Source of the DNA: Elusimicrobiota bacterium
Lineage (GTDB): Bacteria; Elusimicrobiota; Elusimicrobia; Elusimicrobiales; UBA9959
Length of the DNA: 64,000 nt
Assembly: GCA_012517285.1 (NCBI GenBank)
Contig: JAAYVG010000038.1
Span: forward strand, 27,091 to 91,090
Reading direction: 5' to 3'
Made by a program: the position numbers and the translations under genes. The notes beneath the pieces were generated by a model. It did no database searches. It saw nothing but the letters and a program-made list of their open reading frames with translations, and was not told where the DNA came from. This document shows, one piece after another, positions 1 to 64,000 of the stretch (positions are counted from its first letter, which is position 1; each line of letters opens with the position of its first letter).

Positions 1-1181
1 GATCTCAAACCACTTGCAAATGTTAAACCAACATCAGTATTAACGCTCACCTGATTTATCCCATCAAGATTATACTCAACAGGATCCTCTATGGTTGATA
101 TATTGACATCAGGAGCATTCAAAGTTGCAAGGGCAGAGTAAAGCGTTGTTGATTTACCAGAACCGGTAGGACCGGTTATAAGATTTATACCGTGAGGTGC
201 CTTTATACACTTTGAAAATATTGCTAAATTTTCTGGCTCAAAGCCTAGGTCATCAAGCCTCAGCTTTAAACCTGATGAGTCAAGTATCCTCATAACAATC
301 TTCTCACCAAAGACACATGGCAGCACAGATACCCTTAGATCTATCTCTTTATCCATAAGCCTTATTTTTATTCTTCCATCCTGAGGAATTCTTCTCTCAG
401 ATATATCAAGTGTTGCCATTATCTTGAGCCTTGATACGATAGCATTATGAAATTTCTTTGGTATCGGTGGTTGAGGATGGAGAACGCCATCTATTCTGAA
501 CCTGACCTTAGTTTCCTTATATGATGGCTCTATATGGATATCAGAGGCATGAGCCTTTATAGCTGATGATATTATGATATTGACCATCTTGATTATCGGG
601 GCTGCCTCGTTTTTGTTTTCAAGTGATATTATATCATCCTTTTCATCATCCTTCTTTTCAATGAGAGATAGCTCTTCATCGCTTTCATCAGATTGAGTCT
701 TTTTTAATATTTCATCAAGGGCCTGCTGTGAAGATTTATTTCCGTAATATTTTTCTATCGCAGATGAGATATCATCCTCAAGTGAAAAAATAGGCTCTAT
801 GTTAAAACCTGTCATAAGCTTGAGTTCATCAAGAACAACAATATTTAGTGGATCAATCATAGCCACGCTTAAAAGGTTCTGATCCTTTTTTATCGCTATA
901 AGATTATACCTTCTTGCTATGCTTTCAGGAATTAACGAAACAATATCAGGACTGAGATCAAGATTTGATAACTCAATAAATTTTATGGCAAACTGCTTGC
1001 TTAAAAATTCAAGAAGCTGTTTCTCTGTTATAAATCCTTTTTCTATCAGTATCTGCCCAAGCTTGAGTCCACTTTTCTTCTGATCTTCAAGGGCCTCATT
1101 AAGCTGCTCACGAGTTATAAAAGAATTTAAAACAAGCATTTCCCCAAGTCTTTTTGATATGTTTATTTTAAAATTTGCCAT
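1..1181 (-). CDS. GspE/PilB-family secretion or type IV pilus assembly ATPase (5' part only)
   Basis: I translated this by eye because the gene runs off the left edge and is missing from the ORF track. The protein begins MANFKINISKRLGEMLVLN and has an N-terminal MshEN/T2SSE_N-like region (about residues 1-150) that in this family binds c-di-GMP or partner proteins. An acidic linker follows, then the ATPase core with the Walker A motif GPTGSGKST. The window ends shortly after the aspartate-box region (TIEDPVEY). The family powers assembly of type IV pili or type II secretion pseudopili at the inner membrane. An in-frame ATG three codons upstream (1190) is an alternative start; neither has a good ribosome site. 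It lies 30 bp downstream of the GYF_2-like gene on the same strand and probably shares its transcript. PilB versus GspE cannot be decided here. Confidence 0.93.
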   Translation of the reverse strand, partial: MANFKINISKRLGEMLVLNSFITREQLNEALEDQKKSGLKLGQILIEKGFITEKQLLEFLSKQFAIKFIELSNLDLSPDIVSLIPESIARRYNLIAIKKDQNLLSVAMIDPLNIVVLDELKLMTGFNIEPIFSLEDDISSAIEKYYGNKSSQQALDEILKKTQSDESDEELSLIEKKDDEKDDIISLENKNEAAPIIKMVNIIISSAIKAHASDIHIEPSYKETKVRFRIDGVLHPQPPIPKKFHNAIVSRLKIMATLDISERRIPQDGRIKIRLMDKEIDLRVSVLPCVFGEKIVMRILDSSGLKLRLDDLGFEPENLAIFSKCIKAPHGINLITGPTGSGKSTTLYSALATLNAPDVNISTIEDPVEYNLDGINQVSVNTDVGLTFASGLR

Positions 1182-1211
1182 TAATACCATTATACATAAA
1201 GATTAATATAT

Positions 1212-3161
1212 CTAAAACATCTCATCATCCTTATCCATATTCTCAGCTATTTTTTTATTTTTTTTGCTAATAACCTTTTTTGTTGTGACACTCCCAGAAA
1301 GCAGTTCTATTGCATTATTATTTATACCCCTAATAATTTTATTTTTTTTGACATCGACCTCAAAGAGGTAAACTATTGGTTCACTTTTATACCTTAAAAC
1401 CCTGTACTGCACAACAAATAGATCCCCACTGAGATATGTTGCATTCCACTCCTCCCTGACCTGATTGCTCGCTGAAAAAGTATTTGAGAACCAATTGCCA
1501 ATACTTCCCTTTCCACTGCCAAGTTGGTAATTTTTTACAACATCTATCGCTTTTTTAACATCATCATTTATTTTTGCTATGTCTATATCTGATGAAACTG
1601 TAGATTGCTTCTTTGCAGCATCACCTTTACTATCTGCAACAGCTTCTTCCTTTGGAAACTTTGGAGTGGCATAGGATTGATTTGATTTTGAATCCGATCT
1701 AAGTATATACATTATTGACACAGCAAAAAGAGCAACGAATAGAATAGCAGCTAAGACTTCAATAACAACCTTAAACTTACCACTGCTTTTTTTCTTTTTC
1801 ATCCCCTGAGAAAGATCTATTTTATTATCTGGAGGCTTGATCTCTTTATCAGACGCGTTAACTGTATTTACTGATGGCTCAGTAGGAACTGTTTTATCAT
1901 TTTTATTTTTAACTGAGTTTTCTAAAGCAATATCAGGGGTGGCTGTATCCATTGTTGAATCAGATGAATTTTCTTTATCACCTGCATTAACAACAGCTAC
2001 AGGTTTAACAAATCTTTTTGGAGGTGTGAGTCTTAAATTCTGTGAAAGCAATGGGTCAACATCCTTTTTTTCTTCTTGTGGCTCATCATTTTTTTTGTTT
2101 TCATAGTTTAACTCCTCAATATTCTTTGATTCAACCACATCCATATTGGTTTTAACAGGCTCAAGTTTTATATCAGCAAACTGAAAACCAGTTTTATCCT
2201 CAGTTGCTTCCTCTTTAAAGGAATCCAGCTTCAACTCATCAATATCAACATCAGCAGCGACAGCACTATCATCGGAGCTGTCTAAATTCATATCAACCCT
2301 TGAAAGATCTCTGACAGGCCCAGAGAATGTATCAAACTCCTCTTCCCTTTCAGGCTTTCCCTCATCTTTAACATTTGTCTCAAAAACATTTTCTTTTATA
2401 ATGGTTTCATGATTATTATTTTCATCAACACCACCAGCTATAACACCATCTGTCCTATCATTTTTTGTGGTTTCTTTATCCGATTCATAAATACTTTGAA
2501 CAGATGTATTTTCATCATAACTGTTAGCCTCAACTTCGGAAATTTTTCCAAAATCAGTTTCCTTGTTTAAAAGAATCTCATCTTTCTTCTCAATAGTCTT
2601 TATATCATTTTCTTTTATAACAGGTTTTTCATCCGTTTTTTTTGATTCAGCTAAATCGGTTTGTTCAGCATCTTTTTTTACATCTCTAATCCCTTCTGAT
2701 AATATTTTTATCTCACTATCCTTTTCAAAAAGCTTGTTTTCATATCTCTGTATAAGATTTGTGGCTCTATCAAGATTTTTTTCTATGATATCAATCCTTG
2801 ATTCAAGATATGAGATCTTGTCCTTATAAAGCTGTATTTCTCTTTCTTTGATCTCAATATTTTCCTTTAAGACCTCCTTTTCTCCTATAACCTCATCCAA
2901 ATTGTCTCTATTCCTATTTTCTTCAATTGAGCTTACAGAATTTATGATCTCATCGATATTGATTTCATCCACTATAACATTTCTATTAAAATATTTTTCA
3001 AACTCTGGAAGTTCTTTTACAAAATACCAATTTGATGGCTTAACCCCATCCATCTCATAGGGGCACACCAACAGATCCTCATCAAAATAACTTCTATTAA
3101 TGATTTCTTTTATATTTAATGGCCCGAGAACGTTATCGTTTACAAATATCCAGTATCTCAT
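1212..3161 (-). CDS. GYF_2-like / coiled-coil / single-TM protein (paralogue 1)
   Basis: A 649-residue protein of unknown function. Residues 1-55 resemble a GYF_2 (DUF4339-type) module, with an aromatic start (YWIFVND), a GPL turn and a conserved W later on. A coiled coil follows at about 90-165, then a long acidic, low-complexity, probably disordered stretch. A lysine cluster (MKKKKSSGKFK) precedes one transmembrane helix at about 462-486, which puts the N-terminal part in the cytoplasm and the C-terminal ~160 residues outside the inner membrane. The gene is directly upstream of the PilB/GspE ATPase gene, which suggests a role with that machine (inference). A homologue with the same plan lies beyond gltX. 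A TAAGAT hexamer ends 6 nt before the ATG, with no Shine-Dalgarno, so the mRNA may be leaderless. Confidence 0.75.
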   Translation of the reverse strand: MRYWIFVNDNVLGPLNIKEIINRSYFDEDLLVCPYEMDGVKPSNWYFVKELPEFEKYFNRNVIVDEINIDEIINSVSSIEENRNRDNLDEVIGEKEVLKENIEIKEREIQLYKDKISYLESRIDIIEKNLDRATNLIQRYENKLFEKDSEIKILSEGIRDVKKDAEQTDLAESKKTDEKPVIKENDIKTIEKKDEILLNKETDFGKISEVEANSYDENTSVQSIYESDKETTKNDRTDGVIAGGVDENNNHETIIKENVFETNVKDEGKPEREEEFDTFSGPVRDLSRVDMNLDSSDDSAVAADVDIDELKLDSFKEEATEDKTGFQFADIKLEPVKTNMDVVESKNIEELNYENKKNDEPQEEKKDVDPLLSQNLRLTPPKRFVKPVAVVNAGDKENSSDSTMDTATPDIALENSVKNKNDKTVPTEPSVNTVNASDKEIKPPDNKIDLSQGMKKKKSSGKFKVVIEVLAAILFVALFAVSIMYILRSDSKSNQSYATPKFPKEEAVADSKGDAAKKQSTVSSDIDIAKINDDVKKAIDVVKNYQLGSGKGSIGNWFSNTFSASNQVREEWNATYLSGDLFVVQYRVLRYKSEPIVYLFEVDVKKNKIIRGINNNAIELLSGSVTTKKVISKKNKKIAENMDKDDEMF

Positions 3162-3238
3162 AAATAAATCTTAGTAATAAAAAAACACAAAAATATGAAA
3201 TTTTTATTACAAATATAACAAATCAAAGATGATAGATT

Positions 3239-4723
3239 TCAGGACAAGCTATCTGATACAATTTTTAGAGCTTCATCTATTCTTTTAATGACAAGATCTT
3301 TACCAAAATATTCCATCATCTTGAAAAGCGTAGGGCCCTCAGTTCTCCCGCTCACGCTTACCCTAAGAGGATGGAAAACCTGACCTGCTTTATAACCATT
3401 TTCTTTTGCAAAAGCCCTTGTTTTTTCCTCTATGACAGTATCCTTAAAATCATCTATTGAAGTATAAACAGCTTTTATACCACTCAGTATTTTTAAAACC
3501 TCAGGCTTTTTTAAAACCTTCTCCACAGCATCAGGATTGTAGTTGATCTCATCAATGAAGAAAAAATCTACCAGCTTTGGTATATCGCTCAAAAGCTTAT
3601 ATTTTTCTTGTTCAAGAGCAACTATCTCAACAGGACTGACCCTTGATTTTGATAGATCTATGCCTGCATCTTTGATAAATGGGATGGCATAATCAAAAAG
3701 CTGATCCTTTGATAGCTTTCTTATATACTCACCATTCATCCATTTAAGCTTGACAGGATCAAATATAGCAGGATTCTTTTGGCATCCATCAAGGCTAAAC
3801 TTTTCTTCTAACTCTCCAACCTCAAAAATCTGCTGACTGTCCTTGGTTGACCATCCCAAGAGTGCTAAATAGTTTTTCATAGTATTTGGAAGATATCCCT
3901 CCTTCCTATACTCGCCAACACTTGTTGCCCCATGACGCTTTGAAAGCCTTGAACCATCAGGTCCGAGTATCATTGAAAGATGAGCAAACTCTGGAAGCTT
4001 CCAGCCAAATGCCTTGTAGAGATTTATCTGCAAAGGAGTGTTGGAAATGTGATCATCACCCCTTATTATATGGGACATCTCCATAAGATGATCATCAATA
4101 ACACAGGCAAAGTTATAGGTAGGATATCCGCTTGCCTTTATCATTATAAAGTCATAAAGAAGTTTGTTCTCAAAAGATAGATGACCGTGAATAAGGTCAT
4201 TCCACTCAGTGACTCCATCATCTGGCATCTTAAACCTTATAACAGGTTTTCTTCCCTCAGCTCGAAATTTTTCTATCTGCTCATTGGTAAGATTCCTGCA
4301 TCTTCCATCATATCTTGGAGGTCTTTTCTCAAGAGTTGCCTTTTTCCTCATCTCTTCAAGCTCTTCAGGGGTACAGTAACAGTAATATGCATACCCCTTC
4401 TCAATCAAAAAATCGACATATTTTTTATATATTCCCCGAGCCTCTCTTTTGCTCTGGATATAAGGGCCATAATCACCCTTTTCATCATCCTCACTCATAG
4501 CACCCTCATCCCAGTTCAATCCAAGCCATTTAAGACTTTCAAATATTGAATGCATTGATTCTCTGGTACTCCTAAGTTCATCAGTATCTTCTATCCTCAA
4601 GATGAATGTCCCGTTATATTTTCTTGCGAAAAGATAATTAAAAAGGGCAGTTCTTGCTCCTCCTATATGGAGGTGCCCGGTAGGTGAAGGTGCAAATCTT
4701 ACTCTTATTTTATTGTTTTCCAT
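3239..4723 (-). CDS. gltX: Glutamyl-tRNA synthetase
   Basis: Class I aminoacyl-tRNA synthetase that charges tRNA-Glu (and possibly tRNA-Gln, see the tRNA-Gln entry) in the cytoplasm. The HIGH-type motif is in PSPTGHLHIGGARTALFN near residue 12 and the KMSKS-type motif is SRLSKRHG near residue 257. The length of 494 residues is normal. The start codon directly follows the conserved KIRVRFAPSPTG block. A TATAAT hexamer ends exactly 7 nt before the ATG and no ribosome-binding site is visible, which points to a leaderless mRNA. The gene sits between two paralogous GYF_2-like genes. The window shows no GlnRS and no GatCAB genes, so whether this enzyme is discriminating cannot be judged. Confidence 0.98.
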   Translation of the reverse strand: MENNKIRVRFAPSPTGHLHIGGARTALFNYLFARKYNGTFILRIEDTDELRSTRESMHSIFESLKWLGLNWDEGAMSEDDEKGDYGPYIQSKREARGIYKKYVDFLIEKGYAYYCYCTPEELEEMRKKATLEKRPPRYDGRCRNLTNEQIEKFRAEGRKPVIRFKMPDDGVTEWNDLIHGHLSFENKLLYDFIMIKASGYPTYNFACVIDDHLMEMSHIIRGDDHISNTPLQINLYKAFGWKLPEFAHLSMILGPDGSRLSKRHGATSVGEYRKEGYLPNTMKNYLALLGWSTKDSQQIFEVGELEEKFSLDGCQKNPAIFDPVKLKWMNGEYIRKLSKDQLFDYAIPFIKDAGIDLSKSRVSPVEIVALEQEKYKLLSDIPKLVDFFFIDEINYNPDAVEKVLKKPEVLKILSGIKAVYTSIDDFKDTVIEEKTRAFAKENGYKAGQVFHPLRVSVSGRTEGPTLFKMMEYFGKDLVIKRIDEALKIVSDSLS

Positions 4724-4730
4724 AAATAAT

Positions 4731-4736
4731 ATTATA
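4731..4736 (-). promoter_or_regulatory. Extended -10 box placed for leaderless gltX transcription
   Basis: On the minus strand TATAAT is followed by 7 nt and then the gltX ATG, so the expected transcription start coincides with the start codon. No convincing -35 hexamer is seen. This matches the geometry seen at prfB and the Fic gene. Confidence 0.45.
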
Positions 4737-4910
4737 TAAAAAAGATTGAGATATATATTTTAGGGTTCGCTATTTTTATTAAAAAAATAAGGTTATAACC
4801 ATTCCAAGTTTGTTATAATATATTTTATTGAATTTATGTTATATACAAATGATAACGGCAGAATTTAATGGCGTAAGTGTTGTTTTTAAAATATATAATT
4901 TCTAAAATTT

Positions 4911-5197
4911 AATTTAGGGTTCACTGAAAAAGTCTATTTGCGATAGAAATTAGCCGATTTTTAGCCGAGACGAGGAGCGAGGAGCGAGCATACACGAATA
5001 GTGTCTGTAAACGACGAGCAACGAAGTCGCAGGCAAAAATAGACAATTTATACGCAAAAGGTTTGAAAAAATTGCCCGGAATTTGTTAACAATACTTAAA
5101 AAACCTTGCAGTTTTAATCTAAGTTTCAATGTTTTAAAGAACAATTTTTCATTGTTTAAAATTCAAAGCGTTAGACTTTTTCAGTGAACCCAATTTA
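4911..5197. mobile_element. MITE-like element with 19-bp perfect inverted ends and 6-bp target duplication
   Basis: The 495-bp gap between gltX and the second GYF_2-like gene holds a 275-bp element at 4917-5191. Its ends, GGGTTCACTGAAAAAGTCT and the exact reverse complement, match over 19 bp. AATTTA flanks it directly on both sides (4911-4916 and 5192-5197), as expected for a target-site duplication. It encodes no transposase. The 64-aa ORF inside is not credible as a gene. The interior has a comparatively GC-rich stretch full of GAGCGA-like repeats. The end sequence matches the core CACTGAAAAAG seen at other repeats in this window, so one transposase may move the whole family in trans (inference). 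Confidence 0.85.
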
Positions 5198-5218
5198 GAA
5201 TACAGGAATGAGGTAATT

Positions 5219-7345
5219 ATGAAATACTGGGCATATATAAACGATGAAATAAAAGGCCCTCTTGAAAAAGAAGAAATAATGAAGTTAGAAGGATTCAATG
5301 CTTCAACACTTATCTGCCCTCAATCACCTCTTGAGGAGGAGACAAAGGAGTGGAAAGAGGCTTCATCCTTTCCTGAATTTGCCACAGCTGCCACTCCTGC
5401 ACATAATATTGATGAAACCAGTAAATCAGAGGGAGACATAAACTCCGGAAAACTTAATGTATCTGATAAGAAAGAAGACATAATGATAGAAAGATTCAGT
5501 ATGGAGAACATATTTACCACTCCCGTTGACTCTAATAATATAAATTTAGACATACCAAACACCGATCCTCTCACACTCTCACAGATAAGAAACAGAGAGG
5601 ATGAAGTCTCTCAAGATCTTTCATCAGAGGAAGAGGTAAAAAAGAGAACAAGCTCAGATCCAATGACACTCTCACAGATAAAAAACAGGGGAGAATCAAT
5701 GATTGAGAAAATGGAATCAGATAATGAAAAGAAAAATACTGTATCACAAGACTCCACTTCAAACGAATCAAATGATGTTGAACCAAAAACTGATGATGAT
5801 ACAAATAAAAATCTTGAAGGAATAGAAGACTTTGATATACCTGATACAGATTCACTCATTTCTTCAGATGTATCTGCCACAACTGCCGATGAGCAACCAG
5901 TTGAGATGCCTCGCGAAGAACCAGAAGAATTTAATGTAAAACCGTTGGAAGCAAAGAATATCACTGAGGAAGATCTTAAAATCTCAACTAGAGAAAGCAA
6001 TCAGGATAACGATGTTAATATGTTGCCCGTGGATGATCTAAAATCAACAGATATAAACGAAAACACTATGGGCAGTTCCTCTGCCAATATTAACAATAAT
6101 TTATCAAACATATCAGAAACAGACATAAACAAAATAAAGGAAGAGATCCTTTCTGAGGTAAAAATACTGATAGACGAGATAAATTCAGAGACTGTAAAAA
6201 AGGAAGAGCTTGAAAATATTAAAAATGAAATTGACAATAAATTATCAGCTATATCAGTTCCGCCTCAGCCACAGAGCGACACCAACGAGGTATTAAATCA
6301 TCTTGAGATAGAGGTCAATGATTTATCAGCAAAGCTTGATATGATTCAAAAAAGGCTTGATGAATCACAAAAAAGCAGCACAACTTTAAAACAAGAGGAA
6401 GAAGTCATTGAGCAAAATCTAAAACCTGCAAACATAGAAAGGCTTGATAAAGTGGATAAGAAAGAAGCTACAAAAACTGTTGTTATGCCGTTGGATGAAA
6501 AAAAAGAAAATAAAAAATTATCAGAGTTACCAAAAAAAATTTTAAAGCCATTGATAACAATTATTCTCATCATAGTAGCTGCAGTAGGAATACTTTTTTT
6601 TCTCAAAAGTGCTGGCATATTTGATATAACAAAGCTGTTTTCTAAAAAGGATAGCAATATTCAGATTCAAACCAAACCTCAGGTGGATAAGACAGATAAC
6701 TCAACAAATCTTCTTTCACCAGATATATCGACAATGACATCAGTCTCTACAACAACGGAAACAGGGAATTTTAATCTGATGAATTCTACACCAACACAGC
6801 TACCAGAGATGAAACCAGGCGAACAGATGAAACTCGGCCAGAATAACCCTCTAACTTCTGACAATGCTATACTCAATGAGGTTAAAAATTATAGGATGGA
6901 AATAAATGAGAATTTAGAGCAGGTGATAAAGAAAATTGTAAGAGAGAAGAAGGCAAATGTTAACAGTATAAATTGGGGGATCATACCTGATAAGGATAGC
7001 ACATACTTAATAACAGCAACTGTTAAAAACAAAAAAAATATTCTTTTTAAGTTTAATTATGAACCGAACAGTAAAATCTTAAAGCCGCTGAATACTCTTT
7101 CTATTAACACAATAAATATTCTTATGGGTAAAGCAAACCCACAGAGGCAAAACAAAAAAGTTCAACCAAAATCAACTGCAAAACAAAAATCAAATACTCA
7201 TAAGACTGAACAAAAACCTTTACAACAACCTACAAAAGAAGCTATTCAGGAATCCACTGATGAAGAACCTATTGATAAACAAAACACCGATGCTACAGGT
7301 GGTGATGAGACATCTGAGGATGAATATTTAATAATTGGTGAATAG
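5219..7345 (+). CDS. GYF_2-like / acidic / single-TM protein (paralogue 2)
   Basis: A 708-residue protein with the same architecture as the 1212-3161 gene. The N-terminal module (KYWAYINDEIKGPL) is followed by a long acidic, threonine/serine-rich tether. A coiled coil lies at about 300-365, a TM helix at about 440-462 (LITIILIIVAAVGILFFL), and an exported C-terminal domain contains a 'YLITATVKNKKNILFKF' strand block that aligns with the other paralogue. A glutamine/lysine-rich tail ends the protein. The linker holds a near-duplicate motif, DPLTLSQIRNR and DPMTLSQIKNR. The start has a GAGG ribosome site 7 nt upstream. The MITE-like element ends about 25 bp before the start and may have displaced the original promoter. 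Function unknown; a pilus or envelope role is inferred only from the first paralogue's neighbour. Confidence 0.72.
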   Translation: MKYWAYINDEIKGPLEKEEIMKLEGFNASTLICPQSPLEEETKEWKEASSFPEFATAATPAHNIDETSKSEGDINSGKLNVSDKKEDIMIERFSMENIFTTPVDSNNINLDIPNTDPLTLSQIRNREDEVSQDLSSEEEVKKRTSSDPMTLSQIKNRGESMIEKMESDNEKKNTVSQDSTSNESNDVEPKTDDDTNKNLEGIEDFDIPDTDSLISSDVSATTADEQPVEMPREEPEEFNVKPLEAKNITEEDLKISTRESNQDNDVNMLPVDDLKSTDINENTMGSSSANINNNLSNISETDINKIKEEILSEVKILIDEINSETVKKEELENIKNEIDNKLSAISVPPQPQSDTNEVLNHLEIEVNDLSAKLDMIQKRLDESQKSSTTLKQEEEVIEQNLKPANIERLDKVDKKEATKTVVMPLDEKKENKKLSELPKKILKPLITIILIIVAAVGILFFLKSAGIFDITKLFSKKDSNIQIQTKPQVDKTDNSTNLLSPDISTMTSVSTTTETGNFNLMNSTPTQLPEMKPGEQMKLGQNNPLTSDNAILNEVKNYRMEINENLEQVIKKIVREKKANVNSINWGIIPDKDSTYLITATVKNKKNILFKFNYEPNSKILKPLNTLSINTINILMGKANPQRQNKKVQPKSTAKQKSNTHKTEQKPLQQPTKEAIQESTDEEPIDKQNTDATGGDETSEDEYLIIGE

Positions 7346-7380
7346 CAATATCGTTTTCCCTTTGGTCCCAGTATATATTA

Positions 7381-7417
7381 GGGCTTAAAAATATTTATTT
7401 ATAAACCAAAGCCCCTT
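7381..7417 (+). terminator. Possible hairpin terminator behind the second GYF_2-like gene
   Basis: GGGCTT and AAGCCC form a 6-bp stem with a long AT-rich loop, followed by a short T run (CCTTT). It lies between two plus-strand genes. The long loop makes this a weak call. Confidence 0.35.
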
Positions 7418-7454
7418 TAAAATATATCATTTAATTGATAAAATTTATATAGTT

Positions 7455-8273
7455 ATGGTTCTTAAGCTTTTGGGAAAAAGGTTTACACTGATCCTTTTAT
7501 TGAATGCTATAATAGCTACAGCTATGCCATTTTTACTTTGTTCAGAGGCTATTGACCCTGATGTAGAAAGATATTTTGAGGGAAAATACGGTTATTTAAA
7601 CGTCAACAACGGTTACAGGGAAAGCCCCGTATCAATAGTTTCCACTGATGAGCAATACAAACCTGATACAACTGATAGAGCTATGGAGTATTCAGTTCTA
7701 TCTCAGGCTGATTTTACTGATATTCCTCTTCACTACAAAATAAAGAACATAGCTACATCGGGGGCTATATCATATTACATATCAAAAAGTGACAAAGAAA
7801 ATATTAATTTTAAGAGCTATACGCTCATAGATATAAATATATCAAAAAAAAATTATTCAAAAGTAATGACCATGTTGAGTAAAGATTATGGATTTATAAT
7901 GGCAGGGGAAGAGAATTATATAGATAAAAAAGACAGCCTCTTAACCATATTTGGCTGGATAGAGGAAAAATATTTTAACAAACTTTCATATGTAAAAGAT
8001 ATTGAATCCTATTCTTTATCCAAAAGAGATATAAAAGCTCCTGTGATGGGCATATCAATGACTGTTAAAATACCCAACGACAGAAAGATAGATGTTTTTG
8101 TATTAAAGTTTATAGAAAAACTCGAGGAATATGGCTTTCAGAAAAATAACATTGAGATGCTATCAGATGGTAAAAAATACAGGTTTGCTGTTATAAAGAT
8201 AAATGGGCTCATACCCATAGACAAAACACGCGAGCTCATATCAAACCCTTTCGTTATAAAAATAAATTCTTGA
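7455..8273 (+). CDS. Hypothetical exported or membrane-anchored protein
   Basis: A 272-residue protein I do not recognise. It opens with a hydrophobic segment after KLLGKRFTL (about residues 9-30, ending near LLCSEA) that reads as a Sec signal or anchor. A cysteine at the end of that segment (PFLLCSEA) is not a good lipobox. The rest is a mixed alpha/beta sequence without repeats or known motifs. It is followed after 31 bp by the convergent pdxA stop, so it ends its own unit. It may be co-transcribed with the GYF_2-like gene about 110 bp upstream. No Shine-Dalgarno is evident. Confidence 0.65.
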   Translation: MVLKLLGKRFTLILLLNAIIATAMPFLLCSEAIDPDVERYFEGKYGYLNVNNGYRESPVSIVSTDEQYKPDTTDRAMEYSVLSQADFTDIPLHYKIKNIATSGAISYYISKSDKENINFKSYTLIDINISKKNYSKVMTMLSKDYGFIMAGEENYIDKKDSLLTIFGWIEEKYFNKLSYVKDIESYSLSKRDIKAPVMGISMTVKIPNDRKIDVFVLKFIEKLEEYGFQKNNIEMLSDGKKYRFAVIKINGLIPIDKTRELISNPFVIKINS

Positions 8274-8304
8274 AAAAATTCAACTGATATTTTTCAAGAT
8301 AATC

Positions 8305-9225
8305 TTAATTTTTAGATACCATATCCATTGCAATTTTTATCGCTTCATACATGGAAGTTTCATCAGCCGTATTTTTATAGGCAATATCAAAAGCTGTCCC
8401 GTGAGCGGGTGATGTCCTTATAAAATCAAGCCCCCATGTTATATGAACTATATCATTTTTATTGTTAAGAAATTTTAAAAGAGGAATGAGCTGATCATGA
8501 TACATAAAAAAACCACCACCAGCTTTTTTATTATTATATTTTTTTAAAAGATCATCTGGATTATAAGGCCCAATTACATCAACCCCAGCTTTATTAGTTG
8601 CTCTTATTGCAGGGATTATTTCTTTTACTTCCTCTTTTCCTATGACGCCATCATCACCACAGTGAGGATTTAATCCTGCTACCATAAGCTGAGAATTACA
8701 AGCAAAAGCATCAGTCATAGACTTGAATAGCTTCAGTTTTGATATTATGTTGTTTTTTTTGACAAACCTGCTAACATCCCTTAATGCAACATGCTCTGTT
8801 AAAAGAGCAGTATTAATCTCACCCTTTTTAAAACACATCAACAATTCTTTTTTAAATCTATCCCTCAGATAGTCAGTATGACCAACATATTTTATTCCAG
8901 CAAGAGCCCATGCTTTTTTTGATATTGGAGCAGTAACAATTGCGTCAATCTTTTTTTTCTCAGCTAATTTTACTGCTGTTTCAAATACCTTAAAAGAAAG
9001 TCTTCCTGAAAAGACATTTTCCTTGCCCCTTACAAGTTTAAAATTACTGACAGAAGTTTCAATCAATGAACAGAGGTTTGAGTCCCAGCCATTCTCAATA
9101 AAAACCGCTTTACTACCAACAAGAACTATTTTTCTGCGGTCTTTCTCACTAAATCTTCTTAAAGCCCTTACTGTGATCTCAGGACCTATTCCTGAGGCAT
9201 CACCCTGAGTTATAAGAATACTCAT
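8305..9225 (-). CDS. pdxA: 4-hydroxythreonine-4-phosphate dehydrogenase
   Basis: Oxidises 4-phosphohydroxy-L-threonine in the DXP-dependent pathway to pyridoxal phosphate. At 306 residues it is slightly shorter than the E. coli enzyme. It shows the family blocks in order: ITQGDASGIGPEI at the N terminus, GHTDYL, the metal-site block NPHCGDDGVIGKEE, GPYNPDD, MYHDQLIPLLK and RTSPAHGTAFDIA. Its start overlaps the end of the upstream foldase gene by 4 bp (ATGA), so the two are translationally coupled. A surA-pdxA junction is also found in proteobacteria. Confidence 0.96.
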   Translation of the reverse strand: MSILITQGDASGIGPEITVRALRRFSEKDRRKIVLVGSKAVFIENGWDSNLCSLIETSVSNFKLVRGKENVFSGRLSFKVFETAVKLAEKKKIDAIVTAPISKKAWALAGIKYVGHTDYLRDRFKKELLMCFKKGEINTALLTEHVALRDVSRFVKKNNIISKLKLFKSMTDAFACNSQLMVAGLNPHCGDDGVIGKEEVKEIIPAIRATNKAGVDVIGPYNPDDLLKKYNNKKAGGGFFMYHDQLIPLLKFLNNKNDIVHITWGLDFIRTSPAHGTAFDIAYKNTADETSMYEAIKIAMDMVSKN

Positions 9226-10310
9226 TGTTTAAACTTTTGATCAAACACAACTATCTTGGCTGTTTTTTTAAGATCATCAATATATTTGTCAAGCTCCTTT
9301 GCAAAGGATTGTTGCATCATAATATTGGCAAGATCATCCTTAACCATCTCAAACTTTATCTTTTGAGCTATTCTTTTCTCTGTAACCTGAATTATATGAT
9401 AACCAAAATCAGTCTGTATAACATCAGATATCTCACCCGGTGCAATGGAGAAAGCAACCTTATCAAGGCTCTCCGGCAACATTCCCTTAACAACATATCC
9501 GATATCACCACCATGCTTCGAGCTTTCGATGTCATCAGATTCCTTAGCAGCTATATCCTCAAAATCTGCTCCAGAGAGAAGCTGTTTCCTAATACCGTTA
9601 GCCTTTTCAAGAGCCTGATTTTTTGAAACGAGATCATCACCTTTTGATTTTATAAGTATATGCCTTATCCTTATCCTTTCAGCAAACATATCTTTTAATT
9701 TATTTGCTATATTTGTATAATCATCCATCTCTTCACTGCTCAATTTAAGAGACGATGTAGAATTGTTTATGATGGCAATTATATTATCATAAAACTTTTT
9801 TACATCATCATCAGATGGGGACTTAACCTTTGGCCTTATAACCTGATCTATCAACTTCCTTGCCATAAGATCCTTCTTCACTCTTTCCCTGAAATCATCA
9901 TAGCTTATATTCTGCTTTTTTAGCTCATCAAGGAATAAAGCCTCAGCATCCTTCTGAGATATTTTATTTCCTTCTTTATCAACAGAGAATCTATTCTTCA
10001 CCTCTGATATACCATTGTCTATTTCACGCTCACTTACTTTTATCCCGAGCTTTGTTGCTTCCTGTTTTATAAGAAGCTCGCTTACAGCCTTATCAAAAGC
10101 CATTTTATTTATCTTATCCTCGCTTCCTTGCTGTTTCAATATATCTGGAGCTAACTCAAGATATTGAGAAAGTATTGCCTGTTTTGAGCTATTTATATCA
10201 GAATTAAAAATAGCCTCTCCATTAACCTTTGCTACCACATCCTCCTTAACCTCGGAATAAAGAGGCATAGATAGGAAAAAAATGAAAAATATCTTATTTA
10301 TATTCTTCAT
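9222..10310 (-). CDS. SurA-like periplasmic peptidyl-prolyl isomerase/chaperone
   Basis: A 362-residue exported foldase. A signal peptide (KNINKIFFIFFLSMPLYSE) is followed by a SurA N-terminal chaperone region with the typical opening VVAKVNGEAIFNSDIN. One parvulin domain lies at about 215-320, with RIRHILIK, the GGDIGYV strand and the GYHIIQV end. SurA usually has two parvulin domains; here there is only one. The family helps outer-membrane proteins fold. A strong GGAGG site precedes the ATG. The start overlaps the stop of the upstream parvulin lipoprotein gene, and the stop overlaps the pdxA start, so the three genes form an operon. Confidence 0.88.
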   Translation of the reverse strand: MKNINKIFFIFFLSMPLYSEVKEDVVAKVNGEAIFNSDINSSKQAILSQYLELAPDILKQQGSEDKINKMAFDKAVSELLIKQEATKLGIKVSEREIDNGISEVKNRFSVDKEGNKISQKDAEALFLDELKKQNISYDDFRERVKKDLMARKLIDQVIRPKVKSPSDDDVKKFYDNIIAIINNSTSSLKLSSEEMDDYTNIANKLKDMFAERIRIRHILIKSKGDDLVSKNQALEKANGIRKQLLSGADFEDIAAKESDDIESSKHGGDIGYVVKGMLPESLDKVAFSIAPGEISDVIQTDFGYHIIQVTEKRIAQKIKFEMVKDDLANIMMQQSFAKELDKYIDDLKKTAKIVVFDQKFKQ

Positions 10311-11112
10311 CTACTACCTCCACCTTGTACTTGGACTGAAGCTTATCCATATATGAATCAAATTTTTTCTTTTCAAGAACATTCTTTATCCTTTCCTTAA
10401 ACTGCACATTATTAGGATCATAGCTATTCTGAGCAAGCTTTTTAACTATATGATAGCCAAGCTTTGTTTTTATGATTCCGCCCAACTCACCAACCCTCAT
10501 CTTAAAGGCCATATCCTCAAGCTCAGGCATAAGCTCACCCTTTATAACAGGTGGAAGCTTATTAACAACAACGTTAGGATTATCCTTATACTTCTTTGCT
10601 ATACTATCCATACTCTCACCTTTTTTCATAGCTGCCATAATGCTCTGAGCAGTTTCATAATCAGTTGTTATGATCTGATCAAGCGAAACCATATAAGGAT
10701 TTTGTTTTATATACTCTGTTACCTCATTATCAGCTATTTTAAGTTCATTCTCTCTAAGCTTTTCAAGCCACATCTTTGTAAGCACCATATCCTTATATTC
10801 CTCAAGCCTCTTGTTAAGCTCCTTTTCTATTTTATCAATGTTTTCCTTGTATTCCTTAGAATTTTTAACATCACTGTTTTCCGATGCCATCTTAACAAGC
10901 CTTTCATTTACAAGTATATCAAGAAACTGCTTCTTACCAATCTTTGTTTTAAGGTAATCGAAATCTCCTATTTCCATAGCCTTTTCATTCAAATAATCCT
11001 CAGTTATAGATGTATTGCCAACCTTTGCAATAACCTTTGACTTGTTTTCCTTTTTCTGGCATGAAAAAAGCAATGCCAAAATTGATACCGACAGTATTAT
11101 GTTTTTCTTCAT
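10294..11112 (-). CDS. PrsA/SurA-like parvulin-type lipoprotein
   Basis: A 272-residue protein with a lipoprotein signal (KKNIILSVSILALLFSC; lipobox LLFS before Cys17). The mature part opens with the KVIAKVGNTSITEDYL strand typical of SurA/PrsA-type foldases. A helical region follows and then a degenerate parvulin domain at about 135-225 ending GYHIVKKL. It probably works as a membrane-anchored foldase next to the soluble SurA-like protein encoded immediately downstream. The ribosome site AGGAG precedes the ATG. It is first gene of the pdxA operon, divergent from the EIIA-like gene. Confidence 0.82.
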   Translation of the reverse strand: MKKNIILSVSILALLFSCQKKENKSKVIAKVGNTSITEDYLNEKAMEIGDFDYLKTKIGKKQFLDILVNERLVKMASENSDVKNSKEYKENIDKIEKELNKRLEEYKDMVLTKMWLEKLRENELKIADNEVTEYIKQNPYMVSLDQIITTDYETAQSIMAAMKKGESMDSIAKKYKDNPNVVVNKLPPVIKGELMPELEDMAFKMRVGELGGIIKTKLGYHIVKKLAQNSYDPNNVQFKERIKNVLEKKKFDSYMDKLQSKYKVEVVDEEYK

Positions 11113-11257
11113 ATTTAACTCCTGTAATTAAACAATTAAGCAGTTTAATTATCATAATAAAAGTTTAGCATTTTTTTATAATCTATTACAAAAAACTTGT
11201 TGATACATAAGATATTTTAAATCCATATATTAAAATTTTATACTGTTTTAGATATGT

Positions 11258-11263
11258 TATAAT
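11258..11263 (+). promoter_or_regulatory. -10 box immediately before the EIIA-like gene
   Basis: TATAAT is followed by 6 nt and the ATG. There is no ribosome site and no clear -35 box. This is compatible with a leaderless or near-leaderless transcript. Confidence 0.4.
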
Positions 11264-11269
11264 ATAATT

Positions 11270-11740
11270 ATGACAGAAGAAAAGCATATCACGATAGGTG
11301 ATATTCTTGATTGTAAGAATATAATAATAGAAAGAAAAGGTTTTAAAGATTTAAAATCGCTAATAGATTTCGCTGTTTCTAAAATTTCCCCATTTCTCCC
11401 TGAACGCTTTACACCTGAGAACATCAAGGAGAGGCTTGAGGTAACAAATCTTGACTATTCTGTTTTTGAAAACGGCCTCTTTATCCCGCATCTAAAACTT
11501 GAAGACCTTGATGACTTTAAGTCTATTCTTATTATTACGCCGAATCCTGTGAAGGATAACAGGATAAAACACAGCATATTTATTACTTTTATGTTTTTTT
11601 CTCCGCTTTCATCCGATTTTTTTGATAAACATCTTAAAATACTCAGTTCAATCACGCAGTCATTTAGAGATAATATTCCAAAATTGATATCGATGAACTC
11701 ACCATCTGAGATTTGTTCCTATATAAAATCCATCAGATAA
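11270..11740 (+). CDS. PTS EIIA type-2 (PtsN-like) domain protein
   Basis: A single-domain protein of 156 residues. The block NGLFIPHLKLEDL resembles the phospho-acceptor site of fructose/nitrogen-type EIIA proteins (AIPH), with the histidine in place. The C-terminal helices (FFDKHLKILSSITQSF, then SEICSYIKSI) fit the same fold. In this family the histidine takes phosphate from HPr or NPr, and PtsN-type members act as regulators rather than sugar carriers. The permease gene begins 5 bp after the stop, so a regulatory partnership with that transporter is likely (inference). No other PTS gene is visible in the window. Confidence 0.72.
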   Translation: MTEEKHITIGDILDCKNIIIERKGFKDLKSLIDFAVSKISPFLPERFTPENIKERLEVTNLDYSVFENGLFIPHLKLEDLDDFKSILIITPNPVKDNRIKHSIFITFMFFSPLSSDFFDKHLKILSSITQSFRDNIPKLISMNSPSEICSYIKSIR

Positions 11741-11745
11741 TTTAT

Positions 11746-13749
11746 ATGAACAAAAAGATAAAGAATATTTTAGTGTTAAACACAGCAGTATTGAGTTTTA
11801 TTTCTTTCTGGAGAGCAGGCTCAATAGTCCTATGCGACTTTGCTTCAAGCGCCTACTATGCTGGTGGTATTGCTGCAAAGGCATACGGGCCGGCATTCCC
11901 ATATTTTATACTCGCAGTAATGATTCTGTCAGGTTTTCTTTTGATGACTTACATAGAATCCTCCTCTATTTTTACAAGAGGTGGGGTTTATATGACGGTA
12001 AAGACATCAATGGGAAAGTCTATGGCAAAGTTTTCTGTCTCTGCCCTTGTCTTTGATTATCTCTTAACCGCTCCCATAAGTGCAGTGAGTGCCGGACTTT
12101 ATTTAGCATATCTTCTGGAAATAATCTTTCCATATCTGAAAATAGGCTGGAACATAAATCCAAGGGGTGTTGCTGTTATCTTTTCACTCATTATGATAGC
12201 ATACTTCTGGAGAGAAAATATAAAGGGGGTTAAGGAATCATCAGAAAACAATTTAAGAATTATCATATTCACAGGAGTTGTTGCACTTCTTCTGCTTGTC
12301 CTTTCAGTATATACGGTTACAAAGATAGGATTCAAATGGCCAGAATTTAGGCTTGAGTTCAACAAAGAGTCATTAGGATGGACATCATATTTTAGTTTTT
12401 TAAAACCTGTTGGATTGATAGGCATCATAATGGCTATGGGACATTCAATACTTGCCTTGAGCGGACTTGAAACGCTTGCTCAGGTTTATCGGGAAATAGA
12501 GGATCCAAAAATAAAAAATTTAAAAAAGGCTGTTGTGTTCATATTTATATCAGCCCTAATTTTTACAGGCTTTCTTACATTTCTTTCAGCAGTAATAATA
12601 CCATACGATAAAATAATAAGCAGCTACTCAGAAAATCTATTGAGTGGCCTTGCTATGGAGTTATCTATACCATATGCAGCAAGGGTTGTTATGAAGACAC
12701 TCGTAGTCATATCTGCACTGCTAATACTTGTAGGTGCTGTGAACACTGCCATAGTTGGAGCAAATGGAATACTCAACAGGGTTGCTGAGGATGGCATTCT
12801 TCCAGACAGCATAAGGAAGTTACATCCCAAATATGGAACAACATATAAAATCATAACCCTTATTGCTGTACTACAGGCAATTATAGTTATACTATCAGGA
12901 GGAGATGTTTTTCTGTTAGGTGAGGCCTATGCCTTCGGTGTTTTGATGAGTCTTACATTCAATCTTTTATCCTTAATATTTTTAAGATTTAAAAAATCTA
13001 TGGAACCACGCGAGTGGATATTTCCACTTAATATAAAGAGTGGAAGATATGAGATCCCGGTTGGACTTATAATTCTTTTTTTGATAATCTTTTCACTTTT
13101 TCTGATGAATCTTTTAACAAAAAAAATTGCAACCATATCAGGGATTACCTTCTCAGTTGTGCTTTATATAATCTTTACCTACTCTGAAAAAAAGCAATCC
13201 CATGAAATAGACCTGCATGATATAGAAGGAGAAGTTGATGATGAGAAGGTCAACATAGCCACAGAAAATGATATATTAAACATCTTTAAAGACTTCAAAA
13301 AAACTGAGAGAATCCTTGTTCCTGTTAGAAATCCAAACAACCTAACACATTTAAAAAGTGTTCTTGAAACAGCCAACGATGATAACACTGACATTATTGT
13401 GTTATATATAAAGGTTGAGAAGGGCTATGAATACTCTTCAGATTATGAAAATCTTACAAACGATGAAAAGGATCTTTTTAGAAAGGTTATACTGTTAGCT
13501 GAAAAATATGGGAAAACAATTCATCCTCTTATAATTTTTTCAAACGATCCTATATATATTATTGTCTATACCGCTTTTTACGGAAGAGTGAACAAAATTG
13601 TTATGGGGGTTTCAGGTAGGATGGGTGCTGAAGCTCAGCTTGAAGAATTAGCCATAACGTGGGGTATGATAAAACCAAAAGATTTTAATGGTAAAATAGA
13701 AATAGATATAATATGGGAGTCAAGGACACTGTCTTATACGCTTACTTGA
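11746..13749 (+). CDS. APC-superfamily amino-acid permease with C-terminal UspA-like domain
   Basis: The start is moved 11 codons into the track ORF, to the ATG at MNKKIKNILVLN, because the longer version runs into the upstream gene and lacks the APC start. Residues 1-480 carry about 12 membrane helices with APC features, including a RAGSIVLCDFASSAYYAGG stretch in helix 1. The last ~150 residues are soluble and open with ERILVPVRNPNNL, then IIVLYIKVEKG and KIVMGVSGRMG, which resembles a universal-stress-protein fold with a nucleotide-binding glycine loop. The substrate is unknown. With the EIIA-like gene before it, the transporter is probably regulated both by phosphorylation state and by nucleotide (inference). 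Confidence 0.85.
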   Translation: MNKKIKNILVLNTAVLSFISFWRAGSIVLCDFASSAYYAGGIAAKAYGPAFPYFILAVMILSGFLLMTYIESSSIFTRGGVYMTVKTSMGKSMAKFSVSALVFDYLLTAPISAVSAGLYLAYLLEIIFPYLKIGWNINPRGVAVIFSLIMIAYFWRENIKGVKESSENNLRIIIFTGVVALLLLVLSVYTVTKIGFKWPEFRLEFNKESLGWTSYFSFLKPVGLIGIIMAMGHSILALSGLETLAQVYREIEDPKIKNLKKAVVFIFISALIFTGFLTFLSAVIIPYDKIISSYSENLLSGLAMELSIPYAARVVMKTLVVISALLILVGAVNTAIVGANGILNRVAEDGILPDSIRKLHPKYGTTYKIITLIAVLQAIIVILSGGDVFLLGEAYAFGVLMSLTFNLLSLIFLRFKKSMEPREWIFPLNIKSGRYEIPVGLIILFLIIFSLFLMNLLTKKIATISGITFSVVLYIIFTYSEKKQSHEIDLHDIEGEVDDEKVNIATENDILNIFKDFKKTERILVPVRNPNNLTHLKSVLETANDDNTDIIVLYIKVEKGYEYSSDYENLTNDEKDLFRKVILLAEKYGKTIHPLIIFSNDPIYIIVYTAFYGRVNKIVMGVSGRMGAEAQLEELAITWGMIKPKDFNGKIEIDIIWESRTLSYTLT

Positions 13750-13845
13750 AAACCATTATATTAGAGATAGATAACGGAAATTAATAATAAGACAGTCAAA
13801 ACAGATTTATTTTAAATCCTGACTTTCATATGCTCGGAGGTTTAT

Positions 13846-14403
13846 ATGGCTATAAGAAGAATAGTAAAGTATGGAGAAAGCATACTCAACAAAAAAACAA
13901 AAAAAATAGACTATAAAGAAATGAAAAATGAACTTGATAATATAATAGCTGATATGTTTGATACATTAAATTTTACTCATGGAGTGGGACTCTCCGCAAA
14001 TCAGATTGGGCTTGACATACAGTTATCCATTATAAGCATGGAGGATAAAGAAAAAAATAAGAATTATAACATTGTAATAATAAACCCCCAAATAGTTTCT
14101 TACGGCGAAGAAATAATAGAAGAGGATGAGGGCTGCCTTTCTTTTCCAGGACTTTTTATCAAGGTTAAAAGGCATACATCCGTTGTTGTAAGGGCATTAA
14201 ATCAAAAAGGAATTCCTATTGAGATAAAAGCATCAGGACTTTTAGCAAAAGCACTCCAGCACGAGATAGATCATCTGAACGGCATCACCTTCATAAAACG
14301 TATTCCAATTGCTCAAAAAATCAAACTTAAGCCAACGCTTTTAAAACTAAAAAAACAATGGAAGAATATAGATGAATCAAAGATGAAACCTGAAGTTATG
14401 TGA
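13846..14403 (+). CDS. def: Peptide deformylase
   Basis: Removes the formyl group from the initiator methionine of new proteins. The protein has 185 residues and all three metal/active-site motifs: GVGLSANQIG, EGCLSFPG (Cys ligand) and QHEIDHLNG (two His ligands and the catalytic Glu). A CGGAGG ribosome site precedes the ATG. It is followed 1 bp later by fmt, the enzyme that adds the formyl group, the common def-fmt arrangement. Confidence 0.97.
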   Translation: MAIRRIVKYGESILNKKTKKIDYKEMKNELDNIIADMFDTLNFTHGVGLSANQIGLDIQLSIISMEDKEKNKNYNIVIINPQIVSYGEEIIEEDEGCLSFPGLFIKVKRHTSVVVRALNQKGIPIEIKASGLLAKALQHEIDHLNGITFIKRIPIAQKIKLKPTLLKLKKQWKNIDESKMKPEVM

Positions 14404-14404
14404 A

Positions 14405-15352
14405 ATGGATAAAAAAGTTATTTTTTTAGGAACGGACAACACAGCAGCTGAGTTTTTGCAAACTCTTTATGATAATGGTTTTAATATTAAAGCGGTTATA
14501 ACACAGACAGATAAGCCATTCGGTAGAAAAGGAATAATAACTCCACCACCAGTTAAATCGCTTGCTCAGAAGCTAAAGATTGATGTTTATCAGCCTGAAT
14601 CTTCAAAGGATATAGAGACCTTGCTTGATCAAATAAAACCAGATTTTGGTATTGTCGTAGCATACGGAAGGATACTTTCAAAGAAAGTACTTGATATGAT
14701 TCCATATGGTTTTTTTAATGTACATTTTTCTCTTCTGCCAAAATACAGAGGTGCTGATCCGGTAAGAGCTGCTGTTTTAAACGGCGAAACAAGGACTGGT
14801 GTAACAATATTTAAAATTGATGAAGGACTTGATACAGGTTCAATACTTCTTTCAGAGAGCATTGAAATAGGATCAGATGATACATCATATATGCTCTTAC
14901 AGAGGCTTTCAGTTCTTGGAAGAAGGATGATGATTGAGGCTGCAAAAAAAATATCATCAGGAGATATAAAACTTTTGCCGCAAGAAGGTGTTGCAACATA
15001 CACAACAAAAGTAACAATAAAAGACACTTATATTGATTTTAATATGCCAGCTGAGAAAGTATATTCAAAGATAAAGGCTTTCTCATTTGATCCCTATTCA
15101 AGGTTCATTTTCAAACACAACCTTAAGAACGCAATGGTTCAGATAACATCGGCTAAAATCAATAAATCAGATAGCAGCAATTTTCCTCCTGCCACTATCT
15201 CTGGTTTTGAAAAAGGAACTGGTATTTTTGTAAAATGTCTTGATACAAGCATACTCATTGAAAAGGTAAAACCAGAGGGTAAAAAAGAAATGAGTGCCTA
15301 TGATTTTTTTATAAATGGTCTTAAGCTCAAAAAAGGAGATTCTTTGATATGA
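14405..15352 (+). CDS. fmt: Methionyl-tRNA formyltransferase
   Basis: Transfers formyl from 10-formyl-tetrahydrofolate to Met-tRNA(fMet). The protein has 315 residues. The catalytic block reads FNVHFSLLPKYRGADPV (Asn and His of the active site) and is followed by TGVTIFKIDEGLDTG with the catalytic Asp. The C-terminal tRNA-binding domain begins near residue 205. Its stop overlaps the ATG of the PASTA gene (ATGA), so the three genes are one operon. Confidence 0.96.
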   Translation: MDKKVIFLGTDNTAAEFLQTLYDNGFNIKAVITQTDKPFGRKGIITPPPVKSLAQKLKIDVYQPESSKDIETLLDQIKPDFGIVVAYGRILSKKVLDMIPYGFFNVHFSLLPKYRGADPVRAAVLNGETRTGVTIFKIDEGLDTGSILLSESIEIGSDDTSYMLLQRLSVLGRRMMIEAAKKISSGDIKLLPQEGVATYTTKVTIKDTYIDFNMPAEKVYSKIKAFSFDPYSRFIFKHNLKNAMVQITSAKINKSDSSNFPPATISGFEKGTGIFVKCLDTSILIEKVKPEGKKEMSAYDFFINGLKLKKGDSLI

Positions 15353-16320
15353 AAATAAATGATATACCAGCCAACTATAAATATTTTTTAAAGATTTTAG
15401 TAGTAATGCTATCCATATTAGTCCTTTCATACTTTATGATAGACTGGGTTATAGGCTCTGTAGTCCACTCAAGAAAAGAGGTTATTGTTCCTGATATAAA
15501 AGGAAAATCAGCTATGACTGCACTCGAGCTTATATCTGAAAATGATCTTGCTATGAAGATAAAGGGATTTGAATTTGATTCATCTGTTCCTGTTGGAACT
15601 GTCCTGAGGCAAAATCCACAATCAGGTATATCTGTGAGGGAAGGAAGGATAATAGAGGTTGTGTTTTCTCAGGGTGGAGAATCAGTCTTTGTTCCAAACA
15701 TTGTAGGTATGCCTATAAGAAATGCAGAACTTCTTCTGAGACAACGGCAATTAATACTTGGAGAAATAAGTGAATCATATTCAACAAAGTTTGACAAGGG
15801 AATAGTTATGTATCAGGATCCAAAGGTCGATTCACAGGTTTCAAAAAATACATACATAAATCTTATAGTATCAGCTGGGAAACCTCCAAAAGGGGTTATT
15901 CTTATGCCTGATTTTCGTCAGAAAAAAATATCAGACTTCTATAAATGGATAGAAGAGAACCCAAACGTTAAATATACAATAAACAGAGAAAAAAATACAA
16001 TATTCCCAAAAGACACAATAATAGATCAGAATCCAGATTATGATGTTCAGATAAATGAAGCAACAAACGTTATAATAACAATGAGTGATAGTGATGAAGA
16101 GCAATCAGTTGAAGAGTATAAAATTGTTTACAACCTCTCTCAGAGCGGTTCACAGAGAAATGTCAGGATAGTAGCCATTAGCAGAACAGGTGATAAAGAG
16201 GTATTCAATGCTATAAGGGATCCCGGTTCAAGGATAGAGCTTTCAATACCAAAGACATCAGCTGATAAGATAAGGATATTTGTCAACGGTATACTTGTAG
16301 AGGAAAGACAGGTCAGGTGA
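15349..16320 (+). CDS. Membrane-anchored PASTA-repeat protein without kinase or PBP domain
   Basis: A 323-residue protein with one N-terminal TM helix (about 12-37). Three PASTA domains follow in the periplasm: VIVPDIKGKSAMTALELI, VFVPNIVGMPIRNAELLL and a diverged third (ILMPDFRQKKISDFY). The last ~75 residues form an extra beta domain. PASTA domains in Ser/Thr kinases and class B penicillin-binding proteins bind cell-wall fragments or partners. In B. subtilis the def-fmt operon runs on to prkC, a PASTA kinase; here the position behind fmt is held by PASTA repeats alone. A cell-wall sensor or scaffold role is inferred. Confidence 0.85.
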   Translation: MKINDIPANYKYFLKILVVMLSILVLSYFMIDWVIGSVVHSRKEVIVPDIKGKSAMTALELISENDLAMKIKGFEFDSSVPVGTVLRQNPQSGISVREGRIIEVVFSQGGESVFVPNIVGMPIRNAELLLRQRQLILGEISESYSTKFDKGIVMYQDPKVDSQVSKNTYINLIVSAGKPPKGVILMPDFRQKKISDFYKWIEENPNVKYTINREKNTIFPKDTIIDQNPDYDVQINEATNVIITMSDSDEEQSVEEYKIVYNLSQSGSQRNVRIVAISRTGDKEVFNAIRDPGSRIELSIPKTSADKIRIFVNGILVEERQVR

Positions 16321-16327
16321 TAAGATC

Positions 16328-16560
16328 TTAGTTGTCTGGTTATTTGGTTATCTCGTTATTTAGGAAGAAAAAGAAGATAGTTATCTGATTGTTTAGTCAA
16401 TTAGTTTTTTAATCTTCTGGGAAGAAAAACCATAAGTAACCTCGTAGGTTACTTATGGTATAGGATTTATTCTATCTGTCTTTATCAGACGTCTTATCCG
16501 TTTACATCTCGATGATTAGATAACCAGATAACTAAATGACTAAACAACCAATTAGTCTCA
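16328..16560. repeat. Octamer-repeat element with central 13-bp hairpin (convergent gene junction)
   Basis: Degenerate octamers of the type TTATYTGG lie at 16332-16363 (4 units), then GAAGAAAAAGAAGATAG, then more units to about 16412. Six units in inverted orientation are at 16508-16555, so the two ends are complementary. In the middle CCATAAGTAACCT and AGGTTACTTATGG (16430-16442, 16446-16458) form a perfect 13-bp stem with a 3-nt loop. The element fills the gap between the PASTA gene and the convergent purQ and could act as a two-way terminator. Confidence 0.8.
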
Positions 16561-16563
16561 GAT

Positions 16564-17298
16564 TTATAATCCCCTTGCATAATTCACAGCATTCTTAAAA
16601 AATTCATAACCTATGGACAAAATACCCTTATTCTTCCATGGCTGTTGCAAAGAAAAGAATACCCTCTCAGGATGAGGCATAAGCCCAAAAACATTTCCCG
16701 AGTTGTTTGTGATCCCTGCTATATCGCTATAGGAGCCATTAGGATTTTCCAAATACAAAAGTGCATCAAGATTTTTTTGCTTTAAATCTGATATAATAGA
16801 TCTGGTTGATATGAACTTTCCCTCACCATGAGCTATGGGTAAATAAAATTCATCTGGCAAACCCTTTGTAAATATACACGGACTGTTTTTATTGACCCTC
16901 ACCTTAACCCACCTGCATATGAAATGACCGAGATCGTTTGAATAAAGCGTTGCCCTCTGTTTCAGTTCAATATCATAAGGAAGAAAGCCAGTTTTTACAA
17001 GGACCTGAAATCCATTGCATATTCCTATCACAGGTTTTTTTGCTTTTATAAAATCATTGAAATCAGACTTAAGTTTTTTTATTCTCAATGCAAAAATCTT
17101 TCCGGCTGATATATCATCACCGAATGAAAACCCGCCGGGTATTGCCATGATGTCATAATCAACCAGTTTCTTCGCTCCATTTAAAAGTTCATTGATATGA
17201 ACAAGCTCAGTCCTTGCCCCAACAAAATCAAAAGCACTCCTTGTCTCCAGATCGCAGTTTGTTCCAGAAGCCCTGAGTATTATAACCTTTGGTTTCAT
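16564..17298 (-). CDS. purQ: Phosphoribosylformylglycinamidine synthase, glutaminase subunit
   Basis: Supplies ammonia from glutamine to PurL in step four of purine synthesis. I start it at MKPKVIILRASG rather than seven codons earlier, because that ATG overlaps the purL stop as ATGA and precedes the conserved first strand. The nucleophile elbow is GICNGFQVL (Cys) and the His/Glu pair is in LMPHPERV. Length about 244 residues. Small PurL enzymes also need PurS, which is not in this window. Confidence 0.96.
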   Translation of the reverse strand: MKPKVIILRASGTNCDLETRSAFDFVGARTELVHINELLNGAKKLVDYDIMAIPGGFSFGDDISAGKIFALRIKKLKSDFNDFIKAKKPVIGICNGFQVLVKTGFLPYDIELKQRATLYSNDLGHFICRWVKVRVNKNSPCIFTKGLPDEFYLPIAHGEGKFISTRSIISDLKQKNLDALLYLENPNGSYSDIAGITNNSGNVFGLMPHPERVFFSLQQPWKNKGILSIGYEFFKNAVNYARGL

Positions 17299-19706
17299 CT
17301 CAATACTTCCCTTTCCCAAAATTTTTTTAAAACTGCAGGGTTTTCATTTATCAGAACAACATCATCATTTTTTATTATAAATGAATTTTCATCAGATGTA
17401 TCTCCAAGTTTTATAAAAGGCAATCCCTTCATTAACTCTATAAACTTGTCCTCAAACCTTTTATCAACTTCAAGAACTATTCTTGAGCCACACTCGCCAA
17501 AAGCAACTTCCACATCTGAAACCCCATATTTTTTACAAGCCTTTGATATATCAACATCAACACCATATCCGCCTAACGACATCTCAAACATAGCTGATAA
17601 AAGCCCACCATCAGAAACATCATGTGATGCCAGTATGTAATTTTTCCTAATTGCATCAATTATCCTCAGATATATTTTTCTGTTCTTCTTCAGATCAATC
17701 GGTGATATATAATTATCTTTTTCTCCAGAAATTTTTGAATAGACAGAGCCACCCAATCCCTTCATAAACTCTCCAACAACATAAACAGGATTTCCCTCAT
17801 TCTTGAAATCTGAACTTACAACTATTCTCACATCATCAACAGGGGCAACCGCTGATATAAGAAGTGTTACTGGTATTTTATAATTTTTACCGTTTATAAC
17901 AGTCTGATTATAAAAGCTATCCTTACCTGATATGAAAGGTAGTTCCATATCTATAGCAGCCTCCTTTATTCCTATAGCAGCAGCTGTGAAATCACCCATA
18001 ACCTCGCTTATGTTTGGGTTTGCCGAACAGAAGTTATCAAGAAGAGCCGCTCTCGTTATATCAGCACCAACACAGCAGAGATTTCTAACAGCCTCATCAA
18101 GAACATAAAATGACATATAATAGGGAGATATCTTTGAAATTGATGGATTTATTGCTGACGATACTGCAAAACCCCTGTAATCATTAAAATTTCCAACAAC
18201 ATTATACGGCCAGATAACACAAGCATCACTTGGGGTGGATTCATTCTTTGAACAGAATGGCTTTAAAACAGTCTGCCCCATAACCTCATGGTCATACTGC
18301 TCTATTATTGATCTCCTTGAACAAACATTGAGCTCGGATATAACCCTTTTAAATATTTCTAAAAAATTTATATTTTTAACAGTCAAATTTTTGTTAATTT
18401 TTCTCTCTTTATAAACCGCCTTTTTTTCTATCCTTGGAAGACCTGAGTGCAAGAAGCTCATATCAATATCAATTATAAGTTTATCATCATAAGAAACTCT
18501 TAATTTTTTATCATCAGTAAACTCTCCTATTATATAATACTGACACTCCTCTATCTCACATATTCTCTTAAGCTCATACACACATTCTTTTTTAACAGCA
18601 AGCACCATTCTCTCCTGAGACTCGCTCAGCCATATCTCCCATGGATTTATGTTTTTGTCCTTAAGCAAAACATTTTTAAGCTCAACTACAGCACCACAAT
18701 CCGAGGCAAGCTCACCCACGGCAGATGAAAATCCACCAGCACCACAATCAGTAACAGCAGTGTAAAGATCAAGATCCCTTGCCTTTAAAAGAACATCAAG
18801 CACCTTTTTTTCATTTATAGCATGACCTATTTGAACATGGGATGACGAAGTATCCTCATCTATATCAGCTGACGAAAACGTTGCCCCACCAATACCATCC
18901 CTTCCCGTTGGTCCACCAAGCACAAATATAAGACTTCCAACTTCAACCTTCTTGGTTATTTTCTTCTTTTTTATCAATCCAGCTGAACCGACAAACACAA
19001 GTGGATTAAACAAATAATCATCATCAAAATAAACACTCCCATTTGCTGTTGGAATACCCATCTTATTGCCATAATCTCTCACACCGCTTACCACTCCTGA
19101 TATTATCTTATGCGGTGAAAGAAATCCATCAGGAATTTCATATCTTCTGTCATTATAAGCAAAACAGAATACATCCGTATCAATCACTGGCTTTGCACCA
19201 AGCCCAACACCAAGTATATCTCTTATAACACCACCTACCCCAGTCTCTGCACCACCATATGGTTCAAGTGCACAGGGATGGTTATGAGTCTCAACCTTAA
19301 AGCATATCCCCCAATCAGATTTATCATAAAGCTCAATTATACCAGCATTATCCTCAAAAACACTGAGGCAGTATTTTTTATTAAGCTTTTTTGTTGTATA
19401 AACTATTGTCTCTTTAAAAAGATTTTTAAATTTTTTACTTAGCTTCACCTTTCCATTTTCATCCTTCCATATAAAATCAACAGGCCCTGAAAATGTCTTA
19501 TGTTTGCAGTGTTCAGACCATGTCTGTGCTACAGTTTCTATCTCAGCTCTTGTAGGATTTCTCTTAAGCATTCTAAAATAATTTTTTACCATCAAAAGCT
19601 CTTTATCATTCAGCGACCATCCATATTTTTTATTCAGTGATAAGAGCTCCTTTTGAGATGAGCCTAAAAAATTTATCTCGTCTTGATTCTTTTCTAAAAT
19701 TCTCAT
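17295..19706 (-). CDS. purL: Phosphoribosylformylglycinamidine synthase, synthetase subunit
   Basis: Converts FGAR to FGAM using ATP and ammonia delivered by PurQ. The protein has 803 residues, nearer the small (PurS/PurQ-dependent) PurL than the ~1300-residue fused form. Visible blocks are TWSEHCKHKTF, VETHNHPCALEPYGGAETGVGG (metal/ATP site, quoted in part), GGPTGRDGIGGATF and DVSDGGLL. It is coupled to purQ by a 4-bp overlap. A TAGAAT hexamer 6 nt before the ATG and the absence of a ribosome site hint at a leaderless start. The octamer/TIR element begins about 20 bp upstream, so its promoter may lie in the repeat. Confidence 0.95.
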   Translation of the reverse strand: MRILEKNQDEINFLGSSQKELLSLNKKYGWSLNDKELLMVKNYFRMLKRNPTRAEIETVAQTWSEHCKHKTFSGPVDFIWKDENGKVKLSKKFKNLFKETIVYTTKKLNKKYCLSVFEDNAGIIELYDKSDWGICFKVETHNHPCALEPYGGAETGVGGVIRDILGVGLGAKPVIDTDVFCFAYNDRRYEIPDGFLSPHKIISGVVSGVRDYGNKMGIPTANGSVYFDDDYLFNPLVFVGSAGLIKKKKITKKVEVGSLIFVLGGPTGRDGIGGATFSSADIDEDTSSSHVQIGHAINEKKVLDVLLKARDLDLYTAVTDCGAGGFSSAVGELASDCGAVVELKNVLLKDKNINPWEIWLSESQERMVLAVKKECVYELKRICEIEECQYYIIGEFTDDKKLRVSYDDKLIIDIDMSFLHSGLPRIEKKAVYKERKINKNLTVKNINFLEIFKRVISELNVCSRRSIIEQYDHEVMGQTVLKPFCSKNESTPSDACVIWPYNVVGNFNDYRGFAVSSAINPSISKISPYYMSFYVLDEAVRNLCCVGADITRAALLDNFCSANPNISEVMGDFTAAAIGIKEAAIDMELPFISGKDSFYNQTVINGKNYKIPVTLLISAVAPVDDVRIVVSSDFKNEGNPVYVVGEFMKGLGGSVYSKISGEKDNYISPIDLKKNRKIYLRIIDAIRKNYILASHDVSDGGLLSAMFEMSLGGYGVDVDISKACKKYGVSDVEVAFGECGSRIVLEVDKRFEDKFIELMKGLPFIKLGDTSDENSFIIKNDDVVLINENPAVLKKFWEREVLR

Positions 19707-19728
19707 ATAAATATTCTATAATTTTTTG

Positions 19729-20035
19729 AGTGGTCACTGAAAAGTTATTTAGGAAGAAGGATCATCATGATGGATACAGATAATAGATCAGATGAAAACG
19801 GATAAAAATCATGATAAAGGCAGATAGAATAAATAATTTAATCGAAGTAACCGTTTTGGTTATTTGGGACTTATCAAAAAATCGCCCAAAAAAAAGATGA
19901 TCGTATGGAATTTGAGAAGAGTTAAGCAAAAATAAGACCAGAAGTCCCCTCATAGATTACTCTTTTATTCCTAAACGACTAAACAACGAGATGACTAAAT
20001 AACTAAACAACCAGACAACTTTTTTAGTGTCCACT
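19729..20035. mobile_element. MITE-like octamer element with imperfect inverted ends
   Basis: This fills the 317-bp gap between purL and the zinc-ribbon gene. The left end AGTGGTCACTGAAAAGTT and the right end AACTTTTTTAGTGTCCACT are inverted copies with a few differences. Six octamers (CTAAACAA-like, the complement of TTGTTTAG) lie at 19971-20018. The interior has the family hairpin AAGTAACC-GTTTT-GGTTATTT (19845-19865) and the shared GATGAAAACGGATA box. The right end runs into the 3' end of the zinc-ribbon gene. No transposase is encoded. Confidence 0.78.
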
Positions 20036-20473
20036 ATCTATATATACCAGATATTTTTTATTTTTTGTGCTCTTATACCACTTTTTAATGGTTTCAACAG
20101 CCGCATTTTTTAGATCTTCATCATCATACCCCATCGCTCTGATAACAGCCCTTTCATCATTTTCATCAGGATCCTTTATGTATCCGAGCTGTTTTATTGA
20201 TCTAAGATATGTGTAATAGTTTATTGGTCTATTCTCTGAAACAAATATTCCTACATCATCTACCTTTTTTTCAAGATTTTTCTTTTCAGGTTTAAAAAGA
20301 TAAAACAAAACAGCAGCCAGAATCAGAAGTGAGATAGAAAAATAAACTCTTTTATTTTTCCCCTTCAAATCAAATCTAACAAGCTTCTCTGAACCACATA
20401 TATCACATCTTTCATTATCCAGATCGTTTTTATATCCACAGTTTTTGCATAGCTTATATGACTCTTTTGCCAT
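20024..20473 (-). CDS. Zinc-ribbon, single-TM hypothetical protein
   Basis: A protein of about 149 residues with an N-terminal zinc ribbon (CKNCGYKNDLDNERCDICG), one TM helix at about 45-62 and a helical C-terminal part. I prefer the ATG at MAKESYK (20473); GTG 20488 and ATG 20485 are alternatives. All overlap the mtaB 3' end, so it is the last gene of the heat-shock operon. The final codons and the TAA stop come from the right end of the neighbouring MITE-like element, so the original C terminus may have been longer or different. Function unknown. Confidence 0.7.
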   Translation of the reverse strand: MAKESYKLCKNCGYKNDLDNERCDICGSEKLVRFDLKGKNKRVYFSISLLILAAVLFYLFKPEKKNLEKKVDDVGIFVSENRPINYYTYLRSIKQLGYIKDPDENDERAVIRAMGYDDEDLKNAAVETIKKWYKSTKNKKYLVYIDSGH

Positions 20474-21683
20474 ACAATATTCCATCACTTAGATTATTAA
20501 TAATAACAGGACAAATAATGTTTGTTTCAAATACTTCATCAACAACAATCTCAACAAAGTTTGAACCCAAAAAAATTGTTTTACCATCCTTATGCTTAAG
20601 GCTTAATGAAATCACCACCTCTCCAATAAGAGATTTTTTATAATCATCTCTCAGCTTCTTATCCAGCATGTGTGCTTTTTTAGATCTTTCCTTCTTTATC
20701 CTCTCATCAAGCTCTGGCATACTCTCTGATGCAGTGTAAGGTCTCTTAGAATATGTGAAGATGTGGAGACCACTCAAGCCGAGAGAGCTTATAAAGTCCA
20801 TACTATTATTGAAGTCGTCATCGGATTCACTTGGAAAACCAACTATGATATCGCTGTACAGCCCAGGATTTTTCATCCTCTTCCTTATCAGCTCCATTCT
20901 TTTAGAGTAAAATGATCTGTTGTAAGGCCTTCTCATAAGTGAAAGTATTCTATCACTGCCACTCTGAAGCGGTATATGAAAATAATTACAGAATCTCTCA
21001 GAATTCGAGCATATATCTACAAGCTCCTCGTTTATCTCCATAGGCTCAAGCGATGAAAGCCTTACCCTGAAATCACCTTTTAATGATGATAGCATCCTTA
21101 AAAGCTCATTAAGTTTTTTACCTCCACTATCATAGGCACCAAGTCTTGTCCCTGATAACACTATCTCTTTATATCCATTATCAATAAGTCTTTTTATCTC
21201 ATCAACAGCAGTATCAAAAGGTTTTGATGAGATACTGCTCCTTGCAAATGGGACAATACAGTAGGAACATTTTAAATTACAGCCATCCTGAAGCTTTACA
21301 AAGGCCCTCGTCTTTGAATAAAAACCATTTATACTAAAATAGTTTGTAGGAATATCTCTGCCACTTAAAGCTGATGGGATTTTTTCTTTTTCATCATTTT
21401 TAAATATCTCAATATTTTTTGAAATTTTCTTTATCCTCTCAGCGAAAAGACTTGCCATACAACCAGTGATCACTATTCTTGCATCAGGATTTTTTGAAGC
21501 GATCTTCTTTATAAAAGAGATTTCTTCATTTTCAGCCCTTGCTGTAACTGAACAGCTGTTTATCAAAAAAACATCCCAATCATTTTCAGATACAACAAAA
21601 CCGGCAGATACAAGATTTTCAACTATGCTCTCGATTTCTATCTGATTTGTTCTGCATCCAAATGATTTAAAATAAATCTTCAT
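20454..21683 (-). CDS. mtaB: MiaB-like tRNA methylthiotransferase (MtaB type)
   Basis: A radical-SAM enzyme that in the MtaB family adds the 2-methylthio group to t6A37 of lysine tRNA. The protein has 409 residues. The N-terminal UPF0004 domain (MKIYFKSFGCRTNQIE) has cysteines for the second Fe-S cluster (SFGC, NSCSV, TGCMA). The radical-SAM triad is CNLKCSYC, and SGTRLGAYDSGG and LQSGSDRIL follow. A C-terminal TRAM-like domain ends the protein. Its ATG overlaps the rsmE stop by 4 bp. Operon position matches the yqeV gene behind dnaJ in B. subtilis. Confidence 0.92.
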   Translation of the reverse strand: MKIYFKSFGCRTNQIEIESIVENLVSAGFVVSENDWDVFLINSCSVTARAENEEISFIKKIASKNPDARIVITGCMASLFAERIKKISKNIEIFKNDEKEKIPSALSGRDIPTNYFSINGFYSKTRAFVKLQDGCNLKCSYCIVPFARSSISSKPFDTAVDEIKRLIDNGYKEIVLSGTRLGAYDSGGKKLNELLRMLSSLKGDFRVRLSSLEPMEINEELVDICSNSERFCNYFHIPLQSGSDRILSLMRRPYNRSFYSKRMELIRKRMKNPGLYSDIIVGFPSESDDDFNNSMDFISSLGLSGLHIFTYSKRPYTASESMPELDERIKKERSKKAHMLDKKLRDDYKKSLIGEVVISLSLKHKDGKTIFLGSNFVEIVVDEVFETNIICPVIINNLSDGILYGKRVI

Positions 21684-22393
21684 ATTGTATTCATAGCTCC
21701 AACTATAACAGCCACAGCAGCAATAGCGGCTGTCTGAGCTCTCAATATATTTTCTGAAAGCATCAATGTCATACAGTTATGGCTTACCATAAATGAAACC
21801 TCATCATCTGAAAATCCGCCCTCAGGACCTATAAGGATATTGAACTCATTCAAATTCATAGCTGCGATGTCAGTTGCATTGTATATCTTTCCATTTATAG
21901 CAGTTCTGTTTGCAATAATGATATCTCGTTCAAATATATCTTTGAATTTAAGAGGGCACAATACCACTGGGATAGAGTTCCTTTCGCTCTGTTTAACAGC
22001 TGATTTAATTATTTCAATCATTCTAAGATTTTTTTCACCGACATCAAACTCGTAGTGTTTTTGAGTATAGTCACTTGTAAATGGTATGAATTTATCAACC
22101 CCTAACTCCGTTCCCATCTTTATCACAAGTTCAAAGTATTTTTTTTCTATGAATGGTATATAAAGATTTATCCTGTATTTTTTCTCTTTTGCTATTATTT
22201 TTTCATAGGGCTTTAAAACAGCTCTCCCATCATTAAAACCAATGACACGTGCTTTCCATTGATTTTTCCCATCAAATAGTTTTATCTCATCACCAACTCT
22301 AACCCTTAAAACCTTTTTTAAATGAAACGACTCTTCATCACTTAAAATTATCTCAGATGTGTCTTTAAATATTTCTGTTGTTAAGAACTGCAT
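21680..22393 (-). CDS. rsmE: 16S rRNA (uracil1498-N3)-methyltransferase
   Basis: A SPOUT-family methyltransferase of 237 residues acting on helix 44 of 16S rRNA. The N-terminal PUA-like domain has the block ESFHLKKVLRVRVGDEIKLFDG. The knotted SAM site shows IGPEGGFSDDE and LSENILRAQTAA; most relatives have LRTETAA, so the Arg is kept and the TE changed to AQ. It follows dnaJ by 5 bp and is coupled to mtaB, the conserved dnaJ-rsmE-mtaB order. Confidence 0.94.
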   Translation of the reverse strand: MQFLTTEIFKDTSEIILSDEESFHLKKVLRVRVGDEIKLFDGKNQWKARVIGFNDGRAVLKPYEKIIAKEKKYRINLYIPFIEKKYFELVIKMGTELGVDKFIPFTSDYTQKHYEFDVGEKNLRMIEIIKSAVKQSERNSIPVVLCPLKFKDIFERDIIIANRTAINGKIYNATDIAAMNLNEFNILIGPEGGFSDDEVSFMVSHNCMTLMLSENILRAQTAAIAAVAVIVGAMNTI

Positions 22394-22398
22394 TTAAT

Positions 22399-23535
22399 TC
22401 AATTAAAAATCTTTTTAAAGAATCCACCATCATCTTTCTTTTCGCTATCATCCTTTAACTTATCCTTATCAAAACTCTCCTTTAATTTTATGAAAAGCTC
22501 TCTTTGCTCGTCATTAAGATGAGTAGGTGTCTCTATCTTTATATTTATCAACACATCACCGCGCTTCCTTGAGTTTGGAAGTGGCATACCCTTTTCATTA
22601 AGCCTCAATGTTTTACCATACTGAACGCCTCGAGGAATCTTTATCTTTGTTTTTCCGCCCTCTATCAAAGGGACATCAACCTCACATCCCAGGACAGCAT
22701 CTGCAATGTTTATCTTTACATCATAAAGCAGATCATACTTGTTTCTTTCAAAATGGTTGTGATGTTTTATATGAACCTCAAGATAAAGATCCCCTGCATC
22801 GCCATTTTTGTTTACATCACCCTCATCCTTTATTCTTAAAACACTTCCATTATCAACACCAGCAGGAATCTTCACAGAAACCTTATTCTTCTTTGTAACG
22901 ACACCACTACCACCACAGCTTCTGCATGGTTCAGTAATGATTTTACCCTCCCCATGACACTTAGGACAAGTCTGAGTAAATGCAAAGAACCCTTGAGAAT
23001 ACTGAACCCTTCCACGACCATTGCAGTAATCACATTTTTTTATTTTTGATGCACTGCTTGCACCCTCGCCATGACATACATCACACCTATCCATTCTTTC
23101 ATACTCAAAATCAAGTTTTTTACCATTGAAGGCATCCTCAAGTGTTATATCTATATCAAATTTCAGATCTTCACCCCGTCGCTCATTTTTTCTTGATGTT
23201 CTTGTTGAGCCACTACCAAAAAAACTTTCAAAAACATCTCCAAAAACATCGTTTAAATCACTGAAACCTTCAAACCCACCTCCACCAAATCCAGAACCTC
23301 CAAATCCACCCTTAAGCCCTTCCTCACCATAAGCATCATATATTTTTCTCTTTTCATCATTTGAAAGGACCTCGTAGGCTTCATTTATCTCTTTGAAATT
23401 AGCCTCAGCCTCACTGTTGCCAGGGTTTCTATCTGGATGATACTTTAAAGCTAATCTTCTAAAAGCAGATTTTATCTCATCCCCTGTAGCATTTCTTGAA
23501 ACTCCAAGTGTTCTGTAATAATCTTTTTCTGCCAT
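22399..23535 (-). CDS. dnaJ: Chaperone DnaJ (Hsp40)
   Basis: Co-chaperone that stimulates DnaK ATPase. The 378 residues include the J domain with HPD in KYHPDRNPG, a Gly/Phe-rich linker (about 75-105), four zinc-binding repeats ([32 protein letters not shown]) and the C-terminal substrate domains. It is separated from dnaK by 180 bp that contain a strong GC hairpin, so it may also be expressed separately from dnaK. Confidence 0.98.
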
Positions 23536-23656
23536 ATTGTTTAGTTAACAGAAACAAGTCTTTCACTATGTCTTTTAAAATAACTCTATACTTTACATAG
23601 TTGTATATAAAAATGACCGCTGTAATCTGTTAACATCCTCCATTTATCAAAAGCAT

Positions 23657-23679
23657 CCCCGACCGCAATGCGGTCGGGG
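23657..23679 (-). terminator. GC-rich hairpin between dnaK and dnaJ
   Basis: CCCCGACCGC and GCGGTCGGGG form a perfect 10-bp stem with a 3-nt loop in an otherwise AT-rich gap. Downstream on the minus strand there is only a short T run (ATGCTTTTG), so it may be a partial terminator, an mRNA stabiliser or a processing site limiting dnaJ relative to dnaK. Confidence 0.6.
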
Positions 23680-23715
23680 GGTAATAACCTACTTTGTCAA
23701 ACACCCAACACTATA

Positions 23716-25581
23716 TTATTTTTTGTTATCATCAACCACTTCAGCATCCACAACATCTTCTTTCTTATCATTAGACTGATTCTGCTGTGTCTGCTCTGTC
23801 TGAGACTGAGATTGCTGCTGATTCTGTTGCTGTTGAGCCTTATAAACAGCTTCTCCTAACTTTTGAGAAACATTTATAAGCTCCTCCTTTAATTTCTTTA
23901 TCTTTTCAACATCATCACCCTTTAATGCTTCCTTTAGATCAGAGATTGCTCTCTCAATGTTAAGTCTCTCATCCTGAGATATCTTGTCTCCATAATCCTT
24001 GAGCGATTTCTCTGTTGAATATACTATAGCATCAGCCTCATTTTTCGCTTCTATGATCTCCTTCGTCTTCCTATCTTGGTCCGCAAACTTTTCAGCCTCT
24101 TTCACATATTTATCTATATCATCCTTTGTAAGTTTGTTTGGGGCTGATATGGTTATATGCTGTGATTTTCCAGTTCCAAGGTCCTTTGCTGAAACCTTCA
24201 ATATTCCGTTCGCATCTATATCAAATGTAACCTCAATCTGCGGTACACCCCTTGGTGCTGGAGGAATGCCATCAAGGTCAAACTTTCCGAGGGGGACATT
24301 GTCCTTTGCAAGAGGTCTCTCACCCTGAAGAACATTGACTGTCACAGCCGGCTGATTGTCTGTTGCAGTGGAAAATATCTGAGTTTTCTTGACAGGTATG
24401 GTTGTATTTCTCTCAATAAGCTTTGTCATAACACCACCCATGGTCTCAATTCCAAGCGAGAGTGGTGTAACATCGAGCAAGAGTATATCCTTAACATCGC
24501 CTGTAAGTATTGCTGCCTGAATAGCTGCACCGTTGGCAACACATTCCATAGGATCCACGCCCCTTTCAACCTTCTTGCCAACATAATCCTCAACAAACTT
24601 CTGAACTATAGGCATTCTTGTTGGTCCACCAACAAGTATTATCTTATCTATATCTGTTGATTTAAGCTTTGCATCACCAAGAGCAGTATCTATTGAGTTC
24701 TTACATCTATTTACAATCCCATCAACAAGAGACTCCAATTTTGCCCTTGATAACTTCATTGAAAGATGCTTCGGCCCTGATGAATCAGCAGTTATGAATG
24801 GAAGATTTATATCTGTTTCAAGAACTGTTGAAAGCTCAATCTTTGCTTTTTCTGCTGCTTCCTTTATCCTCTGCATTGCAGTGGAGTCACTCTTTAAGTT
24901 TATACCATACTGCTTTTTAAATTCATCAACTATCCAGTCTATTATTGCATTATCCATATCAGTTCCACCGAGCTGGGTATCACCGCTTGTGGAAAGAACC
25001 TCAAATGTTCCTTCCTTTCCTATCTCCATTATTGTTACATCAAGAGTTCCACCTCCAAAGTCAAAAACCATAACCTTCTGATCCCTTCCTAACTTATCAA
25101 GACCGTAGGCTAATGATGCCGCAGTAGGCTCATTAACAAGTCTTACGACTTCAAGCCCTGCAATTGTTCCAGCATCCTTTGTTGCCTGTCGCTGGTTATC
25201 ATTGAAATATGCTGGAACTGTTATAACCACCTTTTCAACCTTATCACCGAGAAACGCCTCCGCATCCCTCTTTATCTTTTGAAGTATAAAAGCTGACAGC
25301 TGCTGCGGGGTGTATTCCTTATCAAATACTTTATACTTGTAATCAGATCCCATCTTTCTCTTAAAAGCACTCACTGTCCCCTCAGGATTTGCAATAGCCT
25401 GCCTTCTTGCAGGTTCACCAACAAGAAGCTGACCATCCTTTGTGAATGCCACATATGATGGAAATGCTTTTCCTCCTATAGTTGTTCCCTCTGCAGCTGG
25501 TATAAGTGTAACCTTTCCTCCCTCCATAACAGCCGCAGCTGAGTTGGATGTTCCTAAATCAATTCCTATAATCTTTGACAT
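23716..25581 (-). CDS. dnaK: Chaperone DnaK (Hsp70)
   Basis: ATP-driven chaperone. I start at [14 protein letters not shown], which has AAGGAGG directly upstream; the track start adds nine codons with no support. The ATPase domain shows [22 protein letters not shown] and LVGGPTRMP. The interdomain linker is in [13 protein letters not shown]. The substrate domain and helical lid follow. The tail is very rich in Gln/Asn/Ser and ends with the acidic [13 protein letters not shown]. About 621 residues, normal length. Starts 24 bp after the grpE stop. Confidence 0.98.
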
Positions 25582-25604
25582 AAATACCTCCTTAAGTTTC
25601 TGCT

Positions 25605-26231
25605 TCAATCATTATGATTACTATCTTCTTTTTTTACATCACTCTTATCCAGATTCTTATCATCTATAACTTCTTCCTTCTTCTTTGCTATCTTAACCTT
25701 TGCAGGTTTAATAAGCCTTCCATTTATAAGATAACCCGGCTGAACAATATCAACAACCTTATTGTCGTCCTCTTCGCTACCATCAACCGTAGCAACTATT
25801 TCACAAAGCATCGGATCATATTTTTTGTTCAGTATATCAATCTGGGTCAACCCTTCTGACTTAAAAAGTTTATCAAACTCTGCAAAAATCATATTGAGCC
25901 CTGTCTTTATATCATCAATAGAAGAGTTAGGAGATGTGAGATGATCCTTTGCCATATTCATCATCTCATACACAGGAAGCATGTGCTGCATAAGATCATA
26001 CCTCCCCCATTCCAGTAGCTCCTTTTTTTCCTTTTCTACCCTCTTCCTGTAATTTTCAAACTCAGCCTTAAGCCTCAACAACTGATCATAGTATTCATCA
26101 GCCTTAGCCTTATAATCATTCACTTCCTTCTCAATTTCTTCCTTTTTATCCTCACACTCGTCCACCTTTTTTTCAGCTTCTTTAATCTTTTCTTTTATCT
26201 CTTCAGAATCTGTTTTCTCATTTTTCTTCAT
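25605..26231 (-). CDS. grpE: Nucleotide-exchange factor GrpE
   Basis: Releases ADP from DnaK. The ATG chosen ([11 protein letters not shown]) overlaps the hrcA stop as ATGA; the track start is eight codons earlier inside hrcA. A lysine/glutamate-rich coiled coil (about 15-75) leads into the conserved dimer block [18 protein letters not shown], and the beta domain ends with [21 protein letters not shown]. About 208 residues. Confidence 0.96.
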
Positions 26232-27340
26232 AAATCCTTTGTCTCCTCCTCCCATTTCTTTAGTATATCCTCTATCATCATACTCATAGAGTCAACTATT
26301 GATATAACCTTAGGATACTCCATCCTCTTAGGCCCTATAACACCTATAAGTCCGAAATTTTTATCACCGGCTGAATAAGCTGATGTTATAAGGCTGAAGT
26401 TGTTTAATTCCTTTATCCTATTCTCCTTTCCAACGCTTATCTCCATAAGTCTTCTTCTCTTAGGATCGGTTTTATTCTCTTGAACCGCTGCGGAAGGAAC
26501 CCTATTCAAACTCTCAGAAAATCTTTCCTTTATAAGCTTTGAAAATTTTTCTTTTTCTTCAAGAAGCCTTGCCATACATCGAAGCTCATCCACCGATAAC
26601 TCATCGCTTTCATCGTAAATGCTGCTCATTCCTTCAAGGAATACCTCATCGCCCTCCTTCAATATAGCATTAAATATATCATAAATAGCATAATATATCT
26701 CACTGTTATCATTTGAAAGAAAATCCTTTACTATGATATCCCTTGCCTCTTTTATAGTAAAATCTCTGAGCCTCTTATTAAGTACGAGAAGCATATTTCT
26801 TATATTAAAGCCCTTCGTATCCTTTATTGTAAATGGATAATGTTTTACAAGGCCATTTTCTGTGACAATTATAAATATATAATTGATGTTTGAAACCTTA
26901 ACAATATCTATCCTTTTTATATGCTCATCAGCCATATCAGCTGATATAGAAAAACCAATCTTTTTTGTCAGATCAGATAAAATCTTTGTGGTATGCCTTA
27001 AGAAGTAATCAAGCTCTGCAATCTTTCTCTCGTATTCTATCTCTATTTTTTCCTTTTCCTGCTCGGCAAGATTCTGTAGCTTTAAAACGCTGTCTATATA
27101 GCTCCTGTATGCCTTATCGGTTGGAACCCTTCCACCAGAAGTATGAAGCTGCTCTAAATATCCCTCATCATCAAGCTCTTTCAGTATGCTTCTTATGCTT
27201 GCCGGCGATATATCAAACTGTTTTGAATCAAAGATATCCTTTGAACTCACTGGCCTTCCTGTTGATATATAATTATACATCACCCAGTTGAGTATCTTAT
27301 CCTTTCTTTCCTGTGCTATCTCTGGTTTTAGTATCCTCAT
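26228..27340 (-). CDS. hrcA: Heat-inducible transcription repressor HrcA
   Basis: Represses the heat-shock operon by binding CIRCE operators. I start at MRILKPEIAQERK; the longer track start lies within the promoter and cannot be transcribed. The N-terminal winged helix includes TGRPVSSKDIFDSK and SPASIRSILKELDDEGYL, then TSGGRVPTDKAYRSYID. The C-terminal domain ends with GVIGPKRMEYPKVISIVD. About 370 residues. First gene of hrcA-grpE-dnaK-dnaJ-rsmE-mtaB; it should repress its own operon through the CIRCE-like site overlapping its leader. Confidence 0.96.
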   Translation of the reverse strand: MRILKPEIAQERKDKILNWVMYNYISTGRPVSSKDIFDSKQFDISPASIRSILKELDDEGYLEQLHTSGGRVPTDKAYRSYIDSVLKLQNLAEQEKEKIEIEYERKIAELDYFLRHTTKILSDLTKKIGFSISADMADEHIKRIDIVKVSNINYIFIIVTENGLVKHYPFTIKDTKGFNIRNMLLVLNKRLRDFTIKEARDIIVKDFLSNDNSEIYYAIYDIFNAILKEGDEVFLEGMSSIYDESDELSVDELRCMARLLEEKEKFSKLIKERFSESLNRVPSAAVQENKTDPKRRRLMEISVGKENRIKELNNFSLITSAYSAGDKNFGLIGVIGPKRMEYPKVISIVDSMSMMIEDILKKWEEETKDL

Positions 27341-27342
27341 AA

Positions 27343-27369
27343 TTAGCAACTCCATCAAAAGATTGCTAA
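27343..27369 (-). promoter_or_regulatory. Degenerate CIRCE operator in the hrcA leader
   Basis: On the minus strand TTAGCAATC-N9-AGTTGCTAA has the 9-9-9 layout of CIRCE (TTAGCACTC-N9-GAGTGCTAA) with a few changes. It lies directly downstream of the -10 box. A perfect half site (TTAGCACTC, 27415-27423) lies just upstream of the -35 box. Confidence 0.7.
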
Positions 27370-27374
27370 TATTA

Positions 27375-27403
27375 ATTATATCACAATTATTTAAAATTGT
27401 CAA
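27375..27403 (-). promoter_or_regulatory. Consensus sigma-70-type promoter of the hrcA operon
   Basis: TTGACA (27398-27403), 17-bp spacer, TATAAT (27375-27380), a perfect consensus. It is framed by the CIRCE-like operator downstream and a CIRCE half site upstream, as expected for an HrcA-repressed promoter. Confidence 0.85.
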
Positions 27404-27437
27404 CAGGTCTGCATGAGTGCTAATTTTGGTCAGGCTA

Positions 27438-27797
27438 TCAGTAATTCTCAGTAAAATCTTTTATACTTACTGTATAGTATTTAGTGCCACAAGGATAGCC
27501 CGGTGTAGGGCCACAGTTCTTATTGATATCACCAAATGGATTATCCTCACTTTCTATAATAGACTGGACGGATTGGGTTGTTTTATTGATATTATACGAA
27601 TCAGACTTTGTCTGTTGGGATTGATTGACAGGTTTTGATGGTGTCAGCTGCTCTGCATTTCCCTTGATCTCATTCTTATTGCATGAAGCAAAGAGAGAGA
27701 CAATAAGTCCAGCAAAACCAATAAGTGTAAAATTTAAAAATTTTTTTGAATCATTTTTTTCAACACCTGTATTTTTTAAAAGTTCGTTTATTTTCAT
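27438..27797 (-). CDS. Small putative lipoprotein with paired cysteines
   Basis: About 119 residues from the ATG with GGGAGG upstream. A polar N-terminal stretch (about 20 residues) precedes a hydrophobic segment ending in a lipobox-like LFASC. A Ser/Thr/Gln-rich linker leads to a C-terminal CGPTPGYPCGTKYYTV motif with two cysteines. I do not recognise a family. The stop lies just upstream of the hrcA promoter, so it is not part of the heat-shock operon. Confidence 0.6.
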   Translation of the reverse strand: MKINELLKNTGVEKNDSKKFLNFTLIGFAGLIVSLFASCNKNEIKGNAEQLTPSKPVNQSQQTKSDSYNINKTTQSVQSIIESEDNPFGDINKNCGPTPGYPCGTKYYTVSIKDFTENY

Positions 27798-27859
27798 TAT
27801 AACCTCCCGCAAATCATTAGAATTGTTTACTCTAAGCTTCCAATTACATTATAACATTT

Positions 27860-29185
27860 TTAAAAGCTGCTCCAAATCTTTCCAGCTATATTAGATGCTT
27901 TTTCAAAAACCTCTTTTTCATCAATACCAATTTTAAGCTCTCTGTTTTCCATAAGGACATCGCCATTAACTATTGTCGTTGTGACGTCAGACTGAGATAT
28001 ACCAAATATCAGATGACCATAAAAGTTATCAGAGCTCAGAGGGGTGTGAGGGTAGTAGTCAAGTATAACGATATCAGCATAATTACCCTTTTTGATCTCA
28101 GCTATTTTATCAAAATGCCTTAATGCTATTTTTTGATTGTTCAGTAAAAGCTTTGAGACTTCAGCAAAACCAGCTGAAGGATTTTTGTTTTTTAGATGGC
28201 ACATCCAGAGTGCTGCCCGCAACTCCTCCATCATATTGTTTGTCATTGCATCCGTTCCAAGCCCGTAAAGTATTCCATTTTTAGCAAATTTTAATATATC
28301 GGATATTCCAACTGCATTGTTAGCATTTGACTGTGGGTTTAAGACAACAGGAGCGTCATTAATCCTTATGATATCCATCTCCCTTTCGTTGACACAAACA
28401 CAGTGTGCTAATATTGTTTTAGGACCAAGTATAGAAAATTTATTCAATCTTTCAACTATCCTCATATTGTATTTTCTGATACAGTCCTCTTCATCTGAAA
28501 TATCCTCAGCACAATGTATATGAAAACCTGAGTCAAGGCTGTTGCCAAGATCAGAAGCTATCGCGAGGGTCTCATCCGAAAGGGTAAATGATGCGTGAAG
28601 TCCAAAAAGACCTTTGACAAAATTATCATTGTTTTTTCTGTTGTGCCTTATAAATTCATAGTTTTCCCTAAGTCCTTCAATGGTTTTCTTTTTACCATCC
28701 CTGTCCGATACCTCATAGCATAAAGATGCTCTCAAACCACAACTTCTGACTGCTTTCTCTATTTCAAAGAGAGAACCTCTTATCGCAAACGGGCTTGCAT
28801 GATGATCTATTATGGTTGTTGTTCCATTTTTAATTGCGTTTATAAGTGCAACCAAGGCACTGTAATATGTTGCCTTTAAAGAGAGTTTCTTATCAAGCCT
28901 CCACCACAGATTTTCAAGAACTTCAATAAATTTCTCTGATGGTTTTACTCTGTTAAGCCCTGTGGAAAAGCTTGAATAAAAATGCATATGTGAGTTTATA
29001 AAACCGGGCATAACTATCCTGCCGTTGGCATCAATAGTTTTTTTTGCATTTATTTTTTTTGAACCAGATTTAAATATATCCTCTATGATCCCATTTCTTA
29101 CAAATATGTCATAGTTTTTTAAAACTTTGCCAGATTCAGGACCAGTAAACAGAACAGCATTTTTAATGATTAAAGTTTTCTGCAC
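27860..29185 (-). CDS. ssnA: SsnA-like amidohydrolase (aminohydrolase family)
   Basis: The track ORF reaches into the tRNA-Gln gene; the likely start is the GTG at 29185 with GGAGG just upstream, giving VQKTLIIKNAVLF. The metal-dependent hydrolase core shows the HxH site (MPGFINSHMHFYSS), NLWWRLD, TTIIDHHASP, FHIHCAED, LAHCVCV and the GLGTDAM aspartate. NLWWRLD and IDHHASP are strong matches to E. coli SsnA as I recall it. SsnA is linked to anaerobic purine or selenate-related metabolism, and its substrate is uncertain. A YgeW-like carbamoyltransferase gene lies about 8 kb away. About 442 residues. Confidence 0.82.
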   Translation of the reverse strand: MQKTLIIKNAVLFTGPESGKVLKNYDIFVRNGIIEDIFKSGSKKINAKKTIDANGRIVMPGFINSHMHFYSSFSTGLNRVKPSEKFIEVLENLWWRLDKKLSLKATYYSALVALINAIKNGTTTIIDHHASPFAIRGSLFEIEKAVRSCGLRASLCYEVSDRDGKKKTIEGLRENYEFIRHNRKNNDNFVKGLFGLHASFTLSDETLAIASDLGNSLDSGFHIHCAEDISDEEDCIRKYNMRIVERLNKFSILGPKTILAHCVCVNEREMDIIRINDAPVVLNPQSNANNAVGISDILKFAKNGILYGLGTDAMTNNMMEELRAALWMCHLKNKNPSAGFAEVSKLLLNNQKIALRHFDKIAEIKKGNYADIVILDYYPHTPLSSDNFYGHLIFGISQSDVTTTIVNGDVLMENRELKIGIDEKEVFEKASNIAGKIWSSF

Positions 29186-29249
29186 ATCTCCTCCGGAAGT
29201 ATAAGATTTAAAATGAAGATATAACCAGAAAAGAACAGACGACCAACCT

Positions 29250-29320
29250 CTCCCGGGCATGGATTCGAACCATGAATTACGCCTCCAAAGGGCGCTGTGT
29301 TACCATTACACCACCCGGGA
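29250..29320 (-). tRNA. tRNA-Gln (anticodon UUG)
   Basis: A 71-nt cloverleaf on the minus strand. The acceptor stem is TCCCGGG/CCCGGGA with G as discriminator base. The D arm is GTGTAATGGTAACAC, and the anticodon stem GCGCC/GGCGT carries the loop CTTTGGA, giving TTG. The T arm has TTCGAAT in its loop. CCA is not encoded. It lies between spoVG and the SsnA-like gene, and spoVG-tRNA-Gln is a neighbourhood I recall from other bacteria. Confidence 0.95.
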
Positions 29321-29341
29321 ATAAAGGCTTTTTATCTAATT

Positions 29342-29635
29342 TTATTTATTGTTGTTTTCCTGCGGAGTTGATGATCCCTGCTCGGTCAATGCCTTGTTAT
29401 AGGCATCAAGGACAGCTTTCTCAAGCTTACTCCTGAATTCATTGGTTATTGGATGTGCAATATCCTTGAATGTCCCATCCTTTACCCTTCTTGACGGCAT
29501 AGCAACAACAAGCCCATTTTTCCCACTCACTACCTTAACATTATGGACCACAAACATCTGGTCAAATGTAATAGTAGCAAACGCTTTTAGCTTATCATCA
29601 GGTCTCAAGTGTATTCTTACTTCTGTTATTTCCAT
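29342..29635 (-). CDS. spoVG: SpoVG-family regulator
   Basis: A 97-residue protein with the family core: MEITEVRIHLRPDDKLKAFATITFD, then FVVHNVKVVSGKNGLVVAMPSR and the DIAHPITNEFRSKLEKAVLDAY helix. SpoVG proteins bind DNA and RNA and regulate many processes; they occur in non-sporulating bacteria too, so no sporulation is implied. A good AAGGAG site precedes the ATG. It follows ispE on the same strand, as in B. subtilis where ispE lies a few genes upstream. Confidence 0.96.
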   Translation of the reverse strand: MEITEVRIHLRPDDKLKAFATITFDQMFVVHNVKVVSGKNGLVVAMPSRRVKDGTFKDIAHPITNEFRSKLEKAVLDAYNKALTEQGSSTPQENNNK

Positions 29636-29720
29636 AACGTTCTCTCCTTTCCATACTAATATAGTGAGGCTAACGAACCTTTTTTGCCGAAAAGCCCCTC
29701 AATTTTTACCACAATTTTAA

Positions 29721-30587
29721 TTATACAAATTTTGTCAAAAAAACAAAATCAAAGCTTTTTAAAAGTTTTTCATATATTTTTTTAAGCTTCTGATAATCAT
29801 AGCTTATAGCAAAAATGCTTGAGCCAGAGCCACTCATAAGTGAAAACAAACCCTCGCTTAAAAGAAGTTCTTTTAATTGACCTACCTCTTTTGATATATT
29901 AAAGGTTGTTGCTTCAAGACGATTAAAAAGATAGCGAGAAAAATCTACCATCTTTTCCTCCATCAGCTCGCTTACAAACATATCAAAAAGATCTGTTTTA
30001 GGGGTATATTGATGATCCATAGATTGATAAACTTCTTTCGTTGATATGCTTACTGATGGAAAGACTACAAGTACACTTGGCAGAAAAGCCTTGATATCCA
30101 AAGGAGTCACAATCTCACCCCTTCCCTCACAGCAAGCAAAGCTGGTGTTTTTTAAAAAGAATGGGACATCACTGCCGAGACTTGCCCCGATATCAAAGAC
30201 CCTTTTATAATCTTTTATTTTAAATATATCTGAAAGAGCAGCAAGGGTCATACCACAGTCAGATGAGCCACCACCAAGCCCGGCACCCAGAGGAATATTT
30301 TTTGTAAGTGTTATTGAAACACCCGATTTAATATCAAACTCCCTCATAAACATATCAGCAGCACGATAAACCAGATTGTTAGTATTGGCTATGTTAAAAG
30401 CGTTTGATTTGTTTATAACTTCAAGGCTTATACCTAATGACTTTTCATTTATTGATATTTTCAATGAATCGTATATATCAACCCTTGCAAAAAGACTTTT
30501 TATATTATGGTACCCATCATCGCGTCTGCCAAGGATTTCAAGAAAAAGATTTACTTTTGCAAAGGCCTTATATTCATCAGTAATCAT
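29721..30587 (-). CDS. ispE: 4-diphosphocytidyl-2-C-methyl-D-erythritol kinase
   Basis: GHMP kinase of the MEP isoprenoid pathway, 288 residues. The first motif is AFAKVNLFLEILGRRDDGYH, the ATP loop is PLGAGLGGGSSDCG, and motif 3 is LMSGSGSSIFA. The pathway would feed the polyprenyl synthase and MenA encoded near 55 kb. The start overlaps the end of the TPR gene by 11 bp. Confidence 0.96.
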   Translation of the reverse strand: MITDEYKAFAKVNLFLEILGRRDDGYHNIKSLFARVDIYDSLKISINEKSLGISLEVINKSNAFNIANTNNLVYRAADMFMREFDIKSGVSITLTKNIPLGAGLGGGSSDCGMTLAALSDIFKIKDYKRVFDIGASLGSDVPFFLKNTSFACCEGRGEIVTPLDIKAFLPSVLVVFPSVSISTKEVYQSMDHQYTPKTDLFDMFVSELMEEKMVDFSRYLFNRLEATTFNISKEVGQLKELLLSEGLFSLMSGSGSSIFAISYDYQKLKKIYEKLLKSFDFVFLTKFV

Positions 30588-32760
30588 ACTTAATATCTAT
30601 TGTTTTGGTTTTTAAATTCACTCTTATATCATCTATATTTATCTCGTATCTGTAAGGGATGTATGTGTTATCGGAGGAAGAATATCTTCCAGCAACAGGT
30701 CTGAAATCACTAAAATTTATAACAAAGGATGTATCGGACGTATATTTAAGATAATCAAGCGCAAAGGCATTGTTCTTCATACACAACTCTACTGTATCGC
30801 TGCTTTTAAAAACACTGTGATAGTAATAACAACCATTGTTATATTCTATAACCTTCATATTACGTTCATAATCCTTATAAAATGATGACGTGGTGTACCA
30901 TTTTATAGCAAGCAATATATCTGTTGCATAGCGTTCAAGAATCTCGTTAGGAATCCTTTTATCAGATATATCAGTCTTTATGTTATAGTTTTTATTAGAT
31001 GCCTCAAAGCTTAAAATTGGCGTGAAAAGCGGGCTTAAAAGCTCAAAGTTCATATACTTATAGTTAGGGTTTATAAACATAACTCCATTAAACGTAAATT
31101 TTATATTCTTCTGCTTAAACAGCTTCTTATAAGAATAATTAAACTCAGCATCAAATGTGGCAGTAAATCGCTTCTCAGGATTATTTAACATAAGATTACT
31201 CAAGAGATCTCCATAGTTAATTTTATAGACTATAGACATAGCTTTTTTATTCAACTCATCAAAATTTTTTGGGCCAAGCACAGCAGTTGCCCAGTATGAC
31301 TGATAGGCATCTCCAATATTGTTCATCTTTAGCAGTATATCTCCCTCGTGTTCATATATAAGAGGGTCTGGATCACCACTCCGCTTCCTTATAAGATCAA
31401 GTGATTTTTTTATATAAGAATATGCCTTATCATAATCACCCTTTTTATAGTATGCCCAAGCAAGGGAATCTAAGTATGCGGGGTCATCAGGAGATAGTGA
31501 AACAGCCTTTTCAATCATCGCTGTTGCCTCTTCCAGTTTAATGCCTCTGTCCACAAGTGAGTACCCTAAATAATTTAAAACGGAAGCATCATTTGGATTT
31601 TTTAACAGAAGGTATCTGAAATGTCTCTCAAAGCAATCAACATCGTTTAACCTTTCACATATAACTCCCAGATTATATCTTGCCTCATAAAAATCAGGCT
31701 TTGTTGAGATAACAATCTCAAAATAATTGCGAGCAGATTTATCATCTCCATTATCCATATAACCGAGCGCGAGATAGTATGATATATCAGGATTATCAGG
31801 CCATTTGTTATGAGCATCGTTCAGGATTCTTATTGTCTCATCCATATTGCCAATCATTATATTGTAATAGCTCATCTTTAAAACCATATCCACATCATCC
31901 TGCCATTTGTTTATCTTAGAAAGATAGCTTTTTGCCTCAGCATAATTCTTTTTGTTTTCATTTAGTATGCTGAGCCACCACAATGCTTTTGTATCCTCAG
32001 GATTTATTTCAACTGTCTTTAAAAAATATTCCTCAGCCCTGTCATATGCCTTTGTGGATATATAAAGCTCTCCGAGCCTGTTTGTTACCTCAGAATTGGT
32101 TGGTTCAACGTTCAGTATATTGTTGTAAGCCTCAATTGTTTTATTGAAATTATTTTTATTTTCCCAGTAAAGTGCTAAAAAATAATATGGCTTTGGATTG
32201 TACTTATCAGCCTTTATGGCAAGATCAATGTATTCAAGCATCTTTTTCTCATCCTTCTTTGATGAATAGATAACAGCTATATTATAATAGGCGTCACTTT
32301 TAAATGATGGATCTATTTCAATTATCTTCTTTAGATATCCTATGGACTCATCAGGATTATCCACAGTGATCACAGCAAGCTGGTAGTATGCATCAACGTT
32401 ATCAGGATCAAGCTCAATAGCTTTTTTATAGGCAGCCTTTGCCTCCTTAATTTTGTTCTGAACCACAAGAGAGTTGGCATACATTAACCAGTTATCAGAG
32501 GTTGTAGAATCTATCTCCACAAGCTTTTTTGATATCTCCTCAGATTCCTTTATCATTCCATTCTTAGATGAAATATCAAATAGATATTTATAAAGGAAAG
32601 GATCGTTTTCCTGCTTGTTTATGTTGCTAACTATATCAAAACTTTTTTTATAATCCCCTGCTTTCTCATAGAACAAAGCATCAACAAAATCATAATAATT
32701 ATCAGCAAACAGCGGGGTTAATGAAAAAATCGAAAAAAAGACCAAAATAAAATTTTTCAT
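30577..32760 (-). CDS. Exported TPR-repeat protein with C-terminal lipoprotein-carrier-like domain
   Basis: A 727-residue protein with a Sec signal (KNFILVFFSIFSLTPLFAD). About twelve or more TPR repeats occupy residues 20-500 (for example AAYKKAIELDPDNVDAYYQLA, quoted in part). The last ~200 residues are beta-rich (KFTFNGVMFINPNYKYMNFE) and recall LolA/LolB or DUF4292-like lipoprotein folds, but I am not certain of that. A GGAGG site precedes the ATG. It probably scaffolds an envelope complex (inference). It shares a transcript with ispE, spoVG and tRNA-Gln. Confidence 0.8.
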   Translation of the reverse strand: MKNFILVFFSIFSLTPLFADNYYDFVDALFYEKAGDYKKSFDIVSNINKQENDPFLYKYLFDISSKNGMIKESEEISKKLVEIDSTTSDNWLMYANSLVVQNKIKEAKAAYKKAIELDPDNVDAYYQLAVITVDNPDESIGYLKKIIEIDPSFKSDAYYNIAVIYSSKKDEKKMLEYIDLAIKADKYNPKPYYFLALYWENKNNFNKTIEAYNNILNVEPTNSEVTNRLGELYISTKAYDRAEEYFLKTVEINPEDTKALWWLSILNENKKNYAEAKSYLSKINKWQDDVDMVLKMSYYNIMIGNMDETIRILNDAHNKWPDNPDISYYLALGYMDNGDDKSARNYFEIVISTKPDFYEARYNLGVICERLNDVDCFERHFRYLLLKNPNDASVLNYLGYSLVDRGIKLEEATAMIEKAVSLSPDDPAYLDSLAWAYYKKGDYDKAYSYIKKSLDLIRKRSGDPDPLIYEHEGDILLKMNNIGDAYQSYWATAVLGPKNFDELNKKAMSIVYKINYGDLLSNLMLNNPEKRFTATFDAEFNYSYKKLFKQKNIKFTFNGVMFINPNYKYMNFELLSPLFTPILSFEASNKNYNIKTDISDKRIPNEILERYATDILLAIKWYTTSSFYKDYERNMKVIEYNNGCYYYHSVFKSSDTVELCMKNNAFALDYLKYTSDTSFVINFSDFRPVAGRYSSSDNTYIPYRYEINIDDIRVNLKTKTIDIKYDY

Positions 32761-32880
32761 CCATCCTCCATTAAAAAAATAACAGCTCCAGAAATCAATA
32801 CCTTTATAATATCATTTTATAATTTTTAATCATCAGTGTATCAATCACGCATCAAATTATATAAAATATTACCGATAATA

Positions 32881-32910
32881 CTGACAAATAATTTTTAAAT
32901 ATTGTAAAAT
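32881..32910 (+). promoter_or_regulatory. prfB promoter placed for a leaderless transcript
   Basis: CTGACA (32881-32886), an 18-bp spacer and TAAAAT (32905-32910). The ATG of prfB begins 8 nt after the last base of the -10 box, at the expected transcription start. Confidence 0.5.
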
Positions 32911-32917
32911 TAGGTTT

Positions 32918-34042
32918 ATGGCAGATATTGAATTTAAGGATGCAGAAAACAAAATAAAAGAAGTTGAGAATATATATATTGAAATCGATGGTATATATAA
33001 CATAAAAGAAAAACAGGAAAGATTAAAGGGGCTTAAAGAATTAACCAACTCCAATGATTTTTGGTCTGATCAGCAAAATGCTCAAAAAATTACAAAAGAG
33101 ATAAATGAAATAGAGAATAAGATAGAGACACTTAAAAAAATAAAAAATGAGATTGATGATTTTAAGGTTCATCTTGATTTGACTAAAGAGGCAGGGGATT
33201 TAGATGAACTTAAAATACTTTTTGAGGAGATCAAGGATGCAGAAAGAACTCTTAAATCTCTTGATTTTGAGTTAAAGCTTTCAGAACCATTTGATAAAAG
33301 CGATGCTATATTATCAATACATGCAGGGGCAGGTGGAACTGAGGCCTGCGATTGGGCAAATATGCTTTTGAGGATGTATATGAAGTGGGCATCATCAAAA
33401 GGTTTTCAATTTATCATAACAGATATGATAAATGGTGATGAGGCTGGTATTAAAAGCGTAACAGCTTTTGTTAAAGGAAAGTATGCCTATGGATATCTTA
33501 AGAGTGAGATAGGAGTCCACAGGCTTGTAAGAATATCACCATTTGATGCAAACAAAAGGCGACATACATCATTCGCAAGCATTGATGTACTCGCTGATAT
33601 AGAAGACGATATAGACATAAAAATTGAGGACAAGGATATTGAGATGGAAACATACCGTGCAGGTGGACACGGCGGACAGAATGTAAACAAGGTTGAAACA
33701 GCTGTGAGGATAAGACATATACCAACAGGAATTGTCGTATCCTGCCAAGTGGAAAGATCCCAGTATCAGAACAGACTTAATGCCATAAAAATGCTCAAAG
33801 CAAAGCTCTATGAGATAGAGATGGACAAGAAAAGGTCCCAGATGGAAAGAAGATATGATGAGAAGGGTGATATAGGCTGGGGATATCAGATAAGGTCATA
33901 CGTTTTTATGCCATATCAGCTTGTAAAAGATTTAAGAACTGACTATGAGACATCTCAGGTTGATGATGTTATGAACGGTAAATTGGATGATTTTATGCAT
34001 AGCTATTTGACTTGGAAGGCCACAAACAAGAAGGTTATTTAG
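32918..34042 (+). CDS. prfB: Peptide chain release factor 2
   Basis: Terminates translation at UAA and UGA. The 374 residues show the SPF recognition tripeptide ([15 protein letters not shown]) and the GGQ catalytic loop ([17 protein letters not shown]). Many prfB genes need a +1 frameshift at an in-frame UGA near codon 25; this gene is open throughout, so that autoregulation is absent. The stop codon TAG is the end of the first octamer of the repeat array that follows. Leaderless start is likely. Confidence 0.97.
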
Positions 34043-34247
34043 TCATCTCGTTGTTTAGTTATTTAGGAAGAAAAAGAAAATAGTTATCTCGTTATTTAGT
34101 TATTTGGTTATCTGGTTGTTTAATCATCGAGATGAAGACAGATTAAGTCAGGATGAAAACGGATATCAGATAAATAAGAAATTCCTTTAAAATCTGACAT
34201 CTGACCTCTGCTTTCTGACATCTGTCCTCTGTCTTCTGACTTCTGAA
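34035..34247. repeat. Octamer array plus 7-bp (NTCTGNC) array
   Basis: TTATTTAG-like octamers in strict 8-bp phase occupy 34035-34066 (4 units). The same GAAGAAAAAGAAAATAG spacer as in the 16.3-kb element follows, then six more octamers (34084-34131). A family box, GATGAAAACGGATA, comes next. Eight heptamers in strict 7-bp phase (ATCTGAC, CTCTGCT, TTCTGAC and so on) fill 34192-34247. It takes up almost the whole prfB-tatD gap. Confidence 0.88.
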
Positions 34248-34271
34248 TTATACAATCTGGCTCTCGAATTT

Positions 34272-35066
34272 ATGATTGACTCACACTTACATTTATCAGA
34301 TTCCCAATTTGATATTGATAGGTACAACTTAATAGATAATTGTTTATCAAAAAATTTTAAATCATTTCTTGAAATACTTTGCTCGGCTGATGACTGGGAT
34401 AAATATCATTTGTTTGAAAAATATGCTGATTATTTTTATTTCGCCTTTGGAATACATCCGGAGTATCCATCACACTTAAATGATAATAATCTTAGAATGC
34501 TTGAAAAATATTTAAACATTAAAAATGCTATAGCCGTCGGTGAAATAGGAATTGATCTCTGGTATTATCCAGACACCATTGGCCAACAGCTTCAACTTAT
34601 GGAAGCTCAGGTGGATATTGCAAACAGATTAAAAAAACCGCTTATATTTCATATAAGAAATCCTCGTGAAAGCAACAAGGCATATGATGAATTTTTTGCT
34701 TTTATAAAGACCAGAATTAAAAATTCAATGGAGATACCTGCAGTCATACACTCGTTTTCAGGAACTCTTGAAGATGTTTCTAAAGCTTTGGATCTGGGAT
34801 TTATGATAGGTATAAACGCAACACTAACATATCCTAAAAACCAGATTTTAAGGGATGCTGTAAAAAAGGCAGGAATCAAAAATATTCTAACAGAAACAGA
34901 TTCCCCATATCTTCCGCCGCAGAGCAGTAGGGGTAAGAGAAACAATCCATCGAACATAGCTGAAATAATCAGAAAGATATCAGAAATACTTGAAATACCT
35001 TTCAAAGAGATTGAAATGCAAACGGAAGAAAATTTTAAAAGATTTACCAGAATATTTCATTCATAG
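34272..35066 (+). CDS. tatD: TatD-family metal-dependent hydrolase (DNase)
   Basis: A 264-residue TIM-barrel hydrolase. It has the metal site MIDSHLHLSD, the VGEIGIDLWY glutamate, FHIRNPR (most relatives have H-x-R in this block), VIHSFSG and the aspartate in TETDSPYLPP. TatD proteins are 3'-5' exonucleases or related phosphohydrolases. The ORF starts with the conserved strand, so the start is secure. It is preceded by the octamer/heptamer repeat array. Confidence 0.93.
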   Translation: MIDSHLHLSDSQFDIDRYNLIDNCLSKNFKSFLEILCSADDWDKYHLFEKYADYFYFAFGIHPEYPSHLNDNNLRMLEKYLNIKNAIAVGEIGIDLWYYPDTIGQQLQLMEAQVDIANRLKKPLIFHIRNPRESNKAYDEFFAFIKTRIKNSMEIPAVIHSFSGTLEDVSKALDLGFMIGINATLTYPKNQILRDAVKKAGIKNILTETDSPYLPPQSSRGKRNNPSNIAEIIRKISEILEIPFKEIEMQTEENFKRFTRIFHS

Positions 35067-35105
35067 TCAGTTTGTGTTGTTAAATTTGTTTATGTTATTT
35101 TTTTA

Positions 35106-35206
35106 AACTCTTCTCAAATTTCATACGATCGTGTCAGAATGAAGGAAAACTATTTTAAATTTTATATAAATTTTTTATGTATAAAGTTTTAGGGGGCACT
35201 GAAAAA
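35106..35206. repeat. Partial copy of the MITE-like repeat
   Basis: A 27-bp stretch AACTCTTCTCAAATTTCATA... (35106-35132) matches the inside of the 19.7-kb element in opposite orientation at 25 of 27 positions. A single end, GGGGGCACTGAAAAAGC, follows at about 35191-35207. No second end is visible, so this is a remnant, lying in the convergent tatD / carrier gap. Confidence 0.6.
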
Positions 35207-35230
35207 GCATCAGCGACTGAATTTTTCTGA

Positions 35231-36460
35231 TTATTCTTCAATCTTAAATCTGCTAGCCATATACGACCAAAGCCCTGAGAATGCTGCTATCAGAGGTATT
35301 GTCAGTGGTATAAAGTTATATGATAAAATATTCATCAATGAAAGTATCAAGGATGTGAAACCCTTTGAAAACCTATATGTAAAAGCATCAACAAACTGTT
35401 TTGCACGATATCTTGTGTCATAGGAAAACGGTATATAAATTATCTCCTTTGATGCCCTGTATATTGAATAATCCATAGATTTAAATATCATAAGCACAAG
35501 CGATGCTGAAAACAGAGACGGATGAATGAATGAGTAAAGCGAAGTCACAATATGCAAAAGTGGTATCAGCACAAGAACATATTTTACTTTAAACTTTCTT
35601 AAAACTATAGGTGTTATAAGGAATTGCATTGTAAAAGATATTATATTAACCTTCTGCCAAAAACCACCTAAATATGCAGTTCTTAGATCAACATCTGATA
35701 TATACTGCTGAACATAATATGTGAAATTGATATCACCGAGTGTTGAAACTATCTGTGCTATGAATACTACAACCGCAAGAAGCATAACTGTTTTATTTTC
35801 AACAAATATGGAAAGATGAAGATGTCCTTTCTTGCCACCCTTTTCATCATCTGCTGGCTTTGGCTCGCCACTTATGTTATAAGCATAATAAAGAAAGAGT
35901 AATGATGGGAACAATAAAAACGATGAATAAAGGATAAGACTTTTTGTTGTAAGTCTTACAGCAAATGATGAAACAAAATATCCACCAATTAATGACCCTA
36001 GCGCACCAAGCCCTGCCATAGGACCATTTAGTATTCTTGCCTCATCCTGCTTTAATATACTGTTTATATACGACCAGTAGATTTCAGACAAAACAACGAT
36101 ATATCCTTCCTTAAATATAAGAAGTCCAAAACCTGCCCACGCAATTTTTTTAAGCGTCAAAAAATATAAAGAAATAATTGATATAAACACAAAAGCAAAA
36201 TAAATAAGCATTGTTTTTTTACTACCAAATTTTGATAGCAAAAAACCATAAAAATATATTATGAGAAAAAGAAATATCGGGGTAAGGGTAAGAGCATAAA
36301 CCTTAGAAGAAGCAGGAAAGAAACTTAAGAAAACCGATTCACTGCTTGACCTCATAAATTCATAAGCCATAAAACAGAACATTGCAGATACACCGGCAAA
36401 TATGGTAGCAACCCCTACCTTTTTACCTCTTTCTGTTTTTATAAAATTTAAAAAACTCAT
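35231..36460 (-). CDS. ATP/ADP translocase-like (NTT/TLC) or MFS carrier
   Basis: An integral membrane protein of 409 residues with about 12 helices and no signal peptide. The block YDTRYRAKQFVDAFTYRFSKG resembles a conserved segment of nucleotide transporters (NTT/TLC family), and SIFVENKTVMLLAV fits their second half. The central charged loop (about 205-225) has many Lys/Asp. True NTT proteins import host ATP in obligate intracellular bacteria, but family relatives also occur in free-living bacteria with unknown substrates. No adjacent functional partner is evident. A general MFS label is the safe alternative. Confidence 0.68.
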   Translation of the reverse strand: MSFLNFIKTERGKKVGVATIFAGVSAMFCFMAYEFMRSSSESVFLSFFPASSKVYALTLTPIFLFLIIYFYGFLLSKFGSKKTMLIYFAFVFISIISLYFLTLKKIAWAGFGLLIFKEGYIVVLSEIYWSYINSILKQDEARILNGPMAGLGALGSLIGGYFVSSFAVRLTTKSLILYSSFLLFPSLLFLYYAYNISGEPKPADDEKGGKKGHLHLSIFVENKTVMLLAVVVFIAQIVSTLGDINFTYYVQQYISDVDLRTAYLGGFWQKVNIISFTMQFLITPIVLRKFKVKYVLVLIPLLHIVTSLYSFIHPSLFSASLVLMIFKSMDYSIYRASKEIIYIPFSYDTRYRAKQFVDAFTYRFSKGFTSLILSLMNILSYNFIPLTIPLIAAFSGLWSYMASRFKIEE

Positions 36461-36565
36461 AAATTACCGCACTACTGATGGTCATTTTTGGAGTGTATAA
36501 AGAAACTATAAAATATAGGATAAACTGTGTTTAAAAAGATGACCTGTGAGATTATTTTTGGTTTA

Positions 36566-37582
36566 TTATGGTCTTCCACCCATTATGAGTGCAAGTATAG
36601 CTTTAACCGTATGAAGCCTGTTCTCAGCCTGATCAAAAACCACACTCTGAGGACCATCTATAACTCCATCCTCAACCTCATATCCTCTATCGGCTGGAAG
36701 TGGATGCATATATATAGCCTCTTTTTTTGCCAACTTCATTCTGTTAACAGTGCAGACCCAGTCCTTATACTTGTTGAGATATTCCATTCCTATTTTCTTT
36801 TTATCATCCTCAGGAATATTTTTTTCAGCTAAATACTGATGACATCCCCAAGACTTTGGATATACAACGTCAGCATTTTTAAAAGCCTCATCCATATTAT
36901 TAACCATCTCAAACTTTGATCCAGTTTCCTTTGCAAATCTTTCTGCATCAGCAACAGTCTTTGGCATAAGTTTAAACTCTGGCGGATATGCAAGTGTTAC
37001 ATCAGCACCAAATCTCGGCAAAAGTGTTATAAGCCCCTGAGGAACTGAAAGTGGTCTTGCATAGGCTGGTGCATAAGTCCATGCTACAGTAACCTTTAAA
37101 CCTTTGAGACTATTGGTTGAAAACTTTTCCTGAATTGTCATCAAATCTGCTATTGACTGGCATGGATGGTCAACATCACACTGAAGGTTTACAACAGGAA
37201 TATCGGCCTCTTTTGCTACCTCTCTTATATACTTATTCCCTATTCCATAGAAACAATTCCTTATAGCTATGCCATGACCGTATCTTGAAAGGACACGACC
37301 AGTATCCTTTGGAGTTTCACCATGTGAAATCTGCATCTTATCAGGCGTAAGATCATGAGCATGGCCACCAAGCTGAGTCATAGCGGCCTCTGTGGAATTT
37401 CTTGTCCTCGTTGACTGCTCAAAAAACATCATAAAAAGTGTTTTATCCTGCAACAGTCTGTGCTCCTCTCCGAGTGCAAACTTTATCTTAAGATACTTTG
37501 AAACCTCAAGAGCTGTTTCAAGCTCCTCCTTTGTCCAGTCAACTGTTTCTATCCAATCCTTTCCTCTTAAAAGCGTTTTCAT
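36566..37582 (-). CDS. YgeW-like or acetylornithine-type carbamoyltransferase
   Basis: A 338-residue aspartate/ornithine carbamoyltransferase fold. The carbamoyl-phosphate site reads FFEQSTRTRNSTEAAMTQLGG, followed by HPCQSIADLMT. The second-substrate loop is MHPLPADRGYEV rather than the MHCLP of ornithine enzymes, so the acceptor is probably not plain ornithine. N-acetylornithine transcarbamylases and the unknown-product enzyme YgeW are candidates. YgeW genes in enterobacteria are near ssnA, and an SsnA-like gene is in this window. A CGGAGGAG site precedes the ATG. Confidence 0.82.
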   Translation of the reverse strand: MKTLLRGKDWIETVDWTKEELETALEVSKYLKIKFALGEEHRLLQDKTLFMMFFEQSTRTRNSTEAAMTQLGGHAHDLTPDKMQISHGETPKDTGRVLSRYGHGIAIRNCFYGIGNKYIREVAKEADIPVVNLQCDVDHPCQSIADLMTIQEKFSTNSLKGLKVTVAWTYAPAYARPLSVPQGLITLLPRFGADVTLAYPPEFKLMPKTVADAERFAKETGSKFEMVNNMDEAFKNADVVYPKSWGCHQYLAEKNIPEDDKKKIGMEYLNKYKDWVCTVNRMKLAKKEAIYMHPLPADRGYEVEDGVIDGPQSVVFDQAENRLHTVKAILALIMGGRP

Positions 37583-37797
37583 CTCTCCTCCGTAATATAT
37601 AAAAAAATCAAATCAGTATATTAAAATTATTATACAAAAATAAATCAAAAAAAATTAGTTGCAGCTGACTTTGTTAATAAAAGCCTTGCTATCTTTTTTT
37701 GTTTATCTATATGTAAACGCCTACTGCTGACAGATATGATTTAGTGGGCTTTTTAAGTAACCCCTATTTAAACTTTATTTTAAAAATGCTAATAAAA

Positions 37798-39069
37798 TTA
37801 TCTTTTTTTAAAAAATCTGTATATGAGTTCAACAATTTTTTTTATATCCTTATCAGTGTGGGCATATGAAAGAAAGTCTGCCTCAAACTGCGATGGAGAG
37901 AGATAAACCCCATTTTCTAACATAAAATAAAAAAATTTTGCAAATTTTTTAGTATCACTTTTTTTAACATCATCATAGTTTCTCGGTATTTTGGGATTAA
38001 AAAACACCGTAAACATTGTCTCAAATGAAGAGATGGATATGCCTTCAAATTTTTCATCCTCTAAAACAGCAATAAGCTTTTTTATCTTTTCAACAGGGTT
38101 TTCCTTTTTTATAAGCTTCATTGTTGATATGCCTGCCGCCATGGCAACTGGATTACCGGAAAGCGTTCCTGCCTGATAGACATCACCCAATGGTGCAAGA
38201 AGACTCATAATCTCTCTTTTACCACCAAAGGCTGCGACAGGAAATCCTCCACCTATTATTTTGCCGAGACATGTTATATCAGGCGTGATCTTAAAATATT
38301 TTCCAGCAGAATTTCCTGGTGTTCTAAAACCTGTTATCACCTCATCAAATATAAGAACTATTCCATATCTCTCTGTTTCTTCTCTTAGAGTGTTTAAAAA
38401 CTTGGGCTCTGGTGTAACAACACCCATATTTGCAGCGACTGGCTCAACTATAACACAACCGATCTTTCGCCAGTTTTTTTTCAGAAAATTTTTAAATATT
38501 TCTATGTCATTATAAGGAAGTGAAAAGGTATCAAGAACTGTATTTTTTGTTATTCCAAGCGATGATGATTCTGGCGACTCACTGACCCCTGAACCAGCAT
38601 TTATAAGCATTGAATCAGAGTGTCCGTGATAGCATCCATCAAACTTAACAACCCCATCCCTTTTTGAAAAACCCCTTGCAAGCCTTATCGCACTCATAAC
38701 AGCTTCGGTTCCAGAATTAACAAACCTTATCATTTCTATATAAGGGATAGCATTTACAACAAGCTCGGCCATATCAACCTCAAGCGATGTTGCAGCACCG
38801 TAGCTTGTGCCTAACTCTGACTGTTTTATAACATCGCTGATGACCTCATCCCTTGAATGACCGAACAAAAGCGCCCCCCACGACATACAGTAATCAGTAT
38901 ATATATTATTATCAATATCCCATATTTTATTCCCTTTTCCCTTTTTTATAAACCTTGGTGTCAGGCCAACATTTTTAAAAGCTCTGACAGGACTGTTGAC
39001 TCCGCCGGGTATTAGTTTTATTGCCTTTTTATATTCGTTTAATGATTTTGTCGTTTTCATATTATTCAT
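37798..39069 (-). CDS. hemL: Glutamate-1-semialdehyde 2,1-aminomutase
   Basis: PLP enzyme that converts glutamate-1-semialdehyde to 5-aminolevulinate, the C5 route to haem. The 423 residues include IPGGVNSPVRAFKNVG, FVNSGTEAVMSAIRLARG, the Asp block LIFDEVITGFR and the PLP lysine in TCLGKIIGGGFP. The start overlaps hemB by 8 bp; a second ATG three codons on would avoid this. GluTR (hemA) is not in the window. Confidence 0.95.
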   Translation of the reverse strand: MNNMKTTKSLNEYKKAIKLIPGGVNSPVRAFKNVGLTPRFIKKGKGNKIWDIDNNIYTDYCMSWGALLFGHSRDEVISDVIKQSELGTSYGAATSLEVDMAELVVNAIPYIEMIRFVNSGTEAVMSAIRLARGFSKRDGVVKFDGCYHGHSDSMLINAGSGVSESPESSSLGITKNTVLDTFSLPYNDIEIFKNFLKKNWRKIGCVIVEPVAANMGVVTPEPKFLNTLREETERYGIVLIFDEVITGFRTPGNSAGKYFKITPDITCLGKIIGGGFPVAAFGGKREIMSLLAPLGDVYQAGTLSGNPVAMAAGISTMKLIKKENPVEKIKKLIAVLEDEKFEGISISSFETMFTVFFNPKIPRNYDDVKKSDTKKFAKFFYFMLENGVYLSPSQFEADFLSYAHTDKDIKKIVELIYRFFKKR

Positions 39070-40042
39070 TTATCATCCTTAATATATCCTTTGCAAAATA
39101 GGTTATAATTATATCAGCACCTGCTCTTTTTATTGAAAGAAGTGTTTCCATAACAGCACTTCTCTCATCAAGAAGTCCATTTTTGCAGGCAAACTTTATC
39201 ATAGAATATTCACCGCTCACATTGTATGCGGCAAGAGGCATGTCAAACCTCTCTTTTGCCTTTGATATCACATCAAGATACATAAGTGCAGGCTTTACCA
39301 TAACTATATCAGCACCTTCCTTTATATCAAGCTCAATTTCCCTCATCGCCTCCCTTGAATTTGATGGCGGCATCTGATAGCTTTTTCTATCACCGAAGCT
39401 TGGAGCGGATTCTGCCATATCGCGAAATGGTCCATAGAATGCGGATGCATACTTTGCAGAGTATGACATTATAAGAGTATTTTTAAGTCCATTGTCTTCA
39501 AGTGCCTTTCTTATTCCCCTAACCATACCGTCCATCATAGCAGATGGTGCAACTATATCAGCACCGCTTAAAGCATATGAAAGGGCAAGCTCAGAAAGTG
39601 CTTCAACTGACTTATCGTTATCCACATATTCATCTTTTATAATCCCACAATGGCCACTTTCTGTGTATCCACAGAGGCAGACATCAACCGCAACAACCAT
39701 ATCAGGAAATTTATTCTTTATCTCACTTATTCCCCTCTGGACAAAACCATCCTTTGAAGCTGATTTTGATATATCAGAGTCTTTAAGTTTTTTATCTGTC
39801 ACACCGAAAAGAAGTATGCTTTTTATCCCCAATTTTTTCACATCAGCAATCTCTTTTAAAAGTAGATCTATTGAAAATCTTTCCACCCCAGGCATTGACG
39901 AGATTATATCCTTTTTATTTTTACCTTCTATTAAAAACACAGGATAGACCAGCTCATCAGTTGAAAGTCTGTTCTCCGCCAGAAGTTTTCTTATTGAATC
40001 ATTATTTCTGAGTCTTCTCATTCTCGTATCAGGAAATTTCAT
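39062..40042 (-). CDS. hemB: Delta-aminolevulinic acid dehydratase (porphobilinogen synthase)
   Basis: Joins two 5-aminolevulinate molecules. Start set at MKFPDTRMRRLR, with GGAGG upstream; the track start adds nine residues rich in glycine. The zinc site is DVCLCGYTESGHCG with three cysteines, so it is the zinc-type enzyme. The Schiff-base lysines are in SYSAKYASAFYGPFRD and VKPALMYLD. About 326 residues. Operon with hemL. Confidence 0.95.
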   Translation of the reverse strand: MKFPDTRMRRLRNNDSIRKLLAENRLSTDELVYPVFLIEGKNKKDIISSMPGVERFSIDLLLKEIADVKKLGIKSILLFGVTDKKLKDSDISKSASKDGFVQRGISEIKNKFPDMVVAVDVCLCGYTESGHCGIIKDEYVDNDKSVEALSELALSYALSGADIVAPSAMMDGMVRGIRKALEDNGLKNTLIMSYSAKYASAFYGPFRDMAESAPSFGDRKSYQMPPSNSREAMREIELDIKEGADIVMVKPALMYLDVISKAKERFDMPLAAYNVSGEYSMIKFACKNGLLDERSAVMETLLSIKRAGADIIITYFAKDILRMINE

Positions 40043-40194
40043 ACCGCCTCCAGTAAAACTATAAGCCAACTCACAGTGAACAAGTGTTTTGTTTGAAATA
40101 TCTTTCCGTTCTACGCTACCAATCTGCTATTATTATTTTACAATTTTTAATTCAAATAAAACATTTTGTTCCCCTTAAAAATTATGATTATTGC

Positions 40195-41082
40195 TCATCC
40201 CTCGGGATGATATTTTTTATGCATAGATTTAATTGCAGAGTTGTCCAAATGGGTATATATTTGAGTCGTTGTAAGGCTTGAATGACCCAACATTTCACTT
40301 ATTGACTTGAGATCAGCCCCGCCGTTTAAAAGATGAGTTGCAAATGTATGTCTAAATATATGAGGGTATATATTTTTTTTTATACCTGCTTCCTTTGCAA
40401 CCTTTTTTATATCCTTCCATATCTGAACACGACTAATTTTCTTACCGCTCTTATTTAAAAAAAGATATGGATCGGTTTCTCTCCCTTCAAAATGAAGCTG
40501 TCTTTCATCAAGATAAAGTTTTATAAGCATTCTCGTATCCTCGTTTATCGGAACTATTCTTTCCTTTGAACCCTTACCTGTAACCCTTATCCATAGCTGA
40601 TCCAGATTAAGAGACTCAATAACAAGTGATGATGCCTCACTTACCCTTATGCCGCTTGAGTAAAGGAGTTCAATTATAACAAATGTCCTTAAAATATTAA
40701 GCTTCCTTCCGTTCATAAGTGAGAGCAATTTGTTTATATCTTCAATTGATAAAAAATCAGGTAATTTTCTGTCAATCCTTGGAGCTTTAAATGAAGAAAA
40801 TTTATTTTCTTTTATTCTTCCATCTATCAAAAGAAATCTGTAAAAAGATTTTATAGCCTCAGTCTTCCTGAAAAGGCTTGATGTGGTATATTTTTTTTCT
40901 TTAAGAAAAAAGAGATATTCCTCAAGAGTTTTGTGATTTGCTGTAAGAAAATTTATATTCTTTGTATCGCAGTATTCAAGAAATTTTTTTACATCCCTCG
41001 AATATGAAAGCTTTGTGTTTTTAGAAAGATTTTTTTCAAGAATAATATAAGATTCAAAATCTTTCAGTATTGTCTCATACAT
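40195..41082 (-). CDS. xerD: Tyrosine recombinase XerD/XerC
   Basis: Site-specific recombinase that resolves chromosome dimers at dif. The 295 residues have an N-terminal SAM-like DNA-binding domain and a catalytic domain with Arg in YSSGIRVSEAS, Lys in VTGKGSKERIVP, HxxR in HIFRHTFATHLL, His in LGHSSLTTTQ and the nucleophile Tyr in TQIYTHLD. No phage or integrative element genes adjoin it; it sits just after recA, so a housekeeping role is likely. XerC versus XerD is not distinguished. Confidence 0.9.
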   Translation of the reverse strand: MYETILKDFESYIILEKNLSKNTKLSYSRDVKKFLEYCDTKNINFLTANHKTLEEYLFFLKEKKYTTSSLFRKTEAIKSFYRFLLIDGRIKENKFSSFKAPRIDRKLPDFLSIEDINKLLSLMNGRKLNILRTFVIIELLYSSGIRVSEASSLVIESLNLDQLWIRVTGKGSKERIVPINEDTRMLIKLYLDERQLHFEGRETDPYLFLNKSGKKISRVQIWKDIKKVAKEAGIKKNIYPHIFRHTFATHLLNGGADLKSISEMLGHSSLTTTQIYTHLDNSAIKSMHKKYHPEG

Positions 41083-41095
41083 AAAAAAGAGGAGG

Positions 41096-42172
41096 TTATT
41101 TTTTCTTTTTTTCGTCCTTCTTTACCTCTTTGGTATCTTCCTTCTTTTCTTCATCCTTCTGTGCACTGCTTATTTCATTATTGTTCAGAAATTTTTCTCT
41201 AAGAAGTTTTTCTATCTCAGCTGATATCTCTTTATTGTTTTTAAAAAATTCTTTAACATTATCCCTGCCCTGACCTAACCTCTGACCTTTATATTCAAAC
41301 CAGCTACCCGTTTTTTCTATTATTCCACTCTCCACTCCCATATCCAGAAGGCATCCCTCTTTTGATATTCCCTCGCCATTAATCATATCGAACTCAGCCA
41401 TTCTGTATGGTGGTGCAACCTTGTTCTTAACGATCTTAACCCTTATCTTAGAACCTACAACGAGATCCCCCTGTTTTATATTTTCAATCTTTCTTATATC
41501 AAGTCTTACCGATGAATAAAACTTTAAAGCAAGTCCTCCAGTGGTTGTTTCAGGATTTCCAAACATAACACCTATTTTATGCCTTATCTGATTTATAAAG
41601 ATTATTGAAGTCTTTGTGTTTGATGCTATTTCTGTTAATTTTCTAAGTGCCTGAGACATAAGCCTTGCCTGAAGCCCCATATGCTGATCACCCATCTCTC
41701 CCTCTATCTCTGCTTTAGGCACAAGAGCAGCAACTGAATCTATCACTATCACATCAACAGCACCTGATCTGACAAGCTTCTCAGCTATTTCAAGAGCTTC
41801 TTCACCTGAGTCAGGCTGTGAGATCAAAAGGTTATCTATATCAACACCAATCTTTTTGGCATAAAAAGGATCAAGTGCATGCTCTGCATCTATAAATGCA
41901 GCAACCCCATTCTGTTTCTGTGCCTCAGATATGATATGAAGTGTAAGTGTTGTCTTGCCACTTGCCTCAGGGCCATAAACCTCTATTATCCTTCCCCTCG
42001 GCAGACCACCAACCCCTAACGCAAGATCAAGCGATAATGCACCTGTGGGAATGACAGGAACATTTATCCTTGCAGATTTTTCGCCGAGCCTCATTATTGC
42101 TTCCTTACCAAAAGATTTTTCTATCTGGTTCATAGCAGCTTCTAAAGCCTGCTTTTTATCATCCTTTATCAT
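41096..42172 (-). CDS. recA: Recombinase RecA
   Basis: Forms the filament that catalyses strand exchange and triggers the SOS response. The 358 residues include Walker [11 protein letters not shown], the MAW-type block [23 protein letters not shown]2 residues [20 protein letters not shown], and a lysine/glutamate-rich tail. AGGAGG precedes the ATG. I looked for a LexA box upstream and did not find a convincing one. Complete, not interrupted by an intein. Confidence 0.98.
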
Positions 42173-42344
42173 AAAACCTCCTCGAAACCAATAAATTTTA
42201 AATCACTTGGACAAAAATAGTTTCACTGTAATCTAAAATTACAACCATAAATTTTTACTATAAAACTATAAGAATATAACTACTTTGCCATTCTTTCTAC
42301 TCATTGTTAAGGAATATTTTACATTATTTTGTATTATAGTGAGC

Positions 42345-42548
42345 TTATTTTTTTAATCTTCTTATATTGAGATCCCCTGCTCCAACTTTAAAATTTATCC
42401 TAAAATCGGAAGAGCTATTGATAGCAAATTCACTCTTAAATTTACCATTTCCAGAATATGATATATTCATATCCGTTTTATCCGGGAAACTTAAATCAGC
42501 ATTAAAAGCAACCACCGCTCCTATCATTAATATTTTAATTGCCTTCAT
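42345..42548 (-). CDS. Small putative secreted protein
   Basis: A 67-residue ORF with a strong GGGAGG site 5 nt before its ATG. A hydrophobic N terminus (KAIKILMIGAVVAFNADL) leads to a short beta-prone region ending with basic residues (NIRRLKK). It lies between recA and the defence island. Not recognised. Confidence 0.5.
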   Translation of the reverse strand: MKAIKILMIGAVVAFNADLSFPDKTDMNISYSGNGKFKSEFAINSSSDFRINFKVGAGDLNIRRLKK

Positions 42549-42566
42549 TTAGACCTCCCAGACATA

Positions 42567-42893
42567 TTATATCCCTTTATTTAGGATTTCTTCTCCCTTT
42601 GGCAAAAAGGATGAAAACATGCTTTTAAAAAGTTTGCCGTGATTGGGAACTAATAAATGCAAAAGCTCGTGGACTATAACTGCGTCCTGAAAGTGTCGCG
42701 GCTTATCCAATAAAGATAGATTAAAAGTAATCTGTCCTGCTGTGGAGCAGGAAGCCCATTTTTTAGACATTTTTTGAAATCTTATTCTCGTTGGTACGGC
42801 ATGAGTTTTCTTTGACCAATATAAAACACGCTTTCTAAAATCAATTTTAAAATCGGAAGTTTCAGTATTGCTTTTAATTAAAATATTAGCCAT
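42567..42893 (-). CDS. YgjP/SprT-like zinc protease domain (DUF45)
   Basis: A 108-residue protein containing HELLHLLVPNHGKLF, the HExxH metalloprotease motif plus the third histidine, and MSKKWASCSTAGQITFNLSLL typical of the YgjP family. It is about half the length of stand-alone YgjP proteins. The gene starts 1 bp after hsdR and closes the restriction-modification operon, a neighbour often seen with type I systems. Substrate unknown. Confidence 0.85.
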   Translation of the reverse strand: MANILIKSNTETSDFKIDFRKRVLYWSKKTHAVPTRIRFQKMSKKWASCSTAGQITFNLSLLDKPRHFQDAVIVHELLHLLVPNHGKLFKSMFSSFLPKGEEILNKGI

Positions 42894-42894
42894 A

Positions 42895-45765
42895 TCAACC
42901 TTTTCTCGTTTTCATAATATTTTCAGCTATCTGAACCATTTTTATCTCCCCGACTACAGGCAAAAGGATTTTATAGAGTTTCATCTTTAGCCTGCGAGAC
43001 TCCTCCGGATTATATTTATAATTTGGATATTCAAGCATAATTTCGTTTATACTTAAAGCAAGTTTTTCTGGCTCCGCCACATTCTCATTTTTTAAAATCC
43101 AGTAGGCGGTAAAAGTGTTTTCGTCAAAACCCTTTTCTTTTTGTTCTTTTCCAGCGGACTGATAATTATTATAAAGCTCTTCTATTTTTTTCAATGCTTC
43201 TTCAGTCGTAATTTGACGGTCCTCATACATTTCTTGTATAGCTTGTGCTCTCTCTTTTATGGGTATCAAATAAGGCCGCTCGCTTTCCTCAATGATTTGA
43301 ATAACATGAATGATTAGATTTATAACTTTAGCCTTACCAGTGTTTTTTGATTTTATAGCCTTTATTATTTCCTCATCAAGTTTTACAGGAACCCCTTCTT
43401 TTTCTATAAGAGCCGTGCCTAATTCGCGAACTAAATCTTCTGTTTTGTGCATAAAGTCAGGAGAGACAACCCGCCTCGGGCTAAAATAATTTTTTATTAC
43501 TTGATATAAAGCTGAAAGTTTTGAGTAATCTTTCATATATTTTTTGAGGAATTGGTCAGGTGAAATTATCTCATAAAGCATCTCAATCTCTTTATAAAAA
43601 TCAAAGAACTTCTTTCTTTCAGATTTCTCCACCAAAGCCTCAACAGCCCGCTCAACCGCTTTATCATCAATAGTATCTTTACAATATTCCAAATATTCAA
43701 CAGCATCGTTATCCATTAAATCGGCAAATCTCTGTTTAAGCACTTCAATGTTTTTTATTACGCCGTTTACCACATCAGAATCAAAAGCCAAAGCTTTTTC
43801 CAACCTTTCAAATATCCCGACAAAATCCAGAACAAAACCGGAAGGCTTGTTTCTCCCCTTATCGTCTTCATAAGGCCTGTTTACTCGGGCTATAGCCTGC
43901 AAAAGAGCATGGTCGCGCATCGGTTTATCCAGATACATACAATAAAGCAATGGCGCGTCGTAACCGGTAAGCAGTTTATCTGTAACGATTAATATCTTCG
44001 GCAGTTCGGCTGATTTTATGAAAGCTTTCCTGACTCTCTTTTCCTCTTCATCTGAAAGATAAAATTCTTTTAATAATTCACTGTCATTATGGCCTTTGGT
44101 ATAAATCGGCCTCGAATATTCCTTCGGCAGATATTTATCCAACGCCTTTTTATATAAAGCGCAGGCTTCCCGGTCCACTGCCACCATGAAAGCTTTATAG
44201 CCAAGCGGCTCTACATTTTTAGTGAAATGTTCCGCCACAAATTTTGCCACTTTATCAATCCTTTCATTTCCTTTTAAAAAATTCCTCAGACTTACCGCTT
44301 TTTCAAGTATTTTATTCAACTCCTCTATATCGCTTACCCCTTCAGCTTCGGCAAGGCTGAAAAATTCCTTTTCAAGTTTTTCTTCAGGCACCATAATTTC
44401 ATTCTGCGCCAGAGCATAATATAAAGGCAAAGTTGTTTTATCCTCTATGGATTCTGCAATGGAATATTTATCCAGATAGCCTTTATCATCTTCCTTACCG
44501 AAAATTTTAAAAGTCCCTTTACCGTAAGCGGTTTTATCTATCGGAGTGCCGGTAAATCCTATAAGGGTAGCGTTTGGCAAGGCGGAAACAAGATAATTCC
44601 CCAAATCTCCGCCCGTGCTCCTGTGTGCCTCGTCTATAAGAACAAAAATATCTTTTCTTTTATTAAGGCACTCGTCGGCTTTGTCAAACTTATGTATCAT
44701 TGAAACAATAAGCCCCCTATAATCACTTTTTAAAAGCGTTCTAAGTTCATTTTTGCTTCCCACCGGCTTATGAGCATCCTTGCCGAGAATATTCGTTATC
44801 CAGCCAGAGAGCTGTCCTTCCAACTCGTTTCTGTCAACAAGCATAAGAACTGTAGGTTTTACAGGCAGGCGAAGTATAATCTCGGCGGCCTTTATCATGG
44901 TAAAAGTCTTACCGGAACCCTGTGTATGCCAGACAAGACCAGTTTTTTTGATAGGGTCTGAAACTCTCGCCACTATCTTTTCCACTGCGCGGCTCTGATG
45001 CTGACGCAAAACAACCTTTTTAAGATCATCGTCTTTAGTAAAAAATATTATCCAATCAGCAATCAATTTCAGAAATCTTTCCCTGTTAAAAAATGCCTTA
45101 ACTTTTTTCTCAAAATTCTCCGATTCTTTATCTTTCCAGTTAAAAAGACTTTTTCTGTCAAAATTCCATGTTGGGCCATAATAAAAATCAAATATTTGGG
45201 TAATATTAAAAACCTGCGGGGAGGTAAGCATCTCAGGGGTTTCCTCGTGATATCGGTGGATTTGAGTTAAGGCTTCTTCCATATCCTTACTGGCGCTTTT
45301 CGTTTCCACTATGGCCACGGGAATACCGTTTATTATAAACATTATATCAGCCCTATTGGAACTTTTTCCATTCGTATAAGCCCATTCATCGGAAATCTGG
45401 AAAACATTTTTTTCAGGATTGGCATAATCAATCAAGGTTACATTCTTTTCCTGCTTCAAAGTTTCGACATAAATTGATTTTTCTCCCCTTAACCATTTGA
45501 GGATTTCATAATTTCCTTCTATATTATTCCTTACACTTTCCATTTTTTCTATTATCACATCCACATTTGACAAATTAACAATACCCGAATTTAAATCAAG
45601 CAGCTTACTTTTCAAGACTTCATAAAAAAATAAACCGCCTTCTCCTTTACGCAAGTTCAATGCCTCGTCCCGTGTCAAATAGGCCCAGCCGATATCTTTG
45701 GCATACTTAATCATCGGGTTTTGAACAGTTGATTTTTCGTTATCAAAGTTTGACATTATACTCAC
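42895..45765 (-). CDS. hsdR: Type I restriction enzyme R subunit
   Basis: The ATP-driven translocase and nuclease subunit, 956 residues. The N-terminal PD-ExK-type nuclease shows GIPVAIVETKSASKD (E-x-K). The helicase part has Walker A HTQGSGKTFTM, DEAH-like VLIDEAHRST, GFTGTPID, TDKLLTGYDAP and QAIARVNRPY. A C-terminal helical domain binds HsdM. Complete with no frameshift, so probably active. Base composition of the whole island is visibly less AT-rich than the flanking genes. Confidence 0.95.
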   Translation of the reverse strand: MSIMSNFDNEKSTVQNPMIKYAKDIGWAYLTRDEALNLRKGEGGLFFYEVLKSKLLDLNSGIVNLSNVDVIIEKMESVRNNIEGNYEILKWLRGEKSIYVETLKQEKNVTLIDYANPEKNVFQISDEWAYTNGKSSNRADIMFIINGIPVAIVETKSASKDMEEALTQIHRYHEETPEMLTSPQVFNITQIFDFYYGPTWNFDRKSLFNWKDKESENFEKKVKAFFNRERFLKLIADWIIFFTKDDDLKKVVLRQHQSRAVEKIVARVSDPIKKTGLVWHTQGSGKTFTMIKAAEIILRLPVKPTVLMLVDRNELEGQLSGWITNILGKDAHKPVGSKNELRTLLKSDYRGLIVSMIHKFDKADECLNKRKDIFVLIDEAHRSTGGDLGNYLVSALPNATLIGFTGTPIDKTAYGKGTFKIFGKEDDKGYLDKYSIAESIEDKTTLPLYYALAQNEIMVPEEKLEKEFFSLAEAEGVSDIEELNKILEKAVSLRNFLKGNERIDKVAKFVAEHFTKNVEPLGYKAFMVAVDREACALYKKALDKYLPKEYSRPIYTKGHNDSELLKEFYLSDEEEKRVRKAFIKSAELPKILIVTDKLLTGYDAPLLYCMYLDKPMRDHALLQAIARVNRPYEDDKGRNKPSGFVLDFVGIFERLEKALAFDSDVVNGVIKNIEVLKQRFADLMDNDAVEYLEYCKDTIDDKAVERAVEALVEKSERKKFFDFYKEIEMLYEIISPDQFLKKYMKDYSKLSALYQVIKNYFSPRRVVSPDFMHKTEDLVRELGTALIEKEGVPVKLDEEIIKAIKSKNTGKAKVINLIIHVIQIIEESERPYLIPIKERAQAIQEMYEDRQITTEEALKKIEELYNNYQSAGKEQKEKGFDENTFTAYWILKNENVAEPEKLALSINEIMLEYPNYKYNPEESRRLKMKLYKILLPVVGEIKMVQIAENIMKTRKG

Positions 45766-45778
45766 TTCCGTTTTGATT

Positions 45779-46741
45779 TCAAGGAATTGTCGCTTGAATT
45801 CTATTTCCCAATTTAGTTTTCAAATCTTCAATATTTTCCCAAATAATATGATTATACTGCCTTGTATCAAAATGTAGATCTTTTTCATATTCTTTTTGGC
45901 ATGTGAAGATCACTGGAATACCTAAACCCTTTGCGAAACCTGCCTCATAATAAACCCCTCCCCTATCTCCAGTAAAATCTGCAATTAGAAACTTACTTTT
46001 ACGAATTTCTGAAATAATTACATCGCAAATCTTTTCATTATGTTCCTTCTTATCTACGCGAATGGGGGTAAAACCCAAGTCACTTATAACTGATTTAAAC
46101 CCTTTTTCCCAAAACTCATCCATCGATTTATCAAACCACATCGCTACAAAAACTTGATTGCTATTTATATTGCTTCCTCTTTCTAATTCTGCAACTTTAT
46201 TCCATCCCATAGGAGTCAAACGAAGATCTTGAGAAATTATATCTTCTATCCCCACTATGTCTCCTTCAATTAATTCACTTTTAATCAACGAACTAACTAT
46301 ATACTCCCATGATTCTTCATCCTCACAATAGGCTAAAGGATACATATCCTCTACTAAGCTATTGATCCATTTTCCAGGTATAGCCATTTTAGAATAATTT
46401 AAGAGTGTTTTATCTAATCGCTCAGAAATTAAATATGGGAATTTTTCATTTAATATCTCATCTACCGAAATATAAAATGAATCTTTAATTTCTCCATTAA
46501 CAATTTCTTCATTAACTTTCTCAAGCGTAATAAAAGGAGTTTTTTTATTAAGCACAGCACACTCGCGAGTATATGAGGAAATTTTATAAATTTCTTTTTT
46601 CATTTCTTCTTTTACTAAATACTTAATCGTCTGTGCAGAAATATAGAATTTACCACACTTCCGACATTCCACCTCATAAACATCCTTACCATTAACCTGA
46701 TCCATTTCTACATTCTGTTTACATAAAGGACATTCTGACAT
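45779..46741 (-). CDS. Zinc-ribbon plus nucleoside 2-deoxyribosyltransferase/TIR-like protein
   Basis: A 320-residue protein placed between hsdS and hsdR. The N terminus has two Cys pairs (CPLCKQ and CRKCGKFY), a probable zinc ribbon. The middle (about 40-185) is a charged helical region without known motifs. Residues 190-320 resemble nucleoside 2-deoxyribosyltransferase folds, also related to TIR-like domains. They show NQVFVAMWFD, KICDVIISEIRKSKFLIADFTG and GGVYYEAGFAKGLGIPVIFT with the putative catalytic Glu. Such domains cut N-glycosidic bonds and serve as NAD or nucleotide-depleting effectors in several immune systems. A role as an extra effector or sensor is inferred. Not a standard type I subunit. 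Confidence 0.8.
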   Translation of the reverse strand: MSECPLCKQNVEMDQVNGKDVYEVECRKCGKFYISAQTIKYLVKEEMKKEIYKISSYTRECAVLNKKTPFITLEKVNEEIVNGEIKDSFYISVDEILNEKFPYLISERLDKTLLNYSKMAIPGKWINSLVEDMYPLAYCEDEESWEYIVSSLIKSELIEGDIVGIEDIISQDLRLTPMGWNKVAELERGSNINSNQVFVAMWFDKSMDEFWEKGFKSVISDLGFTPIRVDKKEHNEKICDVIISEIRKSKFLIADFTGDRGGVYYEAGFAKGLGIPVIFTCQKEYEKDLHFDTRQYNHIIWENIEDLKTKLGNRIQATIP

Positions 46742-46749
46742 AATTCCTC

Positions 46750-47922
46750 CTAATTTACCCGTATTTTCCCTGTCATAAGTTGATTAAGCGTGGAAGAAAA
46801 AAACTCATTATAAACTTCTAATTTTTTTCCCTCTATTTCTATTTTATTATCTATTGAAGTCAAAATGTTAGCAATTTCTTCTTGCTCATCTTTATTTGGA
46901 AGTGGAATAATAATCCGTTTAGCCATAGGAACTGTAAGTTGTGGTATTGGAGATTTATCAAAATATTTTTCAAAATTATTTATCTCTATCGCAAATTTTA
47001 AATAATATAAACTCACTATATTCAAATTTGGCAGAATAACTATAAGCCTTATTGCAGGAAAATAAGGTTTTTCTCTCAACACACAATAGCCTATTGTTCC
47101 TCTACTGGAAATTGTTAAACTTGGTTTTGACACTTTTATAATATTTGTATATCCATATAACCCCTGTTTTTTTTCTCCATTTGTATATATAGGAATTTTA
47201 TATTCATCAGTTATGAGTTTTGAAAAATTATTTTTTGGAACATCTCCACCTGCAAATATTTCATCAACTATTTCCCCTAATCGCATTACCTCCCAGCTTT
47301 TTGGAATCTCTCCGATTTCGGTTTGTTTTAGCGGCTCGCCGTTAAGGCCTTCTCGGAAAAGTTTAGCCATTGTGGCAGATTTAAGTTCCTTTAAATTCTT
47401 AACTAATTTTTCCTGATTTTCCACAGCCTTTTGAATTTTTGTAAGCACTTCCGCGATTTTTTCCTGCTCCGTCTTGGGAGGACAAGGCAAAAAATAATCT
47501 TTTAAGATTTTAAAATGGCGATTATATCCTCTATTAGGAATATTTATGCTTTTAAAAGCATAATAAAGAAATTTCGGATTATATATTTCTTCATTGGCCT
47601 TAATCAATTTGGTTCCATCAGCTCCTGTTACAAATGGGAAATCTACATATTTGAAAACACGCGTGTGGTCCCCAAAAATTATTATTGGGATACACTCTTT
47701 GTAAACTTTACTTTCATCATCTGTATATCCAGCAATAAAATCATTACCCTGATCAACAATTGGATAAAGGCCATTTGTTTTATAAGAACTTTTTAGTTCA
47801 GAATCTTTTGATTCATTCAAATTATTATTTACAGCCTTATCAAAAGCCTTTATTTCCCAACTTTTTGGCATTTCTCCGATTTCGGTTTGTTTAAATTTTC
47901 GTTCTTGTGTTTTTGCGTTCAT
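46750..47922 (-). CDS. hsdS: Type I restriction-modification specificity subunit
   Basis: Two target-recognition domains in 390 residues set the DNA sequence. Each half opens with the same phrase, QTEIGEMPKSWE and QTEIGEIPKSWE, the usual conserved regions of HsdS. I start at MNAKTQERKFKQ (AGGTG site upstream, 4 bp after the abi stop) and not at the track start, which lies inside abi. The duplicated DNA could let the domains recombine. Confidence 0.92.
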   Translation of the reverse strand: MNAKTQERKFKQTEIGEMPKSWEIKAFDKAVNNNLNESKDSELKSSYKTNGLYPIVDQGNDFIAGYTDDESKVYKECIPIIIFGDHTRVFKYVDFPFVTGADGTKLIKANEEIYNPKFLYYAFKSINIPNRGYNRHFKILKDYFLPCPPKTEQEKIAEVLTKIQKAVENQEKLVKNLKELKSATMAKLFREGLNGEPLKQTEIGEIPKSWEVMRLGEIVDEIFAGGDVPKNNFSKLITDEYKIPIYTNGEKKQGLYGYTNIIKVSKPSLTISSRGTIGYCVLREKPYFPAIRLIVILPNLNIVSLYYLKFAIEINNFEKYFDKSPIPQLTVPMAKRIIIPLPNKDEQEEIANILTSIDNKIEIEGKKLEVYNEFFSSTLNQLMTGKIRVN

Positions 47923-47926
47923 AAAT

Positions 47927-48817
47927 TCACCTCGGAGTCCAAAGCGGATGGGATTGCCAATTATCCAGAAAACCCATGTGCCTCGGAACATCTGGTAATG
48001 GCTTTGGCTCATTTATCAACTCTTTAATGCGTTGAGAAAATGACGCTGACGTCGGTTTATCTATTGCTTGTAGGATGTGGCACAACGCAAAAATCACAGC
48101 CCCTATTTTATTCCTTTCAAGGGCATTCCAGTTTGTATCGCCATTCGGAAGCCGCAAAGATTTTACTGTTTTCTTGTTCCATAATCGGGAGTGATGGTCG
48201 CAGATATTTCTTACGTAGGTGAAGACATGTAGCCAGTTCGGGAAATATGCGGCAGTGCAGGAAAACCTTGAGGCAATTGCTTTTTGGTCCTTGAAATGCA
48301 TTCCGCCAACAAATTTGGATAGCGAGCCTAAAGACATTACTTCAACTGCTACCCATATAGGAACAGACGGAAATTCTTCAGAATATTTTGCCTTGTGGTG
48401 AGCAATGAATACCTCTTTTGAATTCTGTATATCATCATACAACCGTTTTAACCAATCATCATGGGAAAAATGTTCGCTCTTGACCGGGAAATTTTCCTTC
48501 TGCTCATGCCCTTTTGCGCCATAAGTATGGGCGAAATAATACGCGACTCTTGCGCGTACTGCTACCTCAATGATTTCCAAAGCCTCGGCTATAAGCAGGC
48601 GCAATTGCCGGTCAAATTCATATAGCTGACAAATTTGTTCAAATGTGGTTCCGGGGCGGAATACATCGCGAGGTTCTTGAAACGGAATGCCGTAAACACT
48701 CAGCCGGTAATAATTAAAACGGCTAAGACACTGCTCGGCCTCTGTAGGGTTTAGTATGGTAAGCCCGCGGGATTTGAGGATATCCAATTGCTCCGTGTAG
48801 GTTTTTGGAGGTTTCAT
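47927..48817 (-). CDS. Abi_2 (AbiD/AbiF-like) HEPN abortive-infection protein
   Basis: A 296-residue protein with the Abi_2 family start (YTEQLDILKSRGLTI, FNYYRLSVYGIPFQ) and the HEPN RNase motif RNICDHHSRLWN (R and H of R-x4-6-H). LYEFDRQLRLLIAEALEIIEVAVRARV is the other conserved block. HEPN proteins of this type cut RNA and arrest growth on phage attack. AbiF relatives are reported to form toxin-antitoxin pairs with a small non-coding RNA. Two tandem hairpin RNAs lie in its leader here. GGAGG is 5 nt before the ATG. It interrupts hsdM and hsdS. GC-richer than average, so probably acquired. Confidence 0.9.
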   Translation of the reverse strand: MKPPKTYTEQLDILKSRGLTILNPTEAEQCLSRFNYYRLSVYGIPFQEPRDVFRPGTTFEQICQLYEFDRQLRLLIAEALEIIEVAVRARVAYYFAHTYGAKGHEQKENFPVKSEHFSHDDWLKRLYDDIQNSKEVFIAHHKAKYSEEFPSVPIWVAVEVMSLGSLSKFVGGMHFKDQKAIASRFSCTAAYFPNWLHVFTYVRNICDHHSRLWNKKTVKSLRLPNGDTNWNALERNKIGAVIFALCHILQAIDKPTSASFSQRIKELINEPKPLPDVPRHMGFLDNWQSHPLWTPR

Positions 48818-48828
48818 ATAATACCTCC

Positions 48829-48891
48829 AAAAAAAGAAAGACCCGCCGATTTGTGCATAGCCTTGCGGCCAGAGGCCTGGCGGGTACTGTT
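48829..48891 (-). ncRNA. Candidate antitoxin RNA 1 (hairpin plus T run) before abi
   Basis: The predicted transcript from the promoter at 48898-48927 would run from about 48891 to the T run. ACCCGCC and GGCGGGT (48841-48885) form the outer stem, AGGCCTCTGGCC an inner stem, and CTTTCTTTTTTT follows. This is an intrinsic terminator in front of abi, so abi expression needs read-through. It resembles the upstream copy at 48941 in order of motifs and length. Confidence 0.6.
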
Positions 48892-48897
48892 AAATAT

Positions 48898-48927
48898 ATT
48901 ATAGCAGAATAAAAGTATGGTCGTCAA
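48898..48927 (-). promoter_or_regulatory. Promoter of candidate antitoxin RNA 1
   Basis: TTGACG (48922-48927), 18-bp spacer, TATAAT (48898-48903) on the minus strand. Nearly consensus and between two coding genes. Confidence 0.78.
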
Positions 48928-48940
48928 TAGCAATTCCGGA

Positions 48941-49002
48941 GATAAAAATGCCCACCGAAAATGCGCACTGGCCAGAAAGTTAGGAGGCGTGGCGGGCTTA
49001 TT
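48941..49002 (-). ncRNA. Candidate antitoxin RNA 2, homologous upstream copy
   Basis: GCCCGCC and GGTGGGC (48950-48997, one G-T pair) form the outer stem, followed by ATTTTTAT. CCCGCCA, GCCTC, TGGCC, a TGC(A/G)C box and TCGG(C/T)GGG recur in the same order as in RNA 1. The two units start about 111 bp apart. The copy is diverged, which suggests an old duplication or two specificities. Confidence 0.55.
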
Positions 49003-49008
49003 ATTAAT

Positions 49009-49037
49009 ATTATAGCAAAATGACGATATCGCCACAA
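49009..49037 (-). promoter_or_regulatory. Promoter of candidate antitoxin RNA 2
   Basis: TTGTGG (49032-49037), 17-bp spacer, TATAAT (49009-49014). It starts just inside the 3' end of hsdM. Confidence 0.65.
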
Positions 49038-49046
49038 TGCCAAATT

Positions 49047-50837
49047 TTAGTTCCATTTATACCCCAGTCTTAAAAAGATTTCTTTAAGATCCTGCTCGTT
49101 TTTGCTCTGCTCTTTTTCAATTTTTGCGATATCATCTAAAATAAGCTGGATATCCCGGTGTTCCACGGCTTCACCTGTCTCTATGAATCTGGAAGGCGAG
49201 ATATTATAATCATGTTTTTCCGCTATTTCTTTGCATGATACAATCTTCAGAAACTTTTTAATCTCAACTCCCGAATTAAAAGCGGCAGATATTTTTTTTA
49301 GAGCCGATTCCGTTAAATAGTTCTTTGGACGGCCTTTTTCAAATTCATCAGAAGCGTTTATAAGAATTATTTTGCCTTTTCTTTCCGGGGACTTATTTTT
49401 GTTTATTAGAAGGATTATCCCTGCGGCTGTGGTATTGTAAAATAAATTATCAGGCAAAAGTATAACCCCCTCAATCAAATCATTATCAACAAACCATTTG
49501 CGTATGGTCTTTTCCTTGTTTTCACTCTGGCTTCCGCTTCCACGGCTGGCCGCGCCAGTATCAAGCACTATCGCAGCACGACCCTTGGGCTTAAGCGAAG
49601 CGTGTACATGCTGGACCCATGCCCAGTCTGCGCTTGATGCAGGAGCATAGCCACCACGTGAGGAAAACCTTTCATGCGGATCATTTTCATAAAAATCCGG
49701 GTCGATATTATCCTGATTCCACATGGGATTTGTGACTACAATATCAAATTGCTTAAGCCCACCTGATTGATCCTGAAATTTAGGATTTGTCATGGTATTA
49801 CCGCGAAGTATCTCCCCTTCCATATCATGGACAACCATATTCATTCTCGCTATGGCGAAACTGGAACCGGTTAATTCCTGGCCGTAAAGCTTAAGCGGCT
49901 TCTTAACTTTTTCTTTTCCATCCCTTGCCAATAATTCTAATTGGCATTTTACAAGCAATCCGCCTGATCCTGAGCAGGGGTCATAAATCTCCTCGCCCTG
50001 CTTTGGCGACATAATCTTCGCTATAAGCCAACCGACTTCCTGAGGTGTGAAAAATTCTCCCGCAGACTGACCCGAACTTTCAGCAAATTTTCTGAGCAGA
50101 TACTCATAAGCCCTACCAAGGAAATCTGGCTCAACATCGTTTATACCCAGTCTGTAATCGGGATTGCTGAATTTTTCTATCAGGCGATTAAGCGCCTCAT
50201 CGCTTATCTCACGCTCACCATTATGAGTGGCATTAAAATCAACCGTATCTATCACTCCATTAAGCGAGGGATTTTCTTTCGCTATAAGACGAAGGGCGTT
50301 CGTGATTTTTTCGCCGAGCGTTTTGGGAGTTTTGTTATCCGTATATTTAAATTCCTTACGGCCACTTAAAACCGGCCACGTCGCTTCTTCGGGAATATAA
50401 AAACGCACAAGAGAATGATCCGCTTCCAAAACTTTTCTCGCAGATTCCTCATCGCCATATTCTTTTACAAGCCTTGCTATTTCGTCTTCAAAAACATCTG
50501 AAAGACGTTTTATAAAAAGAAGCGGCAGGATATAATCCTTAAATTTTGGAGCGTCTTTTTCCCCTCTTATAGAGCATGCTGCCTGCCAAAGCATGGTTTC
50601 CATATCCTTAATATTCATCTGTTCATTATTTGAAAGGCCAGAAAGAAGATCCTCATAACCTTTGCCTAATTTTTCAATATATTCCCAAACCATACGAGAA
50701 ATAGTTGGATTAGGTTTAAACTGACCTTTTTCCCAGCGAGCAACTGTCAAAAGCGATACTCCAAGTTCTTCTGCAAGTTTTTGTTGAGTTAAGCCTGTCC
50801 TTTTACGAAGTTCCTTTATAGTTTTTGAAAATTCCAT
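49047..50837 (-). CDS. hsdM: Type I methyltransferase subunit with N-terminal XRE helix-turn-helix
   Basis: An N6-adenine methylase of about 596 residues. Residues 1-65 are an XRE-type helix-turn-helix (LRKRTGLTQQKLAEELGVSLLTVARWE). The HsdM N-terminal domain and the SAM site DPCSGSGGLL follow. Motif IV is VTNPMWN instead of the common NPPF/NPPY. GEFFTPQEVGWL is the conserved lead-in. I start at MEFSKTIKEL, with AAGGAG 6 nt upstream; the track start lies upstream of the predicted transcription start. The built-in repressor domain plus the palindromic operator over its promoter suggests self-control like a C protein. Confidence 0.93.
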   Translation of the reverse strand: MEFSKTIKELRKRTGLTQQKLAEELGVSLLTVARWEKGQFKPNPTISRMVWEYIEKLGKGYEDLLSGLSNNEQMNIKDMETMLWQAACSIRGEKDAPKFKDYILPLLFIKRLSDVFEDEIARLVKEYGDEESARKVLEADHSLVRFYIPEEATWPVLSGRKEFKYTDNKTPKTLGEKITNALRLIAKENPSLNGVIDTVDFNATHNGEREISDEALNRLIEKFSNPDYRLGINDVEPDFLGRAYEYLLRKFAESSGQSAGEFFTPQEVGWLIAKIMSPKQGEEIYDPCSGSGGLLVKCQLELLARDGKEKVKKPLKLYGQELTGSSFAIARMNMVVHDMEGEILRGNTMTNPKFQDQSGGLKQFDIVVTNPMWNQDNIDPDFYENDPHERFSSRGGYAPASSADWAWVQHVHASLKPKGRAAIVLDTGAASRGSGSQSENKEKTIRKWFVDNDLIEGVILLPDNLFYNTTAAGIILLINKNKSPERKGKIILINASDEFEKGRPKNYLTESALKKISAAFNSGVEIKKFLKIVSCKEIAEKHDYNISPSRFIETGEAVEHRDIQLILDDIAKIEKEQSKNEQDLKEIFLRLGYKWN

Positions 50838-50849
50838 CAAATTCTCCTT

Positions 50850-50890
50850 AAATATAACATATGATACATTATATATCATATGTTATATTT
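50850..50890 (-). promoter_or_regulatory. 17-bp perfect palindromic operator over the hsdM promoter
   Basis: AAATATAACATATGATA and its exact reverse complement (50850-50866, 50874-50890) are 7 bp apart. One arm is exactly the promoter spacer, and the other covers the expected transcription start. A likely binding site for the XRE domain of HsdM. Confidence 0.85.
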
Positions 50891-50896
50891 TGTCAA
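50868..50896 (-). promoter_or_regulatory. Perfect consensus promoter of hsdM
   Basis: TTGACA (50891-50896), 17-bp spacer, TATAAT (50868-50873). Such a strong promoter would normally need repression, which the overlapping palindrome offers. Confidence 0.88.
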
Positions 50897-50929
50897 TGTT
50901 TAGAATTATCTCCCGACTCCCGCATTTTT

Positions 50930-51221
50930 TTAGTTAAAATCGTCAGGATGAATACTGATTAAGTCAAGATGTAAACTGATTCAACCAAGATTTAAACATA
51001 ATAGTTATGATTCTCTCGTAATTAGAATGATATGATAAAGTCTAACGGTGGAGATTTAGGACAATGTAACTACAGGTTAAGATTAAGATTGAGGTTAAGA
51101 AGAAAACGACAAATCTCCATCTAACCCAAACCCGAAGTAACCTACGCGGTTACTTTTGTTTCTTTCCTAAACAACTAAATAACCAGATAACTAAATAACT
51201 TTTTCGGTGCCCCCCTACTTA
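50930..51221. repeat. Octamer/TIR repeat between hsdM and the Fic gene
   Basis: The 548-bp gap between the hsdM region and the Fic gene holds, left to right, the GTCAGGATGAATACTGATT family box, a short hexamer array AGGTTA/AGATTA (51074-51097), the family hairpin AAGTAACC-TACGC-GGTTACTT (51135-51155), four octamers (51167-51198) and the end CTTTTTCGGTGCCCCCC. The left boundary is uncertain; I see no matching inverted end there. Confidence 0.7.
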
Positions 51222-51324
51222 TGGTAAAATAATAAAAAGTCATAAAAATCTGATGGGTGCAGTTCACAAACTTATTCTAATTACTTTTTTTTACTCAATA
51301 TATTCTAAATTAGGTTCAGTTTTA

Positions 51325-51348
51325 GCAAATATTATAAATCATATTTGC
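51325..51348 (+). promoter_or_regulatory. Operator 1 of the Fic gene
   Basis: GCAAATAT-N8-ATATTTGC, a perfect 8-bp inverted repeat. An identical arm pair follows 40 bp downstream. Confidence 0.8.
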
Positions 51349-51364
51349 ACTTTTCACCTTTTTT

Positions 51365-51388
51365 GCAAATATAAAATATTATATTTGC
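51365..51388 (+). promoter_or_regulatory. Operator 2 of the Fic gene
   Basis: GCAAATAT-N8-ATATTTGC with a different spacer, just upstream of the -35 box. Same arms and spacing as operator 1, centres 40 bp apart, about four helical turns. Confidence 0.8.
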
Positions 51389-51392
51389 GTTT

Positions 51393-51420
51393 TTGACTGG
51401 TTTTTAAAATATGTTAATAT
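51393..51420 (+). promoter_or_regulatory. Fic gene promoter, leaderless geometry
   Basis: TTGACT (51393-51398), 16-bp spacer, TAATAT (51415-51420). The ATG starts 8 nt after the last -10 base and there is no ribosome site. Confidence 0.65.
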
Positions 51421-51427
51421 ATAGATT

Positions 51428-52564
51428 ATGATAAAAATGACTAAATTTATATCTGGAAGATATATTCAAAGATATCAATATAAGAGTTTTGAACCCTCTT
51501 TCATAAACGACCAATGGCTCATAGACAACAAGGATGTTATACTGTTATTAAGTAAATCTGATAAAAAAATAGGAGAGCTAAACGCTTTTTCTGAGCTTAT
51601 ACCTGATATAGATTTTTTTATTAAAATGCATATAGTTAAAGAAAGCACTTTGAGCAGCCGTATTGAAGGGACACAAACAAATATAGAAGAGGCTATTCAA
51701 ACTCAAAAATTTATTTCACCAGAGAAAAGGGATGATTGGCAGGAGGTTCAAAACTATATACAGGCAATGAATTATGCTATTAAAAGACTGAATGAGATTC
51801 CATTAAGCAACAGACTTTTAAAAGAAACTCATAAGATATTACTTGAAGGAGTTAGAGGCGAGCATAAACAACCAGGAGAGTTTAGAAAAAGTCAGAATTG
51901 GGTAGGTGGGAATAGTTTGAATGATGCGTCTTTTATCCCACCTTCATTTGAAAATTTAGAAGAACTCATGTCGGATTTTGAAAAATTTCTTCATAACAAA
52001 CATACAAATCTGCCAGATTTGATTAAGATTGCAATTGCACATTACCAGTTTGAAACAATACATCCATTTTTAGATGGAAACGGTAGGATTGGAAGATTGC
52101 TTATAACATTATATCTTGTAAATAACAATATTCTAACAAAACCAACACTGTATCTATCTGATTTTTTTGAAAAAAATAGAAGTCTATATTACGACAATCT
52201 CAATAATGCAAGAGTTAATAATAATCTTATACAGTGGATTAAATTTTTTCTTGAAGGCATATATATTACTGCAGAAAACAGCATTAACACATTTAGAAAA
52301 ATAATATCATTAAAAAGTGAGACAGAAAATATAATCATTAATCTTGGAAGAAAGCAAACACATGCTAAATTGTTGATTCAATATTTATACGGGAAACCAA
52401 TCATTAATATAAATGAGGCGGCAGAGATTCTTGATATCAATTTTTCTACTGCTTCAAGACTGATAAATGAACTGGTAAAAGCAGAGATATTGAGAGAAAA
52501 AACTGGTTTTAAAAAGAACAAAGTTTTTATGTTTGAGAAATATCTAAGACTTTTTAATTCTTAA
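51428..52564 (+). CDS. Fic-family AMP transferase with N-terminal inhibitory motif and C-terminal winged helix
   Basis: A 378-residue protein. The catalytic loop is HPFLDGNGRIGR. The class II inhibitory motif SSRIEG (S/T-x3-E-G) lies near residue 78, so the enzyme is self-inhibited. The C terminus (about 300-378) looks like a winged helix (INEAAEILDINFSTASRLINELVKA). Fic proteins move AMP onto target proteins. The DNA-binding end and the twin operators upstream suggest self-regulation. The gene lies between two direct copies of the octamer/TIR end. An alternative ATG is three codons in. A toxin-like or stress role is inferred. Confidence 0.92.
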   Translation: MIKMTKFISGRYIQRYQYKSFEPSFINDQWLIDNKDVILLLSKSDKKIGELNAFSELIPDIDFFIKMHIVKESTLSSRIEGTQTNIEEAIQTQKFISPEKRDDWQEVQNYIQAMNYAIKRLNEIPLSNRLLKETHKILLEGVRGEHKQPGEFRKSQNWVGGNSLNDASFIPPSFENLEELMSDFEKFLHNKHTNLPDLIKIAIAHYQFETIHPFLDGNGRIGRLLITLYLVNNNILTKPTLYLSDFFEKNRSLYYDNLNNARVNNNLIQWIKFFLEGIYITAENSINTFRKIISLKSETENIIINLGRKQTHAKLLIQYLYGKPIININEAAEILDINFSTASRLINELVKAEILREKTGFKKNKVFMFEKYLRLFNS

Positions 52565-52654
52565 ATGATCCACCAACCGAATTATCGCCATTATCACATG
52601 ATGTCTTTTTTCGTCAATTTTTTAGATTAGATAATAAATAATAAAATTGCTTTT

Positions 52655-52677
52655 CTAAATAACTTTTTCACTGCCCC
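52655..52677. repeat. Solo repeat end (octamer plus TIR) downstream of the Fic gene
   Basis: CTAAATAA followed by CTTTTTCACTGCCCC, the same orientation as the copy at 51191-51215. It overlaps the HAD gene stop and supplies its last residues. Confidence 0.65.
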
Positions 52678-53525
52678 TTATTCCTTTTCTTTTTTCTTAC
52701 TGCAATTATTTTATCACTTATATCAGTGCTTTGAAGTATGCTGCCATTGCCCGTCATACCGTAGTAGGCATGCTCTATAGGTGTATCAGGACATATATAT
52801 GTTCCCCTTTTAATCCCTTTTGGATCCTTAGCAATACCTAACCACATAAGCCATACATTTGTGTTTGCAAAATCCTTTTCCATAAACTCAGGTTCTGCAG
52901 CAAATATCTTTTTTTTATCTCCAAACCCGTCAAGTACAGCAGCACTGTGATAACCGCAGTTTTTTGCAGCTATTATATCCTTTTCAGTATCGCCTATGAT
53001 ATACACATACGATGGACTTATCTTTTCTTTTAAAATTATATCAGCATCCTTAACTGCTGTTTTGAGCATATCCTCACGCTTTTCATGCTTCTCACCAAAA
53101 CCACCAAAAAGAAAATAATGAGAAAGCCTTGATGGCTCTAATTTTATATATGCCCCTTCCTTAAGATTACCACTCCCAAGCCCTATTAAAATATCCTTTC
53201 TATTCGAAAGCTTTTCAAGAAGTCTTTCTATCCCCTTTATCTTGAAATATTTTTTATTCTTGACAGAATACTCAACCTCTTCTGGCAAGAATTTTATATA
53301 AAGCTCCTTTATTTTCTTATAATCTTTTTCTGATGGCTTTTTATTAAAAGCACATCTGTATGCATTTTCAAAATTAACCCTGTCGGTTGAGCCCTGAAGC
53401 TCAAAAAAACTACACACATTTTTTGGGCCTCCCATAGCTGATAAAGCTTTGTTCAATGCCCTTAAACCCGCACCACCAGTATTTATAAGAGTTCCATCTA
53501 TATCAAAAAGTATTACTTTTGTCAT
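52668..53525 (-). CDS. HAD-superfamily phosphatase (phosphoglycolate phosphatase-like)
   Basis: The 285-residue protein shows HAD motif I FDIDGTLINTGG, motif II-like GLGSGN, and motif III/IV GDTEKDIIAAKNCG with a helical cap between. These fit Gph-like phosphatases, but the substrate cannot be named. The last residues (RNKGQ) and the stop come from a repeat end. It overlaps hutI by 23 bp and is the last gene of the long minus-strand run. Confidence 0.82.
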   Translation of the reverse strand: MTKVILFDIDGTLINTGGAGLRALNKALSAMGGPKNVCSFFELQGSTDRVNFENAYRCAFNKKPSEKDYKKIKELYIKFLPEEVEYSVKNKKYFKIKGIERLLEKLSNRKDILIGLGSGNLKEGAYIKLEPSRLSHYFLFGGFGEKHEKREDMLKTAVKDADIILKEKISPSYVYIIGDTEKDIIAAKNCGYHSAAVLDGFGDKKKIFAAEPEFMEKDFANTNVWLMWLGIAKDPKGIKRGTYICPDTPIEHAYYGMTGNGSILQSTDISDKIIAVRKKKRNKGQ

Positions 53526-54762
53526 AAACTATTCTTCCTTTTTTTATTGTAATTTTATTGAGATTATCACCAAAATAATATGCTATTTCACGATAATCTT
53601 TTACATCCATAACTACGAGATCTGCCTGCATATTAGGAATAATCATACCAACACTATTATTTACACCTAAAACACAAGCCGCATTGTATGTGGATGCAAC
53701 GATTGCCTCCTCAACACTCATCTTCATATAGTTCACTGCAACAGATAAAACAAACTGCATATTCCAGCATGGAGAAGTGCCCGGATTAAAATCTGTAGCA
53801 AGAACAACATTAGCACCATTCTCTATGAAATTTCTTGCACGAGGATACTTTAATACCCCCATAAAATAGTTTGATGCCGGAAGAAATATGGCAGAGACAC
53901 CAGATTTTACCATCCTTTTTATGTCATTGCTGTCAGCAAAATCAAGGTGATCTGCAGAAACTGCTTTTACCATTGAAGCAACATAAGAACCACCTGAGTG
54001 TGCAAGCTGTTCACAGTGAACCCTTGCGATAAAGCCAAGCTTTTTTGCATACTCCAAATAATCCACTGACTCATCAATGCCAAAATGTCCATCATCAACA
54101 AATATATCAACATATTTTGCAAGTTTTTTTTGAGCAACAGCAGGTAAAACTTTATCCTTTAAATATTTTAGATATTCTTTTGAGGATGAAAATTTTTTAG
54201 GAATGGAGTGAGCACCTAAGAATGTTGGTATCATATCAAGCGGAATAACTGGAGCAGTTTCCTTTACAACCTCAAGCATTTTTATCTCATTTATAAGATC
54301 AAGCCCGTATCCACTTTTAACCTCAACCGTTGTCGTTCCGCACTCAATAAATTTTTGAGCAAAATATTTAAGATTTTGAGCAAGAATTTTTTTTGATGCT
54401 TCCTTTATATCTCTGGCACTTCTGTTTATTCCGCCACCAGCCTTTTTTATATCAAGATAGCTCTTCCCATTTGCTCTCATCTCAAAATCAAGAAGCCTTG
54501 GTCTTGCAAATACAGTGTGTGTGTGTGAATCTATAAAAGCAGGCATAACAACGCCATTTGCTTTTATGTTGATGTGTTTATCATTCTTTGGAATGCGTTT
54601 TATTACATCGCTTTCCTTGCCTGCATATTTTATTTTTTCATCCTCAATATAGAGAGCTGCATTTTTTACTATTGAAAGCTCTGAAAGGTTTTTTGATATT
54701 CTTGCAGCCTTTGGACCTTTTAATGTCAGTAGCTGGGTTATATCTGTTATCAATATGTTCAT
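53503..54762 (-). CDS. hutI: Imidazolonepropionase
   Basis: Hydrolyses imidazolone-5-propionate, step three of histidine degradation. The 419 residues include the metal site VMPAFIDSHTHTVFARPR, RANGKSYLDIKKAGGGIN, VEVKSGYGLD, FLGAHSIP, VHCEQLAHSGG and ATDFNPGTSP. No hutH, hutU or hutG is in the window, so it is separated from the rest of the pathway or used otherwise. It is coupled by 4 bp to menA upstream. Confidence 0.95.
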   Translation of the reverse strand: MNILITDITQLLTLKGPKAARISKNLSELSIVKNAALYIEDEKIKYAGKESDVIKRIPKNDKHINIKANGVVMPAFIDSHTHTVFARPRLLDFEMRANGKSYLDIKKAGGGINRSARDIKEASKKILAQNLKYFAQKFIECGTTTVEVKSGYGLDLINEIKMLEVVKETAPVIPLDMIPTFLGAHSIPKKFSSSKEYLKYLKDKVLPAVAQKKLAKYVDIFVDDGHFGIDESVDYLEYAKKLGFIARVHCEQLAHSGGSYVASMVKAVSADHLDFADSNDIKRMVKSGVSAIFLPASNYFMGVLKYPRARNFIENGANVVLATDFNPGTSPCWNMQFVLSVAVNYMKMSVEEAIVASTYNAACVLGVNNSVGMIIPNMQADLVVMDVKDYREIAYYFGDNLNKITIKKGRIVYDKSNTF

Positions 54763-55613
54763 AAAACTATTGCCACCGAGAACAAGAAACCAAATATCAG
54801 AACAAACTTTGATGTTTCTCTGACAAGAGCTGAATAATCAGCAACTCTTAATACTTTAAAAAGATTATACGCAGGAAACAAACCAATTATCAAAACAGCT
54901 GAGGCCATTGAAAAATTTAAAAAGAAAAAGGCTATAACAAAACTCAGCAAGAGAAATGATAAATAAATATTTTTAGCCGCTTTAATGCCAAATACATCAA
55001 CAGCTGTTTTTATTCCTTTTTGGCTGTCAGAACTATCATCCCTCATATTGTTTGCAAGGAGTATGTTTACTATTAAAAGAGCTGTCGGAAGTGAAAGATA
55101 AAGTGAATCTAAAATGAATTTTTTTGCCATGATCATAACGCTTCCAGTTACTATAAGAGGGCCAAAGCAGAGGAATATAACGATCTCACCGAGGGCTCTG
55201 TATTTGAGTGAAAAAGGATTTGCAGTATATATTATTGCAAGCAAAAACCCACTAACGCATATCCATAACAAATTATACAATGAATATTTAAAAATTATAA
55301 AGAGACCTATTACCGCACCGAGTGAAAACAACAACAAAGAAAGAAAAAAAGCATTTGAAGGGGTTATAAGCCCCTTAACAATTCCTATGTCATCAGAGCT
55401 TTCATCATCAACACCATTTCTGTAATCGTAGTATGTGTTTAAAAGATTTGCACCTATATGGATTGATAGCCCTGCAAAAAAAACAAGACAAAAATCAAAC
55501 CAGTTAAACCATCCATTTTTATATGAATAAACCCCTGATATAACCATAGGAACAATTGATGCAGGCCATGAATAAGCCCTCAACACTATGCACCATCTTT
55601 TAAACAAACTCAT
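54759..55613 (-). CDS. menA: 1,4-dihydroxy-2-naphthoate polyprenyltransferase (MenA, UbiA family)
   Basis: Membrane enzyme that attaches the prenyl chain in menaquinone synthesis. I start at MSLFKRWCIVLRAY, with GGAG 6 nt upstream; the track start is a TTG. The two Asp motifs are LLNTYYDYRNGVDDESSD and ANNMRDDSSDSQKG, with about eight or nine TM helices. Following the polyprenyl synthase gene, this pair suggests quinone production. Confidence 0.88.
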   Translation of the reverse strand: MSLFKRWCIVLRAYSWPASIVPMVISGVYSYKNGWFNWFDFCLVFFAGLSIHIGANLLNTYYDYRNGVDDESSDDIGIVKGLITPSNAFFLSLLLFSLGAVIGLFIIFKYSLYNLLWICVSGFLLAIIYTANPFSLKYRALGEIVIFLCFGPLIVTGSVMIMAKKFILDSLYLSLPTALLIVNILLANNMRDDSSDSQKGIKTAVDVFGIKAAKNIYLSFLLLSFVIAFFFLNFSMASAVLIIGLFPAYNLFKVLRVADYSALVRETSKFVLIFGFLFSVAIVL

Positions 55614-55658
55614 AAAAAACTCCAAATTGTACCATAATAGTTGTACTCTACAACTTTA

Positions 55659-56585
55659 CTATTTCTCCCTTTCTGTCATTGAATACATAAAATTATATAG
55701 TTCAACCGCTGCCTTTTTGTTTGGCAGTTTGTGGACATCAGTCTCAACTTCTTCTATAAGTTTCAATGCCCTATCCCTTGCCTTTTCTATATATCCATTT
55801 TCAATTATGTATTTTTTTAACTCATAAAGGGAGGTCAGATCAGCTCTATCATTAAAAAAACCCTCAATCCTCTTTCTGACATAGTCATCGTCAAGAGATA
55901 ATAGAACAGGATAGTTTATCTTACCCTCAAGTATGTCCTTGAAAGTATCCTTTCCTATTGAGTTTTCATCGCCACTTATATCAAGTATATCATCTATTAT
56001 CTGGAAGCTCATACCAAAGCTATCAGAAATCCTTTCTAACTCACGAGAGAAGCTCCCACCTGATATCAATCCACATGAGGTTGCTATCCATTTAAAAAGC
56101 GGTGTTGTTTTGAGGGATATAACCTCAGAATATATATCACTACTTATTATTTTATATCTGCTGTTCTCTTCAAGGAGTGCTCCCTTGCTCATATCCTCAA
56201 CACAATCAGCGAGTGAAAAAGATATATCAGATGATATTGAATTTGCTTTTCTGAAAGCAATTGCTGCTGTAAAATCACCAACAAGTATTGCCATATTAAG
56301 ACCAAAGGTAAAATTTATCGTCGGATTGCCCCTTCTTTTCACACCATCATCCACACAATCATCATGGAGAAGAGATGCAAGATGTATAAGCTCGGCCGAT
56401 GATGCTATCTTTATTATTTTATCAGTATCAATAGCCAATGCATCTGCTATATGATATGCAAACCTTGTTCTTGTAGCCTTCCCAAGGGGATCTATAAAAT
56501 TTTTCTTGAAGTCAAAATATTTTTCAGGGATGTCTTTGAGGGAGGAGTTGATATCATTCTTTACAGCTATTAAAAATTTATCCAT
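55659..56585 (-). CDS. Trans-polyprenyl diphosphate synthase
   Basis: Extends isoprenoid chains. The 308 residues show the first Asp-rich motif SLLHDDCVDDGVKRRGNPTIN (quoted in part; here DDCVDD) and the second, FQIIDDILDISGDE. The enzyme type (C35, C40) is not certain from sequence; it likely makes the quinone side chain used by the MenA encoded next. 4 bp separate it from the TIGR03545 gene. Confidence 0.92.
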   Translation of the reverse strand: MDKFLIAVKNDINSSLKDIPEKYFDFKKNFIDPLGKATRTRFAYHIADALAIDTDKIIKIASSAELIHLASLLHDDCVDDGVKRRGNPTINFTFGLNMAILVGDFTAAIAFRKANSISSDISFSLADCVEDMSKGALLEENSRYKIISSDIYSEVISLKTTPLFKWIATSCGLISGGSFSRELERISDSFGMSFQIIDDILDISGDENSIGKDTFKDILEGKINYPVLLSLDDDYVRKRIEGFFNDRADLTSLYELKKYIIENGYIEKARDRALKLIEEVETDVHKLPNKKAAVELYNFMYSMTEREK

Positions 56586-56589
56586 AAAA

Positions 56590-58320
56590 TTATAACTTTA
56601 TTTTATTTTTTATACTGTTCTGCCAGTCTGTTAGCTTATCAGTATTGAGCTTTAGTTTATTTTGAAGCTCATACTGTTTATCTTTTATCATCTTATCAAG
56701 TGATTCCTTTTGCTTGTTTATTTCGTCATCTATTTTCTTTGATATCTGTTTCTTTGCTTCATCCACCTGTGCCTTGAATGCTGACTGAAGCGATGATGAT
56801 ATTATTTCAGCTATATCAGTCTTGAATGAAATTGATGGGCTTTGAAACCTTCCCCCCACCGAGATATCAATGGTAAAAGTTTTTATATTTGAAAGCGACT
56901 GTTCTATTGTCCTGTTTATCAGATCATATTTTGAGGTAAGATTAACAGAAGGATTGACATTAACATCTCTGAAAAGTATTTTTATATCAGATTTCAAATT
57001 GTCAGAGACGGTCTCAAGGAGAATGGATGTATCCATAAACGCTTGAGGGATATCAAGCTTTATCTGATTGTTCCCAAACGAAAGGTTGTTAAGCTTTGCT
57101 CCATAATATTTTATATCTGTTTTTGATGTAATTGTGGATGAATAGATATCAATTACAGAATAAAGAGATATACTGGAGTCATCCTTTTTGCCTGACAAAT
57201 TTATTTTTATCGGCTTTGGATATATATGAGGCTGGGTAGTAAGGTTTTGAACGCTTGCAGAATAGGCTATCGGGTTATCAGGTGTTAAAACACCATCTAT
57301 ATGAGCCATAACAAGAAGAAATTTAGGATATGATTTTTCTTTTGGATATGAGATTATCCTGCCTCGCTTTTTCTTTTCCTCTAAAACCTTTTTTTTGGGA
57401 TTATCGGGTATATATTTTTTAGTATTTTGAGCAAGTGTGTAATAATAGCTTATTTTATTCATCACACTCTCGCCAATAAGCATTTTTGAAATATTTTCTT
57501 TATCAAGATCTGGAAGCTTGGCAAGCTGTGAAACCCTGTTTATGTCATTCTCCCTTGCTTTGTTAAGCTCATCATAATAATCCTTTGTTTGATTTATAAG
57601 CCTTTCAATCTCTTTTTTATCGCTGTTATAATCCTTTAATAAACTGTCAACATCCTTTTTTACATCAGCTACAAGTTTCATCTGCTTTATAAAATTCTTT
57701 TCTTTTTTTACAGCATCAATTTTTTTGTTTATCTCCTTTATTTTATCATCGTACTTAGAAAAATTAATTTTATCATCAATATTTTTATAATCATTATTAT
57801 ATTTTTCTTTCAGCTCATTTATAAGCTTTACAGAATCAAGGCTGTTTGCATCAATTTTTATACTGTCAATTGCATCGGTTTTTATATCATCAATCCTGCT
57901 GGTAGCAAAAGATTTCAGGGTGTTTAAATAGTTCTCTACGAATGCTGGCATCTGTGTTTTTTTAATCTTTATTTTGCAGGATGTTTTCCTTGGAGTGGAG
58001 AACTCAAGCCCGCTAAGAAAGGCTTCGTTTATAACAAACTTTTTTTCAAACAATGGTTTGGGAAGAAGAGAAAATCTCAGTTCTTTAAATTCAAAAAGAT
58101 TTCTATACTCTTTATCTTTATTACCGACACTAAGGCCTTTTATATTCAATGACAGGTGGAGAAAACTTGTTTTAAGGTCCTTTATATCTGCCTTAGCCTC
58201 AAATGTTGACTCAAGTGCTTTAACAAAACCCCATTTTAATATTGGGTCAAATGCAAAATAAAAGAATAGATATATAATGATAATTAAAAAAGCCCTCGGT
58301 ATTATATAGCTCCACTTCAT
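56590..58320 (-). CDS. TIGR03545-family envelope protein
   Basis: A 576-residue protein with an N-terminal TM helix (about 8-28). An AsmA-like start follows (LKTSFLHLSLNIKGLSVGN), then a coiled-coil middle (about 150-270) and a beta-rich C-terminal region ending in a Lys-rich helix. I recognise TIGR03545, known from bacteria with outer membranes and usually paired with TIGR03546, which is directly upstream here. Molecular function unknown; lipid or envelope transport is a guess from the AsmA-like part. Confidence 0.82.
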   Translation of the reverse strand: MKWSYIIPRAFLIIIIYLFFYFAFDPILKWGFVKALESTFEAKADIKDLKTSFLHLSLNIKGLSVGNKDKEYRNLFEFKELRFSLLPKPLFEKKFVINEAFLSGLEFSTPRKTSCKIKIKKTQMPAFVENYLNTLKSFATSRIDDIKTDAIDSIKIDANSLDSVKLINELKEKYNNDYKNIDDKINFSKYDDKIKEINKKIDAVKKEKNFIKQMKLVADVKKDVDSLLKDYNSDKKEIERLINQTKDYYDELNKARENDINRVSQLAKLPDLDKENISKMLIGESVMNKISYYYTLAQNTKKYIPDNPKKKVLEEKKKRGRIISYPKEKSYPKFLLVMAHIDGVLTPDNPIAYSASVQNLTTQPHIYPKPIKINLSGKKDDSSISLYSVIDIYSSTITSKTDIKYYGAKLNNLSFGNNQIKLDIPQAFMDTSILLETVSDNLKSDIKILFRDVNVNPSVNLTSKYDLINRTIEQSLSNIKTFTIDISVGGRFQSPSISFKTDIAEIISSSLQSAFKAQVDEAKKQISKKIDDEINKQKESLDKMIKDKQYELQNKLKLNTDKLTDWQNSIKNKIKL

Positions 58321-58345
58321 ATATTAAATTCCTTCATCAATTTTT

Positions 58346-58849
58346 TCATTTAAAATACCACTCAAAAAGCCAGCTTGCCTTTATGACCTTTACAAACTTG
58401 GAGTTTGAAATCTTTGTAGCAAGCTTGTTCTTATAAAAATTGCCAAATCTTTTACCACATCTATAAACAGGCCAGAAAAGAATAATTCCTGTTATAAAAC
58501 CACCCATAAGAACCGTATTGTTAAAACCTGTCCAAGGTAGCACTGGAGTATTGTATAGCTTAGTAAAAAGTGGTTTTAGCGAGTCAAGCGTAAGGATAAA
58601 GTAACCAATTTTATCCGTTAGAGGATCAGTAATAAATGATAATGATGAAAATAAAAAAATTGAGACAAGAAGCATAGGGATGTTTGTTTTGAAGCATAAT
58701 GATATTATTAAAATAAGTTGTGCAGTAAGGTTGTCCTTAGGAATTATTCCTATGACCATACCAAAGGCAACAGCAAGCCCTATTTGATACGGCTCATTTT
58801 CTTTTAACAAACCCTTTATAAACTGTCTTATGAGTGAAACAGGATTCAT
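58346..58849 (-). CDS. TIGR03546-family (DUF2062-like) membrane protein
   Basis: A 167-residue protein with four or so TM helices and the DUF2062-like start (NPYQIGLAVAFGMVIGIIP-like, here EPYQIGLAVAFGMVIGIIPK). Partner of the TIGR03545 protein. Starts 2 bp after the small repeat protein's stop. Function unknown. Confidence 0.82.
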   Translation of the reverse strand: MNPVSLIRQFIKGLLKENEPYQIGLAVAFGMVIGIIPKDNLTAQLILIISLCFKTNIPMLLVSIFLFSSLSFITDPLTDKIGYFILTLDSLKPLFTKLYNTPVLPWTGFNNTVLMGGFITGIILFWPVYRCGKRFGNFYKNKLATKISNSKFVKVIKASWLFEWYFK

Positions 58850-58851
58850 AA

Positions 58852-59046
58852 TTATCTTTTTAAAAGCATGGTAATAAGATTACCTTTGCCTACAAAACTT
58901 CCCCCGGAGTCATAGGTTGAGTCTGATGTTTTTACATACTTTCCCACATAACTCCCTGAAGAATCGTAAAGCAAAAGCTCATCTCCATTATCCACTATTT
59001 TTCCAATATAGCTTCCGCTTGAATCTGTAAGAACACTATCTGACAT
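58852..59046 (-). CDS. Small protein with repeated (D)SSGSYxGK units
   Basis: A 64-residue protein built of four copies of a ~14-residue unit: DSSGSYIGK, a diverged middle strand (VDNGDELLLY), DSSGSYVGK and DSGGSFVGK, ending in a hydrophobic tail. AGGAGTG precedes the ATG. Not in a family I know; the regular repeat suggests a small beta structure, perhaps oligomeric. In operon with TIGR03546. Confidence 0.7.
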   Translation of the reverse strand: MSDSVLTDSSGSYIGKIVDNGDELLLYDSSGSYVGKYVKTSDSTYDSGGSFVGKGNLITMLLKR

Positions 59047-59049
59047 AAA

Positions 59050-59655
59050 TCACACTCCTTTTGGTTTTATAAAATCCTCATCCTCCCAGTCACCAGGTAT
59101 GCCTGATATCGGGGATAACCTCGGATCTGTATAATTCTTTGCCTCAACCTCACTCATCTTTCTGAACTCTTCCTTTATCTGGGCATATGATATATCATAC
59201 CTTTTGATCCTCATCGTAGAAAAATATGACGCTACGTACATTGGCAGTGATACCAGCATAAAACTCCAGCCATATCCATAGCTGTTAAGCCTCGTAAGCA
59301 TCCAACCACTAAGGCTCTCCCAGAATGATATAACAAATGTTGAACCACACAGAATATATGAAACAATAAAATTTATCTCAGAATTTTTAGGTATTGCAAG
59401 GATAACAAACATAAGCGATATATAAACCATTATTATTATCATTGATCTAAAAACCCAGTTTTTCCATCTGTCCCTTGACATCACTATAACGCCATACACA
59501 GGGTGATCTATTATTTCAGCATCCCTTCCCCAGTCAAGCTCTATATTAGATTTGGTCTTTGAATAGGTTGATGATTGAACCTGAGCAAATAAGTTCAATT
59601 TTAAAAAAAACAGGATTGAAAATATAGCAGCCGGCAATAAATACTTCATTTTCAT
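59050..59655 (-). CDS. Hypothetical membrane protein
   Basis: A 201-residue protein with an N-terminal signal or TM (MKYLLPAAIFSILFFLKLNLFAQ), then three more hydrophobic segments (about 70-90, 98-115 and 127-147) and a charged C terminus rich in Glu/Asp. Overlaps its upstream neighbour by 4 bp. Not recognised. Confidence 0.7.
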   Translation of the reverse strand: MKMKYLLPAAIFSILFFLKLNLFAQVQSSTYSKTKSNIELDWGRDAEIIDHPVYGVIVMSRDRWKNWVFRSMIIIMVYISLMFVILAIPKNSEINFIVSYILCGSTFVISFWESLSGWMLTRLNSYGYGWSFMLVSLPMYVASYFSTMRIKRYDISYAQIKEEFRKMSEVEAKNYTDPRLSPISGIPGDWEDEDFIKPKGV

Positions 59656-59957
59656 TTTATCCCTTCTTCTGTGAGCGGAGGAGGAGTTATTGTATCATCA
59701 TCAATCTTATAAAATGTAGAATTTTTTTTGAGGTTTATCATATATCCAACCTCTTCTAATTTCTTTATCTCTTTCTTTGATTTTTCCTCAGTTTTTAATT
59801 TTATCTTTGGCTTCATCTCTATCATATCAAAATAATGCCAGTATGTTGTAACAACAGATGCAACCATACAGGTTATCATAAAACCTACAAAAAATAGATC
59901 CTCCCTGTCCTTTCTTATCCAGTATTTTTCTCTAAACTTTTTTATAAAACTGCTCAT
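59652..59957 (-). CDS. Hypothetical single-TM protein
   Basis: A 101-residue protein: basic N terminus (KKFREKYWIRKDRED), one TM helix (about 22-40), then a charged, lysine/glutamate-rich outer part. Its ATG overlaps the valS stop (TGATG). Not recognised. Confidence 0.65.
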   Translation of the reverse strand: MSSFIKKFREKYWIRKDREDLFFVGFMITCMVASVVTTYWHYFDMIEMKPKIKLKTEEKSKKEIKKLEEVGYMINLKKNSTFYKIDDDTITPPPLTEEGIK

Positions 59958-62647
59958 CAGTTAAGACCACCTAACATTTTTGTAAGCTTTTCAAGCTTTA
60001 TTGAATTTTCACTCAATCTGTCCTTAACCTTTTTAACCTCTGACTCAGGAGCTTTGTTAAGAAACTCTTTATCATTTAACACTGAACTCCACTTTTCATT
60101 GGATCTGTTCAGTGCCTCAATCTCTAAAGCTATTCTTTTTTTCTCCTTATCAAGATCAATATCTCCATCCACCATAACATATATTTCAAAATCTCCTGCA
60201 ACGCTTTTTATTGATTTTCCACCATTGAATGATTCAAGGGTATCAAGCTTTGATATCTTTGCTAAATGCCTTATATAATCAGTGTATCCAGATATCTCAC
60301 TTATCCTTTCCCTTTTAGAGATAAGATTGACATCTATTTCTTTTGTTGGATGGATTGAAAACTCCGATCTTAGTGTTCTTATCTCCTTTATTATTTCCAT
60401 TAATATGCTCATCATCTCCTTTGAGGAATGATCTTTTAAATCATTTATTTTTTTAATTCTGGTATCAACAAGAAATTTAGCCTCATCACCAAATTTTTTT
60501 CTGAGTGCTGAGTATATTTCCTCTGTAACAAAAGGGATAAACGGATGAAGCATCTTCACTGAAAGCCCAAAAACTTTTAATATAACACCCATCTTATGAT
60601 TTTTAAGATCACCGTTCAAATAAAGCTTTGATAGCTCTATATACCAGTCGCAAAACTCATCCCATACAAACCCATATACAGCATCAAGTGCCTCACTGAG
60701 CATATAATCATCCATGAGTTTCCTATACTCATCAGCAACCTCATTCACTCTGGTTATAATCCATCTATCAGTTAGATCAAGCCTGTCATCATCTATTATG
60801 TAAGTTTCATCATCCTTAATATTCATCTGTATAAACCTTGAAATGTTGTATAACTTATTTATAAAATTTCTACCACCTATTATTGAATTCTCACTGAAAG
60901 GTATATCCTTTCCACCTATAGCTGCTATTGTAAGAGAAAATCTCATTGCATCAGTACCATACTTTGACATCATATCAAGCGGATCAATAACATTGCCCTT
61001 TGATTTTGACATCTTCTGACCATGCTTATCCCTTACTATTCCGTGTATGTAAACCTTTTCAAAAGGGATATCTCCCATATGAAAGAGTCCGCTTGAAATC
61101 ATTCTTTGGACCCAGAGATAGATTATTTCATAACCTGTAACAAGAACTGATGTGGGATAAAAATAGGCAAGCTCCTCAGTTTTTTTAGGCCAGCCAAAAA
61201 CCGACATTGGCCATAATGCTGATGAAAACCATGTATCAAGGACATCAGGATCCTGAACAAGCTCTGATGAGCCGCAATCAGGGCATACAGAAGGTTTCTC
61301 AATAGAAACTATTGGCTTTGCACCCGCCTTTATTGAAACCTTTACTATCTCACCCTTTTCATTAAAAACAAGCCCTGCTGAAGAACATTTTTTACAGTAA
61401 TATGCCGGTATTCTGTGACCCCACCATATCTGCCTCGATATACACCAATCCTCGATATTATTAAGCCAGTCAAGAAGAGGCTTAACCCATCTCTCAGGAT
61501 AAAATATGATCTTCTTATCATTGAGTGCTTTTATAGTATTTACCGCCATAGGTTTTGTTTTTACAAACCATTGCTCGCTTATCATTGGCTCTATTGAGTT
61601 CAAACACCTATAACACTTGCCAACTGAGTGTGTGTATGGCTCTTCCTTTACAAGATAACCAGCGGCTTCTAAATCCTTTACAATCTCCTCCCTTGCTTTT
61701 ACAACTTTGAGACCAATATATTTTTCAGGGCAGTTGATCATTCTTCCATCATCTGATATAACCTTTATCATTTCAAGGCTATGTCTTTGCGATATCTCAT
61801 AGTCAAGAGGGTCATGTGCAGGGGTTATTTTTACAGCTCCTGTTCCAAAAGTTTTTTCAACCTTTTCATCAGCAATAACCTTTATTTTTCTGTTAACAAT
61901 AGGAATAATAATATTTTTACCAATAATTTTTTTATATCTTTCATCGTCAGGATTTACAGCAACTGCAGTATCACCCAGCATAGTCTCTGGTCTTGTTGTT
62001 GCAACAACAATATATTCACTGCTGTTTTCAACAGTATATTTTATATACCATAGTTTTGACTTTTCCTCATCATACTCAACCTCTATATCACTGAGCGCTG
62101 TATAACATCTCGGGCACCAGTTTATCATCCTCTCACCACGATATACAAGTCCCTTATTCCACAGTTCCTTAAAGGCTGTGTTAACTGCAAGTGTTCTTGG
62201 AGCATCCATAGTAAATCTTATGTTTTCCTTTGAAAAATCTATTGAACAGCCAATTTTTTTAAGCTGATTTAATATCGTTGAACCACACTCGTCATACCAC
62301 TTCCACATCCTGTCAAGGAAATCCTGTCTCGTCATATCAGACTTTTTTATCCCTTCTTTCAGCAGTGATTTTTCAAGAACATTTTGAGTTGCTATACCAC
62401 CGTGATCAGTTCCACTAGCCCAGTATGTATTGTATCCCGACATTCTCTTATATCTTATTAGTATATCCTGCATTGTATCGTCAAGGGCATGACCCATATG
62501 AAGTGCACCTGTTATGTTTGGTGGGGGAATTACTATTGAAAAAGGCTTCTTTGATTTATCTATACGCATATCAAAGAGTTTTTCTTTTTGCCATATATCA
62601 ATCCATTTCTCCTCAACAAGTTTAGGGTCATATATCTTTGCCAACAT
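59957..62647 (-). CDS. valS: Valyl-tRNA synthetase
   Basis: Charges tRNA-Val with editing of threonine. The 896 residues include the HIGH-type PPPNITGALHMGHALD, TTRPETMLGDTAVAVNP of the editing domain, KMSKSKGN and a C-terminal coiled coil. It lies 9 bp downstream of the hemW stop. Confidence 0.98.
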   Translation of the reverse strand: MLAKIYDPKLVEEKWIDIWQKEKLFDMRIDKSKKPFSIVIPPPNITGALHMGHALDDTMQDILIRYKRMSGYNTYWASGTDHGGIATQNVLEKSLLKEGIKKSDMTRQDFLDRMWKWYDECGSTILNQLKKIGCSIDFSKENIRFTMDAPRTLAVNTAFKELWNKGLVYRGERMINWCPRCYTALSDIEVEYDEEKSKLWYIKYTVENSSEYIVVATTRPETMLGDTAVAVNPDDERYKKIIGKNIIIPIVNRKIKVIADEKVEKTFGTGAVKITPAHDPLDYEISQRHSLEMIKVISDDGRMINCPEKYIGLKVVKAREEIVKDLEAAGYLVKEEPYTHSVGKCYRCLNSIEPMISEQWFVKTKPMAVNTIKALNDKKIIFYPERWVKPLLDWLNNIEDWCISRQIWWGHRIPAYYCKKCSSAGLVFNEKGEIVKVSIKAGAKPIVSIEKPSVCPDCGSSELVQDPDVLDTWFSSALWPMSVFGWPKKTEELAYFYPTSVLVTGYEIIYLWVQRMISSGLFHMGDIPFEKVYIHGIVRDKHGQKMSKSKGNVIDPLDMMSKYGTDAMRFSLTIAAIGGKDIPFSENSIIGGRNFINKLYNISRFIQMNIKDDETYIIDDDRLDLTDRWIITRVNEVADEYRKLMDDYMLSEALDAVYGFVWDEFCDWYIELSKLYLNGDLKNHKMGVILKVFGLSVKMLHPFIPFVTEEIYSALRKKFGDEAKFLVDTRIKKINDLKDHSSKEMMSILMEIIKEIRTLRSEFSIHPTKEIDVNLISKRERISEISGYTDYIRHLAKISKLDTLESFNGGKSIKSVAGDFEIYVMVDGDIDLDKEKKRIALEIEALNRSNEKWSSVLNDKEFLNKAPESEVKKVKDRLSENSIKLEKLTKMLGGLN

Positions 62648-62656
62648 AAAAACTCC

Positions 62657-63751
62657 TTATTGCATTATATCCGATATGATGCTGTTAGAAACAAAAAAAT
62701 ATTCTTTTTTTATTCTTACACTATCTTTATATTCTTCCATATATCCTTTTGATATCATGCTTAAAATTTTATCTTTAAATATCAAATATGTGGGGCTTTT
62801 TTTATCAAGCCCTGAAACCTTTCTGAGCGATAGCATTAAAATCTCATTATTTATATCTTTTTTATCAAGCTTTTCACTGTATTCTAATTCTATTTTACCA
62901 TTATTTAGGGCAGTTATGTAAGTCCTCACATCTGATATATTCTTATATCTCATATCTCTTATATGAGAGCTTGCAGAAGCTCCTAATCCAATATAATCTC
63001 CCCAGTTCCAATAGTTTAGGTTGTGCTTTGACTCTTTTCCTAATAGTGAGAAGTTTGATATCTCATAGTGCAAATATCCATTTGAAACAAGAAAATCACA
63101 GAGAAGAAAATAAAAATTACTCATTTCATCATCATCAGTTTTGACCCTTCCATAGAAAGGAGTATTTTTATGTATCTCAAGCCCGTAAACTGATATATGA
63201 TCTGGCTTTAAATCAACAGCATTTTTTATATCACTCACAAGCTCTTTTTCTGACTGGCCCGGGATACCGTATATCAGATCTATGTTAACATCAAAATATT
63301 TTTTTACAGCATCATATTTTTTTAAAAAATCATCATAGCTGCTGAGCCTGCCTAAAAATTTTAAATATTTATCAAGGCTGCTTTCAAGCCCCAGTGAAAC
63401 CCTTGTGATATTGAAATCTCTCAATAGCTTTATCTTATCATCATCAATTGAATCAGGATTCGCCTCAAATGTAACCTCATCAAGTGAGTTAAATCCTTTA
63501 ATATTCGCCAATTTTCTAAAAATTTTTTCAAGCGATTTTATATCAATAACTGATGGAGTTCCACCACCAAAATAAATTGTTTTATATTTTTTTATATTTT
63601 TGTTTATTGTTTTACTTTGAAGTTCAATCTCTTTTTCGAGCGATCTGATATACTCATTTATCAAGTCAGTCTGTGTAACGGAATAGAAAGCACAGTAATT
63701 GCACTTTCGCCTGCAGAATGGGATATGAACATAAATAGAAAAAAAAGACAT
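62657..63751 (-). CDS. hemW: HemW-like radical-SAM haem chaperone (coproporphyrinogen dehydrogenase-like)
   Basis: A protein of about 364 residues that starts at MSFFSIYVHIPFCRRKCNYCAF; the track start adds 24 residues from repeat DNA. The radical-SAM motif is CRRKCNYC. GGGTPSVI, FEANPDSID and YEISNFSLLGKESKHNLNYW fit HemW, a haem-binding protein, rather than HemN (which has extra N-terminal cysteines). With hemL and hemB in the window the organism makes haem. Immediately upstream of valS. Confidence 0.92.
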   Translation of the reverse strand: MSFFSIYVHIPFCRRKCNYCAFYSVTQTDLINEYIRSLEKEIELQSKTINKNIKKYKTIYFGGGTPSVIDIKSLEKIFRKLANIKGFNSLDEVTFEANPDSIDDDKIKLLRDFNITRVSLGLESSLDKYLKFLGRLSSYDDFLKKYDAVKKYFDVNIDLIYGIPGQSEKELVSDIKNAVDLKPDHISVYGLEIHKNTPFYGRVKTDDDEMSNFYFLLCDFLVSNGYLHYEISNFSLLGKESKHNLNYWNWGDYIGLGASASSHIRDMRYKNISDVRTYITALNNGKIELEYSEKLDKKDINNEILMLSLRKVSGLDKKSPTYLIFKDKILSMISKGYMEEYKDSVRIKKEYFFVSNSIISDIMQ

Positions 63752-63814
63752 AGAGCAATCAGAAGACAGAAAAGACAAAAAGCAATAATGGTTAGTGAAT
63801 AAGGTGTTTCCTTT

Positions 63815-64000
63815 ACTGCCCACTGTCCACTACCCACTAATCACTAATACAGTGGTCAGGTAGTAAGCAGTATTCAGAGGACATTGTTCAGAAATAAAGT
63901 AAACACCTTAATTACTCTCCACTAGCCATCGATCACTGTCCACTAGTTTTATTGTCTTCTTTTGGTTTTACTGTCCACTGACCACTGATCACTGTCCACT
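63815..64000. repeat. Degenerate 7-bp (ACTGNCC) repeat arrays to the edge of the window
   Basis: Heptamers ACTGCCC, ACTGTCC, ACTACCC and ACTAATC are in 7-bp phase at 63815-63849, further units at 63914-63946, and four full units in phase at 63970-63997 run to the window edge. 66 bp of AT-rich sequence separate the first two blocks. They resemble the short tandemly repeated sequences known in cyanobacteria. I see no gene in 63752-64000. Confidence 0.85.

Follow-up and report, generated by a model that had tools for sequence, protein, structure and literature searches.

A type I HsdM subunit with a fused XRE-type helix-turn-helix as a predicted autorepressor of its own operon

The hsdM gene described here encodes a protein that very probably has two roles, judging from its sequence and that of its promoter: it would serve as the methylase subunit of a type I restriction-modification (RM) system and, through an XRE-type helix-turn-helix (HTH) acting on sites in the hsdM promoter, as the autorepressor of its own operon. 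The gene lies within the window, by which we mean the whole stretch of 64,000 nucleotides analysed; the coordinates of all features are collected in Table 1.

Results

Domain organization of HsdM

HsdM is a protein of 596 residues encoded by a single open reading frame with the HTH in frame at its N-terminus. Pfam HTH_3 (PF01381) was matched on residues 7-45 (E 1e-10, 41.7 bits with a cut-off of 23), HsdM_N (PF12161) on residues 80-223 (E 5e-25) and N6_Mtase (PF02384) on residues 237-557 (E 3e-89). The catalytic motif (NPxW/NPPF type) reads NPMW and is invariant across the homologue alignment, and the NCBIfam hsdM equivalog TIGR00497 scored 232.6 bits (cut-off 242.75). Judged by HsdM_N, N6_Mtase with its catalytic motif and the hsdS and hsdR genes beside it, the protein is a type I RM modification subunit. 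The AlphaFold model (29-sequence alignment, mean pLDDT 84) consists of five HTH helices (residues 3-14, 18-25, 29-37, 44-57 and 62-67), a short linker and then the HsdM fold; as modelled, the N-terminus is a classic five-helix XRE/HTH_3 domain, above the Pfam cut-off. The closest PDB structure to the full model is PacII M1M2S. When the HTH was modelled alone, Foldseek matched it to the P22 c2 repressor on DNA, HigA on DNA, C.BclI and C.AhdI, with weak E-values of about 0.01-0.06 as expected at 74 residues.

Table 1. Positions of genes, RNA and regulatory elements of the hsd operon in the window.
Feature	Position	Strand	Evidence
hsdR	42895-45765	minus	TIGR00348 480 bits; Pfam HSDR_N
Effector-like protein (TIR/deoxyribosyltransferase-like)	45779-46741	minus	PADLOC TIR effector E 2.6e-10; weak Pfam Nuc_deoxyrib_tr
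hsdS	46750-47922	minus	Pfam Methylase_S; true start ATG 47922
Abi_2 (AbiD/AbiF family), inside the operon, own promoter	47927-48817	minus	Pfam PF07751 E 1.5e-55; PADLOC AbiD
abiF RNA (Rfam RF03085), shortly before Abi_2	48841-48884	minus	cmscan 31.8 bits (gathering score 37), E 0.015
Internal promoter TTGACG-N18-TATAAT for abiF RNA/Abi_2	48898-48927	minus	11/12 match
hsdM with N-terminal XRE HTH	49047-50837	minus	Pfam, AlphaFold model, PDB matches
HTH part of hsdM (residues 1-67)	50837-50637	minus	HsdM_N and N6_Mtase C-terminal to the HTH
Shine-Dalgarno region TAAGGAGAAT	50841-50850	minus	Sequence
Predicted operator region, 41 bp	50850-50890		17-bp perfect inverted repeat around TATAATG; site family in homologues
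-10 box TATAAT	50868-50873	minus	Sequence; 12/12 promoter match
-35 box TTGACA	50891-50896	minus	Sequence; 12/12 promoter match

The hsdM promoter and its palindrome

The hsdM promoter, TTGACA-N17-TATAAT (50896-50868, spacer at 50890-50874), is the sole 12/12 sigma-70 match within positions 42000-52700, and AAGGAG stands just before the ATG at 50837. Its 17-nt spacer is at the same time the first arm, AAATATAACATATGATA, of a 17-bp perfect palindrome with TATAATG in between, whose second arm, TATCATATGTTATATTT (50866-50850), covers the predicted transcription start at ~50861, about 7 nt past the -10 box. This is the longest perfect inverted repeat of the window; in ten locally shuffled windows the arms reached 12 bp at most. 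The in-frame fusion, the perfect promoter and a 17-bp palindrome with its arms on the spacer and the transcription start had all been described in an earlier note on this DNA, and each was confirmed here.

A 12-bp family site, near-palindromic in itself, occurs once in each arm (TAACATATGATA and TATCATATGTTA, centres 19 bp apart). Read in this way, the palindrome probably comprises two operators rather than one, likely a pair of dimer sites. A pattern search of the 1.96-Mb assembly located TAWCATATGWTA at seven places, of which two are at the hsdM promoter. Among the six places whose context was inspected it is paired only at this promoter; of the five stray sites elsewhere, none was paired among the four inspected with their context, and such single sites are about as frequent as base composition predicts.

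Three other repeats were noted. At 50939-50907 a 33-bp remnant of a dispersed repeat end stops 10 bp before the -35 box; it has 15 matches in the assembly including itself, several at contig ends, and is likely the terminus of an insertion sequence. The window's second-longest perfect inverted repeat (14 bp, ACCATAAGTAACCTCG/TAGGTTACTTATGGT) lies at 16429-16459 and is resembled by a hairpin at 51134-51156, GTAACCTACGCGGTTAC, possibly a repeated terminator-like element.

Fused homologues and their operators

In a first scan of genome contigs, seven full-length HTH-HsdM proteins with 60-76% identity were retrieved (five from Elusimicrobia, one from a Deltaproteobacteria MAG and one from an Acidobacteria MAG), together with a sister group (Poribacteria, Chloroploca and others; about 50% identity) in which HsdM has no HTH. 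A wider search covered 341 Elusimicrobiota genomes, 396 genomes from the phylum of the Acidobacteria MAG, 395 from that of the Deltaproteobacteria MAG, and IMG/VR. The fused set consists of 38 HTH-HsdMs with usable upstream DNA, and 23 related HsdMs without HTH serve as controls. The nearest relatives of the window protein are from Elusimicrobia, including genomes of the window's own family, which places the window most likely in Elusimicrobiota. In a tree of the HsdM body, from which the HTH columns were removed, 37 fused proteins form one clade (SH-aLRT 100), L099 being too short to place; L160 falls outside the fused clade and represents a further independent fusion with a different HTH. 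Neither the plasmid nor the phage collections contained a close relative of the fusion. On the Mycoplasmopsis arginini plasmids NZ_LR215045/6 a separate HTH regulator gene adjoins hsdM and the fused query spans both, a split form of the arrangement.

Upstream of the homologues, a TTGAC box is followed by dyad sites across the spacer, the -10 box and the start site. Such a box within 110 nt upstream was present in 30 of the 38 fused members versus 3 of the 23 controls (Fisher 6e-7). The motif TATCANNTGATA was derived from the window and the five relatives nearest to it and then tested on the remaining members with at most one mismatch: it occurs in 10 of 13 further members of the same helix class ([YFL]PT..RW) versus 0/23 controls (Fisher 1e-6), and in none of the 16 members of the F[AT]T helix class. 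Nine of these 16 have TGCTATAGCA, which at the same tolerance is likewise missing from all 23 controls, and the deeper branch of this class has ATATnGCA repeats about 9 bp apart that take in the start codon. The strict pattern, TTGAC and then a site, was found in 20/38 fused members, 0/23 controls and 1.6% of random 200-mers. The earlier note had named fused homologues without a palindrome as a case that would refute its proposal; most of the 38 have a matching promoter operator and none of the controls does. No clear operator was found in L139-L141 (Acidobacteriota-type, with Y for N in the helix), L156 and L134. A motif-free dyad score, compared with dinucleotide shuffles (p<0.05), singled out 9 of 38 fused members and 1 of 23 controls; this palindrome test is weak because many operators are short or consist of paired half-sites, so the case rests on the motif, and the score was replaced by the motif tests with a held-out set.

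The operator type is associated with the recognition helix, with the main operator switch mapping to one tree branch, so that the covariation of helix and operator represents few independent events. The window helix reads SLLTVARW in place of SYPTINRW, and a window half-site is altered, TAACA/TGTTA replacing one TATCA/TGATA; the changed helix fits the changed half-site. In nine members (L098, L100-L104, L132, L135 and L157) the start codon lies in or beside the operator, only about 20 nt past the -10 box, and the hsdM mRNA is therefore probably leaderless or nearly so.

Wherever a member has both elements, the TTGAC box comes first and the site starts 6-38 nt further downstream, a placement that fits repression. 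All sites overlap the spacer, the -10 box, the start site or the start codon, and the stretch upstream of the -35 box yielded none. Two sites per promoter are present in the window and several relatives, which, given that C proteins share the fold and the paired sites, would also suit a two-way switch in which one site activates at low occupancy and full occupancy represses. We consider this improbable, since C-protein activation sites lie upstream of the -35 box, where the fused members have none, and the window promoter, already a perfect consensus, would have no need of an activator. It is quite improbable that the main task of the HTH is to guide the methylase to DNA or hold it there and that another cellular XRE protein binds the operator. 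XRE domains do bind DNA, HsdM acts on DNA and small XRE-like matches are present in related genomes, yet the operators accompany the fused HTH across phyla and are missing upstream of related HsdMs without it, their type tracks the fused helix, and a second regulator would need to travel with every copy. Most improbable of all is that the palindrome arose by chance or is an RNA or terminator element unconnected to the HTH: the region is AT-rich and promoter-like matches are common by chance (53 found, 38 expected), but the arms far exceed those of the shuffled windows, only one of them would be transcribed and the site recurs in relatives. An RNA hairpin or attenuator was rejected on the ground that a transcript from the hsdM promoter carries the second arm only, so the palindrome would work as DNA.

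Related HTHs outside HsdM

The scan with F[AT]T-class proteins also returned HTHs of the same subtype outside HsdM. They include stand-alone regulators (L183, L185, L187 and L189), a short HTH-bearing protein (L184) and, in IMG/VR, N-terminal fusions to HmaA-like defence helicases (L186 and L188, PADLOC HmaA E about 1e-142), which have a TTGAC/operator promoter upstream. Among the stand-alone or helicase-fused HTHs, TTGAC followed by a related site was found within 200 nt upstream in 8 of 16, as compared to 1.6% of random 200-mers of the same contigs, a descriptive figure, since these sequences were already known when the pattern was drawn up.

The operon and the Abi_2 leader

The operon reads hsdM, Abi_2, hsdS, the effector-like gene and hsdR. 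The abiF RNA upstream of Abi_2 scores below the Rfam gathering score, though its position is as expected (fold z -4.0), and the abiF leader between hsdM and Abi_2 is conserved in other Elusimicrobia (L009, L011, L012 and L013). The same four loci have Abi_2 after hsdM, truncated at 110 aa in L013. With its own promoter and the abiF leader, Abi_2 would be tied only partly to the HsdM-controlled promoter. In Clostridioides difficile, an AbiF-type toxin is neutralised by an abiF-type RNA (PMC12373285).

Before the abiF RNA, at about 49000-48945 (minus strand), another and diverged copy seems to be present, which has a TGCTATAATATT box of its own. An 11-bp perfect inverted repeat surrounds the Abi_2 start codon (48833-48802, minus strand, fold z -3.5) and pairs the Shine-Dalgarno GGAGGT with ACCTCC of the coding start; it is possibly a translation block on the toxin. 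An 80-aa open reading frame at 48814-49056 was discarded as an artefact lying over the abiF leader. The effector-like protein has a weak zinc-ribbon (Lar-like) start and a TIR/deoxyribosyltransferase-like end, with a relative in L009 (11181-12140). Relatives have other cargo in the hsdM-hsdS interval, namely a YhcG/DUF1016 nuclease, an AbiJ_NTD4 protein and a Schlafen AlbA_2 protein (L010 7766-8926, L011 3940-4773 and L009 8997-9950, respectively); in these loci the interval is a swap site for defence genes.

Discussion

We infer the binding, the repression, the dimeric mode and the physiological purpose of HsdM autorepression from the sequences described above. Within the hsdM promoter, the HTH of HsdM in dimeric form would bind a pair of adjacent 12-bp sites: the first lies in the -35/-10 spacer and runs into the -10 box, and the second covers the transcription start. 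HsdM bound there would keep RNA polymerase off the promoter. Such repression by steric exclusion is suggested by the placement of the sites, which cover the spacer, the -10 box and the start site and are missing upstream of the -35 box. As HsdM accumulates, transcription of hsdM and the co-read genes would fall; upon entry into a new cell or loss of HsdM, the strong consensus promoter would be open and methylase would be made fast and throttled later. Abi_2, with its extra promoter and abiF RNA, would escape part of this control. That the methylase subunit represses its own operon had been proposed before and is supported, at the level of sequence, by the operators of fused homologues and their absence from controls; the accompanying guess of partly separate control of the Abi gene gains support from its near-consensus promoter and the upstream abiF RNA, the leader being kept in other Elusimicrobia.

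An M2S methylase holds two HsdM subunits, so the repressing dimer could, speculatively, derive from the assembled enzyme, and HsdS supply would then count. A broader proposal, which we put forward tentatively and judge rather unlikely as a whole, is that a single XRE HTH subtype makes up, with its TTGAC/-10-spanning operator, a portable cassette for autorepression. Several unrelated defence operons would have acquired it within their first enzyme (type I HsdM, HmaA-like helicases), and the two HTHs of M2S would form the repressing dimer, so that the operon would read the assembled methylase including HsdS. A predicted operator is available for most branches of the fused HsdM clade, and operators and recognition helices together form a natural specificity series. 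The clade offers a ready test of methylase timing on entry into a new host and of whether the assembled methylase is read.

A 2025 review described information on how type I restriction systems are controlled at the level of transcription as surprisingly scarce (PMC12707154), and here a whole clade very probably carries its own repressor. The earlier note had taken free C proteins of type II RM systems as the precedent. This holds for the HTH fold and the paired symmetrical sites of proteins such as C.AhdI and C.BclI, which also exert autogenous control. C proteins, however, are separate small proteins that activate and repress from GACT-type boxes located in part upstream of the -35 box, whereas the window HTH is fused to HsdM and its sites are all downstream of that box; closer precedents are the fused type II methylases and HsdC with its fusions. 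RptR, acting through sites that overlap the -10 box, is the repressor of a type I RM operon in which defence genes are embedded (PMC12255303), but is a separate protein, unfused to HsdM, that acts in trans on three 6-bp palindromic repeats. HsdC of Mycoplasma gallisepticum represses a type I hsd operon (Fisunov 2017, PMC5282649) and, as in the window, is an XRE-like regulator whose site overlaps the -10 box and the start site; the likeness to the window HTH is that of two HTHs, HsdC being a separate protein that binds direct repeats, (GTGTTAN5)2. HsdC-like regulators fused to methylases occur in Mollicutes, the fusions in Table 2 of that study being type II methylases (PMC5282649). The literature searched, in which subscription journals were thinly covered, yielded no description of a type I HsdM with a fused HTH; repressor-domain methylases are known in type II systems, and the fusion to a type I HsdM is apparently an unreported variant.

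The nearest likeness is to the type II methylases with an N-terminal HTH, M.SsoII, M.Ecl18kI and M.EcoRII (PMC12707154, PMC3978073, PMC3695355), which like the window HsdM combine this domain with an operator in their own promoter and whose HTH represses their own gene. These are cytosine-5 enzymes, whereas HsdM is an adenine-methylase subunit of the N6_Mtase family; in Ecl18kI, and probably also SsoII, repression frees a competing promoter of the restriction endonuclease, whereas the window has a single operon promoter and a different operator. By analogy, the window HsdM would work like the methyltransferase-repressors of the M.SsoII kind, from outside that enzyme family.
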